Below are positions 1 through 37,874 of a DNA stretch of 37,874 nt, piece by piece. Source of the DNA: Bacillota bacterium (lineage in GTDB: Bacteria > Bacillota > Limnochordia > DTU087 > JAAYGB01); contig JAAYGB010000065.1 in the NCBI GenBank assembly GCA_012727955.1, positions 1 to 37,874 on the forward strand. The letters run 5' to 3'. A program made the translations under genes and the position numbers. A model generated the notes under the pieces. The model had not been told where the DNA came from and did not search any database. It saw only the letters and a list, made by a program, of their open reading frames with translations. Each line of letters begins with the position of its first letter. Within the stretch, counting starts at the first letter, position 1.

Positions 1-27
1 ATCGAAGAGATTCTCAACGAGGATTAG
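1..27 (+). CDS. C-terminal tail of an upstream gene (partial)
   Basis: Eight codons (IEEILNED) followed by TAG at 25-27, in a frame open from the window edge. The acidic tail and its place just before mltG fit the small DUF1292 (YrzB-like) protein that often precedes mltG in Bacillota. That identity is inferred from gene order alone, because too little sequence is present to recognise a family. Confidence 0.4.
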   Translation: MEEILNED

Positions 28-60
28 TGGCTTTGGTGCCGGTAGGGAGGGGAGCGCAGG

Positions 61-1170
61 TTGCAGCAGATGGACAAACGTGATCAGCCAGCGACGGGCG
101 CTGGTGTTTTTGTTGCGATTCCCTGGCAGCGATGGCGCTGTTATCTTCGCCAAGGGATGCACTGGGTGTTGCAGTTCCTGGTGGGAATAGTTGCCCTTGG
201 TGCCGTAGTACTGATGGTACTTGGCTTTGTCTCCTCCCACGCTTCCTTGCCCTTGGCTAACCCGAAGTTGGCAGTGGAGTCGATTCTGCACATTCCAGCC
301 GGGAGCAGTAGTGCCGAGATCGGGAGGTTGCTGGAAGAACAATCCATCGTGAGAAGCGGCATCATGTTTTCCCGGGTATCTCAGTTGCTGGGCACAGATC
401 AGCGACTTCAGGCCGGTGACTACCTCCTTAGTCCCGGTATGAACCTCATGGAGATTATCGGGAATCTAGAATCTGGGAGAGTTGCCACCAAACGGGTCCT
501 GATTCATGAAGGAATGAATGCGGAGCAGATTGCTCAGCGCCTCGCAGATTATGGTCTGGTGGATAAAGAGCGGTTCTTGGCCCTGGTCGCCGATGAAAGG
601 CTGATCTATGGCGACAGCTTTCCCGTTCCCAAGCCCTATCCGGCCTTGGAGGGATACCTGTTTCCCGACACCTATATCTTCGCTGTCGGTCAGTCCGAGG
701 AAGAGATCATTAAGAAGATGGTGGCACGATTTGTCGAGGTGGCTTTGCCGGAGCTTGAAACCAAGGCAGAGGCAATCGGATATACCGTCCATGAAATCGT
801 CACTTTGGCGTCGATTATTGAAAAGGAAGCTATGGTGGAGCGGGAACTGCCCATCATCAGTGGCGTGTTCCACAACCGATTAAATGTGGGAATGCGGTTG
901 CAGTCGGACCCCACCGTTCAATATGTAATGGAGAATCCTCGGCCGAGATTGTACCTGCGGGATCTGGAGATCGATTCCCCCTTCAATACCTACAAGTATG
1001 CGGGATTGCCTCCAGGACCCATCAGTTCGCCGGGAAAGGCTGCGTTGTTAGCCGCGGCTGAACCCGCGGATGTGGACTACATGTATTTTGTGGCCAAGGG
1101 CGATGGGACCCATGTCTTTAGTCGCACCTACGCGGAACACCTTCGCAATAGAAGACGAGTTGGGTTGTAG
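61..1170 (+). CDS. mltG: Endolytic murein transglycosylase MltG
   Basis: MltG is a membrane-anchored lytic transglycosylase that cuts nascent glycan strands inside the chain and is thought to act as a terminase of peptidoglycan synthesis. The 369-residue protein has a short cytoplasmic N-terminus, one membrane segment at about residues 35-58 and an extracytoplasmic YceG domain. The family's catalytic motif is present as SIIEKE at residues 251-256, with Glu254 in the position of the catalytic glutamate of the E. coli enzyme. The TTG at 61 is chosen because GGGAGGGGAG at 45-54 lies 6 nt upstream; an ATG at 70 is in frame but its spacing is poor. The next gene begins 13 nt after the stop, so the two are probably cotranscribed. 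The mltG-U32 pairing is common in Bacillota (yrrL...yrrN-yrrO in Bacillus). Confidence 0.95.
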   Translation: MQQMDKRDQPATGAGVFVAIPWQRWRCYLRQGMHWVLQFLVGIVALGAVVLMVLGFVSSHASLPLANPKLAVESILHIPAGSSSAEIGRLLEEQSIVRSGIMFSRVSQLLGTDQRLQAGDYLLSPGMNLMEIIGNLESGRVATKRVLIHEGMNAEQIAQRLADYGLVDKERFLALVADERLIYGDSFPVPKPYPALEGYLFPDTYIFAVGQSEEEIIKKMVARFVEVALPELETKAEAIGYTVHEIVTLASIIEKEAMVERELPIISGVFHNRLNVGMRLQSDPTVQYVMENPRPRLYLRDLEIDSPFNTYKYAGLPPGPISSPGKAALLAAAEPADVDYMYFVAKGDGTHVFSRTYAEHLRNRRRVGL

Positions 1171-1183
1171 GAGGGGCAGTGTT

Positions 1184-2413
1184 TTGAATCATGTACAGGA
1201 AGAAAAACCTATGGAGCTATTAGCTCCGGCAGGAACCTTGGAGAAGGGGAAAACGGCCATTGCCTTTGGAGCCAACGCGTTGTACTTGGCCGGTCAGCAA
1301 TTTGGTTTGCGGGCCAGGGCTGGCAATTTTAGTGAAGAGGACATGGCGGAGATGGTTGCCTATGCCCATGAACGGGGTGTGAAGGTATATGTAACCGCTA
1401 ACATCATTCCCCACAATCGGGACCTGGTCGGTGTCCATGAATATTTCCAGCGGTTGGGTGAGTTTGGTATCGACGCATTAATTGTGGCGGATCCCGGGAT
1501 TTTGGCTTTGGCCCGAGAGATCCTTCCCGAGGTGGAAATGCATTTGTCGACCCAAGCCAGTATGACCAATTGGCGCAGTGCTCGTTTCTGGTATGAGCAG
1601 GGGGTCAAGCGGATTATCCTAGCCCGGGAACTGTCGGCAGAGGAAATCGGGGAAATCAAGGCCCAGGTTCCCGAGATCGATCTGGAAGTTTTTGTTCATG
1701 GAGCGATGTGTGTATCCTATTCCGGTCGTTGTCTATTGAGCGCCTATATGGCGGGACGGGATGCCAACCTTGGTGATTGTGCTCAACCCTGTCGGTGGAA
1801 GTATCATCTGATGGAGGAAAAGCGTCCCGGGGAGTACTTCCCCATCGAGGAATCGGAAGAGGGGACCTTTATCTTCAATTCCAGGGATCTTTGCCTGATA
1901 GGACAGATTCCCGATCTGGCTCGGTTAGGGGTAACTAGTTTAAAAATTGAAGGTAGAATGAAGAGCGTACACTACGTTGCCACCGTTGTGGGAGCCTACC
2001 GTCGGGCCATCGATGGGTATTACTCCAATCCCGCAGAGTGGCAGGTGGATCCCGATTGGCTAGCGGAGTTGGACAAGGTCAGTCATCGTCCCTATACCAC
2101 GGGATTTTTCACCGGCAGACCGGGAGCTGAAGCTCAGGACTATGGGGGAAGTAACGTTGGTCAGGCGGACTTCGTTGGTATGGTGACCAATGTAGGCGCT
2201 GATGTGATGGAGGTAGATGTCCGCAATCGTATTGAGGCAGGGGAGCACCTGGAGCTGCTGGTTCCCCAGCAACAGGGCCGGCCCTATGTCCTTGAGTGGA
2301 TGAGGGATTGTGAGACCAGAGAGTCCGTCAGCCAGGCTCATCCCAATTGGCGGGTACAGATGCCCAATCCTGGGCAGGTGACACCCTACTCCATCCTGCG
2401 GAGGAAAAAATAA
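1184..2413 (+). CDS. Peptidase U32 family RNA hydroxylase (TrhP/YrrO type)
   Basis: U32 proteins were named as collagenases, but characterised bacterial members (TrhP/YegQ, RlhA) are Fe-S dependent enzymes that hydroxylate tRNA U34 or 23S rRNA. The N-terminus MELLAPAGTLEKGK is the typical family opening. Four conserved cysteines sit at residues 176, 183, 199 and 203 (motifs AMCVSYSGRC and GDCAQPC), the expected cluster ligands. At 409 residues it has the C-terminal extension of the longer YrrO/TrhP2 form, and no short YrrN-like partner lies beside it. Two starts are possible: TTG 1184, preceded by GGAGGGG at 1170-1176, or ATG 1211, preceded by AGGAAG at 1197-1202. The first has the stronger ribosome binding site. 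tRNA ho5U synthesis is the likelier role; RNA specificity cannot be read from sequence. Confidence 0.88.
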   Translation: MNHVQEEKPMELLAPAGTLEKGKTAIAFGANALYLAGQQFGLRARAGNFSEEDMAEMVAYAHERGVKVYVTANIIPHNRDLVGVHEYFQRLGEFGIDALIVADPGILALAREILPEVEMHLSTQASMTNWRSARFWYEQGVKRIILARELSAEEIGEIKAQVPEIDLEVFVHGAMCVSYSGRCLLSAYMAGRDANLGDCAQPCRWKYHLMEEKRPGEYFPIEESEEGTFIFNSRDLCLIGQIPDLARLGVTSLKIEGRMKSVHYVATVVGAYRRAIDGYYSNPAEWQVDPDWLAELDKVSHRPYTTGFFTGRPGAEAQDYGGSNVGQADFVGMVTNVGADVMEVDVRNRIEAGEHLELLVPQQQGRPYVLEWMRDCETRESVSQAHPNWRVQMPNPGQVTPYSILRRKK

Positions 2414-2421
2414 GGGGTACT

Positions 2422-2451
2422 GGCACGTTTATGGCCGGGGGCACATAACAT
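2422..2451 (+). promoter_or_regulatory. Candidate sigma-E promoter for sigK
   Basis: GGCACGTT (2422-2429) and CATAACAT (2444-2451) are separated by 14 nt. They resemble the sigma-E elements (-35 near GKCATATT, -10 near CATACAAT) at the expected spacing, 37 nt before the sigK start. In Bacillus, sigK is first transcribed by sigma-E in the mother cell. This is a by-eye match with several mismatches. Confidence 0.4.
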
Positions 2452-2488
2452 AAGATGACTCCATATCTGCAGGAGGTGCCCCCCGCGT

Positions 2489-3187
2489 ATGATCATTGCC
2501 ACAGCTTTGGCAATTGTAAGTGGTCTACTGCACAGCGCGTGGTTGTTGGTCTCCTACGTCACCGGCAGCAGCGCCTTTCCCCAACCCCTATCCCAGGAGG
2601 AAGAGGCGGAGTGTTTGAGTCGGTTACAGGCAGGAGACGAAGTGGCCCGAAACATTTTAGTAGAGCGGAATTTGCGCCTAGTGGCCCACATCGTCAAGAA
2701 GTTCGATAACACCGGAGAAGATACCGATGATCTGATTTCCATCGGTACTATCGGACTGATCAAAGCGATAAACACCTTTGACGCCAGCAAGAACACTCGC
2801 CTGGCCACCTATGCTGCTCGATGCATTGAAAATGAGATTCTCATGCACCTACGCTCCTCAAAAAGGGTGCGCAATGAGATGCTTCTCCAGGATCCCATTG
2901 GCTCCGACAAGGAAGGAAACGAGATAACCTTGTTAGATATCCTAGGGACAGAGGGCGATGAGGTCGCAGAGCAAGTGGAGCTCAGTGTTGAGCAGGAGAA
3001 GCTGTACAGCAAGCTGGATACCTTGACCAATCGAGAGAGGAAGGTACTGGAGTTACGGTATGGGCTCTTTGACGGTATTCGTCAGACGCAAAGGGAGATT
3101 TCCCGTAAGCTTGGTATCTCTCGATCCTACGTCTCTCGGATCGAAAAAAGGGCGATCAGCAAGCTGCATCAGGCAATGTATGGATGA
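2489..3187 (+). CDS. sigK: RNA polymerase sporulation sigma factor SigK (pro-sigma-K)
   Basis: Late mother-cell sigma factor controlling coat and cortex genes. The 232-residue protein begins with a hydrophobic pro-sequence (residues 1-22) ending in LLVSYV, like the Bacillus pro-sigma-K site that the intramembrane protease SpoIVFB cuts before Tyr; here that would be between Ser22 and Tyr23. Region 2 follows (RNLRLVAHIVKKF, TYAARCIENEILMHLR), then region 4 with the helix-turn-helix LGISRSYVSRIEKRA near the C-terminus. The gene is continuous, so no skin-like element interrupts it. AGGAGG at 2471-2476 is 12 nt before the ATG, slightly long. It is preceded by a sigma-E-like promoter and followed by a terminator, so it is probably monocistronic. 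The pro-sequence distinguishes it from SigF and SigG; SigE also has a pro-sequence, but the downstream sequence matches SigK more closely. Confidence 0.94.
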   Translation: MIIATALAIVSGLLHSAWLLVSYVTGSSAFPQPLSQEEEAECLSRLQAGDEVARNILVERNLRLVAHIVKKFDNTGEDTDDLISIGTIGLIKAINTFDASKNTRLATYAARCIENEILMHLRSSKRVRNEMLLQDPIGSDKEGNEITLLDILGTEGDEVAEQVELSVEQEKLYSKLDTLTNRERKVLELRYGLFDGIRQTQREISRKLGISRSYVSRIEKRAISKLHQAMYG

Positions 3188-3228
3188 GGTAGATTCAAGG
3201 GATAGACCGGGTTTGATTTGTTTTTAGG

Positions 3229-3258
3229 CTCCATCTTCTGCGGAGGATGGAGTTTTCT
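3229..3258 (+). terminator. Intrinsic terminator after sigK
   Basis: A 10-bp stem pairs 3229-3238 with 3243-3252 (one G-T pair) across the tetraloop TGCG and is followed by TTTTCTTGTT. It lies 41 nt after the sigK stop and separates it from yqeG. Confidence 0.88.
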
Positions 3259-3394
3259 TGTTGTCAAGAAAACCCAGGGCAGGACAATTCCCTACAGCCT
3301 GCGAATTCAACAGCAATAGTGGGTAACCATATATTGGACAGTTGCTAGTTGGGGGTCGTCATTGTCCGGGTTTCTGTAGAGAAAGGTGATTTGA

Positions 3395-3970
3395 TTGATT
3401 GAACGATTTTGTCCCGACGAAGTACATAGATCACTATCGGATATTGATCTGTCCAAGTTATGGCAACAGGGCATTCGGGGAATTATCCTGGATGTGGACA
3501 ACACTATAGTCAGGTGGGATTCGTCGGTCCTGCCCACCGAGACACTGGAATGGATTGCCGATGCCAAGGAGCGAGGCTTCCGACTGTGTATCGCGTCCAA
3601 CGGGGTTTCTCGTCGAGTCAAGGCATTGGCGCGGGAAATGGATATCCCGGCGATTGCCAAGGCCGTCAAACCCCGGAAAAAACCCTTTCGCAGTGCCTTG
3701 GAATTGCTGAGGACAGGGCCGGAAGAGACGATGGTGATCGGAGACCAGGTTTTTACCGACGTCTTTGGCGGTAATCGCCTGAACCTGTATACCGTTCTGA
3801 TCAATCCGCTGGGAACCAAGGAGCTACGCACCACCCGCTTGATGCGTCGGTTAGAGCGCTCCGTCATCCGGCGCCTGCACAAAAAGGGGTACCTATCGGC
3901 ACATCAACTAAAGTCCCGCCAGGTGACACCGAAGGGGAAATGGCAGTTTTTGAGGGGGAATGACCGGTGA
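3395..3970 (+). CDS. yqeG: YqeG family HAD-type phosphatase
   Basis: HAD superfamily phosphatase of the YqeG family, almost always encoded beside the ribosome-assembly GTPase YqeH; its substrate is not established. Motif I is DVDNT at residues 33-37, with Asp33 the expected nucleophile. The SNG tripeptide fits motif II, a lysine-rich stretch (KPRKKPF) fits motif III, and GDQVFTD supplies the motif IV acidic residues. The 191-residue length is typical. The TTG at 3395 has AAAGGTGA (3383-3390) 4 nt upstream, and the frame is closed not far before it. The stop overlaps the GTG of yqeH (GTGA at 3967-3970), implying translational coupling. Confidence 0.9.
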   Translation: MIERFCPDEVHRSLSDIDLSKLWQQGIRGIILDVDNTIVRWDSSVLPTETLEWIADAKERGFRLCIASNGVSRRVKALAREMDIPAIAKAVKPRKKPFRSALELLRTGPEETMVIGDQVFTDVFGGNRLNLYTVLINPLGTKELRTTRLMRRLERSVIRRLHKKGYLSAHQLKSRQVTPKGKWQFLRGNDR

Positions 3971-5127
3971 AGCAGCGCCAATGCCAAGGCTGTGGTATTT
4001 TATTGCAGACAGAAGATGAAAACAAACCGGGGTTTGTTCCAGCAGCCTCTTGGGATAGAGAAGATCTCCTGTGTCGACGGTGTTTTAGATTACTCCACTA
4101 TGGACAGGTAGAGGCGGTGGCACTGTCACCCGATGATTATCTAGCCATTGTCGCCGATGCAGTTGCTCGGGCTGACTTGTTACTGGTAATGATGGATGTG
4201 GTAGACTTCGAAGGCAGCTTTGACGAGGTCCTCCTCAAAGTGATTGATCGACCCTTCCTTGTGGCCGTCAACAAGATGGACCTGTTGCCCCGGATAGTGC
4301 CCTGGAAGGAAGCGGAGGATTGGGTATCTCACCGATTTAGTACCGCTGGATTGGAGCCCCGAGCCTGTGTTGGCATTAGCTCCAAGGAAGGAAAGGGGAT
4401 AAATCGGTTACGCTCGGAGTTGTGGCAAGCTCCCGGCTCCACTATTGCGGTAATTGGGGTCACCAATACCGGCAAGTCGACATTGCTGGCGCGGTTGGTG
4501 GGGAGGGATCCCACGGTGTCGGAGTTAGCTGGAACCACCCTAGGAGCGATGGAATATCAGCTTGCCAGTCGCGACGGACAAAGGGAGCTGACCATCGTTG
4601 ATACGCCGGGCTTGGTTCCCACGGGCCGGTTAAGCGATCTGCTCTGCTCCGATTGTCAGCGGGCCTTTGTTCCCCATCGTCCCCTCTCCAGCCGATTGTT
4701 TCCCGTTGAAGTGGGACAGAGCCTCTTACTGTCCCAGTATTGTCAGATTGATTTCCTGGGTACCTTGCCCGGTGAAGTCCAGACTGAGAACAAGCAGGGG
4801 CAATCCCTTGTTGCCGCCTATGCCCCGAAAGATGTAGTCATTCATCGTACCCGACAGCGCAAAGCTGAACAACTGCGTACCGAGACCGATACTCCCTCAA
4901 TCTTTGGGTCCCGTTGTGCCCTGTGCCTACCGGAGACCGCTGGCCTAAAATGGCAGACTCAGGAGGTGGATCTGCCCCGGGGTTGGGACTTGGCTGTAGC
5001 TGGATTGGGGTGGGTTACCGCTAAGGGTGCCGGACTTCGTTTGCAGGTTACGGTGCCAGACTCTGTCAAGGTACTGACCCGGGTTAACTTGGTGGGTAGG
5101 AAGGACACCCCGGTCCCGCAGGGCTAA
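3967..5127 (+). CDS. yqeH: Ribosome biogenesis GTPase YqeH (circularly permuted)
   Basis: YqeH acts in 30S subunit assembly. The 386-residue protein starts with a zinc finger (Cys6, Cys9, Cys36, Cys39), followed by GTPase motifs in the permuted order that defines the family: G4 NKMD at 102-105, a G5-like SSKEG, G1 GVTNTGKST at 164-172, then G3 DTPG at 212-215. The C-terminal region carries another CxxC (SRCALC), as in the treble-clef part of YqeH proteins. The start is a GTG sharing a GTGA overlap with yqeG. The genes that follow yqeH in Bacillus (aroE, yhbY, nadD) are absent; a peptidase-efp pair follows instead after 146 nt. Confidence 0.95.
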   Translation: MKQRQCQGCGILLQTEDENKPGFVPAASWDREDLLCRRCFRLLHYGQVEAVALSPDDYLAIVADAVARADLLLVMMDVVDFEGSFDEVLLKVIDRPFLVAVNKMDLLPRIVPWKEAEDWVSHRFSTAGLEPRACVGISSKEGKGINRLRSELWQAPGSTIAVIGVTNTGKSTLLARLVGRDPTVSELAGTTLGAMEYQLASRDGQRELTIVDTPGLVPTGRLSDLLCSDCQRAFVPHRPLSSRLFPVEVGQSLLLSQYCQIDFLGTLPGEVQTENKQGQSLVAAYAPKDVVIHRTRQRKAEQLRTETDTPSIFGSRCALCLPETAGLKWQTQEVDLPRGWDLAVAGLGWVTAKGAGLRLQVTVPDSVKVLTRVNLVGRKDTPVPQG

Positions 5128-5273
5128 GGCAGGATTTTCCTGGGATACCATAGAAATACAGACAGAGTTTTTACGACTTCTATCGGGGCACTGACAAAAA
5201 ACTTGGAAAGAGGGTGAAGGCGCAGGCGCCGAGTTTGCAGGCAGACTACCGGCAGCTAGCGCCACCAACGACG

Positions 5274-6338
5274 ATGAATGAGTTAAGACTACAACGATTT
5301 CGCGAGATGCTCAGTACGCAGGGGTATGAGGCATTCCTGGTGACTCAGCCGGAAAACCGTCGCTATCTCTCGGGTTTTACTGGATCTGCCGGTACCCTGT
5401 TACTCACCGCTGCGGAGGCTTATCTGCTGACGGACTTTCGCTATGTAGAGCAGAGTCGGGCGCAAGCTCCTTTATTTGACATTCGCCAGTATCAGACGAT
5501 GACGGACACGTTGGCAGAACTGGTGGATCTATTGGGAATTCGGCAGATCGCCTTTGAGGCCGATCATGTGACCCATAGCGATGCTCAGGAGCTGGCGGAA
5601 AAGGTGCCCGTGGACTGGGTTTCAACCACCGGGTTGGTATCTAAGTTGCGGTGGGTAAAGGATGAGAGGGAGATCGAGCATATAGCCAAGGCGGCAGCCA
5701 TTGCCGATGAGGCTTTGGCTGAGATCATGCCGATGATTAAGGCTGGGGTGACGGAAAGGGAAATTGCCCTGGAGTTGGAGTTTGCGATGAAGCGACGGGG
5801 CTCAGAAGGATTGGCCTTTAATAGTATCATCGCTTCCGGGCCCAACGGTGCCTTACCCCATGCGGTACCGACGGACCGAAGACTAGTCGACGGTGACTTC
5901 TTGGTGATGGACTTTGGTGCCGTTTGGCAAGGATATCGTTCCGACATGACCCGAACCCTGGTAATTGGAACGCCAACGGAAAAGCATCGGGAAATCTACG
6001 AAATTACTTTAGAGGCACAATTGGCGGGCTTAGCAGCTGTCGCCCCCGGGAAAACTGGGGCAGAGGTGGATCAGGTCTCCCGGGATGTAATTACCCGCGC
6101 CGGCTACGGAGACATGTTTGGTCATGGACTGGGCCATGGCGTTGGGTTGGCGATTCACGAAGGCCCCACTCTATCCAAACGGGGACAGGATCCCTTGGCT
6201 CCAGGAATGGTGGTTACCGTTGAGCCAGGCATCTACTTGCCCGGTTGGGGTGGCGTGCGCATCGAGGATCTGGTGGTTGTAACTGAGGATGGATGCAGGA
6301 TTTTAAGTAGTACAACCAAAGAGATGATCACTTGCTAA
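5274..6338 (+). CDS. Xaa-Pro aminopeptidase (M24 family, YqhT/PepP type)
   Basis: Cytosolic metallopeptidase removing an N-terminal residue before proline. An N-terminal creatinase-like domain (opening with NRRYLSGFTGSAG) precedes the pita-bread catalytic domain. All five expected metal ligands are visible with numbering from ATG 5274: Asp213, Asp224, His288 (in GHGLGHGVG), Glu317 (VEPGIY) and Glu331 (RIED). The start is uncertain. ATG 5274 gives the standard family N-terminus (MNELRLQRFREM) but has no Shine-Dalgarno sequence. An in-frame GTG at 5214 has GGAAAG at 5205-5210 and would add 20 residues unlike the family. The gene lies before efp exactly as yqhT does in Bacillus. Both may serve handling of proline-rich sequences, but that link is inference. 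Confidence 0.92.
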   Translation: MNELRLQRFREMLSTQGYEAFLVTQPENRRYLSGFTGSAGTLLLTAAEAYLLTDFRYVEQSRAQAPLFDIRQYQTMTDTLAELVDLLGIRQIAFEADHVTHSDAQELAEKVPVDWVSTTGLVSKLRWVKDEREIEHIAKAAAIADEALAEIMPMIKAGVTEREIALELEFAMKRRGSEGLAFNSIIASGPNGALPHAVPTDRRLVDGDFLVMDFGAVWQGYRSDMTRTLVIGTPTEKHREIYEITLEAQLAGLAAVAPGKTGAEVDQVSRDVITRAGYGDMFGHGLGHGVGLAIHEGPTLSKRGQDPLAPGMVVTVEPGIYLPGWGGVRIEDLVVVTEDGCRILSSTTKEMITC

Positions 6339-6378
6339 GTGCCGTCTCGGTGATTTCCGGTAAGGAGGAGTAAGTCCA

Positions 6379-6936
6379 GTGATATCTGTTAACGATCTAC
6401 GCACCGGCGTTACTATTGAACATGAAAATGATGTGTGGAGTGTAGTTGAGTTTCTCCACGTAAAACCCGGCAAAGGGGCGGCATTTGTCCGCACCAAACT
6501 CAAGAGTCTCACCACTGGCTCAGTCAGGGACTTTACCTTTAGAGCTGGAGAGCGGCTGAACCGAGCTCGGGTCGAGACAAAGCAAATGCAGTATCTATAT
6601 AATTCCGGCAACGAGTATTACTTCATGGATACTGAAACCTATGAACAGATCATGCTTCCGGTGGATAGTCTCGCGGATGCTCCCAATTACATGAAGGAGA
6701 ACATGGTCATCGGGATTCAGTTCTATCAGGGAGAGGCCATTGGCGTTGACTTGCCTACTGCCGTTGAACTGGAGGTTGTTGAAACGGATCCCGGAGTGAA
6801 GGGCGATACCGCTACCGGTGGCTCCAAACCCGCTACTTTGGAGACGGGGCTGGTAGTTCAAGTACCTTTGTTTATCAGTGTCGGTGAGGTGATTCGGGTC
6901 GACACTCGCACCGGTGAATATCTCTCTCGGGCCTAG
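6379..6936 (+). CDS. efp: Translation elongation factor P
   Basis: EF-P relieves ribosome stalling at polyproline stretches. The 185-residue protein has the usual three beta-barrel domains. The domain I loop reads KPGKG with Lys32 at the tip, the position modified in EF-P of other bacteria; which modification occurs here is not evident. The C-terminus ends in the conserved [21 protein letters not shown] at 6362-6370 is 8 nt before the GTG start. It follows the Xaa-Pro peptidase by 40 nt, probably in the same transcript. Confidence 0.97.
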
Positions 6937-6949
6937 GGGATACTAGCGA

Positions 6950-6979
6950 TGGTAACATTTCCGTGAGGTAAGGTTACCA
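6950..6979 (+). repeat. Inverted repeat in the efp - zinc-ribbon gene gap
   Basis: TGGTAAC (6950-6956) and GTTACCA (6973-6979) form a perfect 7-bp inverted repeat around a 16-nt loop. No T-tract follows, so it is not a typical terminator. It could be an operator or an RNA processing hairpin; no function is assigned. Confidence 0.4.
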
Positions 6980-7005
6980 AACGCTGGGTCAGAGGGAGTG
7001 ACGAT

Positions 7006-7428
7006 GTGGAGACTGTACAGGAGAAAATCGCTTACTTACGGGGACTCATCGCAGGCTCTGATTTTTTCGGCAAGGATCAACGGGTAAGGGAGGTCTGGAG
7101 TCACCTCCTGGAGATTGTTGATGACTTAGGGCATGAGATCGCGTTATTGTCGGCGGAACACGAGGATATGCAAGAATATATCGATGCCATCGATGACGAC
7201 TTGTTTGAGGTACAGGAAGATATCTATGGAGATACCTGGTTTGACGCCGATTCCGAATGGGTTAGATACGCCTGTCCCCATTGCGGCTACGATCTAGACC
7301 ATGATGTGGCTGATAGCGATATCTTGAATTGCCCCCATTGCGGCCGGGAAGTGTACCTCGATGAACCCGAATATGATCTCCCCGTGGAGACGGAAATGGA
7401 CGGTTATGAAGAGCAGCGACTAGAATAA
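7006..7428 (+). CDS. Small acidic zinc-ribbon protein (CD1247-like N-terminal domain)
   Basis: This resembles the CD1247-type proteins commonly found next to efp or spoIIIAA in Clostridia; no biochemical role is known to me. The 140-residue chain is very acidic. Residues 1-75 look helical (METVQEKIAYLRGLIAG is the characteristic opening) with a run of Asp/Glu around residues 55-75. A zinc ribbon follows with two CPHC knuckles (Cys90/Cys93 and Cys109/Cys112), then an acidic tail. The GTG start is supported by GAGGGAG at 6992-6998; an overlapping ATG at 7004 is in another frame. A terminator follows, making it the last gene of the peptidase-efp unit. Some databases call relatives AraC-like regulators, but no DNA-binding helix-turn-helix is apparent. 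Confidence 0.75.
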   Translation: METVQEKIAYLRGLIAGSDFFGKDQRVREVWSHLLEIVDDLGHEIALLSAEHEDMQEYIDAIDDDLFEVQEDIYGDTWFDADSEWVRYACPHCGYDLDHDVADSDILNCPHCGREVYLDEPEYDLPVETEMDGYEEQRLE

Positions 7429-7467
7429 CATAGGGATCGGATTCCCGCAGGAACCGGTAATTTTACA

Positions 7468-7509
7468 GACAGGACGGATTTAATCAGCTCCGTCCTGTCA
7501 TTTATTTTT
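7468..7509 (+). terminator. Strong intrinsic terminator before spoIIIA
   Basis: A perfect 11-bp stem, GACAGGACGGA (7468-7478) with TCCGTCCTGTC (7489-7499), has a 10-nt loop and is followed by ATTTATTTTTA. It ends the efp unit and insulates the spoIIIA operon. Confidence 0.93.
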
Positions 7510-7525
7510 AGGTGCCTCATATACA
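7497..7525 (+). promoter_or_regulatory. Tentative sigma-E promoter for spoIIIAA
   Basis: GTCATTTA (7497-7504), 13 nt, then CATATACA (7518-7525) resembles sigma-E -35/-10 elements. spoIIIA operons are sigma-E dependent in characterised spore formers, and this is the only space between the terminator and the ribosome binding site AAGGAGGAG. The implied leader would be very short, so the assignment is weak. Confidence 0.3.
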
Positions 7526-7546
7526 TAGGACAAGGAGGAGAATCCG

Positions 7547-8569
7547 ATGAAATTGGTGGTCGGCCAGGAATCAAAAGCCTCCAATCCGGGAAGAGCGCTG
7601 GGTCCTCGTGGTTGGGACCAAATTCTACAGGTCTTGCCAAGTCGCTTACGTCAGGTCCTGGCTCGCCTGCAGCCTCACCAGGTGCGTGATTTAAGTGAAG
7701 TGCGAATTCGCGCCAATCGACCGCTGCAGATCATAGTTAATGGAACCTGCCGCTTTGTGGGAGGATCGGGAGAGCTGACCACGGTGGATAAAGCCTTGGT
7801 ACCTACCGGTGACGAGTGCGTTGAGGCCCTACATCAAATGGCGCGGTGGTCTATTTATGCTCTCCAACAGGAGATGAAGAACGGCTACTTGACCCTGCCG
7901 GGGGGGCATCGAGTGGGATTTACCGGCGAAGCGGTGCTTGAAGGCGAGGAACTGAAGCTGATTCGCCATGTTACCAGTCTTAACATCCGCCTGGCTCGGG
8001 AAGTCCTGGGGAAAGGTTTGTCCGTGGCAGAAGCTATGCTAGCCGACAATGGTCAGCTGCTCAATACCTTAATCATCGGTCCACCTAATAGTGGGAAAAC
8101 CACCTTGCTGCGGGACTTGGCTCGAGTCCTGGGTACCGGCTGTCCCTCCCGGGGATTACCTATATTTCAAGTAGCCATCATCGATGAACGATCGGAGATT
8201 GCCGCTTGCCACCGGGGAATTCCCCAATTTGATGTGGGAGTGGCGACCGACGTATTGGATCGTTGCCCCAAGGCCATTGGTATTCAGAACATCCTGAGAG
8301 CCATGGCCCCTGAGGTAATTATTACCGATGAGATTGGCAGGGTCGAGGATGTCGACGCAGTCTACGATGCCGCGCGGTCGGGAGTTGCCCTGGTGAGCAG
8401 TGCCCACGCCTCCGGTCTGGAGCAGGCTTACACCAGACCGATAGTCGCCAAACTCTTGGCGGAAAATCTCTTTGACCAGGTAGTTGTGCTCAGCCGTCGT
8501 CAAGGTCCCGGAACTATTGAAGCCATCACTTCTGTGAAGGAGAGGAGGGGTTGCCGGTGCGATGGGTAG
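7547..8569 (+). CDS. spoIIIAA: Stage III sporulation protein AA (secretion-type ATPase)
   Basis: SpoIIIAA is the cytoplasmic ATPase of the SpoIIIA-SpoIIQ channel between mother cell and forespore, related to type II/IV secretion ATPases. The 340-residue protein carries a Walker A motif GPPNSGKTT at residues 178-186, a conserved IIDERSEIA segment, and a Walker B-like VIITDEIG. The N-terminal part has the family RIRANRPLQI segment. AAGGAGGAG lies 7 nt before the ATG. It is the first of eight genes in canonical order; spoIIIAB begins within its last codons. Confidence 0.97.
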   Translation: MKLVVGQESKASNPGRALGPRGWDQILQVLPSRLRQVLARLQPHQVRDLSEVRIRANRPLQIIVNGTCRFVGGSGELTTVDKALVPTGDECVEALHQMARWSIYALQQEMKNGYLTLPGGHRVGFTGEAVLEGEELKLIRHVTSLNIRLAREVLGKGLSVAEAMLADNGQLLNTLIIGPPNSGKTTLLRDLARVLGTGCPSRGLPIFQVAIIDERSEIAACHRGIPQFDVGVATDVLDRCPKAIGIQNILRAMAPEVIITDEIGRVEDVDAVYDAARSGVALVSSAHASGLEQAYTRPIVAKLLAENLFDQVVVLSRRQGPGTIEAITSVKERRGCRCDG

Positions 8570-9072
8570 CGGCTCTAGCTGTCGTCCTGGGTAGTGCCGT
8601 CGCCGGTGCGCTCAAGGCCAGTGAGTTGGCGGAACGTCCCCGTCAGTTACGCACCCTGCAAAGGGATATTCAAATGCTGATCACTGAAATCGGGTATTTT
8701 GCAACGCCGATCCCCTTGGCCTTGCAGGCTGTAGGCCGTTCCTCCCATGGGCCCGTGGCTCTACTGTGGCAAAGGGTCTGTCAGCGACTGCAGGACTCAA
8801 GGGAGCAGAGCTTTAGCAAGGTGTGGTACCAGTGTGTTAGGGAGGTTAGACCCCATTTATCCCTGTCTGGGGAGGATTGGGTCGAAATTCAAAGTTTGGC
8901 GGGATGGCTGGGGCGATCGGAAGGCACAGATCAAGTGGCAAAGCTTAAGGGCCTGAATCTGCGGTTGCAGCGCCTGGAAGAGCAGGCCCTGGTCCGGCGG
9001 GATCAGTTGGCCCGTTTGTACCGATATCTGGGGTGGGCCGTTGGCGTGGGGATTTGCATATTTCTTATGTAG
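8557..9072 (+). CDS. spoIIIAB: Stage III sporulation protein AB
   Basis: SpoIIIAB resembles GspF-type inner-membrane platform proteins of secretion systems. The protein (171 residues from GTG 8557) has an N-terminal hydrophobic segment, a long helical cytoplasmic body with RQLRTLQRDIQML typical of the family, and a C-terminal hydrophobic end (VGVGICIFLM). GTG 8557 is preferred because GAGGAGGGG ends 6 nt upstream; a TTG at 8551 would abut the ribosome binding site. The start lies inside the end of spoIIIAA, so the two are probably translationally coupled. Confidence 0.93.
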   Translation: MRWVAALAVVLGSAVAGALKASELAERPRQLRTLQRDIQMLITEIGYFATPIPLALQAVGRSSHGPVALLWQRVCQRLQDSREQSFSKVWYQCVREVRPHLSLSGEDWVEIQSLAGWLGRSEGTDQVAKLKGLNLRLQRLEEQALVRRDQLARLYRYLGWAVGVGICIFLM

Positions 9073-9093
9073 CTAGCGATGGGGGGATGCTGG

Positions 9094-9288
9094 GTGGATG
9101 TGACGGTAATCTACCGGATCGCGGGACTGGGAATTCTAATCGCTATCGTCACCATTGTTCTCAACCAAGCCGGACGCCAGGAGCAGGCCCAGCTCTTGAG
9201 TCTGGCCGGGGTGATTTTGGTGCTGCTGCTTTTGGTGCAGTTGATCAGCCAGTTGTTTGATCGAGTGGAAAGTGTGTTCCGCTGGTAG
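9094..9288 (+). CDS. spoIIIAC: Stage III sporulation protein AC
   Basis: Small integral membrane protein of the SpoIIIA complex, 64 residues with two hydrophobic helices (YRIAGLGILIAIVTIVL and SLAGVILVLLLLVQLI). The true start is most likely GTG 9094, giving MDVTVIYRIAGLG, which matches the family opening; the run of six G at 9081-9086 then serves as its ribosome binding site. The ATG at 9079 overlaps that G run and would add five unusual residues. Confidence 0.93.
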   Translation: MDVTVIYRIAGLGILIAIVTIVLNQAGRQEQAQLLSLAGVILVLLLLVQLISQLFDRVESVFRW

Positions 9289-9312
9289 AGCGGCCGGCGA
9301 GGGAGTGCTGTT

Positions 9313-9705
9313 ATGGGCGACATTGCCGGAGTAGTAGTTTTAGCCATCATCGTCAGTGTTTTCATTCTTTATATCAAGGAAAGGGACTATCCAGAGTATG
9401 CACTGCTCTTGGGAGCCCTGTTTCTGGTCATCACCCTGTTGCGGTTAGTATCCCCCTTGGCTCAGCTAATTTCAGTGTTTACCCAAGTGAGTCAACAGGC
9501 GGGAATCAATAGCTATTATTCAGATATCATCTTGCGAAGTATGGCTGTTGCTTACATCGCCTCCTTTGGAACGGAATTAAGTAAAGATGCCGGGCAATCG
9601 GCCATTGGTATGGTCATTGAACTGGGGGCCAAAATCATCATTCTGGCTTTGGGGATACCGATTCTGCTGGCCATCATCAAGACTTTGGCTGAAATCATCG
9701 GATAG
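9313..9705 (+). CDS. spoIIIAD: Stage III sporulation protein AD
   Basis: Polytopic membrane protein of the SpoIIIA channel, 130 residues with about four hydrophobic segments (near 5-20, 30-50, 80-95 and 105-128). The central conserved portion reads GINSYYSDIILRSMAVAY and the end GIPILLAIIKTLAEIIG. GAGGGAG at 9299-9305 is 7 nt before the ATG. It follows spoIIIAC by 24 nt. Confidence 0.94.
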   Translation: MGDIAGVVVLAIIVSVFILYIKERDYPEYALLLGALFLVITLLRLVSPLAQLISVFTQVSQQAGINSYYSDIILRSMAVAYIASFGTELSKDAGQSAIGMVIELGAKIIILALGIPILLAIIKTLAEIIG

Positions 9706-9736
9706 GGGTGGCAGCAATCCGTCGGAGGGAAATGGT

Positions 9737-10951
9737 TTGAACAGATGGTGGATGTTGTGGCTCCTTGCCGGGTGCCTAGGGGTTTGGCTCTGTGGTTCCC
9801 CTTTGGCTTTGGCGCAGAGTACCGCCTTGCCGGGGGAGGCCACACCAGACAATGTTAGTCTGCTCCGAGAAGTTGTTCAAGGTCAAGTCGAACGCCTGAA
9901 TCTGAGAGACGTTGAGCGAGTAATCGGGTCCCTTGAGGCTGAGGTGCAACAAAATCTTCCCTCCCTAGACATTGTCACGATGATTTTCCAGGACGGTGGC
10001 AATGTCGATATTGATTTGCGTCATCTAGTCGGGGAATTGCTGCGCTACTTCCTGAGGGAAGTGGTGCTGAACCTGAGATTGCTGGGACAGTTGTTGCTTT
10101 TGATGGTGCTGTGTTCTTGTCTCGAGCACCTGCAGGTGAGCGGCAGTCGAAAAGCCTCCGGTGACTTGGTCATCGTCGTCTCCTTCTTGGTGCTCTTGTT
10201 CCTTGCCGTCAAGAGCTTTCAGGTTACCATTGAGGTGGCTCGGCGGACCATTGACCAGATGGTGGCATTCATGCAGGCGGTCTTGCCCTTGATGACTGCG
10301 TTGTTAGCGGCAGCGGGAGGGGTTTCATCGGCCGTTGTGTTGCATCCGGTTTTGCTCGGTGCCGTGGTCTTAGTGGGAACTCTAGTCAAGAACATCGTAT
10401 TTCCCCTGGCCCTAATTGCGATGGTCCTGGCTGTGGTGGGGAACATGGCCAAGGACTTTCCCGTTGGCTCCTTAGCAGGCCTAGTAAACAAGGCCGCGGT
10501 GGTAATCCTGGGGCTTTTGTGTACCGGCTTTTTGGGAGTGTTGAGTGTCAAGGGTGCCTTGGCGCCGGTAGTCGATGGAGTGGGGTTGAAAACAGCTAAG
10601 TTCCTAGCAGGCAATTTTGTTCCAGTGATCGGTGGAGTGTTTTCCGGTGCCGTAGAGGTAATTGCCGGTGGTTCAGTGCTTATTAAAGGAGCCATTGGCG
10701 CCTTTGGCCTGGTGGCCGTTGCCATCATCTGTGCCTTTCCCCTATTGAAGCTAGCTTCGGTGTTGTTGATTTACAAAATCGCGGCTGCCCTGGCCCACCC
10801 TATGGCAAATCAACCGTTGGCCGCTGCCCTGGACCAAATGGCTTCCGCCCTGGGAGTGGTGCTGGCGGCAGTGGTAGTAACGGCGGTGATGTTTTTTGTC
10901 GCTATTACCGTTGTGATCAGTGCTGGGAACATGCCTTTGATGATGCAATGA
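9737..10951 (+). CDS. spoIIIAE: Stage III sporulation protein AE
   Basis: Largest membrane subunit of the SpoIIIA complex. From TTG 9737 it is 404 residues: a signal peptide at about 1-26 (WWMLWLLAGCLGVWLCG, likely cut after ALA), an extracytoplasmic region of about 90 residues, then a series of hydrophobic segments to the C-terminus. Glycine-rich repeats in the membrane part (LAAAGGVSSAVV, FSGAVEVIAGGS) are characteristic of SpoIIIAE. The frame is open further upstream inside spoIIIAD, but GGAGGGA at 9724-9730 and the signal peptide fix the start at TTG 9737. Confidence 0.95.
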   Translation: MNRWWMLWLLAGCLGVWLCGSPLALAQSTALPGEATPDNVSLLREVVQGQVERLNLRDVERVIGSLEAEVQQNLPSLDIVTMIFQDGGNVDIDLRHLVGELLRYFLREVVLNLRLLGQLLLLMVLCSCLEHLQVSGSRKASGDLVIVVSFLVLLFLAVKSFQVTIEVARRTIDQMVAFMQAVLPLMTALLAAAGGVSSAVVLHPVLLGAVVLVGTLVKNIVFPLALIAMVLAVVGNMAKDFPVGSLAGLVNKAAVVILGLLCTGFLGVLSVKGALAPVVDGVGLKTAKFLAGNFVPVIGGVFSGAVEVIAGGSVLIKGAIGAFGLVAVAIICAFPLLKLASVLLIYKIAAALAHPMANQPLAAALDQMASALGVVLAAVVVTAVMFFVAITVVISAGNMPLMMQ

Positions 10952-10985
10952 ACACCAAGGCGCTTTGGGATCTGAGGTGGATTCG

Positions 10986-11588
10986 GTGGAATTGGTGATG
11001 ACCTGGGTGAAAAATTTCTTAGTACTGGTATTATCCCTGGGCTTCTTAGACATACTACTGCCTTCCACTGGATTGCGGTCCTTCGTCAAATGGGTGATGA
11101 GTCTGGTAGTCATTGCCTTCCTTCTGCAACCGTTATTGAATCTGGAAAGGGCGATAAACCTATCGGAATGGGAACGATGGTTGGACAGTTCTCGGCAAGT
11201 ACCCTCGGTGGAAACCAGTCTAGCGATGGGTCAAAGGATCTTAGAAGGAGGAGAAAAACCAATGCTGGAGATAGCTGCTAATCAACAAACCCACTACCTT
11301 CGGAGCATGTTGTTAGTTCTCGATGGCGTAGCCGACGCGGAAGTGGTGTTGCAGATGGGAGAAAGAGGGTCGCCTGAACGGGTACTGGTCAGTATCCTGC
11401 CGGAAGTTGCCGCGGGAAGTGACGGGGCGAATACAGAGCAACTAGTCGTCGGCGGCCAGGTCGCCACCCCCTCGGTGGGTTCTGCGGCACCGGAGGTGGT
11501 GACAGGATTAGGGAGGAAAATCCGGCGGCTGGTGGCTAGTTTTTATCAGATCGATGAGGCTGATGTGATCATCGTTTTTCAGGACTGA
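10986..11588 (+). CDS. spoIIIAF: Stage III sporulation protein AF
   Basis: Membrane subunit of the SpoIIIA complex with two N-terminal hydrophobic helices (about residues 7-27 and 35-52) and a C-terminal ring-building-like domain in the intermembrane space. The LDILLPSTGLRSFVKWVMSL segment is typical. GTG 10986 gives MELVMTWVKN, like the family, with GAGGTG at 10974-10979 6 nt upstream; a TTG at 10965 would add seven residues. The C-terminus ends in DEADVIIVFQD. Confidence 0.92.
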   Translation: MELVMTWVKNFLVLVLSLGFLDILLPSTGLRSFVKWVMSLVVIAFLLQPLLNLERAINLSEWERWLDSSRQVPSVETSLAMGQRILEGGEKPMLEIAANQQTHYLRSMLLVLDGVADAEVVLQMGERGSPERVLVSILPEVAAGSDGANTEQLVVGGQVATPSVGSAAPEVVTGLGRKIRRLVASFYQIDEADVIIVFQD

Positions 11589-11612
11589 TGTGACAAAAGG
11601 TGGGACCATCAC

Positions 11613-12272
11613 ATGCAGAAGCTGAAGGATATGTGGCACTTCTGGTGGGGAACTCATCGGGGCACGGCCAATGAGGGAGAGAGAGATTCTCCCCAAGGGA
11701 CTGCAGCCACCCCCAATCGGAACTTGCTAAGTATTTCCTCGATCCTGGTAGCTGCCATCGGGGCAGTGGCCTTGCTGGCTTTGTCTTCCAGTCCCGAATT
11801 GGCCCCTAACCAACGGGTGATCAGCGAAGAACTGGTCTTGCCGGCTGCTGCATCCAATGAATCCGGGGAGTTGGACTATCGCAGTCGATTGGAACAACAG
11901 TTGACCTCGATGCTAAGCCAGATACAGGGAGCAGGGAGGGTCCAGGTGTTGGTGACTTTGTCTACGGGGCCGACCAAGGAATTTGCCGAAGATGTCAGCG
12001 ACACCCAGCAGGTCACAGAGGAGGTGAATCAGCAAGGAACCACGAGGAAGATTACCAGCGTGCAAACGGATCGACGTTTAGTCGTTGTCCGGGCTCAAGA
12101 CGGAAGCGAGACTCCGGTGCTGCGGAGGGAGACAGTGCCCCAGGTGCAGGGAGTGATGGTGCTGGCGGAAGGGGCGGATCGGGCCCAGGTTCGCTATCGG
12201 ATTACTAAGGCCGTCAGTACAGTCTTGGGCATAGCGGAATATCGGGTTGTGGTGGTCCCAATGGGAAAGTAA
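11613..12272 (+). CDS. spoIIIAG: Stage III sporulation protein AG
   Basis: SpoIIIAG forms a large ring in the space between mother cell and forespore membranes. The 219-residue protein has a short cytoplasmic N-terminus, one membrane helix at about residues 41-59 (ISSILVAAIGAVALLALSS), and an extracytoplasmic domain with the family pattern LEQQLTSMLSQIQGAGRVQVLVTL, an inserted beta-rich stretch, and VRYRITKAVSTVLGI near the end. AAAGGTGGG is 8 nt before the ATG. It follows spoIIIAF by 24 nt. Confidence 0.95.
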   Translation: MQKLKDMWHFWWGTHRGTANEGERDSPQGTAATPNRNLLSISSILVAAIGAVALLALSSSPELAPNQRVISEELVLPAAASNESGELDYRSRLEQQLTSMLSQIQGAGRVQVLVTLSTGPTKEFAEDVSDTQQVTEEVNQQGTTRKITSVQTDRRLVVVRAQDGSETPVLRRETVPQVQGVMVLAEGADRAQVRYRITKAVSTVLGIAEYRVVVVPMGK

Positions 12273-12310
12273 CCAAGGGAAGTTGAGCAAACCAGACCGG
12301 GGGGAAGGAT

Positions 12311-13081
12311 ATGTTTTACGTGATTACCGCAAAATCCATCCGGAAATTCTTGTTATGGGTTTTGGTTCTGGCTATCTTAGGTTGGGTAGTCTTTGCTCTA
12401 GGCTCCAATCGTTCTCAGCGAGATAACTTTGGAACCCTGGCAGATCGCTGGGTAATTGATTTTGACCGGATTACCATCATCCCACCGCCAGAGGAAGAAC
12501 TCGATTCTAGCCCACCGGAAGAGATTGAGGAGCCGGTCCTGCCAACGGGTTCCAGCGAAGTGGAGATGTCCACTAGTGTTGTCATTGGTGATCCCTGGTA
12601 CTATGATGAAGAGGCGGGAGTCCACCTGGGTGACACAGAGCTGGACCAGGAGGACAGTATGACCGTTTCCGGCGGGACCTTAAGTCGCAGCGCTTCCAGT
12701 TCCATGGTAAATGTGTCCCGAGTAGATCCCTTAGAACAATTTGCTCAGTTTCGTTTGGAGCGGGACATCGGGCGGAGTCGACAACTGGAGTACCTCCATG
12801 GAGTCCTTAATCGTGAGGATTACGAGCCGAAGCAGAAGGCAGAGGCCGATGAAAGACTGCGGGAAATCCTTCAAGTGGCTGAGCTGGAAACTAACATTGA
12901 GAACCTACTCCGGGCCAGCGGCATCTCCGACGCGGTGGTCTTTATCTCACCTACAGGAGCCAACGTAGTGGTCAACGCCGCGCTCAACCGGGAAGAGGCC
13001 GCCAGGATCGGTGGCTTGGTGGCAAGGATGGCCCAGGTGAAGGAAGAACAGGTTCGAATTACAGACAACAGCGGGCTCTAG
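12311..13081 (+). CDS. spoIIIAH: Stage III sporulation protein AH
   Basis: SpoIIIAH is the mother-cell membrane protein whose ring domain pairs with SpoIIQ of the forespore. The 256-residue protein has a membrane helix at about residues 13-31, a long acidic Pro/Ser-rich linker (about 55-140), then a helical stretch (FRLERDIGRSRQLEYL) and a YscJ/FliF-like domain (about 165-256) containing VVFISPTGANVVVNAALN. It is the last gene of the operon; a terminator lies 28 nt after the stop. No spoIIQ is present in this window. Confidence 0.95.
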   Translation: MFYVITAKSIRKFLLWVLVLAILGWVVFALGSNRSQRDNFGTLADRWVIDFDRITIIPPPEEELDSSPPEEIEEPVLPTGSSEVEMSTSVVIGDPWYYDEEAGVHLGDTELDQEDSMTVSGGTLSRSASSSMVNVSRVDPLEQFAQFRLERDIGRSRQLEYLHGVLNREDYEPKQKAEADERLREILQVAELETNIENLLRASGISDAVVFISPTGANVVVNAALNREEAARIGGLVARMAQVKEEQVRITDNSGL

Positions 13082-13109
13082 TCCCCAGCTTGGCATGTTG
13101 CCTATACTT

Positions 13110-13151
13110 AACCTCGGAATGCCTCTAATGCGCACACCCGAGGTTTTTTGT
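13110..13151 (+). terminator. Intrinsic terminator after spoIIIAH
   Basis: AACCTCGG (13110-13117) pairs with CCGAGGTT (13138-13145) around a 20-nt loop, and the right arm runs into TTTTTTG. It ends the spoIIIA operon. Confidence 0.85.
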
Positions 13152-13217
13152 TTACTGTTCAGGGAAGGATATCCATGTCGTGGTAGCTAATATACTGGAA
13201 GTAACTTGGGTGATAAT

Positions 13218-13272
13218 CTTCGACAAAGAGTGTTAGAAAATATCAAGGATTCTTGGGTTGCCTTCGACAAAG
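13218..13272 (+). repeat. 11-bp direct repeat containing Spo0A-box-like heptamers
   Basis: CTTCGACAAAG occurs at 13218-13228 and again at 13262-13272, 44 bp apart. Each contains TTCGACA, the exact reverse complement of the Spo0A box TGTCGAA. They lie in the 233-bp gap upstream of accB. They could be Spo0A operators for accB-accC; this is a motif match only. Confidence 0.45.
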
Positions 13273-13314
13273 CCCGAAGACACGGGAGGTGGATAGGATC
13301 GCTGCAGGCGGTGT

Positions 13315-13821
13315 GTGCCTTACAGTGATCCAAGCACGATGAATGTTCAAACCATCAAAGAACTGATTGAAATCGTCTCTCAGTCTGATATCGCCGAATT
13401 AGTGGTGGAAGACGACGACAAGAAACTGGTGATCAAAAGGCCCTCTGCCTTTATAGGTCAGGGACAAGCTGTTGTATCGGCAAATCTGATTCCCCCAGCC
13501 AATCCAGTTGAGGTGGGGCAGCCACAGCAAGCTCCAGCCGATGAGCCTGGATCAACGGAAACGGAATTGGTGGCTGCCAATCAGATCACTGTTAATGCTC
13601 CCATGGTGGGAACTTTTTACGTAGCGCCGGCTCCTGACGCTGAACCCTATGTTAAAGTCGGTGATCGTGTGCAGGTTGGGCAGCCTCTGTGCATTATCGA
13701 AGCGATGAAGCTAATGAATGAGATTGAGGCTGAAGTCAGCGGTAAGATAGTCAAGGTTCTGGTTAGCAATGCTCAACCGGTAGAATATGGTCAGCCACTG
13801 TTTGTCATTGAACAGGATTAG
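13315..13821 (+). CDS. accB: Acetyl-CoA carboxylase biotin carboxyl carrier protein
   Basis: AccB carries the biotin that moves carboxylate between the two halves of acetyl-CoA carboxylase, the first step of fatty acid synthesis. The 168-residue protein has a short N-terminal domain (MNVQTIKELIEIVSQSDIAE is typical), a Pro/Ala-rich linker (about 55-90) and the biotinyl domain with EAMKLM; Lys132 is the biotinylation site. The start is GTG 13315 or ATG 13339 (the start of MNVQ). Neither has a strong ribosome binding site. accC follows 32 nt later. Confidence 0.95.
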   Translation: MPYSDPSTMNVQTIKELIEIVSQSDIAELVVEDDDKKLVIKRPSAFIGQGQAVVSANLIPPANPVEVGQPQQAPADEPGSTETELVAANQITVNAPMVGTFYVAPAPDAEPYVKVGDRVQVGQPLCIIEAMKLMNEIEAEVSGKIVKVLVSNAQPVEYGQPLFVIEQD

Positions 13822-13853
13822 TTGAGGGAACGGGTTGAGTAGGGGGTTTCGTT

Positions 13854-15212
13854 GTGTTTGGAAAGGTGTTAGTTGCTAATCGGGGCGAGATTGCCCTGCG
13901 CATCATTCGCACCTGTCGAGAGATGGGGATTCAGACGGTGGCGATTTTTTCTGAAGCCGACAGGGAATCCTTGCATGTGGAACTGGCCGATGAGGCCTAT
14001 TGTGTTGGTCCAGGCCCGTCGGGCCAAAGCTATCTTAACGTCCCTAATATCATGAGTGCCGCGGTGATGACTGGAGCCGATGCCATCCATCCCGGATACG
14101 GCTACCTCTCGGAGCAGGCGCAGTTTGCAGAGGTTTGTGAAAGTCATGGGGTGAAGTTTATCGGCCCTAGTGCCGATGTAATCGAACGCATGGGTGATAA
14201 GGCAGCGGCCAAGCGAGCGATGAAGGCTGCCGGAGTTCCGGTGGTGCCGGGAAGTGAAGGGGCGATTCGGGACGAAGCCGAGGCAGTGGCCGTGGCTGAG
14301 GAGATTGGCTATCCTGTTATCATCAAGGCAGCCTCCGGTGGCGGTGGTCGAGGAATGCGGGTGGCCTACTCCCGAGATGAATTGCTGCGGGGTCTGACCG
14401 TTGCTCGCAGTGAAGCTGAAGTATCCTTTGGCAGCGACGCTGTCTATATCGAGAAATTCGTTGAGGACCCCAGACATATCGAAGTTCAGATTTTGGCCGA
14501 TGAACATGGCAATTGTGTTCACCTTTTTGAACGGGAGTGTTCCCTGCAACGGCGGCATCAAAAGGTGATCGAGGAGGCACCGGCCGTTGGTCTTGACGAT
14601 GACTTGCGGAAACGGATGGGGGCCGTCGCAGTTCAGGGAGCTGAATCCATCGGATACACCAATGCCGGGACCATTGAGTTCTTACTAGATAGGGACGGCT
14701 CCTTCTACTTCATGGAAATGAACACCCGAGTCCAAGTGGAGCATCCCGTTACTGAATGGATTACCGGGATTGATATCGTCAAGGAACAGATTCGAATCGC
14801 CGCCGGAGAACCCCTGGGCTATGGCCAAGAGGACATCCAGCTCCGAGGTCATGCCATTGAGTGTCGTCTTAATGCCGAATCTCCAGAACACGGTTTTCGC
14901 CCTTCGCCGGGGACGATAGTTGCCTACCATGCTCCCGGTGGTATGGGAGTCAGGATCGATAGCGCAGCTTTTTCCGGTTGGAAGATTCCTCCCTACTATG
15001 ACTCGATGTTTGGTAAGCTCAGTGTATGGGGTAGGGATCGCCAAGAGGCTATTGCCAAGATCCGGGCAGCGCTGGATGAGCTGGTGGTCGAAGGGATAGC
15101 CACAAACATCGAGTTTCAAAAGGCCTTAGTGGATTCTCCGGCCTTTCGGGAAGGCAAGTTCTCAACGAATTTCATAGAAAAGCAGTTTCTCCCCCAGTAC
15201 AATCGGAAGTAA
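13854..15212 (+). CDS. accC: Acetyl-CoA carboxylase biotin carboxylase subunit
   Basis: AccC carboxylates AccB-bound biotin using ATP and bicarbonate. The 452-residue protein starts with the biotin carboxylase N-domain (KVLVANRGEIALRIIRTCRE), continues into an ATP-grasp domain with glycine loop GGGGRGM at residues 162-168, and has the catalytic segment EMNTRVQVEHPVTE with Arg292. The length is typical of a stand-alone subunit. The GTG start has AGGGGG at 13841-13846 7 nt upstream. accDA is not in this window. As in Bacillus, an Asp23-family gene follows. Confidence 0.97.
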   Translation: MFGKVLVANRGEIALRIIRTCREMGIQTVAIFSEADRESLHVELADEAYCVGPGPSGQSYLNVPNIMSAAVMTGADAIHPGYGYLSEQAQFAEVCESHGVKFIGPSADVIERMGDKAAAKRAMKAAGVPVVPGSEGAIRDEAEAVAVAEEIGYPVIIKAASGGGGRGMRVAYSRDELLRGLTVARSEAEVSFGSDAVYIEKFVEDPRHIEVQILADEHGNCVHLFERECSLQRRHQKVIEEAPAVGLDDDLRKRMGAVAVQGAESIGYTNAGTIEFLLDRDGSFYFMEMNTRVQVEHPVTEWITGIDIVKEQIRIAAGEPLGYGQEDIQLRGHAIECRLNAESPEHGFRPSPGTIVAYHAPGGMGVRIDSAAFSGWKIPPYYDSMFGKLSVWGRDRQEAIAKIRAALDELVVEGIATNIEFQKALVDSPAFREGKFSTNFIEKQFLPQYNRK

Positions 15213-15266
15213 GAGTAGGTAAGGGTGTATCGGGGATCAGAGACCTTAACTCGGAGGTGCATTGAC

Positions 15267-15677
15267 ATGGCGGAAGCACGGACAGATCTGGGAGAAGTCA
15301 GAGTAGCCGATGAAGTGGTGGGGATTATCGCCGGGCTGGCGGCATCTGAGGTCGAGGGAGTTGCCGGGATGAGCGGCGGGATCGCCGGTGGAATTGCTGA
15401 ACTGTTAGGACGGAAAAACCTGTCCAAGGGTGTTAAGGTTGAGGTGGGCGAAGAGGAGGCTGCCATCGACCTCTTTAACGTGGTTGAGTACGGAGTGCGA
15501 ATTCCAGAAGTGGCTACTAACATTCAGGAAAATGTGAAACAGGCCATTGAAGGTATGACGGGATTGGATGTCGTTGAAGTTAACGTTCATGTGCTGGGAG
15601 TGAACTTCCCGCAACCGCAGGCGCCGCCACCGCCGGAAGAGGAGCGTGAGGAGGTTCCGGCGCCGCGAGTCCGTTAG
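15267..15677 (+). CDS. Asp23/Gls24 family envelope stress protein (YqhY-like)
   Basis: Asp23-domain protein of 136 residues. The domain (about residues 5-110) shows GEVRVADEVVGIIAGLAASEVEGVAG and ends in GLDVVEVNVHVLGV; a Pro/Glu-rich tail follows (PPPPEEEREEVPAP). In Bacillus the equivalent yqhY sits directly after accB-accC and is thought to influence acetyl-CoA carboxylase activity. The adjacent membrane protein with its own Asp23-like half suggests membrane tethering, as for staphylococcal Asp23-AmaP. ATG 15267 has GGAGGTG at 15253-15259 7 nt upstream. Confidence 0.9.
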   Translation: MAEARTDLGEVRVADEVVGIIAGLAASEVEGVAGMSGGIAGGIAELLGRKNLSKGVKVEVGEEEAAIDLFNVVEYGVRIPEVATNIQENVKQAIEGMTGLDVVEVNVHVLGVNFPQPQAPPPPEEEREEVPAPRVR

Positions 15678-15695
15678 AAATAGGGAGGGTTGGCT

Positions 15696-16229
15696 TTGGC
15701 AGTAGTGGATAGAATTATGGCGGTGGTTGCCGCTACCTTACTGGTGGTTTTGGCTGTCATTGTAGCCGCAGCGATGTTGGGGTGGAATGCCGAAGCCATG
15801 ATCTCAGCGATGCAGCTACTCAGGGGCCGGTACCTAGAGGGGTTGGCAGTTGTGATCCTGCTAGGTATCGGCGCGGTATACTTTGTCTTGGTGGCAGTGC
15901 GCCGGTCCGCTCCTCGAAGCGTTCGCTGGGAGGGTGAGCTGGGCGATGTTGAGGTTTCCCTGACTACGGTGGAAGCTTTGGCGAGGGCCGCGGCTCAAGA
16001 AGTAGAGGGGATTGTCGACGTGGTCCCGACGGCCTATCGGGATACCGACGGTCTGCGAATTGGGCTCAGGATGACTGTCCCACCGGATCAAAGTATACCG
16101 GACCTTTCTTCCAAGGTGCAAAGTTTGGTTGCCTCTCATGTGGAGAATATCATTGGAGTACCAGTGGTGGCCACTTCGATTCAAGTCAGGGGTATCGGCA
16201 GTGTCAGGGAGAAAAGCCGTGTGCAATAG
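15696..16229 (+). CDS. amaP: Alkaline shock response membrane anchor AmaP-like protein
   Basis: AmaP anchors Asp23 to the membrane in Staphylococcus. This 177-residue protein has two N-terminal membrane helices (about 7-29 and 47-68) followed by a cytoplasmic Asp23-like half with VEALARAAAQEVEGIVDV and ENIIGVPVVATSIQV. TTG 15696 is preferred because GGGAGGG ends 6 nt upstream; the TTG at 15690 is too close to it. It lies between the soluble Asp23 gene and a DUF2273 gene, the usual trio. The name follows domain content and context. Confidence 0.82.
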   Translation: MAVVDRIMAVVAATLLVVLAVIVAAAMLGWNAEAMISAMQLLRGRYLEGLAVVILLGIGAVYFVLVAVRRSAPRSVRWEGELGDVEVSLTTVEALARAAAQEVEGIVDVVPTAYRDTDGLRIGLRMTVPPDQSIPDLSSKVQSLVASHVENIIGVPVVATSIQVRGIGSVREKSRVQ

Positions 16230-16244
16230 CCTGGGGGGATGACT

Positions 16245-16484
16245 GTGGACGAGAGAGTGCTGGTTTGGTTGTCATGGTTGTATCGACACAAAGGCACCAT
16301 CGCCGGTGTCCTCTTTGGCTTTGTCTTCGGCTGGCTGTCTATTCGCTTTGGGATCTTGAGGGCACTTTTTGTGCTGATCTGCACCGTGGTAGGAGTCGTT
16401 GTTGGGTATCGAATTGACCATAATAGGAGTTGGGCAGAGCTATTCGAAGCTATTCGGCCGTCGGATCGATTCTGGCGTCGCTAA
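16245..16484 (+). CDS. DUF2273 family small membrane protein
   Basis: Small protein (79 residues) of the DUF2273 family, regularly encoded with Asp23/AmaP genes; function unknown. It has two hydrophobic segments (GTIAGVLFGFVFGWLSI and ILRALFVLICTVVGVVVGY) separated by a short basic turn, and a C-terminal IDHNRSWAELFE. The GTG at 16245 is favoured because the six-G ribosome binding site at 16233-16238 directly abuts the alternative ATG at 16239. Confidence 0.85.
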   Translation: MDERVLVWLSWLYRHKGTIAGVLFGFVFGWLSIRFGILRALFVLICTVVGVVVGYRIDHNRSWAELFEAIRPSDRFWRR

Positions 16485-16516
16485 CGTGGGGCCGATGCTA
16501 TAGGGGAAAAGATGGG

Positions 16517-16951
16517 GTGTGCAGGTTGAGGCGAAGATTGGCCAGACAGGCTGCTTTGCAGATGTTATTTCAAATCGATTTGGGAAAGCAAACCGTGGAA
16601 GATGCGTTAGATTGGATGCGAGAGTCCGTCTCTTTGGACCCGACGATGCAGGAATTTGCCACCGCTTTAGTAAGAGGGGTTTGTGCTCATCAACGGGAGA
16701 TCGATGATTTGATTGAGCACTATTCAGTGGGCTGGGATTTGACCCGCATGGCCGGAGTTGAACGGAATTTGCTGCGTTTGGGGATCTATGAGATGTTTTA
16801 TTGCGATGAAATTCCCTTACCGGTGACTATCAATGAAATGGTGGAGCTAGGGAAGAGTTTTGGTGATGCCAATTCCGGACGGTTTATTAACGGCATTTTA
16901 GGTAAGATCAAGACGGACATTGTCGCCTCCGCTTCGCCAGAGGAGGAGTGA
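16517..16951 (+). CDS. nusB: Transcription antitermination factor NusB
   Basis: NusB, with NusE/S10, binds boxA RNA and supports rRNA antitermination. The 144-residue all-helical protein opens with RRRLARQAALQMLFQIDLG and contains the conserved DLTRMAGVERNLLRLGIYEM and LPVTINEMVELGKSFG segments. GTG 16517 gives a family-like N-terminus, with AGGGGA at 16502-16507 9 nt upstream; TTG 16526 is an alternative. It sits after the Asp23 group as in Bacillus, but the folD that usually follows is replaced by a Kae1-like gene 6 nt downstream. Confidence 0.94.
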   Translation: MCRLRRRLARQAALQMLFQIDLGKQTVEDALDWMRESVSLDPTMQEFATALVRGVCAHQREIDDLIEHYSVGWDLTRMAGVERNLLRLGIYEMFYCDEIPLPVTINEMVELGKSFGDANSGRFINGILGKIKTDIVASASPEEE

Positions 16952-16957
16952 GATAGG

Positions 16958-17968
16958 GTGAACTCCTCAAGTTGTGTTCTCGCCATTGATACTAGTTGCT
17001 ACACTACTTCGCTAGCCTTGATGGATGAAGCAGGGCAGTTGCTCGTTGATGCCCGCAAGTTGTTGGCGGTTCCCTCTGGTCAGCGGGGACTGCGGCAATC
17101 GGAGGCCGTTTGGCAGCACGTGAACGCGCTGCCACAGTTGGCTGCATCCCTTTCCGAGGCCCTTGCCGATAGGAAGTTGGAAGCGATTTCTTTTAGCGAT
17201 CAGCCGCGACCAGTGGCCCAATCATATTTGCCGGTTTTTCGTGTAGGGGCGGCCTGGGCTCATTCCGGGGCTGCCCTTGTTAGTGCTCGGCTCTTGCCCT
17301 CCACCCACCAAGAAGGGCACGTCTGGGCCGGTGTCTGGTCCTCGAAACTGCGATCCAGACTGGAATCGGTGCTGGCGCAAGGCCAGTCCTTCACCACCTT
17401 AGCTGTGCATCTCTCTGGTGGGACCAGTGAAGTGGTCCAGGTTGAGGTGGCCGGTGGCGATAGTGGACTTAAGATTCAGGAACTCGGTGCCACAACGGAT
17501 CTCCATGCCGGACAATTCGTCGATCGGGTGGGTGTTGCCTTGGGCTTGCCCTTTCCCGCGGGAGCGGCACTGGAGGAGCTGGCCAGGGAAGCTGCCGACC
17601 CGGTGCCTAACCTTCCCCACTCGGTGCAGAACTTAAGTGTGAGTTTTTCTGGCCCAACTTCCGCGGCCATGCGCCTGATTTCTCAAGGGGCCAGCCCTGC
17701 TGGGATCGCACATGCTACCTTCAAGTCGATAGCCGATACCCTTGTCAAATGGGTGGCCAATGCCAGTCAGGCCTCGGGGATCGATCAATGTCTCTTCGTC
17801 GGCGGAGTTGCCAGTAACGGATTGATTCGTCGCTGGGTCACCGATGATCTCGAAGCCAAGGGCATTGCTTGTCACTTCTGTGATCCCAAGTACAGCACAG
17901 ATAACGCGGTGGGGCTGGCCTACTACGGAACTTTGGTCACCAAGGGATTACTGTCAGCGGGAGGTTAA
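16958..17968 (+). CDS. TsaD/Kae1-like paralogue (M22 glycoprotease family)
   Basis: Member of the TsaD/Kae1/Qri7 superfamily (ASKHA ATPase fold). TsaD itself transfers threonylcarbamoyl to tRNA A37. This 336-residue protein keeps the N-terminal nucleotide loop (AIDTSCYTTSLAL), the metal-binding pair as HQEGH (His117 and His121), a glycine-rich LSGGTSEVVQV segment, and VGGVASNG near the C-terminus. Its sequence between these motifs is divergent from canonical TsaD, and it stands alone between nusB and xseA instead of beside tsaB/tsaE. It is therefore probably the Kae1-like paralogue found in some Clostridia, whose function is unknown. If no other tsaD exists in the genome it could be the real enzyme. 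The GTG start follows the nusB stop by 6 nt, and its stop is 1 nt before xseA. Confidence 0.8.
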   Translation: MNSSSCVLAIDTSCYTTSLALMDEAGQLLVDARKLLAVPSGQRGLRQSEAVWQHVNALPQLAASLSEALADRKLEAISFSDQPRPVAQSYLPVFRVGAAWAHSGAALVSARLLPSTHQEGHVWAGVWSSKLRSRLESVLAQGQSFTTLAVHLSGGTSEVVQVEVAGGDSGLKIQELGATTDLHAGQFVDRVGVALGLPFPAGAALEELAREAADPVPNLPHSVQNLSVSFSGPTSAAMRLISQGASPAGIAHATFKSIADTLVKWVANASQASGIDQCLFVGGVASNGLIRRWVTDDLEAKGIACHFCDPKYSTDNAVGLAYYGTLVTKGLLSAGG

Positions 17969-17969
17969 C

Positions 17970-19226
17970 GTGCAGATTCGAAAGGGCAGAAGGGCCTACA
18001 GTGTTGGTGAACTGACTCGATATATCAAGACTATTTTGCAGGGACAAAGGGTGCTGCAAAATATCGCGGTTAACGGCGAAGTGTCTAACCTGCGGCGGCA
18101 GCAATCGGGCCATATCTATTTTACCTTGAAGGACGAGTCTGCCAGTCTAGCCTGTGTGATGTTTCGCACCCAGGCAGCCCGGTTGAGCTTTCACCTGGAG
18201 AATGGGATGAAGGTTTGGGCCATCGGCAGCATTGGTGTCTATGAGGTGTCTGGGGCCTATCAGCTGTACGTGTCCCAGGTGGAACCGGTGGGACAGGGTT
18301 CATTGCAATTGGCCCTAGAACAGCTGAAGCAGCGGTTGGCCTCAGAAGGTCTCTTTGATCCCAGCCGGCGGAGACCGATCCCGATGATTCCCAAGGGAAT
18401 CGGTTTGGTTACCTCGCCCAGTGGGGCAGCGATGAAGGATTTTGTTTCCGTGGTTCAGCGGCGCTTTCCCAATATCCCAATTGTGTTGGCTCCGGCTCTG
18501 GTACAGGGCAAAGATGCTCCCCAAAGTATCGTTCAGGCCCTGGCAGGGCTGAATATCTGCGATGAAATTGACGTTGTTGTCCTGGCCAGAGGGGGAGGAG
18601 CCCTCGAGGATTTGTGGTGTTTTAACGATGAGGCCGTTGCTCGGGCGATTGCTGCCTGTCGCTTTCCTGTGGTCAGTGCCGTCGGTCATGAAACCGATGT
18701 CACCATCGCGGACTTGGTGGCGGATCTCAGGGCACCTACCCCTTCGGCTGCCGGGGAACTGGTGGTGCCAGATCGAGCCCAACTACAACTTCAGGTGCAG
18801 AGGGTCAGCTTAGATTTACAGGTTGCCCTGCAGCGTTGGCTGGAGAAAAATCAGCGACGGGTGCAGGAGCTGGAGCAAAGGCTGCAGGTAAGCAATCCCT
18901 TGGGTATGATTCAAGTCCAGCTGCAGCGAGTCGATGAGCTGATGCAGCGGGCCGTCCGGGCCATCCAGTTGGTCACCCAAACTGAGCGAGAGCGTTTTGC
19001 CTCGGTTTTAGTGCAATTGGAGCAGCTGAGCCCCCTGGCAACGCTGCGAAGGGGATACACCGTTTGCCGTTTCACCGACGGACCCTCATCACATCAGGTC
19101 GTCAGGAGCGTACAGAATGTATCTCCCGGACAGGGCATCGAGGTTCTCTTTGTCGATGGAGCCGCCCAGTGCCTGGTCCAAAGTCGCAGTATTAGGGTAG
19201 AAGGAGCTGGCGAGAATGAAGTTTGA
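17970..19226 (+). CDS. xseA: Exodeoxyribonuclease VII large subunit
   Basis: XseA is the catalytic subunit of exonuclease VII, which degrades single-stranded DNA to oligonucleotides. From GTG 17970 it has 418 residues: an N-terminal OB-fold (about 5-100, with NGEVSNLRRQQSGHIYFTLK), the catalytic domain with VTSPSGAAMKD and AVGHETDVTIADLVADLRAP, and a long coiled-coil region (about 265-350) that binds XseB. GCGGGAGG precedes the start, which is 1 nt after the upstream stop. The reading frame extends further upstream inside the Kae1-like gene, but nothing there matches XseA. Confidence 0.96.
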   Translation: MQIRKGRRAYSVGELTRYIKTILQGQRVLQNIAVNGEVSNLRRQQSGHIYFTLKDESASLACVMFRTQAARLSFHLENGMKVWAIGSIGVYEVSGAYQLYVSQVEPVGQGSLQLALEQLKQRLASEGLFDPSRRRPIPMIPKGIGLVTSPSGAAMKDFVSVVQRRFPNIPIVLAPALVQGKDAPQSIVQALAGLNICDEIDVVVLARGGGALEDLWCFNDEAVARAIAACRFPVVSAVGHETDVTIADLVADLRAPTPSAAGELVVPDRAQLQLQVQRVSLDLQVALQRWLEKNQRRVQELEQRLQVSNPLGMIQVQLQRVDELMQRAVRAIQLVTQTERERFASVLVQLEQLSPLATLRRGYTVCRFTDGPSSHQVVRSVQNVSPGQGIEVLFVDGAAQCLVQSRSIRVEGAGENEV

Positions 19227-19413
19227 AAAGGCTATGGACGAGTTGGAGCAAGTCGTGAGGCGGCTGGAGTCTGGAGAACCAGACCTGGAGGAAGCTCTGA
19301 AGCTTTTTGAACGGGGGGTCAAGTTGGCTAGGGTGTGCAACGAGCATTTGGAGAAAGCAGAATCCCAGGTGAAGGTGTTGTTAGAGGGCGATGTTGATGC
19401 AGCCCAATCCTAG
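19216..19413 (+). CDS. xseB: Exodeoxyribonuclease VII small subunit
   Basis: XseB, a 65-residue helical hairpin that stabilises XseA. The sequence FEKAMDELEQVVRRLESGE followed by LEEALKLFERGVKL is diagnostic. The ATG overlaps the end of xseA by 11 bp, with GAAGGAG at 19200-19206 9 nt upstream, so the pair is coupled. Confidence 0.95.
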   Translation: MKFEKAMDELEQVVRRLESGEPDLEEALKLFERGVKLARVCNEHLEKAESQVKVLLEGDVDAAQS

Positions 19414-19428
19414 GGTTAGAGGGAGTAG

Positions 19429-20322
19429 GTGTCGATGAATTTTAGCGAATATGCCAAGACTTACCGGCCTTTTGTGGAGGCAGCTCTGGAGAAATATCTG
19501 CCCGACGAAGGTATGCAGCCCACAACCATCCATCGAGCAATGCGCTACAGTGCCCTCGGTGGAGGAAAACGTCTGCGGGCGCTGTTGGCCATTGCCGGTT
19601 GTCAGGCCGTTGGAGGAGATATCCGGCAGGTGGAACCCTTGGTAGCGGCCCTGGAAATGATTCATGCCTACAGTTTGGTACACGATGACTTGCCCTGTAT
19701 GGACGATGATGACTACCGACGGGGTAAGTTGACCTGTCACAAGGTGTTTGGGGAAGGACTCGCCGTCTTAACGGGAGACGCCTTGTTGACTCAAGGGTTC
19801 TACCTTATTTCCCGCTTGGCTGATGTCGGTGTCGATGGAGATACCATCACTCGGGTGTTGGCTGAATTGGGACAAGCCTGTGGAACCGATGGGCTAATCG
19901 GGGGGCAGGTTGTAGACCTGGAGTCCGAGGGCAAAGAGGTATCAAGAAGTACCCTAGAGTACATTCACACTCGTAAAACCGGTGCCCTTTTCAAAACCTC
20001 CATTCGCTGCGGCGCTATTATTGGTGGGGCTACCGATGACCAGCTGGACATCATTGACACCTATGCCGATAACTTCGGATTGGCCTTTCAGATCACCGAT
20101 GATATTCTTGACGTAGTGGGCGATGAAGCCAAGTTAGGCAAAGCCGTTGGCAGCGATGAGCGTCATGTCAAAGCCACCTATGTCTCAATCCTGGGTCTGG
20201 AGCAGGCTAAGCAAAGAGCGCAAGGAGCCATTGAGGCTGCCAAGGAGGCCATTGTGACCCTTGAGGGTAACACCGACGCCTTGGTGAGTTTGGCGGAATT
20301 CGTGATCGCCCGCGACCATTGA
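19429..20322 (+). CDS. ispA: Farnesyl diphosphate synthase (short-chain polyprenyl synthase)
   Basis: Condenses IPP with DMAPP/GPP to make farnesyl (or geranylgeranyl) diphosphate. The 297-residue protein has GGGKRLRALL, the first aspartate-rich motif DDLPCMDDD at residues 86-94, and the second, DDILD, at 224-228, in FQITDDILDVVGD. GTG 19429 or ATG 19435 may start translation; GAGGGAG lies just upstream. Product chain length cannot be fixed by eye. With dxs downstream it gives a methylerythritol-phosphate pathway cluster, here split by the OLE RNA and oapA. The stop codon overlaps the -35 element of the OLE promoter. Confidence 0.95.
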   Translation: MSMNFSEYAKTYRPFVEAALEKYLPDEGMQPTTIHRAMRYSALGGGKRLRALLAIAGCQAVGGDIRQVEPLVAALEMIHAYSLVHDDLPCMDDDDYRRGKLTCHKVFGEGLAVLTGDALLTQGFYLISRLADVGVDGDTITRVLAELGQACGTDGLIGGQVVDLESEGKEVSRSTLEYIHTRKTGALFKTSIRCGAIIGGATDDQLDIIDTYADNFGLAFQITDDILDVVGDEAKLGKAVGSDERHVKATYVSILGLEQAKQRAQGAIEAAKEAIVTLEGNTDALVSLAEFVIARDH

Positions 20323-20347
20323 CGGCCTATGGCCGGTTTGATATAGT
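20319..20347 (+). promoter_or_regulatory. Sigma-A promoter for the OLE RNA
   Basis: TTGACG (20319-20324), a spacer of exactly 17 nt, then TATAGT (20342-20347): each hexamer has one mismatch to consensus. The -35 overlaps the ispA stop codon. The expected transcript start is near 20354, about 28 nt before the closing helix of the RNA. Confidence 0.75.
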
Positions 20348-20381
20348 AAAAGAGATTCTCTTGTGACTCAATAGGGATTCA

Positions 20382-21025
20382 TCAAAGGGTGGAGCAGTAT
20401 TCTAGTCAGTCCTGCATCTCCCAAGACGGGCCTAAAAATCCGTTAAAGGCACATCGATGAAGTCCGTGGTGGTGGCTTTCGACGCCCAGTCGGGGGCTGC
20501 TGCTGGGGGTTAAGAGTTAGGGGCGATCCACAAGGGCATGTGGGCGTTGACCCCTTTCTCGTGGAGACCCAAGTTGCGTGGGGAAATGCCGTGGCTTGGC
20601 CAGGCATGGAACTACGGCTTGGGATGGGAACCTGCACGTGATGCGACAGACATTAGTCAAACATAATGTACATTTTGCGTTAGGTGCAGCGTAGCCTGCC
20701 TTGCGTGGTGTGGGGGGAATAGTGGGTTGAAGCTGCAATTTCGAAGGCCAAGAAATTGAGGTGGATTGCCCCTTGAAACCCATACTGCTACAGAGGCTAA
20801 GAGATGAGTTGGGCTGTTGAGGAAATCTCCTAGACTGTTCCAAATGGGAAGCGGATTGGGGATTGCGGTGTGGACTAAGTGGTAATCTAGCCCCGCTATT
20901 GGCGACAAGGCGGAGCGGAGGTAAAGGGGAACCGCCATTTTGGCAACGAAATGGTCCTCCGTTGGGAAAACCTGCTGGACCTAAGCCACAATGTTAACCC
21001 AATCCGTGTCCACCCTATATTTTGA
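20382..21025 (+). ncRNA. ole: OLE RNA (ornate large extremophilic RNA)
   Basis: A 750-nt region between ispA and the OapA gene has no credible protein gene but a dense nested fold. Closing helix: 20382-20393 pairs with 21009-21015 and, after a 5-nt bulge, 21021-21025. Inside are CGCCC/GGGCG (20483-20487/20521-20525), CCCAAG/CTTGGG (20568-20573/20618-20623) enclosing ATGCC/GGCAT (20586-20590/20603-20607), CTGCAC/GTGCAG (20632-20637/20684-20689) enclosing ACATTA/TAATGT (20650-20655/20664-20669), GTGGGTT/AACCCAT (20722-20728/20777-20783) enclosing CAATTTC/GAAATTG (20736-20742/20752-20758), and CGGATTGGG/CCCAATCCG (20852-20860/20998-21006) enclosing TGTGG/CCACA, AGCGGAGG/CCTCCGTT (20914-20921/20956-20963) and CCATTT/AAATGG (20935-20940/20949-20954). 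Known OLE RNAs are about 600 nt, bind membrane proteins in a ribonucleoprotein complex linked to stress tolerance, and typically sit between ispA and oapA-dxs. Ends are approximate; the transcript probably runs from about 20354 to about 21062. Confidence 0.9.
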
Positions 21026-21032
21026 CTTACTG

Positions 21033-21062
21033 AGACTTGGGTGAACCCCAAGTCTTTCTTTG
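21033..21062 (+). terminator. Terminator-like hairpin between OLE RNA and oapA
   Basis: AGACTTGGG (21033-21041) pairs perfectly with CCCAAGTCT (21047-21055) around a 5-nt loop, followed by TTCTTTG. The T-tract is broken, so termination may be partial, allowing read-through into oapA-dxs while setting the OLE 3' end. It lies just outside the OLE closing helix. Confidence 0.65.
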
Positions 21063-21073
21063 AGGTGAATGTC

Positions 21074-21664
21074 TTGCCTTCTCGCTGGCGAAGGGTTTCG
21101 GCTGTTTTTGTTCTGACATTCTTGATTTCCGTTACGTTATCATTGACCAGTAATACTGCGTTATCGTACTTACCTTTATTTCCCAGTATCGTCTTGCTTG
21201 CAGCTATAGTGTGGCTCGGTATTATTTTCGATATTGTCGGAGTCGCTGTTACCGTTGCCAACGAGGAACCCTTTCACGCCATGGCCAGCAAACGGATTCC
21301 TGGTTCTCGCCAAGGGGTATGGCTGATTCGGCGAGCGGAACAGGTAGCCAATTTCTGCAATGATGTGGTTGGTGACATTGCTGGGACCTTAAGCGGGGCC
21401 GTTGCTGCCGGGATTATCTTCTCCCTCACCCAGTACTCTCCAGAGCTCAATGAATCTTTACTGAACACCATTGGTGTAGGGTTGCTGGCAGCAGTCACCG
21501 TCGGCGGCAAAGCCTATGGAAAGGGTTTTGCCATATCCTATGCAGCTGATGTAGTTTTTCAAGTTGCCCGATTCCTCTATTGGGTAGAACGGGTGTTGGG
21601 CGTAACTATTTGTCGGTCAGGAAAGGATAAGAAAAAGGCTAAAGGGCGCAGGGGAAGATCGTAG
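21074..21664 (+). CDS. oapA: OLE-associated membrane protein OapA
   Basis: OapA is the membrane protein that binds OLE RNA and recruits it to the membrane. From TTG 21074 it has 196 residues: a basic N-terminus (SRWRR), predicted membrane helices at about 8-24, 35-61, 100-118 and 129-147, and a strongly basic tail (CRSGKDKKKAKGRRGRS) suited to RNA contact. After helix 2 is a conserved-looking block, D53, G56, then NEEPFHAMASK (63-73), and later CNDVVGDIAG (95-104). As I recall, this architecture resembles the membrane domain of CNNM/CorB-type Mg transporters. TTG 21074 is chosen because GAGGTGA at 21062-21068 lies 5 nt upstream; an earlier in-frame GTG at 21041 sits inside the terminator-like hairpin and has no ribosome binding site. 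Position between the RNA and dxs is the standard one. Confidence 0.88.
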   Translation: MPSRWRRVSAVFVLTFLISVTLSLTSNTALSYLPLFPSIVLLAAIVWLGIIFDIVGVAVTVANEEPFHAMASKRIPGSRQGVWLIRRAEQVANFCNDVVGDIAGTLSGAVAAGIIFSLTQYSPELNESLLNTIGVGLLAAVTVGGKAYGKGFAISYAADVVFQVARFLYWVERVLGVTICRSGKDKKKAKGRRGRS

Positions 21665-21709
21665 AGATAACCCGAGGCGATTGGCGTGTTTCGGAAGAGA
21701 GGGTGACTC

Positions 21710-23746
21710 TTGGTGTCGATTTTGAACAGGATTACAGAGCCGTCGCAGCTAAAGAGCCTAGACAAAGAGGAATTGACCCAGTTGGCCGAAGAGATTAGGC
21801 AGATCATCGTCGAAACGGTAGCAGCAAATGGCGGTCACTTGGCACCCAACCTAGGTGTAGTGGAACTAACCCTTGCCCTGCATCGGGTTCTCAACGCCCC
21901 TCAAGACAAGATAGTTTGGGATGTCGGTCATCAAAGCTATACCCATAAATTGTTGACGGGACGCTACCAAAGTTTTTCCACCTTGCGGCAGTGGGGTGGT
22001 ATTTCTGGTTTCCCTCGAATGGATGAGAGTATTTACGACTCTTTCGGTGTCGGCCACAGCAGCACCTCGATTTCCGCGGCCTTAGGAATGGCGGTAGCCA
22101 GAGACTTAGCCGGCGAAGATCACGTGGTAGCTGCAGTCATTGGTGATGGAGCCCTTACCGGCGGATTGGCCTTTGAGGCCCTGAACAATGCCGGTCATCT
22201 GGGCGTTAACCTGTTGGTGATCCTAAATGATAACGAAATGTCTATTTCTCCCAACGTCGGAGCCCTCAGCCATTATCTGACACAGTTGCGCTTGGATCCG
22301 GTGTTGTCTCGCGCCCGGACGGACCTGGAGCGGGCCATCAAGCGCATCCCCGGCATCGGGGGTTCTATGCTGAAGATGGCGGATCTGATGACGGATATGC
22401 TGAAAACGGTATTGGTTCCTGGTCGTCTCTTTCAGGAATTGGGCTTTACTTACTTCGGGCCCATCGATGGCCATGACATTGTGGGAATGCAGCAGGTGCT
22501 TCGGGAGGCTCTGCGTCGGGATGGCCCGGTACTGGTACATACCATCACCAAGAAGGGCAAAGGGTGGCTGCCGGCGGAGATCAATCCTGAGAAATTCCAT
22601 AGTACTGGCCCCTTCTCTATTGAGAAAGCGCTAATGGAGTACAAGCTGGCGGAAAGCAACCTAGTTTCCATTCCTTCTGTCTCGCCGGCTCCGATTCAGG
22701 CCGAAGAAGACCAACAAGAGAGGATTTCCAGCTTCAGTGAGCTGCTGGGAGCTGCTTTGGTGGAGTTAGGCAAGATTGATGAAACCATTGTAGCCATCAC
22801 CGCCGCGATGCCCGAAGGCACCGGGTTGGCTCGCTTTGGTCGGATCTTTCCCCAGCGGTTTTTTGACGTAGGTATTGCCGAAGAGCACGGGGCTACCTTT
22901 GCCGCTGGATTAGTTGCCGGTGGCAGGAAGCCGGTTTTTGCTGTGTATTCTACCTTCCTGCAACGGGCCGTTGATCAGATTATCCATGATGTTTGCCTGC
23001 AGGAGCTGCCGGCGATCTTCGCCATCGATCGCGCGGGATTGGTTGGGGAAGACGGTCCCACCCATCACGGTGTCTTCGACCTTTCGTTATTACAGGCAAT
23101 ACCCAATCTGACTATTCTTGCTCCTCGAGATGGCAGGGAGCTAGTGGGGATGCTTAGTTGGGCCGTTAACTCCTCCCGGCCCGTTGCCCTTCGTTACCCG
23201 AGGGAGAAATTGGCCCAGCCCTTGACCTTAGCTGAGGTGAAGGCCTTGGTAGCCGAATATTTCCCTTCGTCCAGGTCCGGTGATCTCACCCAGTGGAGGC
23301 CCCAGGCAATCTGCGAGGGGACGGAAGGAGTAATTTTTGCAGCGGGTACCATGTGCCGCGTAGCTAGCCAAGCAGCGAAGTTACTGCAGACCCATTGTGG
23401 CATCGGGGCACAGGTTGTGAATTTGCGGACAATCAAACCCCTGGATACCGAAGCCATCTTTAGCTTTGTCGATGGTAAGCAATGGCTAGCCACTCTCGAG
23501 GAAAATGCCGTGGTAGGTGGGGTCGGTAGTCGGATTATCCAGGAACTAGCTTTGGCAGGAAAATTACCCCGGTATTGTTTGAATCTAGGTATTCCCGATG
23601 AATTTATCCCCCATGGCTCCAGAAAAAGACTCCTGGCCCAGATGGGGTTGACACCGGAGGCGGTGGCAGAGAAAATTCTGGAGAAGGTGGGAGTTCGGCA
23701 CCTTTTGGTGTCTAGCCGATGGACCGGTGGTAGTACAGGGAGATGA
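21710..23746 (+). CDS. dxs: 1-deoxy-D-xylulose-5-phosphate synthase
   Basis: First enzyme of the methylerythritol-phosphate isoprenoid pathway, joining pyruvate and glyceraldehyde-3-phosphate with thiamine diphosphate. The 678-residue protein (slightly longer than usual) has the N-terminal TPP domain (WDVGHQSYTHKLLTGR, GDGALTGG at 145-152, with Asn and Met of LNDNEMSISPN), the transketolase-like middle domain with Glu391 in GIAEEH, and the C-terminal transketolase domain (ATLEENAVVGGVGS). AGAGGGTGA (21698-21706) precedes TTG 21710; GTG 21713 is an equally good start. tlyA follows after 5 nt. Confidence 0.97.
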   Translation: MVSILNRITEPSQLKSLDKEELTQLAEEIRQIIVETVAANGGHLAPNLGVVELTLALHRVLNAPQDKIVWDVGHQSYTHKLLTGRYQSFSTLRQWGGISGFPRMDESIYDSFGVGHSSTSISAALGMAVARDLAGEDHVVAAVIGDGALTGGLAFEALNNAGHLGVNLLVILNDNEMSISPNVGALSHYLTQLRLDPVLSRARTDLERAIKRIPGIGGSMLKMADLMTDMLKTVLVPGRLFQELGFTYFGPIDGHDIVGMQQVLREALRRDGPVLVHTITKKGKGWLPAEINPEKFHSTGPFSIEKALMEYKLAESNLVSIPSVSPAPIQAEEDQQERISSFSELLGAALVELGKIDETIVAITAAMPEGTGLARFGRIFPQRFFDVGIAEEHGATFAAGLVAGGRKPVFAVYSTFLQRAVDQIIHDVCLQELPAIFAIDRAGLVGEDGPTHHGVFDLSLLQAIPNLTILAPRDGRELVGMLSWAVNSSRPVALRYPREKLAQPLTLAEVKALVAEYFPSSRSGDLTQWRPQAICEGTEGVIFAAGTMCRVASQAAKLLQTHCGIGAQVVNLRTIKPLDTEAIFSFVDGKQWLATLEENAVVGGVGSRIIQELALAGKLPRYCLNLGIPDEFIPHGSRKRLLAQMGLTPEAVAEKILEKVGVRHLLVSSRWTGGSTGR

Positions 23747-23751
23747 AGTGA

Positions 23752-24579
23752 TTGGCTCAGAAAAGGGAACGGGTCGACGTTCTTCTGGTGCAACGGGGAT
23801 TGGTATCCAGCCGCGAACGGGCGCAAGGATTAATTATGGCCGGTCAGGTGTTTTCCGGCGACCAACGTCTTGTCAAGCCCGGGACCAAGATACCCGTTGA
23901 CTCACCGTTAACGGTCAAAGGGGAGCTCATGCCCTATGTTAGTCGAGGGGGACTCAAGTTAGAGAAGGCCCTTAAGGAATTTGCCATCGACCCCACCGGT
24001 ATGGTGGCCTTAGATATCGGGGCCTCCACCGGGGGATTTACCGATTGCCTCTTGCAGCATGGTGCCAAGAAGGTGTACGCCATCGACGTAGGTTACGGGC
24101 AGCTGGCCTGGAAGCTGCGGCAGGATGATCGGGTCGTGGTGTGGGAAAGAACCAATATTCGGCACGTTCAACCTCATCAATTGCCGGAATTGGCTGAAAT
24201 TGCCGTCATCGACTTAGCCTTTATTTCCTTGACGAAGGTCTTTGGGGTGACGGTCAATCTTCTAGTTCCCAATGGTGAGGTTGTCGCTTTGATCAAGCCT
24301 CAGTTTGAGGCCGGGCCGGATCAAGTGGGGAAGAAGGGGATTGTGCGAGACCCCCAGGTACATGGCGCGGTGCTGCATCAAGTGGTGAATTCTGCCGCTG
24401 AAGTGGGACTGGGACTCCTTAATTTGTCCTATTCGCCGGTGACCGGTGCCGAAGGAAATATTGAGTTCTTGGGTCACTTTGCCAAGGGCGCCGAGAGAAA
24501 GTGGCCCAGAGAAGACTTGACCTTTGACACTGGGATCTCGAATTTGGTTCAGGAGGCCTGGCGTCAGGTGGAAAGATAA
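23752..24579 (+). CDS. tlyA: TlyA family rRNA methyltransferase (YqxC-like)
   Basis: TlyA-type 2'-O-methyltransferases modify 16S/23S rRNA in characterised bacteria; some relatives have haemolysin annotations that are historical. The 275-residue protein has an N-terminal S4 RNA-binding domain (about 5-62, starting RVDVLLVQRGLVSSRERAQ) and an FtsJ-like methyltransferase domain with SAM motif DIGASTGGFTDC at 88-99 and the downstream VIDLAFISL and LIKPQFE segments. TTG 23752 follows the dxs stop by 5 nt, with GGGAGATGA overlapping the end of dxs. The dxs-tlyA order is conserved in Bacillota. Confidence 0.95.
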   Translation: MAQKRERVDVLLVQRGLVSSRERAQGLIMAGQVFSGDQRLVKPGTKIPVDSPLTVKGELMPYVSRGGLKLEKALKEFAIDPTGMVALDIGASTGGFTDCLLQHGAKKVYAIDVGYGQLAWKLRQDDRVVVWERTNIRHVQPHQLPELAEIAVIDLAFISLTKVFGVTVNLLVPNGEVVALIKPQFEAGPDQVGKKGIVRDPQVHGAVLHQVVNSAAEVGLGLLNLSYSPVTGAEGNIEFLGHFAKGAERKWPREDLTFDTGISNLVQEAWRQVER

Positions 24580-24701
24580 TGCAGCCTTGGTTGTGGAACC
24601 AGCGGCCTTAGTCTCGTGGATGTCGGTGGCAGGAGTTGCGGGGATAGGGCAGAAATAATCCTTGTCAAGGTAGATTTATGCAAGACAAGTGGGTGTAGAT
24701 A

Positions 24702-25589
24702 TTGATTATTGGTATAGTTCCTAATCTTCGCAATCGGCCGGCCCTTGAGCTGGCTAAGGAAATAAGTCACAAGCTCCAGGCCCAGGGCGTTTGTGTTTGG
24801 ATCGAGGCTGAGGCGGCAGCCTTGCTCCAGGTTCCCCAGGTAGTAGGCTGTCCTTTGACTGATCTGTCGGCAACGGATGTAGTCATCTCCCTAGGTGGCG
24901 ATGGGACACTGCTGCATACGGCACGTTCCTTGGCCGAGGCGGAGGTGCCGATTTTAGGGGTAAACCTAGGCCACCTAGGATTTCTTACGGAACTGGAAAC
25001 TCACGACTTGGAAGAAGGACTTAGACGCTTACTGCAAGGTGACTACACCGTAGAAGATCGGTTGATGCTATCGGCTCTTCATCGCACCCTCCATGCCCAG
25101 GAAGAGACAACCCCTTCCTACCTCGCTCTCAACGATGTCGTCGTATCCCGAGGGCCTTTGGCCCGAATGCTTACCATTTCCATCTTAGTTAATGATCAGC
25201 ATGTAGCCGATTACACAGCGGACGGGGTGATTGTGGCCACTCCCACGGGATCTACTGCCTATTCCTTGTCTGCCGGTGGTCCCATTGTCACTCCTAGTGT
25301 AGAGTCCATTCTAATTACCCCAATTTGCCCCCATTCTCTTTCGGCTCGTTCCGTACTGGTTCCCGCGAATGAAACGGTGTCTATTTGTGTAGAAAAAAGC
25401 CATGGGGATGCGATGTTAACAGCCGATGGCCAGACCACGGCTGCTCTTAAGGTTGGCGATGTTGTCGAAGTATCCCGGGCTCCTTGGGCTGCTCATTTCG
25501 TTCGGATGCAGCACCATAATTTCTATCAAGTAGTCTATCGTCGGTTGGGTCGTCGCGAAGTGAAGGAGATTGGAGGCGAGGCGGAGTGA
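24702..25589 (+). CDS. nadK: NAD kinase
   Basis: Phosphorylates NAD to NADP. The 295-residue protein has GGDGT at 65-69, GVNLGHLGFLTE, the conserved NDVVV segment and TPTGSTAYSLSAGGPIV, all diagnostic. The TTG at 24702 has only a weak ribosome binding site (GGGTG 6 nt upstream). A 122-nt gap separates it from tlyA and contains a small palindrome (CCTTGTCAAGG at 24660-24670) of unknown use. The stop overlaps the argR start (GTGA). Confidence 0.96.
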   Translation: MIIGIVPNLRNRPALELAKEISHKLQAQGVCVWIEAEAAALLQVPQVVGCPLTDLSATDVVISLGGDGTLLHTARSLAEAEVPILGVNLGHLGFLTELETHDLEEGLRRLLQGDYTVEDRLMLSALHRTLHAQEETTPSYLALNDVVVSRGPLARMLTISILVNDQHVADYTADGVIVATPTGSTAYSLSAGGPIVTPSVESILITPICPHSLSARSVLVPANETVSICVEKSHGDAMLTADGQTTAALKVGDVVEVSRAPWAAHFVRMQHHNFYQVVYRRLGRREVKEIGGEAE

Positions 25590-26071
25590 AAGCGCAACGG
25601 CATTCGACAATTATGCGAATTATTCGGGATATTGATGTGGAGACCCAGGAGGAGTTGGCGCAGTATTTGAGGCAGCAAGGGATCGCTGTCACCCAGGCGA
25701 CGGTGTCCCGGGACATTAAGGAGCTGCGCCTGGTGAAGATACCCAACGAACGGGGAGGTTATCGCTATGCGCCCCCCTTTGAGCCGGACTTAGGTGATGT
25801 GCGCAAACGAGCCCAGAGAACCTTTGAGGATTTTGTGATCGAGCAGGCCTTTACAGGGAATCTGGTAATTCTCAAAACCCTGCCGGGAACGGCGCCCGCG
25901 GTTGGGGCAGCCATCGATGATCTGGAATGGCCCGATGTGATCGCCACCCTTGCCGGGGATGATGTAGTCTTAGTGATCGTTAAGTCGGGAGAGTCTGGGG
26001 AAATAGAAGAGCCCACGGGGGCAATAGCTCAGGTCTTGGAAGGCTTTCGTAAGCTGCGGCAGGGGAAATAG
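25586..26071 (+). CDS. argR: Arginine repressor ArgR/AhrC
   Basis: Hexameric arginine-sensing transcription regulator. The 161-residue protein has a winged helix-turn-helix at the N-terminus (QEELAQYLRQQGIAVTQATVSRDIKELRLVKI, DNA-reading segment about 35-52) and the C-terminal arginine-binding domain (TLPGTAPAVGAAIDD, then TLAGDDVVLVIV). The GTG overlaps the nadK stop by 4 nt, with GGAGGCGAGG upstream. The argR-recN order is conserved across Bacillota. Confidence 0.96.
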   Translation: MKAQRHSTIMRIIRDIDVETQEELAQYLRQQGIAVTQATVSRDIKELRLVKIPNERGGYRYAPPFEPDLGDVRKRAQRTFEDFVIEQAFTGNLVILKTLPGTAPAVGAAIDDLEWPDVIATLAGDDVVLVIVKSGESGEIEEPTGAIAQVLEGFRKLRQGK

Positions 26072-26112
26072 CAAAAGTCCTCACTGACTAGCGTCTTGGG
26101 AGGTAGTGTGTT

Positions 26113-27849
26113 GTGTTGAGGGAGCTGCACATCAGAGATTATGCACTGATTAAGCAGTTGGATCTTCAATTTGAGCGGGGCTTTACTGTATTGACCGGGG
26201 AGACGGGAGCCGGCAAGTCCATCATTCTCGATTGTCTCGGCTTGCTTCTGGGGCAAAGGGCCAGCGCGGAAGGGGTCCGCAGAGGAGCGGATCACGCCTT
26301 GGTGGAGGGTGGATTTGAGGTGGATCCCGAGAGCGAATTGGCTCGATTCCTCCGAGAAAGCGGTTTCGCGGAGGAGGACGGCTACCTGGTCATTTCCCGG
26401 GAAATTTCTCGTACTGGACGCAGTAAGTGCCGAATTAATGGCCGAATTGCCACCGTATCGATGTTAGGCGAAATCGCTCCTTACCTGGCGGAGATGCACG
26501 GACAACACGACAACCAAGTTTTGCTGAGGGCCAGCAGTCATATTCAATGGCTAGATCAGCTAGGTGGTGCCGAGCTGGCAAGTCTGAAGGCCGAGGTAGA
26601 GACCCGGTACTTTGAATTGGTGGAGAAGGAAAGGGCCCTTCGGGATATTCTCCATTCGGAGCGGGAGCGGGCTCAGCGGCTGGATCTGCTGCAATTTCAG
26701 TTTACCGAGATTGCCGAAGCTCAGCTGCGTCCCGGTGAGGATGAAGAGTTGGCGGAAAGGCGCCGAATCCTCCAGAATGTGGAGAAACTTAGGGGTGCCA
26801 CCCAAGAGGCATATTTTCTGATGTCGGGCCGGGATATGGACACCTTAGGTATCCGGGATGCACTCTCCCAGGCAGTGGAACGAATTGCGGAAGCCAGTCG
26901 CTATGATGCCAGCTTGCAAAGCCTCCAGCAGAACCTGGAAACGGTTCTGTACAATGTAGAGGAGGCGATGATGACGCTGCGGGACTACCTGGAACAGGGT
27001 GAGGTAGACCCCGGTGAGCTGGATCGAGTCGAGGCGCGATACGCCCTGATTCAGCAGCTGCGGCGCAAGTACGGTGATACCGTGGAGGATATCCTTCAGT
27101 ACCAGGGGGAAATTGGCGAGGAAATTACCCAACTAGAAAATGCAGACTCCTTGGCAGCGGAATTGGAGGAGGAAATCTCCCGGCTGAAGGCAGCCCTGGT
27201 TCCTCTGGTGTTGGACTTGTCGTCCCAGCGCCGGGAAGTAGCGGCCAACCTAGAGAAAAGGGTCCAGGAGGAACTGGCTTTCCTTAACATGGAGAAGGCA
27301 GTATTTGTGGTGGAGTTTGACCGCCACCGTCGGGAGCAGACCCTGGAAATCGATGGCGAGCAGGTGGGCGTCAGTGCCGATGGCATTGACAATGTGCAGT
27401 TTCTGATTTCCACTAACCCCGGCGAGGCGCCCCAACCCTTGACGAAGGTGGCCTCCGGGGGAGAGTTAGCTCGAGTGATGTTGGCTCTGAAGTCAATTCT
27501 CGCTCAAGTGGATTCCGTAGCCACTCTGGTTTTCGATGAAGTTGACACTGGCATTGGGGGAAAGGCAGCCTTGGCCGTGGCCCAGCGCTTGGCTCGTCTT
27601 GGGGCCTACAAACAGGTGCTCTGTGTCACCCATTTGCCCCAGGTGGCTGCCGGTGCCGCTCACCATTTTATGGTGGAAAAGCAGGTAAGCGAGGCCAATG
27701 TTACCACCGTGGGCGTTAACGAGCTGAATCCTGAACAACGTCTCGAAGAGCTCAGCCGAATGTTGGGCGGCCACCGCACCGAGGCCTCCCTGAGTCATGC
27801 TGCTGAACTAATGAATATGGGCCAACAATGGCGGAATTTGACGGTTTAG
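26113..27849 (+). CDS. recN: DNA repair protein RecN
   Basis: SMC-like ATPase in double-strand break repair. The 578-residue protein has Walker A GETGAGKS at residues 29-36, a coiled-coil middle (about 150-385), the ABC signature ASGGELARV from residue 447, and Walker B LVFDEVDTGIGG from residue 472, followed by VTHLPQVAA. GGGAGGT at 26098-26104 is 8 nt before the GTG. A hairpin terminator follows before spoIVB. Confidence 0.97.
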   Translation: MLRELHIRDYALIKQLDLQFERGFTVLTGETGAGKSIILDCLGLLLGQRASAEGVRRGADHALVEGGFEVDPESELARFLRESGFAEEDGYLVISREISRTGRSKCRINGRIATVSMLGEIAPYLAEMHGQHDNQVLLRASSHIQWLDQLGGAELASLKAEVETRYFELVEKERALRDILHSERERAQRLDLLQFQFTEIAEAQLRPGEDEELAERRRILQNVEKLRGATQEAYFLMSGRDMDTLGIRDALSQAVERIAEASRYDASLQSLQQNLETVLYNVEEAMMTLRDYLEQGEVDPGELDRVEARYALIQQLRRKYGDTVEDILQYQGEIGEEITQLENADSLAAELEEEISRLKAALVPLVLDLSSQRREVAANLEKRVQEELAFLNMEKAVFVVEFDRHRREQTLEIDGEQVGVSADGIDNVQFLISTNPGEAPQPLTKVASGGELARVMLALKSILAQVDSVATLVFDEVDTGIGGKAALAVAQRLARLGAYKQVLCVTHLPQVAAGAAHHFMVEKQVSEANVTTVGVNELNPEQRLEELSRMLGGHRTEASLSHAAELMNMGQQWRNLTV

Positions 27850-27892
27850 ACAGACAAGTCTCTAATACAGACCCATAGGACCGGGAAAGCTA

Positions 27893-27950
27893 CCAAGCAG
27901 ATGCGATCTGTAAATTGCGGCGTTGCAGATCCTCTGCTTGGATTTTTTTA
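27893..27950 (+). terminator. Large hairpin with T-tract between recN and spoIVB
   Basis: CCAAGCAGA (27893-27901) pairs with TCTGCTTGG (27933-27941). Inside, GATCTG (27905-27910) pairs with CAGATC (27926-27931). Seven T residues follow at 27943-27949. It looks like an intrinsic terminator for recN, but it ends immediately before the spoIVB ribosome binding site, leaving no room for a downstream promoter. It may therefore act as an attenuator. Confidence 0.85.
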
Positions 27951-27963
27951 AGGAGTGAAGCCT

Positions 27964-29346
27964 ATGGGTCGACGAATGAAAGGCTTGTTAATTGGTCTAG
28001 CCCTTATCCTTATTTTAGGTATCTCCCTATTAGCCAAGTCTATACTCTCCTTCCCTTCCTATATTCGCATTGTTCCCGAGCAAGAACATCTGTTCAAAGT
28101 CAGTCGCTGGCTAACCATGGCCCCCGTCGACGAGGGTGCCGGTGAATTTCTCTCAGTGTTGCAGGATGGTTTATCCATTAAAGCTTCAAAGTTAGGACCA
28201 ATTCGACTCCAGCTATCACTGTTGGGTCTGGTGCCCTTGCGGGAAGTTGTAGTCGACGTGGTTTCGGAAACCCACGTTGTCCCTGGCGGACAGGCCATTG
28301 GAGTGTTATTGTCCTCGGGAGGCCTGATTGTTTCCCAAACGGTCCCAGTAATTGATGTCAATGGTGTAGAAAGATATCCTGCCCAGGCGGCAGGAATTCG
28401 CTACGGGGATATTGTCAGGAAGATCAATGGAATAGAAGTGAACGATCCCCATCAAGTGGGGGCGTTGGTCAATCGCTTTGCCCAAGGCAACCAAGGGATT
28501 TGGCTCGAGGTGCAGCGAGGAAGGCAGACACTGCGAGTGCCGGTGCAGCCAGTGAGGGTCAATCCCCGGACACCCCGACCGGGAGTCAGCAGTGAATACC
28601 TCATTGGTATTCTGCTGGAGGAGCCCACCGCGGGGGTAGGTACGGTAACCTTTGCCGATCCCGCAAGCGGTAAATTCGCGGCCCTGGGGCACAAAATCAC
28701 TGACCGCTACAGTCGGACCCTGCCTGTGGAGGATGGTCGCATCGTTCGGGCTTATATCGATGGCATCCAGGTGGGAACCCGGGGTCAGCCCGGAGAGAAG
28801 ATTGGTCGGTTTACTGGGCCCAAGGATGAAATTGGAGTTGTGCATAAAAACACGGAGTTCGGTATCTATGGGGTATTGACCCAGCCCAATGCCGTTTCCG
28901 GTCGGACGGTCCCAGTGGCCTTGGCCAGTGAGGTGACTACAGGGCCGGCGCAAATCCGGACGGTGCTATCGGGACACAAGGTAGAAACCTTTGATGTGGA
29001 GATCATCAAGGTGGTGCAGCAATCCCGTCCTGAATCCAAGGGATTAGTGGTTAAGATTGTGGATCCAAGGCTCTTGCAGCAAGCCGGAGGGATTGTGCAG
29101 GGCATGTCTGGCAGTCCCATTTTGCAACGGGGCAAGCTAGTGGGTGCCATCACCCATGTCTTCGTCAATGATCCCACCAAGGGATTTGGCATCCTAGCGG
29201 AGTGGATGATTTACGAGGCTGGGGTGGCTGGAACCAATGTTAAGGGTCATACTTGGAACCATCCGGGGGTGACTCCTCGGGTGGCAGCGGCCGGTGGCGC
29301 GACATTGCAATGGCGGTCAGTGGGAAAAGAGGGAAAGATAATCTGA
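27964..29346 (+). CDS. spoIVB: SpoIVB serine peptidase
   Basis: SpoIVB is made in the forespore, crosses into the intermembrane space and triggers SpoIVFB-dependent pro-sigma-K processing. From ATG 27964 it has 460 residues: an N-terminal membrane anchor (about 6-26), a PDZ domain (about 115-200, with YPAQAAGIRYGDIVRKINGI) and the S55 peptidase domain with His243 in ALGHKITD and the serine motif GMSGSPIL at 380-387. AGGAG at 27951-27955 gives an 8-nt spacing to ATG 27964; the earlier in-frame GTG at 27955 overlaps it. The presence of the substrate-side sigK in the same window completes both ends of this checkpoint; SpoIVFA/FB are elsewhere. Confidence 0.97.
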   Translation: MGRRMKGLLIGLALILILGISLLAKSILSFPSYIRIVPEQEHLFKVSRWLTMAPVDEGAGEFLSVLQDGLSIKASKLGPIRLQLSLLGLVPLREVVVDVVSETHVVPGGQAIGVLLSSGGLIVSQTVPVIDVNGVERYPAQAAGIRYGDIVRKINGIEVNDPHQVGALVNRFAQGNQGIWLEVQRGRQTLRVPVQPVRVNPRTPRPGVSSEYLIGILLEEPTAGVGTVTFADPASGKFAALGHKITDRYSRTLPVEDGRIVRAYIDGIQVGTRGQPGEKIGRFTGPKDEIGVVHKNTEFGIYGVLTQPNAVSGRTVPVALASEVTTGPAQIRTVLSGHKVETFDVEIIKVVQQSRPESKGLVVKIVDPRLLQQAGGIVQGMSGSPILQRGKLVGAITHVFVNDPTKGFGILAEWMIYEAGVAGTNVKGHTWNHPGVTPRVAAAGGATLQWRSVGKEGKII

Positions 29347-29369
29347 AGACGAAGTGCTGTTTCGAAAGT

Positions 29370-29389
29370 TCTAGGCATTAAGTCCTAGA
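29370..29389 (+). repeat. Hairpin in the spoIVB-spo0A gap
   Basis: TCTAGG (29370-29375) and CCTAGA (29384-29389) form a 6-bp inverted repeat with an 8-nt loop, 20 nt before the spo0A GTG. No T-tract follows. It may be an operator or leader hairpin for spo0A; no known motif is matched. Confidence 0.35.
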
Positions 29390-29408
29390 GAATTCCTGAA
29401 CTACGGGG

Positions 29409-30191
29409 GTGAAGGAGGGGAGTTGGATTAGTACAGCAACGAAGAGCCTGCGGGTCGCTCTGGCGGGAGACTCCAAGTTTATCGCTGCTACCAAGGACAA
29501 GCTGAGGGATCTGCCAGACTTTGCCGTGATCGCCCATATCGATAATGGAATTGCGGCCAAAAAAGTATGTGTAGAACTGCGACCCGACGTGCTGATCTTG
29601 GAATTGATTTTACCTTATCTCGACGGGTTAGGTATCTTGCAGTGGATCAGAACTACGGATTTGCCTACCAAGGTTCTAGCTGTTGCCGATGAAGGGCAAG
29701 AATCATTGTTACGCCGTGCTCTGGAGCAGGGTGCCGATTATGTTATTCTCAAGCCCTTTGGCTTAGATGCACTGATTAAGCGGATTCAGATGGTGGTTAC
29801 TCCTGAGGGCATGCCCAGCCTTCGCCTGAACAATAAATTGTACTTAGAAGAGCTGGTCCTTCAGGAAATGACCCGCCTCGGTGTACCACCGCATTTTAAG
29901 GGATATCGGTACCTGAAGGAAGCCATTGTTTTGGTCATTGAGGACCAGGAATTGCTGTTGGCGGTTACCAAGCGGTTATATCCAAAGGTGGCACAAAGGT
30001 ACAATACCACCGGGAATAAGGTGGAGCGGGCGATTCGCCACGCCATCGAGACCACTTGGTCCCGGGGCAATCTAGAGGTATTAAACCGGGAGTTCGGTTA
30101 CACAGTGGATAAGCGCAAGGGTAAACCCACAAATTCGTCCTTCATAGCTACCTTGGCCAACAAGATTCGTCTGGGTATCAAAGCTGGGTAG
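29409..30191 (+). CDS. spo0A: Sporulation regulator Spo0A with degenerate receiver domain
   Basis: Spo0A is the master regulator of sporulation entry. The 260-residue protein has a receiver domain (about 14-130), a linker, and a C-terminal DNA-binding domain that is very well conserved (HFKGYRYLKEAI, NTTGNKVERAIRHAIE, FGYTVDKRKGKPTNSSFIA). The receiver is altered at the phosphorylation site. The acceptor Asp56 of Bacillus is Glu65 here (ILELILPYLDG), Asp10 is Gly20 (with Asp21 kept), the switch Thr is Ala93, and the switch aromatic is Val112. Only Lys115 of ILKPF remains. It is therefore unlikely to be phosphorylated conventionally; Glu65 may mimic the active state. The start is GTG 29409; a strong AAGGAGGGG at 29412-29420 instead points to an ATT at 29427. 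No obvious promoter or Spo0A box was seen upstream. Confidence 0.95.
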   Translation: MKEGSWISTATKSLRVALAGDSKFIAATKDKLRDLPDFAVIAHIDNGIAAKKVCVELRPDVLILELILPYLDGLGILQWIRTTDLPTKVLAVADEGQESLLRRALEQGADYVILKPFGLDALIKRIQMVVTPEGMPSLRLNNKLYLEELVLQEMTRLGVPPHFKGYRYLKEAIVLVIEDQELLLAVTKRLYPKVAQRYNTTGNKVERAIRHAIETTWSRGNLEVLNREFGYTVDKRKGKPTNSSFIATLANKIRLGIKAG

Positions 30192-30233
30192 CAAGCAGGC
30201 ATACCAATGACCACACTGGCAACAATAACGATG

Positions 30234-30268
30234 AAGGGGACCTATCGAAAGTATAGGCCCCTTCTGTG
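30234..30268 (+). terminator. Terminator-like hairpin after spo0A
   Basis: A stem of 11 bp with one bulged A pairs 30234-30245 with 30253-30263 around a 7-nt loop (CGAAAGT). The tail CTGTGTTAATT is only moderately T-rich, so efficiency is uncertain. It separates spo0A from the steA group. Confidence 0.6.
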
Positions 30269-30296
30269 TTAATTGCTTGCCGGGGGGAATTCTGCC

Positions 30297-31427
30297 ATGA
30301 TCGTTGAAGGGGTGGCCAAGGCTGGAGCCAAGACCAAGGAGTTAGTCAAAGAGCTATCTCCCGGGGATATTGCCGTGATCGCTCATCCCGATCTTGATAA
30401 TGTCGCCGCTCAGTCCTTGGTGGAAGCCAAAGTCAAGGCAGTTATTAACACTCAAGCCTCCATCACCGGAAGGTATCCCAATCTCGGTCCGTCCCAGCTC
30501 CTGAAGCACTCGGTTCCTTTGCTGGATGTCGAGTCCGAAGACCTGTTGACTTCCTTGGACGGGCGAAGAATCCGTATCGACTGCAGCTCCGGTGCGGTGG
30601 TCGACGTCGAGACGGAAGAGCTTCTCTGTCAAGGCAGGCTCCAAGATGAGGAGCTAATTAAAGAAAAGCTGAGCCAAGCCAGGGATAATCTCCAGGAAGA
30701 GGTAGAGCGTTTTATTGATAATACCTTGGACTATGCCCGACGGGAAAAGGATTTTGTCCTGGGAGCCGTGGAGATTCCCAAGCTGAAGACAGAGTTTGCC
30801 GGCCGGGACGTGGTCGTGGTGGTCCGGGGGCAAAACTACAAAGAGGATCTGGCTACAATCCTTTCCTATATAGAAGAGGTTGATCCGGTGCTGGTGGGAG
30901 TGGACGGCGGTGCCGATGCCCTGATGGATGTAGGACTGCAACCGGATCTGATCGTTGGTGATATGGATTCGGTCAGTGACGTCACTTTACGTTCAGGAGC
31001 AGAGCTGCTGGTCCATGCCTATCCCGATGGGAGAGCCCCGGGATTGGAGAGGCTGGGGCAGTTAGGGATAGAGGGCAAGACCATCAGCGCCCCGGGAACC
31101 AGTGAAGACATTGCTCTGTTGGTGGCCTATGAGCTGGGAGCCGAGCTAATTGTCGCGGTGGGAACTCACTCCAACATCATTGATTTCTTGGAAAAGGGAC
31201 GGCCAGGCATGGCCAGCACATTCTTAGTCAGGTTGAAGGTTGGAAATATCCTGGTGGATGCCAAGGGAGTGAGTCGATTGTACCAAGGCCGCCCCGGAAA
31301 GAAATACGCCCTGCAGATCGCCGTTGCCGCGATTGCCCCCCTACTGCTCATCGCTTTGATGTCCCCGGTTATGCGGCAGTTTCTTCGCTTAATCGCAATG
31401 CAACTAAAGTTGTCTGTGGGTTGGTAG
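30297..31427 (+). CDS. steA: SteA-like cytokinetic ring / envelope protein
   Basis: SteA was described in actinobacteria, where with SteB it influences cell-wall hydrolysis at division. The 376-residue protein begins MIVEGVAKAGAKTKELV, has a helical mid-section (about 120-160), and a domain resembling thiamine pyrophosphokinase (VGVDGGADALMDVGLQPDLIVGDMDS at about 200-226). A membrane helix near the C-terminus (about 335-356, IAVAAIAPLLLIALMSPVM) anchors it. ATG 30297 follows GGGGGG at 30282-30287; an upstream in-frame TTG at 30273 precedes that site and is less likely. A SteB-like gene follows after 34 nt, as expected for the pair. Its role in spore formers is not established. Confidence 0.85.
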   Translation: MIVEGVAKAGAKTKELVKELSPGDIAVIAHPDLDNVAAQSLVEAKVKAVINTQASITGRYPNLGPSQLLKHSVPLLDVESEDLLTSLDGRRIRIDCSSGAVVDVETEELLCQGRLQDEELIKEKLSQARDNLQEEVERFIDNTLDYARREKDFVLGAVEIPKLKTEFAGRDVVVVVRGQNYKEDLATILSYIEEVDPVLVGVDGGADALMDVGLQPDLIVGDMDSVSDVTLRSGAELLVHAYPDGRAPGLERLGQLGIEGKTISAPGTSEDIALLVAYELGAELIVAVGTHSNIIDFLEKGRPGMASTFLVRLKVGNILVDAKGVSRLYQGRPGKKYALQIAVAAIAPLLLIALMSPVMRQFLRLIAMQLKLSVGW

Positions 31428-31461
31428 TCACATTGCGCCAAACTGTGAAAGGGGATACAAG

Positions 31462-32319
31462 GTGCTAGTAGACGGAAAGTACCACGTCGGCTCATTGGTA
31501 GCGGTATTCTTGGCTTTAGGTTTGGGAGTTCTCATCGGTGCTACTGCCTTTAAGGATGATACTTTAGTCAGTAAGCAGGAGGAGATCATTACTAGTCTTG
31601 AACAGCAGTTTGCTGAACTGGACTTGCAGCGGAAATCACTGCAGGAGCAGGTGGCGTCCCTGCAGGCCCGCAATGATCAATACGCGACCTTTGTGCAGCA
31701 GGCCAGGGAGTTTTTTATTGCCAACCAACTCAAGGGAAGAAGTATCGCGATAGTTGTTGCGGGACCGGAACTGGGCAAGGGCGAGGATGAGCTGGTGCAG
31801 CTCATCGAAGATGCCGGCGGCGAAGTATCGGGGATGTGGTACCCCACCGATGTATGGATTAGTGAGGCCTGGCCCTATCGCGAGGAAGCCATCGCCGCAA
31901 CCGAAGAGTGGGGATGGCCGCCGGAACCCATCACTCGGCGATTGGGCCTTGGCCTGGCTCGACAGATTGTCTTTGGTCCCCAGGAGGATGTCATCAACCG
32001 GCTGCAGGACTGGCAGATGGTGGATGTGAGGAGATTGACGGGCAGGGCCAGCGATACGGTAATCTTTCTTGGGGGACAAAGGGCCTGGGAAGGAAGTAAC
32101 CTCAGGATGCAGACAACCATCATCGACGGGGTTGATGAGCTAGGAGCTAAGGTGGTGGCGGTGAACAGAGATGGTTGGACTAGCTTACCACCGCAGCTGC
32201 AACAAAGGGATATTCCAGCCATTGATGAGCTCGGGGAACAGGTAGGGCAGGTTCGCCTGGTTCAAGCTCTGGGGCGCTCTCACCGCTCCAATGCCCATCA
32301 GGCCGGTGATGCCAGTTAA
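31462..32319 (+). CDS. SteB / MctB-like membrane coiled-coil protein (DUF3186 family)
   Basis: Relatives are annotated as copper transporter MctB, but in the SteA context the SteB partner role is more plausible. The 285-residue protein has the family N-terminus VDGKYHVGSLVAVFLALGLGVLIG, a single membrane helix at about 9-28, then a coiled coil (about 38-75, EEIITSLEQQFAELDLQRKS) and an extracytoplasmic globular domain. No copper-binding cysteine or methionine cluster is visible, which argues against metal transport. GTG 31462 has AAAGGGGA 6-7 nt upstream. The GT2 gene follows 20 nt after the stop. Confidence 0.8.
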   Translation: MLVDGKYHVGSLVAVFLALGLGVLIGATAFKDDTLVSKQEEIITSLEQQFAELDLQRKSLQEQVASLQARNDQYATFVQQAREFFIANQLKGRSIAIVVAGPELGKGEDELVQLIEDAGGEVSGMWYPTDVWISEAWPYREEAIAATEEWGWPPEPITRRLGLGLARQIVFGPQEDVINRLQDWQMVDVRRLTGRASDTVIFLGGQRAWEGSNLRMQTTIIDGVDELGAKVVAVNRDGWTSLPPQLQQRDIPAIDELGEQVGQVRLVQALGRSHRSNAHQAGDAS

Positions 32320-32339
32320 TCCATGGGGAGGGAGACTAA

Positions 32340-33149
32340 GTGAAGCCACAGGTAACGGTGTTGATCCCGGCGTACAACGAAGGAGCTCGGATTGCCCGAA
32401 CGGTGAAGGCAGCTGCCGCCATTCCCTTAGTCGATGAAGTGATTGTAGTCGACGACGGATCCAGCGACGATACCCAGACACAGGCTATTGCAGCGGGAGC
32501 CTTTGTGGTGGCCTTGAGCAAGAACATGGGAAAGGCTGGAGCCGTTACCAAGGGCCTGAACTACGTGTCGGGGGAGGTGGTAGTCCTTCTCGATGGTGAT
32601 TTGACGGACTCGGCTCAGCTGGCCGACAAGTTGATCACTCCCATCCTACAGGGGGAGGCGGATCTGACGGTAGCTGCTTGGCCTCGAAGGGGAAGCAAGA
32701 GTGGATTTGGTTTGGTCGAAGGCTTTGCCCGAATTGCAGTGCGGCTGCTGGGGGGACAGAATATGGCCAGTCCCCTCTCGGGGCAGCGGGCAGCCCCGAG
32801 AGAGGTCTTGACCCAAGTAGCTGGTCTGGGTTCAGGATTTGGTCTGGAGGTGGCGATGACCATTCAAGCCCTGCGCTTGGGATACCGAGTACAGGAGGTT
32901 GAGATTGACTTTACCCACAACAAGACGGGAAGGAACGTGACGGGATTCCTCCATCGCTTCCGGCAGTTGACTCATATTTTCCAAACCCTGGTGCGCCTGA
33001 TGGTTCAGCAAAATCCCGCCCCCAAGGTACCGGATCCAGCGCCCCGGCTTCCTTCACTGGTACAAGGCAACCAGTCAATGCCGCTGCCGCCGACCGCGGT
33101 GCATGAGGCTCGGGAAGCAGAGCAGAAGGAGGGACCCCCTTGCATCTAG
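32340..33149 (+). CDS. Glycosyltransferase family 2
   Basis: Cytoplasmic GT-A fold glycosyltransferase, 269 residues. The nucleotide-sugar binding motif VVDDGSSDDT begins at about residue 36 (Asp38-Asp39), and the metal-binding DGD is at 85-87. The acceptor side resembles polyprenyl-phosphate sugar transferases, but no membrane helices follow, and the C-terminal 45 residues are Pro-rich and low in complexity. The GTG is preceded by GGGAGGGAGAC. The end overlaps the next gene by 10 nt, which together with the MraY-like neighbour suggests lipid-linked glycan assembly. Donor and acceptor are unknown. Confidence 0.85.
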   Translation: MKPQVTVLIPAYNEGARIARTVKAAAAIPLVDEVIVVDDGSSDDTQTQAIAAGAFVVALSKNMGKAGAVTKGLNYVSGEVVVLLDGDLTDSAQLADKLITPILQGEADLTVAAWPRRGSKSGFGLVEGFARIAVRLLGGQNMASPLSGQRAAPREVLTQVAGLGSGFGLEVAMTIQALRLGYRVQEVEIDFTHNKTGRNVTGFLHRFRQLTHIFQTLVRLMVQQNPAPKVPDPAPRLPSLVQGNQSMPLPPTAVHEAREAEQKEGPPCI

Positions 33150-33979
33150 CAGTGGCCTTGGCCCTTTCAGGGATCGTGACCTGGTTCGGGGCCCGGGGAC
33201 TAACGGGACTGATGCATTCCGGTAAAGCCCTTGTAGCCAACTATAAGGGAAACCGGATTCCCACCGCGGTGGGCTTGTCCTTCCTCTTTGGCGGGATGAC
33301 GGGAATCGCCTGGCTAATCCTGTGGGGAGAAGGGGAGCCCAGTCCCGGCTATGGTCTGATCATCGCGATGTTGGGTGCGGCCCTGTTGGGCTTATTGGAT
33401 GACTTGATGGGGACCAGTGGGGTTAAGGGTCTTAAGGGGCATCTGACTTCGTGGTTAGGTGGCAATCTGACCACCGGGGCTTTAAAGGCCCTTGGTGGCG
33501 GGAGCCTTGCCCTGTTTGTTGCCAGGCTCCAACTGCACAGAGTAACGGAAAGGGGAATGCTTTTTCTAGCGGACTGGATGGTTAGTGCTGGAATGATTGC
33601 CCTGGCGATGAATCTCCTGAATTTGGCGGACCTGCGGCCGGGCCGAGCCGGCAAGGTCTTCCTGTTGTTGTCATTGATCGCTCTGGGATTGGTGCCCGGT
33701 GAGAGATTTGTCTGGCTTCTGCCGGTATTGTTTTCGGCGCTGGTCTACTTGCCGGGGGATCTACAGGGGCGATTCATGATGGGTGATACCGGATCCAACG
33801 TCTTGGGAATCGCGGTGGGCACGGTTCTGGCTTGGTGGATCCCCTGGCACTGGAAGCTAGTCATCACCCTTTCTTTGGTGGCCCTGCATCTCGCCGCGGA
33901 GCGGGTGTCCTTCAGCAAGGTGATTGCCCAAAACTCTGTGTTGCGCCGCATCGATGGGTGGGGCCGGCAAGACAACTAA
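33140..33979 (+). CDS. MraY/WecA-like polyprenyl-phosphate sugar-1-phosphate transferase
   Basis: Integral membrane enzyme family that moves a sugar-1-phosphate from a UDP-sugar to undecaprenyl phosphate. The 279-residue protein is mostly hydrophobic, with roughly eight to nine membrane segments. The family motifs are present: LLDDLMG (Asp87-Asp88), NLLNLAD (Asn158, Asn161, Asp164) and GDTGSN at 215-220. It is shorter than MraY or WecA (usually over 310 residues), so it is a reduced relative, not the main MraY. TTG 33140 has GAAGGAGGGA 5-6 nt upstream and starts inside the end of the GT2 gene. It probably works with that GT2 and SteA/SteB on a cell-envelope polymer, an inference from context. 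Confidence 0.85.
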   Translation: MHLAVALALSGIVTWFGARGLTGLMHSGKALVANYKGNRIPTAVGLSFLFGGMTGIAWLILWGEGEPSPGYGLIIAMLGAALLGLLDDLMGTSGVKGLKGHLTSWLGGNLTTGALKALGGGSLALFVARLQLHRVTERGMLFLADWMVSAGMIALAMNLLNLADLRPGRAGKVFLLLSLIALGLVPGERFVWLLPVLFSALVYLPGDLQGRFMMGDTGSNVLGIAVGTVLAWWIPWHWKLVITLSLVALHLAAERVSFSKVIAQNSVLRRIDGWGRQDN

Positions 33980-34043
33980 GGTAGGAGATTGCTGCTGCCA
34001 GAGAGAAACCTGAAAGAGGCGGTGGAAGGGAAGGGGATTCTCG

Positions 34044-36212
34044 ATGCAGCAGCGATACTCACCTACAGTTGACGAAGAAGTCTTGACAAAACTGCGGAGT
34101 CTGTTCTCGCCGGAGGGGGAGTTGGCAGCGCAGTTTTCGGACTGGGAGCATCGTCCGGGACAGCTGGTGATGGCTCAACAGGTTCTCCAGTGTTATCTTC
34201 AGGGCGGAACTACTTTGATCGAGGCGGGAACCGGGACCGGCAAGTCCTTGGCCTACTTAATCCCTGCCCTCTTGTGGTCTCAGCTCAGTGGAGAAAAGGT
34301 TATCATCTCCACCAATACCATTACCCTGCAAGAGCAGCTACTACATAATGATATCCCTTTGGCCCGCCGGGCATTGAATTGGGACTTTTCCGCCTGTTTG
34401 GTGAAGGGTTGGTCCAACTATGTTTGTTTGCTAAAACTGCGGCAAACGGGAACGGAGCTGGATCTATTCCAGCGGGAACAGATCACCCAATTGGATCGGA
34501 TTTTGACTTGGGCAGAGGTCACCGAGGACGGTACCTTAGCGGATTTGGATTTTGCTCCCGACGAAGATATCTGGGAATCGGTCTGTGCGGAAAGCGACCT
34601 TTGTACCCGGGGACAATGCCCCTATTATTCCCGCTGCTTCTACTTCGCCGCGCGCCGGAAAATTAGAGATGCAACGGTTCTTTTGGTCAACCACCATCTG
34701 CTTTTCGCTGATTTGGCGGTGCGCCGAGTTCTGGGATTTGACACGGACCGAGCCATTCTACCTCGGTACTACCATGTAATTTTTGATGAAGCCCATCATC
34801 TAGAGGACGTGGCCACCAACTATCTAGGGGTGGAGCAGTCTTCCCTGGGTCTGACTAGGATGCTGCGTCGCATCCACCGCAGCGGGCGAAGGACGGGCAG
34901 CGGTGGTTTGGTTGGCCGTTTGCTTCGGCTTCTGGGCCAGGGAGCGGACGGAGAAGATGACCCTCTGGCGAGATTGCTCCAGTGGGAAATTCCCGCTACG
35001 GTGCGGCAGGTTCGGGAGCTGGGCCACGGGTTTTTCCAACAACTCCATCCCCTCTGTCTCCTGTCCGGTGAGGGCACCTTTGTTGTCGATGGTAGCTCGC
35101 CGACCAACCCAATCTACGATGAGACAGTTTTCGACGCCTATTCCCGGTTGCAGCAGGGCTTGGTGGCTTTGTCTCGCTATCTGAAGCAGGTAGTGGAGGA
35201 AGTGGATAGTCGCAAGGATGAGTGGGAAGAGGGTGAGACCCTTCATGCCCAGGCCAAAGCCCTAGCTAACCGAGTGGTGCAGTACCAGAAAAACCTGGAG
35301 TTTCTCTACAACGCTGATGCGGACAATTACGTCTTCTGGCTGGAAACCATGGGTCGGGGGCATCGCGTGGTGAGGTTCTGTGCCGCCCCCATCGTCGTGG
35401 CTCAACAGCTGCGGGAAAATCTCCTGCAGTATCTGGTCTCGGTGATTTGTACCTCGGCTACTTTGACCGCCGGGGGACGGTTTGATTACCTTATTGATTC
35501 CCTGGGCCTGGTGGCCAGCGAAGACATTCCGGCACCGGAACCCCTGACCACGGCCGTTATTGAGTCTCCCTATGACTACAAACAACAGGTGTTGTTGGGC
35601 CTGCCGCAAGACCTGCCGGAGCCGGGGAGCAGCAAGGTCGTTCCCGAGCTAACTTCCTTCTTACTAGATGTGTTGAACTACACCAAGGGGAAAACCTTTG
35701 TCTTATTTACCTCCCATCGGATGTTGGAGGAGGTGGCCCAGCGGCTGCGGGGGCTGGCCAAGGGTTTGGGAATATCTCTGTTGTGTCAAGGTCAGGCTCC
35801 CCGTAGGGCTTTACTGGAGGAGTTTACTTCCGGTGAACCGGCAGTGCTTCTAGGTACCGACAGTTTCTGGGAAGGGGTTGATGTTCCCGGAGATGCGCTC
35901 TCCTGTGTAGTGATTGTTAAGCTTCCCTTCAAGGTTCCAACGGAACCGGTGACGGAAGCTAGGATTGAGGCGATGGAGAGGCAGGGACGAAACTCCTTTC
36001 GGGAGTATGTACTTCCCCATGCGGTGATTAAGTTAAAACAGGGATTTGGCCGGCTGGTACGGACTAAGACCGATCGAGGTGTGGTACTGATTTGTGATCC
36101 TCGCATCATGACCAAAGCCTACGGGCGGGTGTTTATCCAGTCATTGCCGGAGTGTACCTTGATTCAGGGATCCCGCAGCGAAGTGATGGATGGGGTCAGG
36201 CGCTGGATCTAG
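34044..36212 (+). CDS. dinG: DinG/XPD-type ATP-dependent DNA helicase
   Basis: Superfamily 2 iron-sulfur helicase. The 722-residue protein has Walker A GTGTGKS at 62-68, the four cluster cysteines Cys181, Cys187, Cys192 and Cys198, the DEAH box at 248-251, VICTSATL, and the C-terminal motifs LGTDSFWEGVDVPG and QGFGRLVRTKTDRG. It lacks the N-terminal exonuclease domain of Bacillus DinG, so it resembles the E. coli/YoaA arrangement. AAGGGGATT lies shortly before ATG 34044. It follows the MraY-like gene by 64 nt and is functionally unrelated to the envelope genes on either side. Confidence 0.93.
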   Translation: MQQRYSPTVDEEVLTKLRSLFSPEGELAAQFSDWEHRPGQLVMAQQVLQCYLQGGTTLIEAGTGTGKSLAYLIPALLWSQLSGEKVIISTNTITLQEQLLHNDIPLARRALNWDFSACLVKGWSNYVCLLKLRQTGTELDLFQREQITQLDRILTWAEVTEDGTLADLDFAPDEDIWESVCAESDLCTRGQCPYYSRCFYFAARRKIRDATVLLVNHHLLFADLAVRRVLGFDTDRAILPRYYHVIFDEAHHLEDVATNYLGVEQSSLGLTRMLRRIHRSGRRTGSGGLVGRLLRLLGQGADGEDDPLARLLQWEIPATVRQVRELGHGFFQQLHPLCLLSGEGTFVVDGSSPTNPIYDETVFDAYSRLQQGLVALSRYLKQVVEEVDSRKDEWEEGETLHAQAKALANRVVQYQKNLEFLYNADADNYVFWLETMGRGHRVVRFCAAPIVVAQQLRENLLQYLVSVICTSATLTAGGRFDYLIDSLGLVASEDIPAPEPLTTAVIESPYDYKQQVLLGLPQDLPEPGSSKVVPELTSFLLDVLNYTKGKTFVLFTSHRMLEEVAQRLRGLAKGLGISLLCQGQAPRRALLEEFTSGEPAVLLGTDSFWEGVDVPGDALSCVVIVKLPFKVPTEPVTEARIEAMERQGRNSFREYVLPHAVIKLKQGFGRLVRTKTDRGVVLICDPRIMTKAYGRVFIQSLPECTLIQGSRSEVMDGVRRWI

Positions 36213-36280
36213 TTAGGTATAGGCCAGGCTTCATCTGAATAGAGATAGACCAGATCTAGGCTCAGCTTGGAGGTGAGAGC

Positions 36281-37099
36281 TTGCATCTGGTCATTTCTTT
36301 ACGCGGCTTTGGCAGGAAGGTTCTGGCAGTGGTCGCGATTCTTGCCGTTATTGTCGGGATCCATCTCCTCACTGACGGAGCAGTGAGGGTAGTCAGTACC
36401 TTGATAGCCTCTCGCTTGGTACCAATTTACAAAGTCGATCGCCCCGACAAAGTGCTCTCCATTTCCTTCGATGCCATGTGGGGAACGGAGTACACTGACG
36501 AGATACTGGATATTCTCGATCGATATCAGGTGAAGACCACTTTTTTCCTCGGTGGCAACTGGGTACAGCAGTTTCCCGACTATGTTGTCAAGATCCGAGA
36601 ACGGGGACACGAAATCGGCAATCACTCCTATTCCCATCCCCATATGGCCAGCCTCAGCAGAAGTCAAATGCGCAAAGAAATTGAGCTTAATCACGAAAAT
36701 ATCAAGCGCTTAATCAATGAAGATCCAATTCTGTTTCGACCTCCCTTTGGAGAATACAATAACGCCCTGGTGGAAACATGCTTTGAGCTTGGGTACTATC
36801 CCATTCAATGGAGCATAGATTCCCTCGACTGGAAGGACGTGAGCGCCGATTATATTGTCAATCGGGTGATGGCCAACGCCGGTCCCGGCGAAATAGTGTT
36901 GCTGCACAACAACGGAACCAATACCGCCAAGGCGGTGGCCCAGTTCATCCCCATGCTCCAGAAGCAGGGCTACCGGATTGTGCCTATTTCTGAACTGATC
37001 TACAAAGAAGACTACTACATCGAAGGCCATTCCGGAATCCAGAAGTCAACTAAACCCCCGGATCAGCTCAGGCAACAGGAAGGGGGGAGTGCTTCTTGA
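36281..37099 (+). CDS. Polysaccharide deacetylase, PdaB-like sporulation type
   Basis: Family 4 carbohydrate esterase (NodB domain). The 272-residue protein has an N-terminal membrane helix (about 13-31) and the catalytic domain outside. Motif 1 reads SFDAMWG (62-68): Asp64 is kept, but the usual second Asp, which binds metal, is Ala65, as in PdaB-type sporulation proteins. The His pair is HSYSH at 115-119 and motif 3 is RPPFGEYN from 153. Whether PdaB-type proteins are active esterases is not settled; in Bacillus pdaB is needed late in sporulation to maintain spores. TTG 36281 has GGAGGTGA 4 nt upstream. The stop overlaps the start of a second deacetylase gene. Confidence 0.88.
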   Translation: MHLVISLRGFGRKVLAVVAILAVIVGIHLLTDGAVRVVSTLIASRLVPIYKVDRPDKVLSISFDAMWGTEYTDEILDILDRYQVKTTFFLGGNWVQQFPDYVVKIRERGHEIGNHSYSHPHMASLSRSQMRKEIELNHENIKRLINEDPILFRPPFGEYNNALVETCFELGYYPIQWSIDSLDWKDVSADYIVNRVMANAGPGEIVLLHNNGTNTAKAVAQFIPMLQKQGYRIVPISELIYKEDYYIEGHSGIQKSTKPPDQLRQQEGGSAS

Positions 37100-37874
37100 A
37101 GGGTCGGTACGTATCCTTTGTGGTGACCAAGGGGCAATTTCTCCGGGCAGGCCTGATGGTATTCCTTTTGGTGGTGGTGGCTACAGCTCCCCTGTGGGTT
37201 AAGGCTGGGGCCCGTCTGCTCACCGGAGTGGAACCGGGGGTAACCTTAGCCGGAGTTCCCGTGGGGGGCAAGCTGGAGCGGGAAGTGAAGGAACTCGTTG
37301 AAGAATTAGCCATGGCAGCGATGTTCTTACCCAAGGACGCGGCCATTGAACCAACCACCGGAGAAGTGATTCCCGATACCTCCGGTCGCTATGTTGATGT
37401 GATGGCTACCGTCGGGAAGGTAATGACCGCGCCTGCGGGAGCAAAAATAGATCTGGTTGCCCTCGAGGTGGCAGCTACACTGTCTAAAGAAGCCCTGCAG
37501 CCCATCTACCAGGGCCCGACGGATAGTAAGCAGATGGCCTTCACCGTTAACGTCGATTGGGGTCAAGAAGTCCTTCCCGGGATGTTGGAGTTGTTTGCCG
37601 ACAGGAATGTTAAGGTGACCTTTTTCCTGACGGGACGATGGGCCGAGAAGTTCCCCGAGGACGCCGCGAAGTTAGCAGCGGCAGGACATGAAATCGCTAA
37701 CCATGGTCTTAAGCATGATCATCCCAAACAACTGTCGGACTGGGATTTGACCCGACTGATTGTCGAAAATGAGAAGGTCCTCCGTTCCATTACCGGTGAG
37801 GCGGCAAAGCTTTTTGCTCCCCCCTATGGGGAAGTTGATGCCAGGATTACCAAGATCGCGGCACAGAATGGTTA
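37096..37874 (+). CDS. Second polysaccharide deacetylase with N-terminal extension (partial, runs off window)
   Basis: The frame opens at TTG 37096, overlapping the preceding TGA, with AGGGGGGAG at 37081-37089 6 nt upstream, and is open to the window edge (259 residues seen). A membrane helix (about 18-36) is followed by a small domain starting GVEPGVTLAGVPVGGKL, which resembles the repeat domain of YoaR/VanW-like envelope proteins. A NodB domain follows from about residue 148: FTVNVDWG (149-156), with only one Asp in motif 1, then KVTFFLTGRWAEKFP, NHGLKHDH (202-209) and APPYGEVD. The reduced motif 1 parallels its upstream neighbour. The C-terminus lies outside the window. Confidence 0.82.
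   Translation, partial: MKGRYVSFVVTKGQFLRAGLMVFLLVVVATAPLWVKAGARLLTGVEPGVTLAGVPVGGKLEREVKELVEELAMAAMFLPKDAAIEPTTGEVIPDTSGRYVDVMATVGKVMTAPAGAKIDLVALEVAATLSKEALQPIYQGPTDSKQMAFTVNVDWGQEVLPGMLELFADRNVKVTFFLTGRWAEKFPEDAAKLAAAGHEIANHGLKHDHPKQLSDWDLTRLIVENEKVLRSITGEAAKLFAPPYGEVDARITKIAAQNG

Follow-up and report, generated by a model that had tools for sequence, protein, structure and literature searches.

Introduction

The locus described here carries OLE, a large membrane-associated stress RNA on record in thousands of Gram-positive bacteria. The RNA is described as comprising a domain 1 (P3-P9) and a domain 2 (P1, P2 and P10-P15), connected by the P3/P3.1 neck, a proposed membrane-spanning stem (PMC12265935, whose helix names are used throughout). 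In a cryo-EM structure, the loops L4, L5.1, L6.1 and L9 form a dimer (PMC12286853). In Halalkalibacterium, mutation of residues D100 and D104 of the OLE-associated protein OapA is dominant-negative, and the naming of the OapB site follows the same study (PMC9723947). ArgR is a candidate partner of OLE, as yet unpublished (PMC12265935), while MpfA has been proposed as a substitute for the OLE complex (PMC11332333). A GTDB survey reports 2,822 Bacillota genomes with OLE; its main text does not name the Limnochordia, though its scope is the whole of GTDB (PMC11332333).

A full-length OLE RNA in a well-sampled class

When the window (the whole 37.9-kb stretch of DNA analysed) was scanned against all Rfam families with cmscan, the sole match was OLE (RF01071), at 20373-21029 on the plus strand. 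This Infernal search, proposed in the initial annotation, was clearly significant, with 466.7 bits against a gathering score of 50 and an E-value of 4.8e-134. The match spans model positions 1-616, that is, the full length, and the RNA is slightly longer than the model (657 nt versus 616 positions) by virtue of longer P7, P8 and P9 arms. The OLE identification has the full backing of the covariance model, of sequence conservation and covariation, of synteny and of the partner protein genes, each of these being established for the window RNA.

The window's genome holds one OLE only, and the closest of 118 aligned relatives is at most 72% identical to it. OLE was found in 64 of the 73 Limnochordia genomes, as well as in 217/299 and 283/397 genomes of the phylum (two overlapping samples). 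These counts, together with the 2,822 Bacillota genomes of the published survey (PMC11332333), do not sustain the description of this RNA class as rare. Likewise, the proposal that its presence in this lineage extends the range of OLE was ruled out by the class and phylum counts and fails because 64/73 class genomes carry the RNA and GTDB-wide surveys have already been published. The window ole gene is therefore a typical full-length OLE RNA, neither a new RNA kind nor a new range, and adds one more diverged sequence from a class already well sampled.

Compared with the full-length form (RF01071; PMC11332333), the window RNA likewise covers the whole model and has the P1-P13 region, the conserved loops and the partner genes, within the same ispA/oapA/dxs/argR/recN neighbourhood. 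It has the core nucleotides in common with OLE variants 1 (TANB77) and 2 (RF39) but retains P7, P8 and the OapB-binding region, which are shortened or missing in those variants, and its genome also encodes OapB and OapC. Specifically, variant 1 has short P7-P9 and often lacks the OapB site, whereas P7, P8, P9 and P12.2/P13 are all present here; variant 2 lacks P7 and P8, which map in the window to 20568-20623 and 20632-20689.

Two apparent exceptions in other genomes were discarded: a 295-nt OLE match in G340, at first suggestive of a deletion variant, belongs to an OLE gene truncated at a contig end, and L134, considered as an OapA-only locus, proved to contain a diverged OLE of 264 bits. No OLE at the gathering score was detected at the OapA-like loci L121, L101, L097, L062 and L072, partly because some of them end near OapA at a contig end, L121 not being among these.

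Gene neighbourhood and predicted transcription unit

The gene order around the RNA is xseA, ispA, ole, oapA, dxs, tlyA-like, nadK, argR, recN, and such surroundings have been described for OLE (PMC12265935). The relevant features are the following:

19429-20322, plus strand: ispA-type polyprenyl synthase gene, the upstream neighbour (Pfam PF00348, 191.9 bits)
20319-20347, plus strand: predicted ole promoter of the sigma-70 type, TTGACG-17-TATAGT plus an extended -10 (TG), 10/12 consensus matches
21032-21056, plus strand: predicted terminator-like hairpin (AGACUUGGG/CCCAAGUCU) between ole and oapA, with a T-rich tail to 21061
21065-21664, plus strand: oapA (OLE-associated membrane protein A), starting at GTG 21065 or TTG 21074, 33-52% identity to OLE neighbours elsewhere
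21710-23746, plus strand: dxs (PF13292, 394 bits)
25586-26071, plus strand: argR (PF01316 and PF02863)

The predicted promoter would place the transcription start at about 20354. The TTGnnn-17-TATAAT promoter of class relatives is typically separated from the GCAGTAT motif by 22-25 nt; the window has 47 nt there, which puts its promoter about 23 nt farther from the RNA, on the upstream side, than in most of them. The window promoter and the ispA stop codon overlap, and the promoter spacer holds a 5-bp GC inverted repeat (20323-20335).

Downstream of the RNA, the hairpin has a folding energy of -16.7 kcal/mol with flanks (z -2.87). Relatives of the same order have GGCTTGG/CCAAGCC hairpins at the same place, with G-C replacing A-U pairs. 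Most of the remaining families in the class lack the hairpin, which is thus an order-level feature. A stricter scan of the region did not report the hairpin at 21032-21056; its sequence, with the T-rich tail to 21061, suggests a terminator role. The limits of 20354-21062 initially assigned to the RNA fit both the predicted start and the end of the T-rich tail. Altogether, the ole gene of the window may be an independent transcription unit, with its own putative promoter and a terminator-like hairpin before oapA.

The RNA could alternatively act as a cis-regulatory leader of an oapA-dxs operon instead of as a free non-coding RNA, as it lies directly upstream of both genes on the same strand. 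Against this stand the terminator-like hairpin that follows ole in this order, the discrete OLE RNA of about 630 nt in Halalkalibacterium (PMC9723947) and the second OLE gene of a relative, which has no oapA and different downstream genes (see below). We consider a leader function very unlikely and favour a free OLE RNA.

Conservation and secondary structure

For the structural analysis we aligned 119 non-redundant OLE sequences, drawn from class relatives, from elsewhere in the phylum and from OapA-anchored loci in named genomes. Covariation was scored on all column pairs by an APC-corrected G statistic, with 199,406 pairs away from any helix as background; since all off-helix pairs were used, shared ancestry is partly controlled.

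At the level of conservation, 171 alignment columns reach 97% or more among the 118 relatives, and the window RNA agrees with 170 of these near-invariant positions, deviating only at 20996. This bears on the possibility that the gene is a decayed or non-functional copy still resembling the family, in favour of which one may cite the score of 466.7 bits, lower than the approximately 580 bits of the best phylum members, and several non-canonical peripheral pairs of P7-P9. However, that score is typical for the class, the dimer loops are intact and the oapA, oapB, oapC and rpsU genes are present. A decayed copy is extremely unlikely and was rejected on the near-invariant positions kept. The chance that the region is instead a protein-coding stretch on the minus strand is negligible: open frames of 93-121 aa are present there, but this reading was rejected on the covariation and because none of these ORFs matches a Pfam family, in agreement with the initial description of the region as free of plausible protein genes, and the conservation pattern is that of a paired RNA whose fold is more stable on the plus strand (z = -7.45, antisense z = -3.60, from only 20 dinucleotide shuffles each).

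As regards the OLE fold, mapping the Rfam structure onto the window yields 18 helices with 156 pairs in total, nearly all of the core pairs being canonical. The elements of the RNA, all on the plus strand, are listed below:

20384-20393 with 21009-21018: P1, 5' and 3' strands, identified by covariation over 119 sequences, not in the Rfam structure line
20395-20398 with 20834-20837: P2, 100% canonical, mostly invariant
20407-20420 with 20801-20816: P3/P3.1, neck joining domains 1 and 2
20425-20444: P4 with A-rich loop CCUAAAAAUCC (dimer bridge B1), Rfam helix 1, loop letters shared with 93/118 relatives
20463-20509: P5/P5.1 with loop GCCC (dimer bridge B2), Rfam helix 2, CGCCCAG in 106/118
20514-20560: P6/P6.1 with loop AAGGGCAU, Rfam helices 3 and 4, loop variants AAnGGCAU
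20568-20623: P7, Rfam helix 5
20632-20689: P8, Rfam helix 6
20698-20797: P9 arm with palindromic GGCC loop at 20746-20749 (dimer bridge B3), Rfam helices 7-10, GGCC in 103/118
20850-20860 with 20998-21008: long-range helix of domain 2, Rfam helix 13, 8/11 pairs covarying above all background
20914-20963: Rfam helices 17-18, taken as P12.2/P13, the OapB-binding region, helices and loop kept

The covariation check in homologues of relatives showed that 43 of the 156 Rfam pairs covary above every one of the 199,406 background pairs, and pairs of P1 and P3 do so too. On P1, five of the ten pairs beat all background, four more rank just below and one is an invariant G-C; at pair 20388-21014, 75 sequences have GC and 33 AT, with 97% canonical. 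The top-ranked covarying pairs of P3 include 20409-20814, 20417-20804 and 20418-20803. P2 displays little covariation because it is mostly invariant. Helices 9-10, in the P9 region, are poorly supported, with 56-64% canonical pairs in the alignment, probably due to misalignment of this length-variable arm. The energy model alone also recovers P1 and the main junctions.

These data bear out the size, position and structure first described for this region of about 750 nt. In particular, the 9-bp helix 20852-20860/20998-21006 is perfect and forms part of Rfam helix 13, while the bulged long-range closing helix corresponds to P1 (20386-20393/21009-21016, with a few weaker outer pairs past the bulge), most pairs of which covary. 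The count of about a dozen nested helices was too low: Rfam alone has 18, to which P1, P2 and P3 are to be added. These last three (window 20384-20420, 20801-20837 and 21009-21018) are missing from the structure line of RF01071, although P1 and P3 belong to the helices with the strongest covariation, an omission that is a possibly useful by-product of this work.

The window RNA contains all the loops known to form the dimer, namely the A-rich L4, the GCCC of L5.1 facing the GGGC of L6.1, and the GGCC of L9, through which it may dimerise. The P6.1 loop AAGGGCAU complements the P5.1 loop of the other RNA in the dimer, and P6/P6.1 is also the region of the bS21 site.

OapA

The OapA-like gene initially noticed downstream of the RNA is oapA, with conserved D100/D104. 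It adjoins OLE in the window, likewise in 30 other loci examined, and its product (21065-21661) has 199 aa. Residues D56, D100 and D104 are invariant, D100 and D104 across 51 sequences. The window OapA has no Pfam match, and an OapA profile run against PDB sequences gave no match, which is why we turned to a fold search. The AlphaFold2 model is all-helical with a mean pLDDT of 91, and the only high-probability Foldseek matches were the CNNM transporters 7m1t, 7m1u and 7cff (probability 0.97-1.00, with weak E-values, the best being 0.012). Some OapA genes of the class match Pfam CNNM directly (E down to 9.6e-7), a relation in agreement with PMC11332333. The predicted structure thus suggests a CNNM-like fold, which OapA would have in common with the MpfA/CorC CNNM Mg2+ transporters while lacking their CBS and CorC_HlyC domains. 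OapA is missing from all nine class genomes without OLE, a co-absence expected from the published co-occurrence.

Partner genes and proposed mode of action

OapB and OapC are not universal among OLE genomes. The window's genome encodes OapA, OapB, OapC and bS21 (rpsU). The OapB gene is flanked by map and infA (L147:7170-7496), its product matching the solved OLE-associated protein B at E 3e-12, and the OapC gene by rpoC and rpsL (L148:2198-2455; product matching YbxF, E 2.4e-12).

We are almost certain that the locus is a canonical full-length ole gene with its own predicted promoter, whose RNA of about 700 nt would fold as OLE and act in a dimeric, OapA-anchored, partner-bound and stress-supporting particle. 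Specifically, transcription from the promoter at 20319-20347 would yield the RNA; domain 1 (P3-P9) would dimerise by way of its A-rich loop in P4, the loops of P5.1 and P6.1 and the GGCC loop of P9, while P1 together with the long-range helix would close domain 2. The RNA would be anchored at the membrane by OapA, a putative CNNM-like membrane protein encoded by the adjoining gene; OapB, OapC and bS21 would bind it, and the particle would aid the cell against stresses, Mg2+ stress included. Dimerisation, membrane location, partner binding and the stress role are proposed by analogy with the work in Halalkalibacterium and the cryo-EM of a clostridial OLE. The mode of action is likely that of the family, a dimeric OapA-anchored membrane ribonucleoprotein supporting stress tolerance.

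MpfA-type genes and a second OLE gene in a relative

The window's genome has one separate MpfA-type gene. Two or more MpfA-type CNNM genes were found in 4/9 OLE-less versus 6/64 OLE class genomes (Fisher p 0.017, in a small sample with kinship ignored); for any copy, p was 0.085. This small excess runs in the published direction. All three sampled genomes of family f124 (G299, G300 and G301) are without OLE and OapA and have two or three CNNM genes each, a possible family-level loss of OLE and OapA.

One Limnochordia genome, G319 (96% complete, 2% contamination), holds two full-length OLE genes, which we saw in no other of about 470 genomes surveyed, among the matches listed. The first is canonical and accompanied by oapA (L157). 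The second, L156:8992-8354 on the minus strand, is 91% identical to the first over the RNA only, has a predicted TTGCCG/TATAAT-type promoter of its own and lies on a 19.8-kb contig without oapA. In this region (L156:6157-10104, contig C52) we observed, downstream of it, an LPG_synthase_TM gene and a frame-split MpfA-type CNNM/CBS/CorC_HlyC gene; upstream, a diverging cation-efflux gene is headed by a NiCo riboswitch (9101-9179, plus strand).

The second gene may be a binning error. If it is genuine, this intact-looking, oapA-less OLE beside MpfA-type and NiCo-riboswitch cation-efflux genes, together with the possibly independent ole unit of the window, would give grounds for the idea, tentative and in our opinion unlikely, that OLE is separable from OapA in Limnochordia and works with other metal transporters. 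Its position beside MpfA bears on the proposal of MpfA replacing OapA and deserves a separate look.
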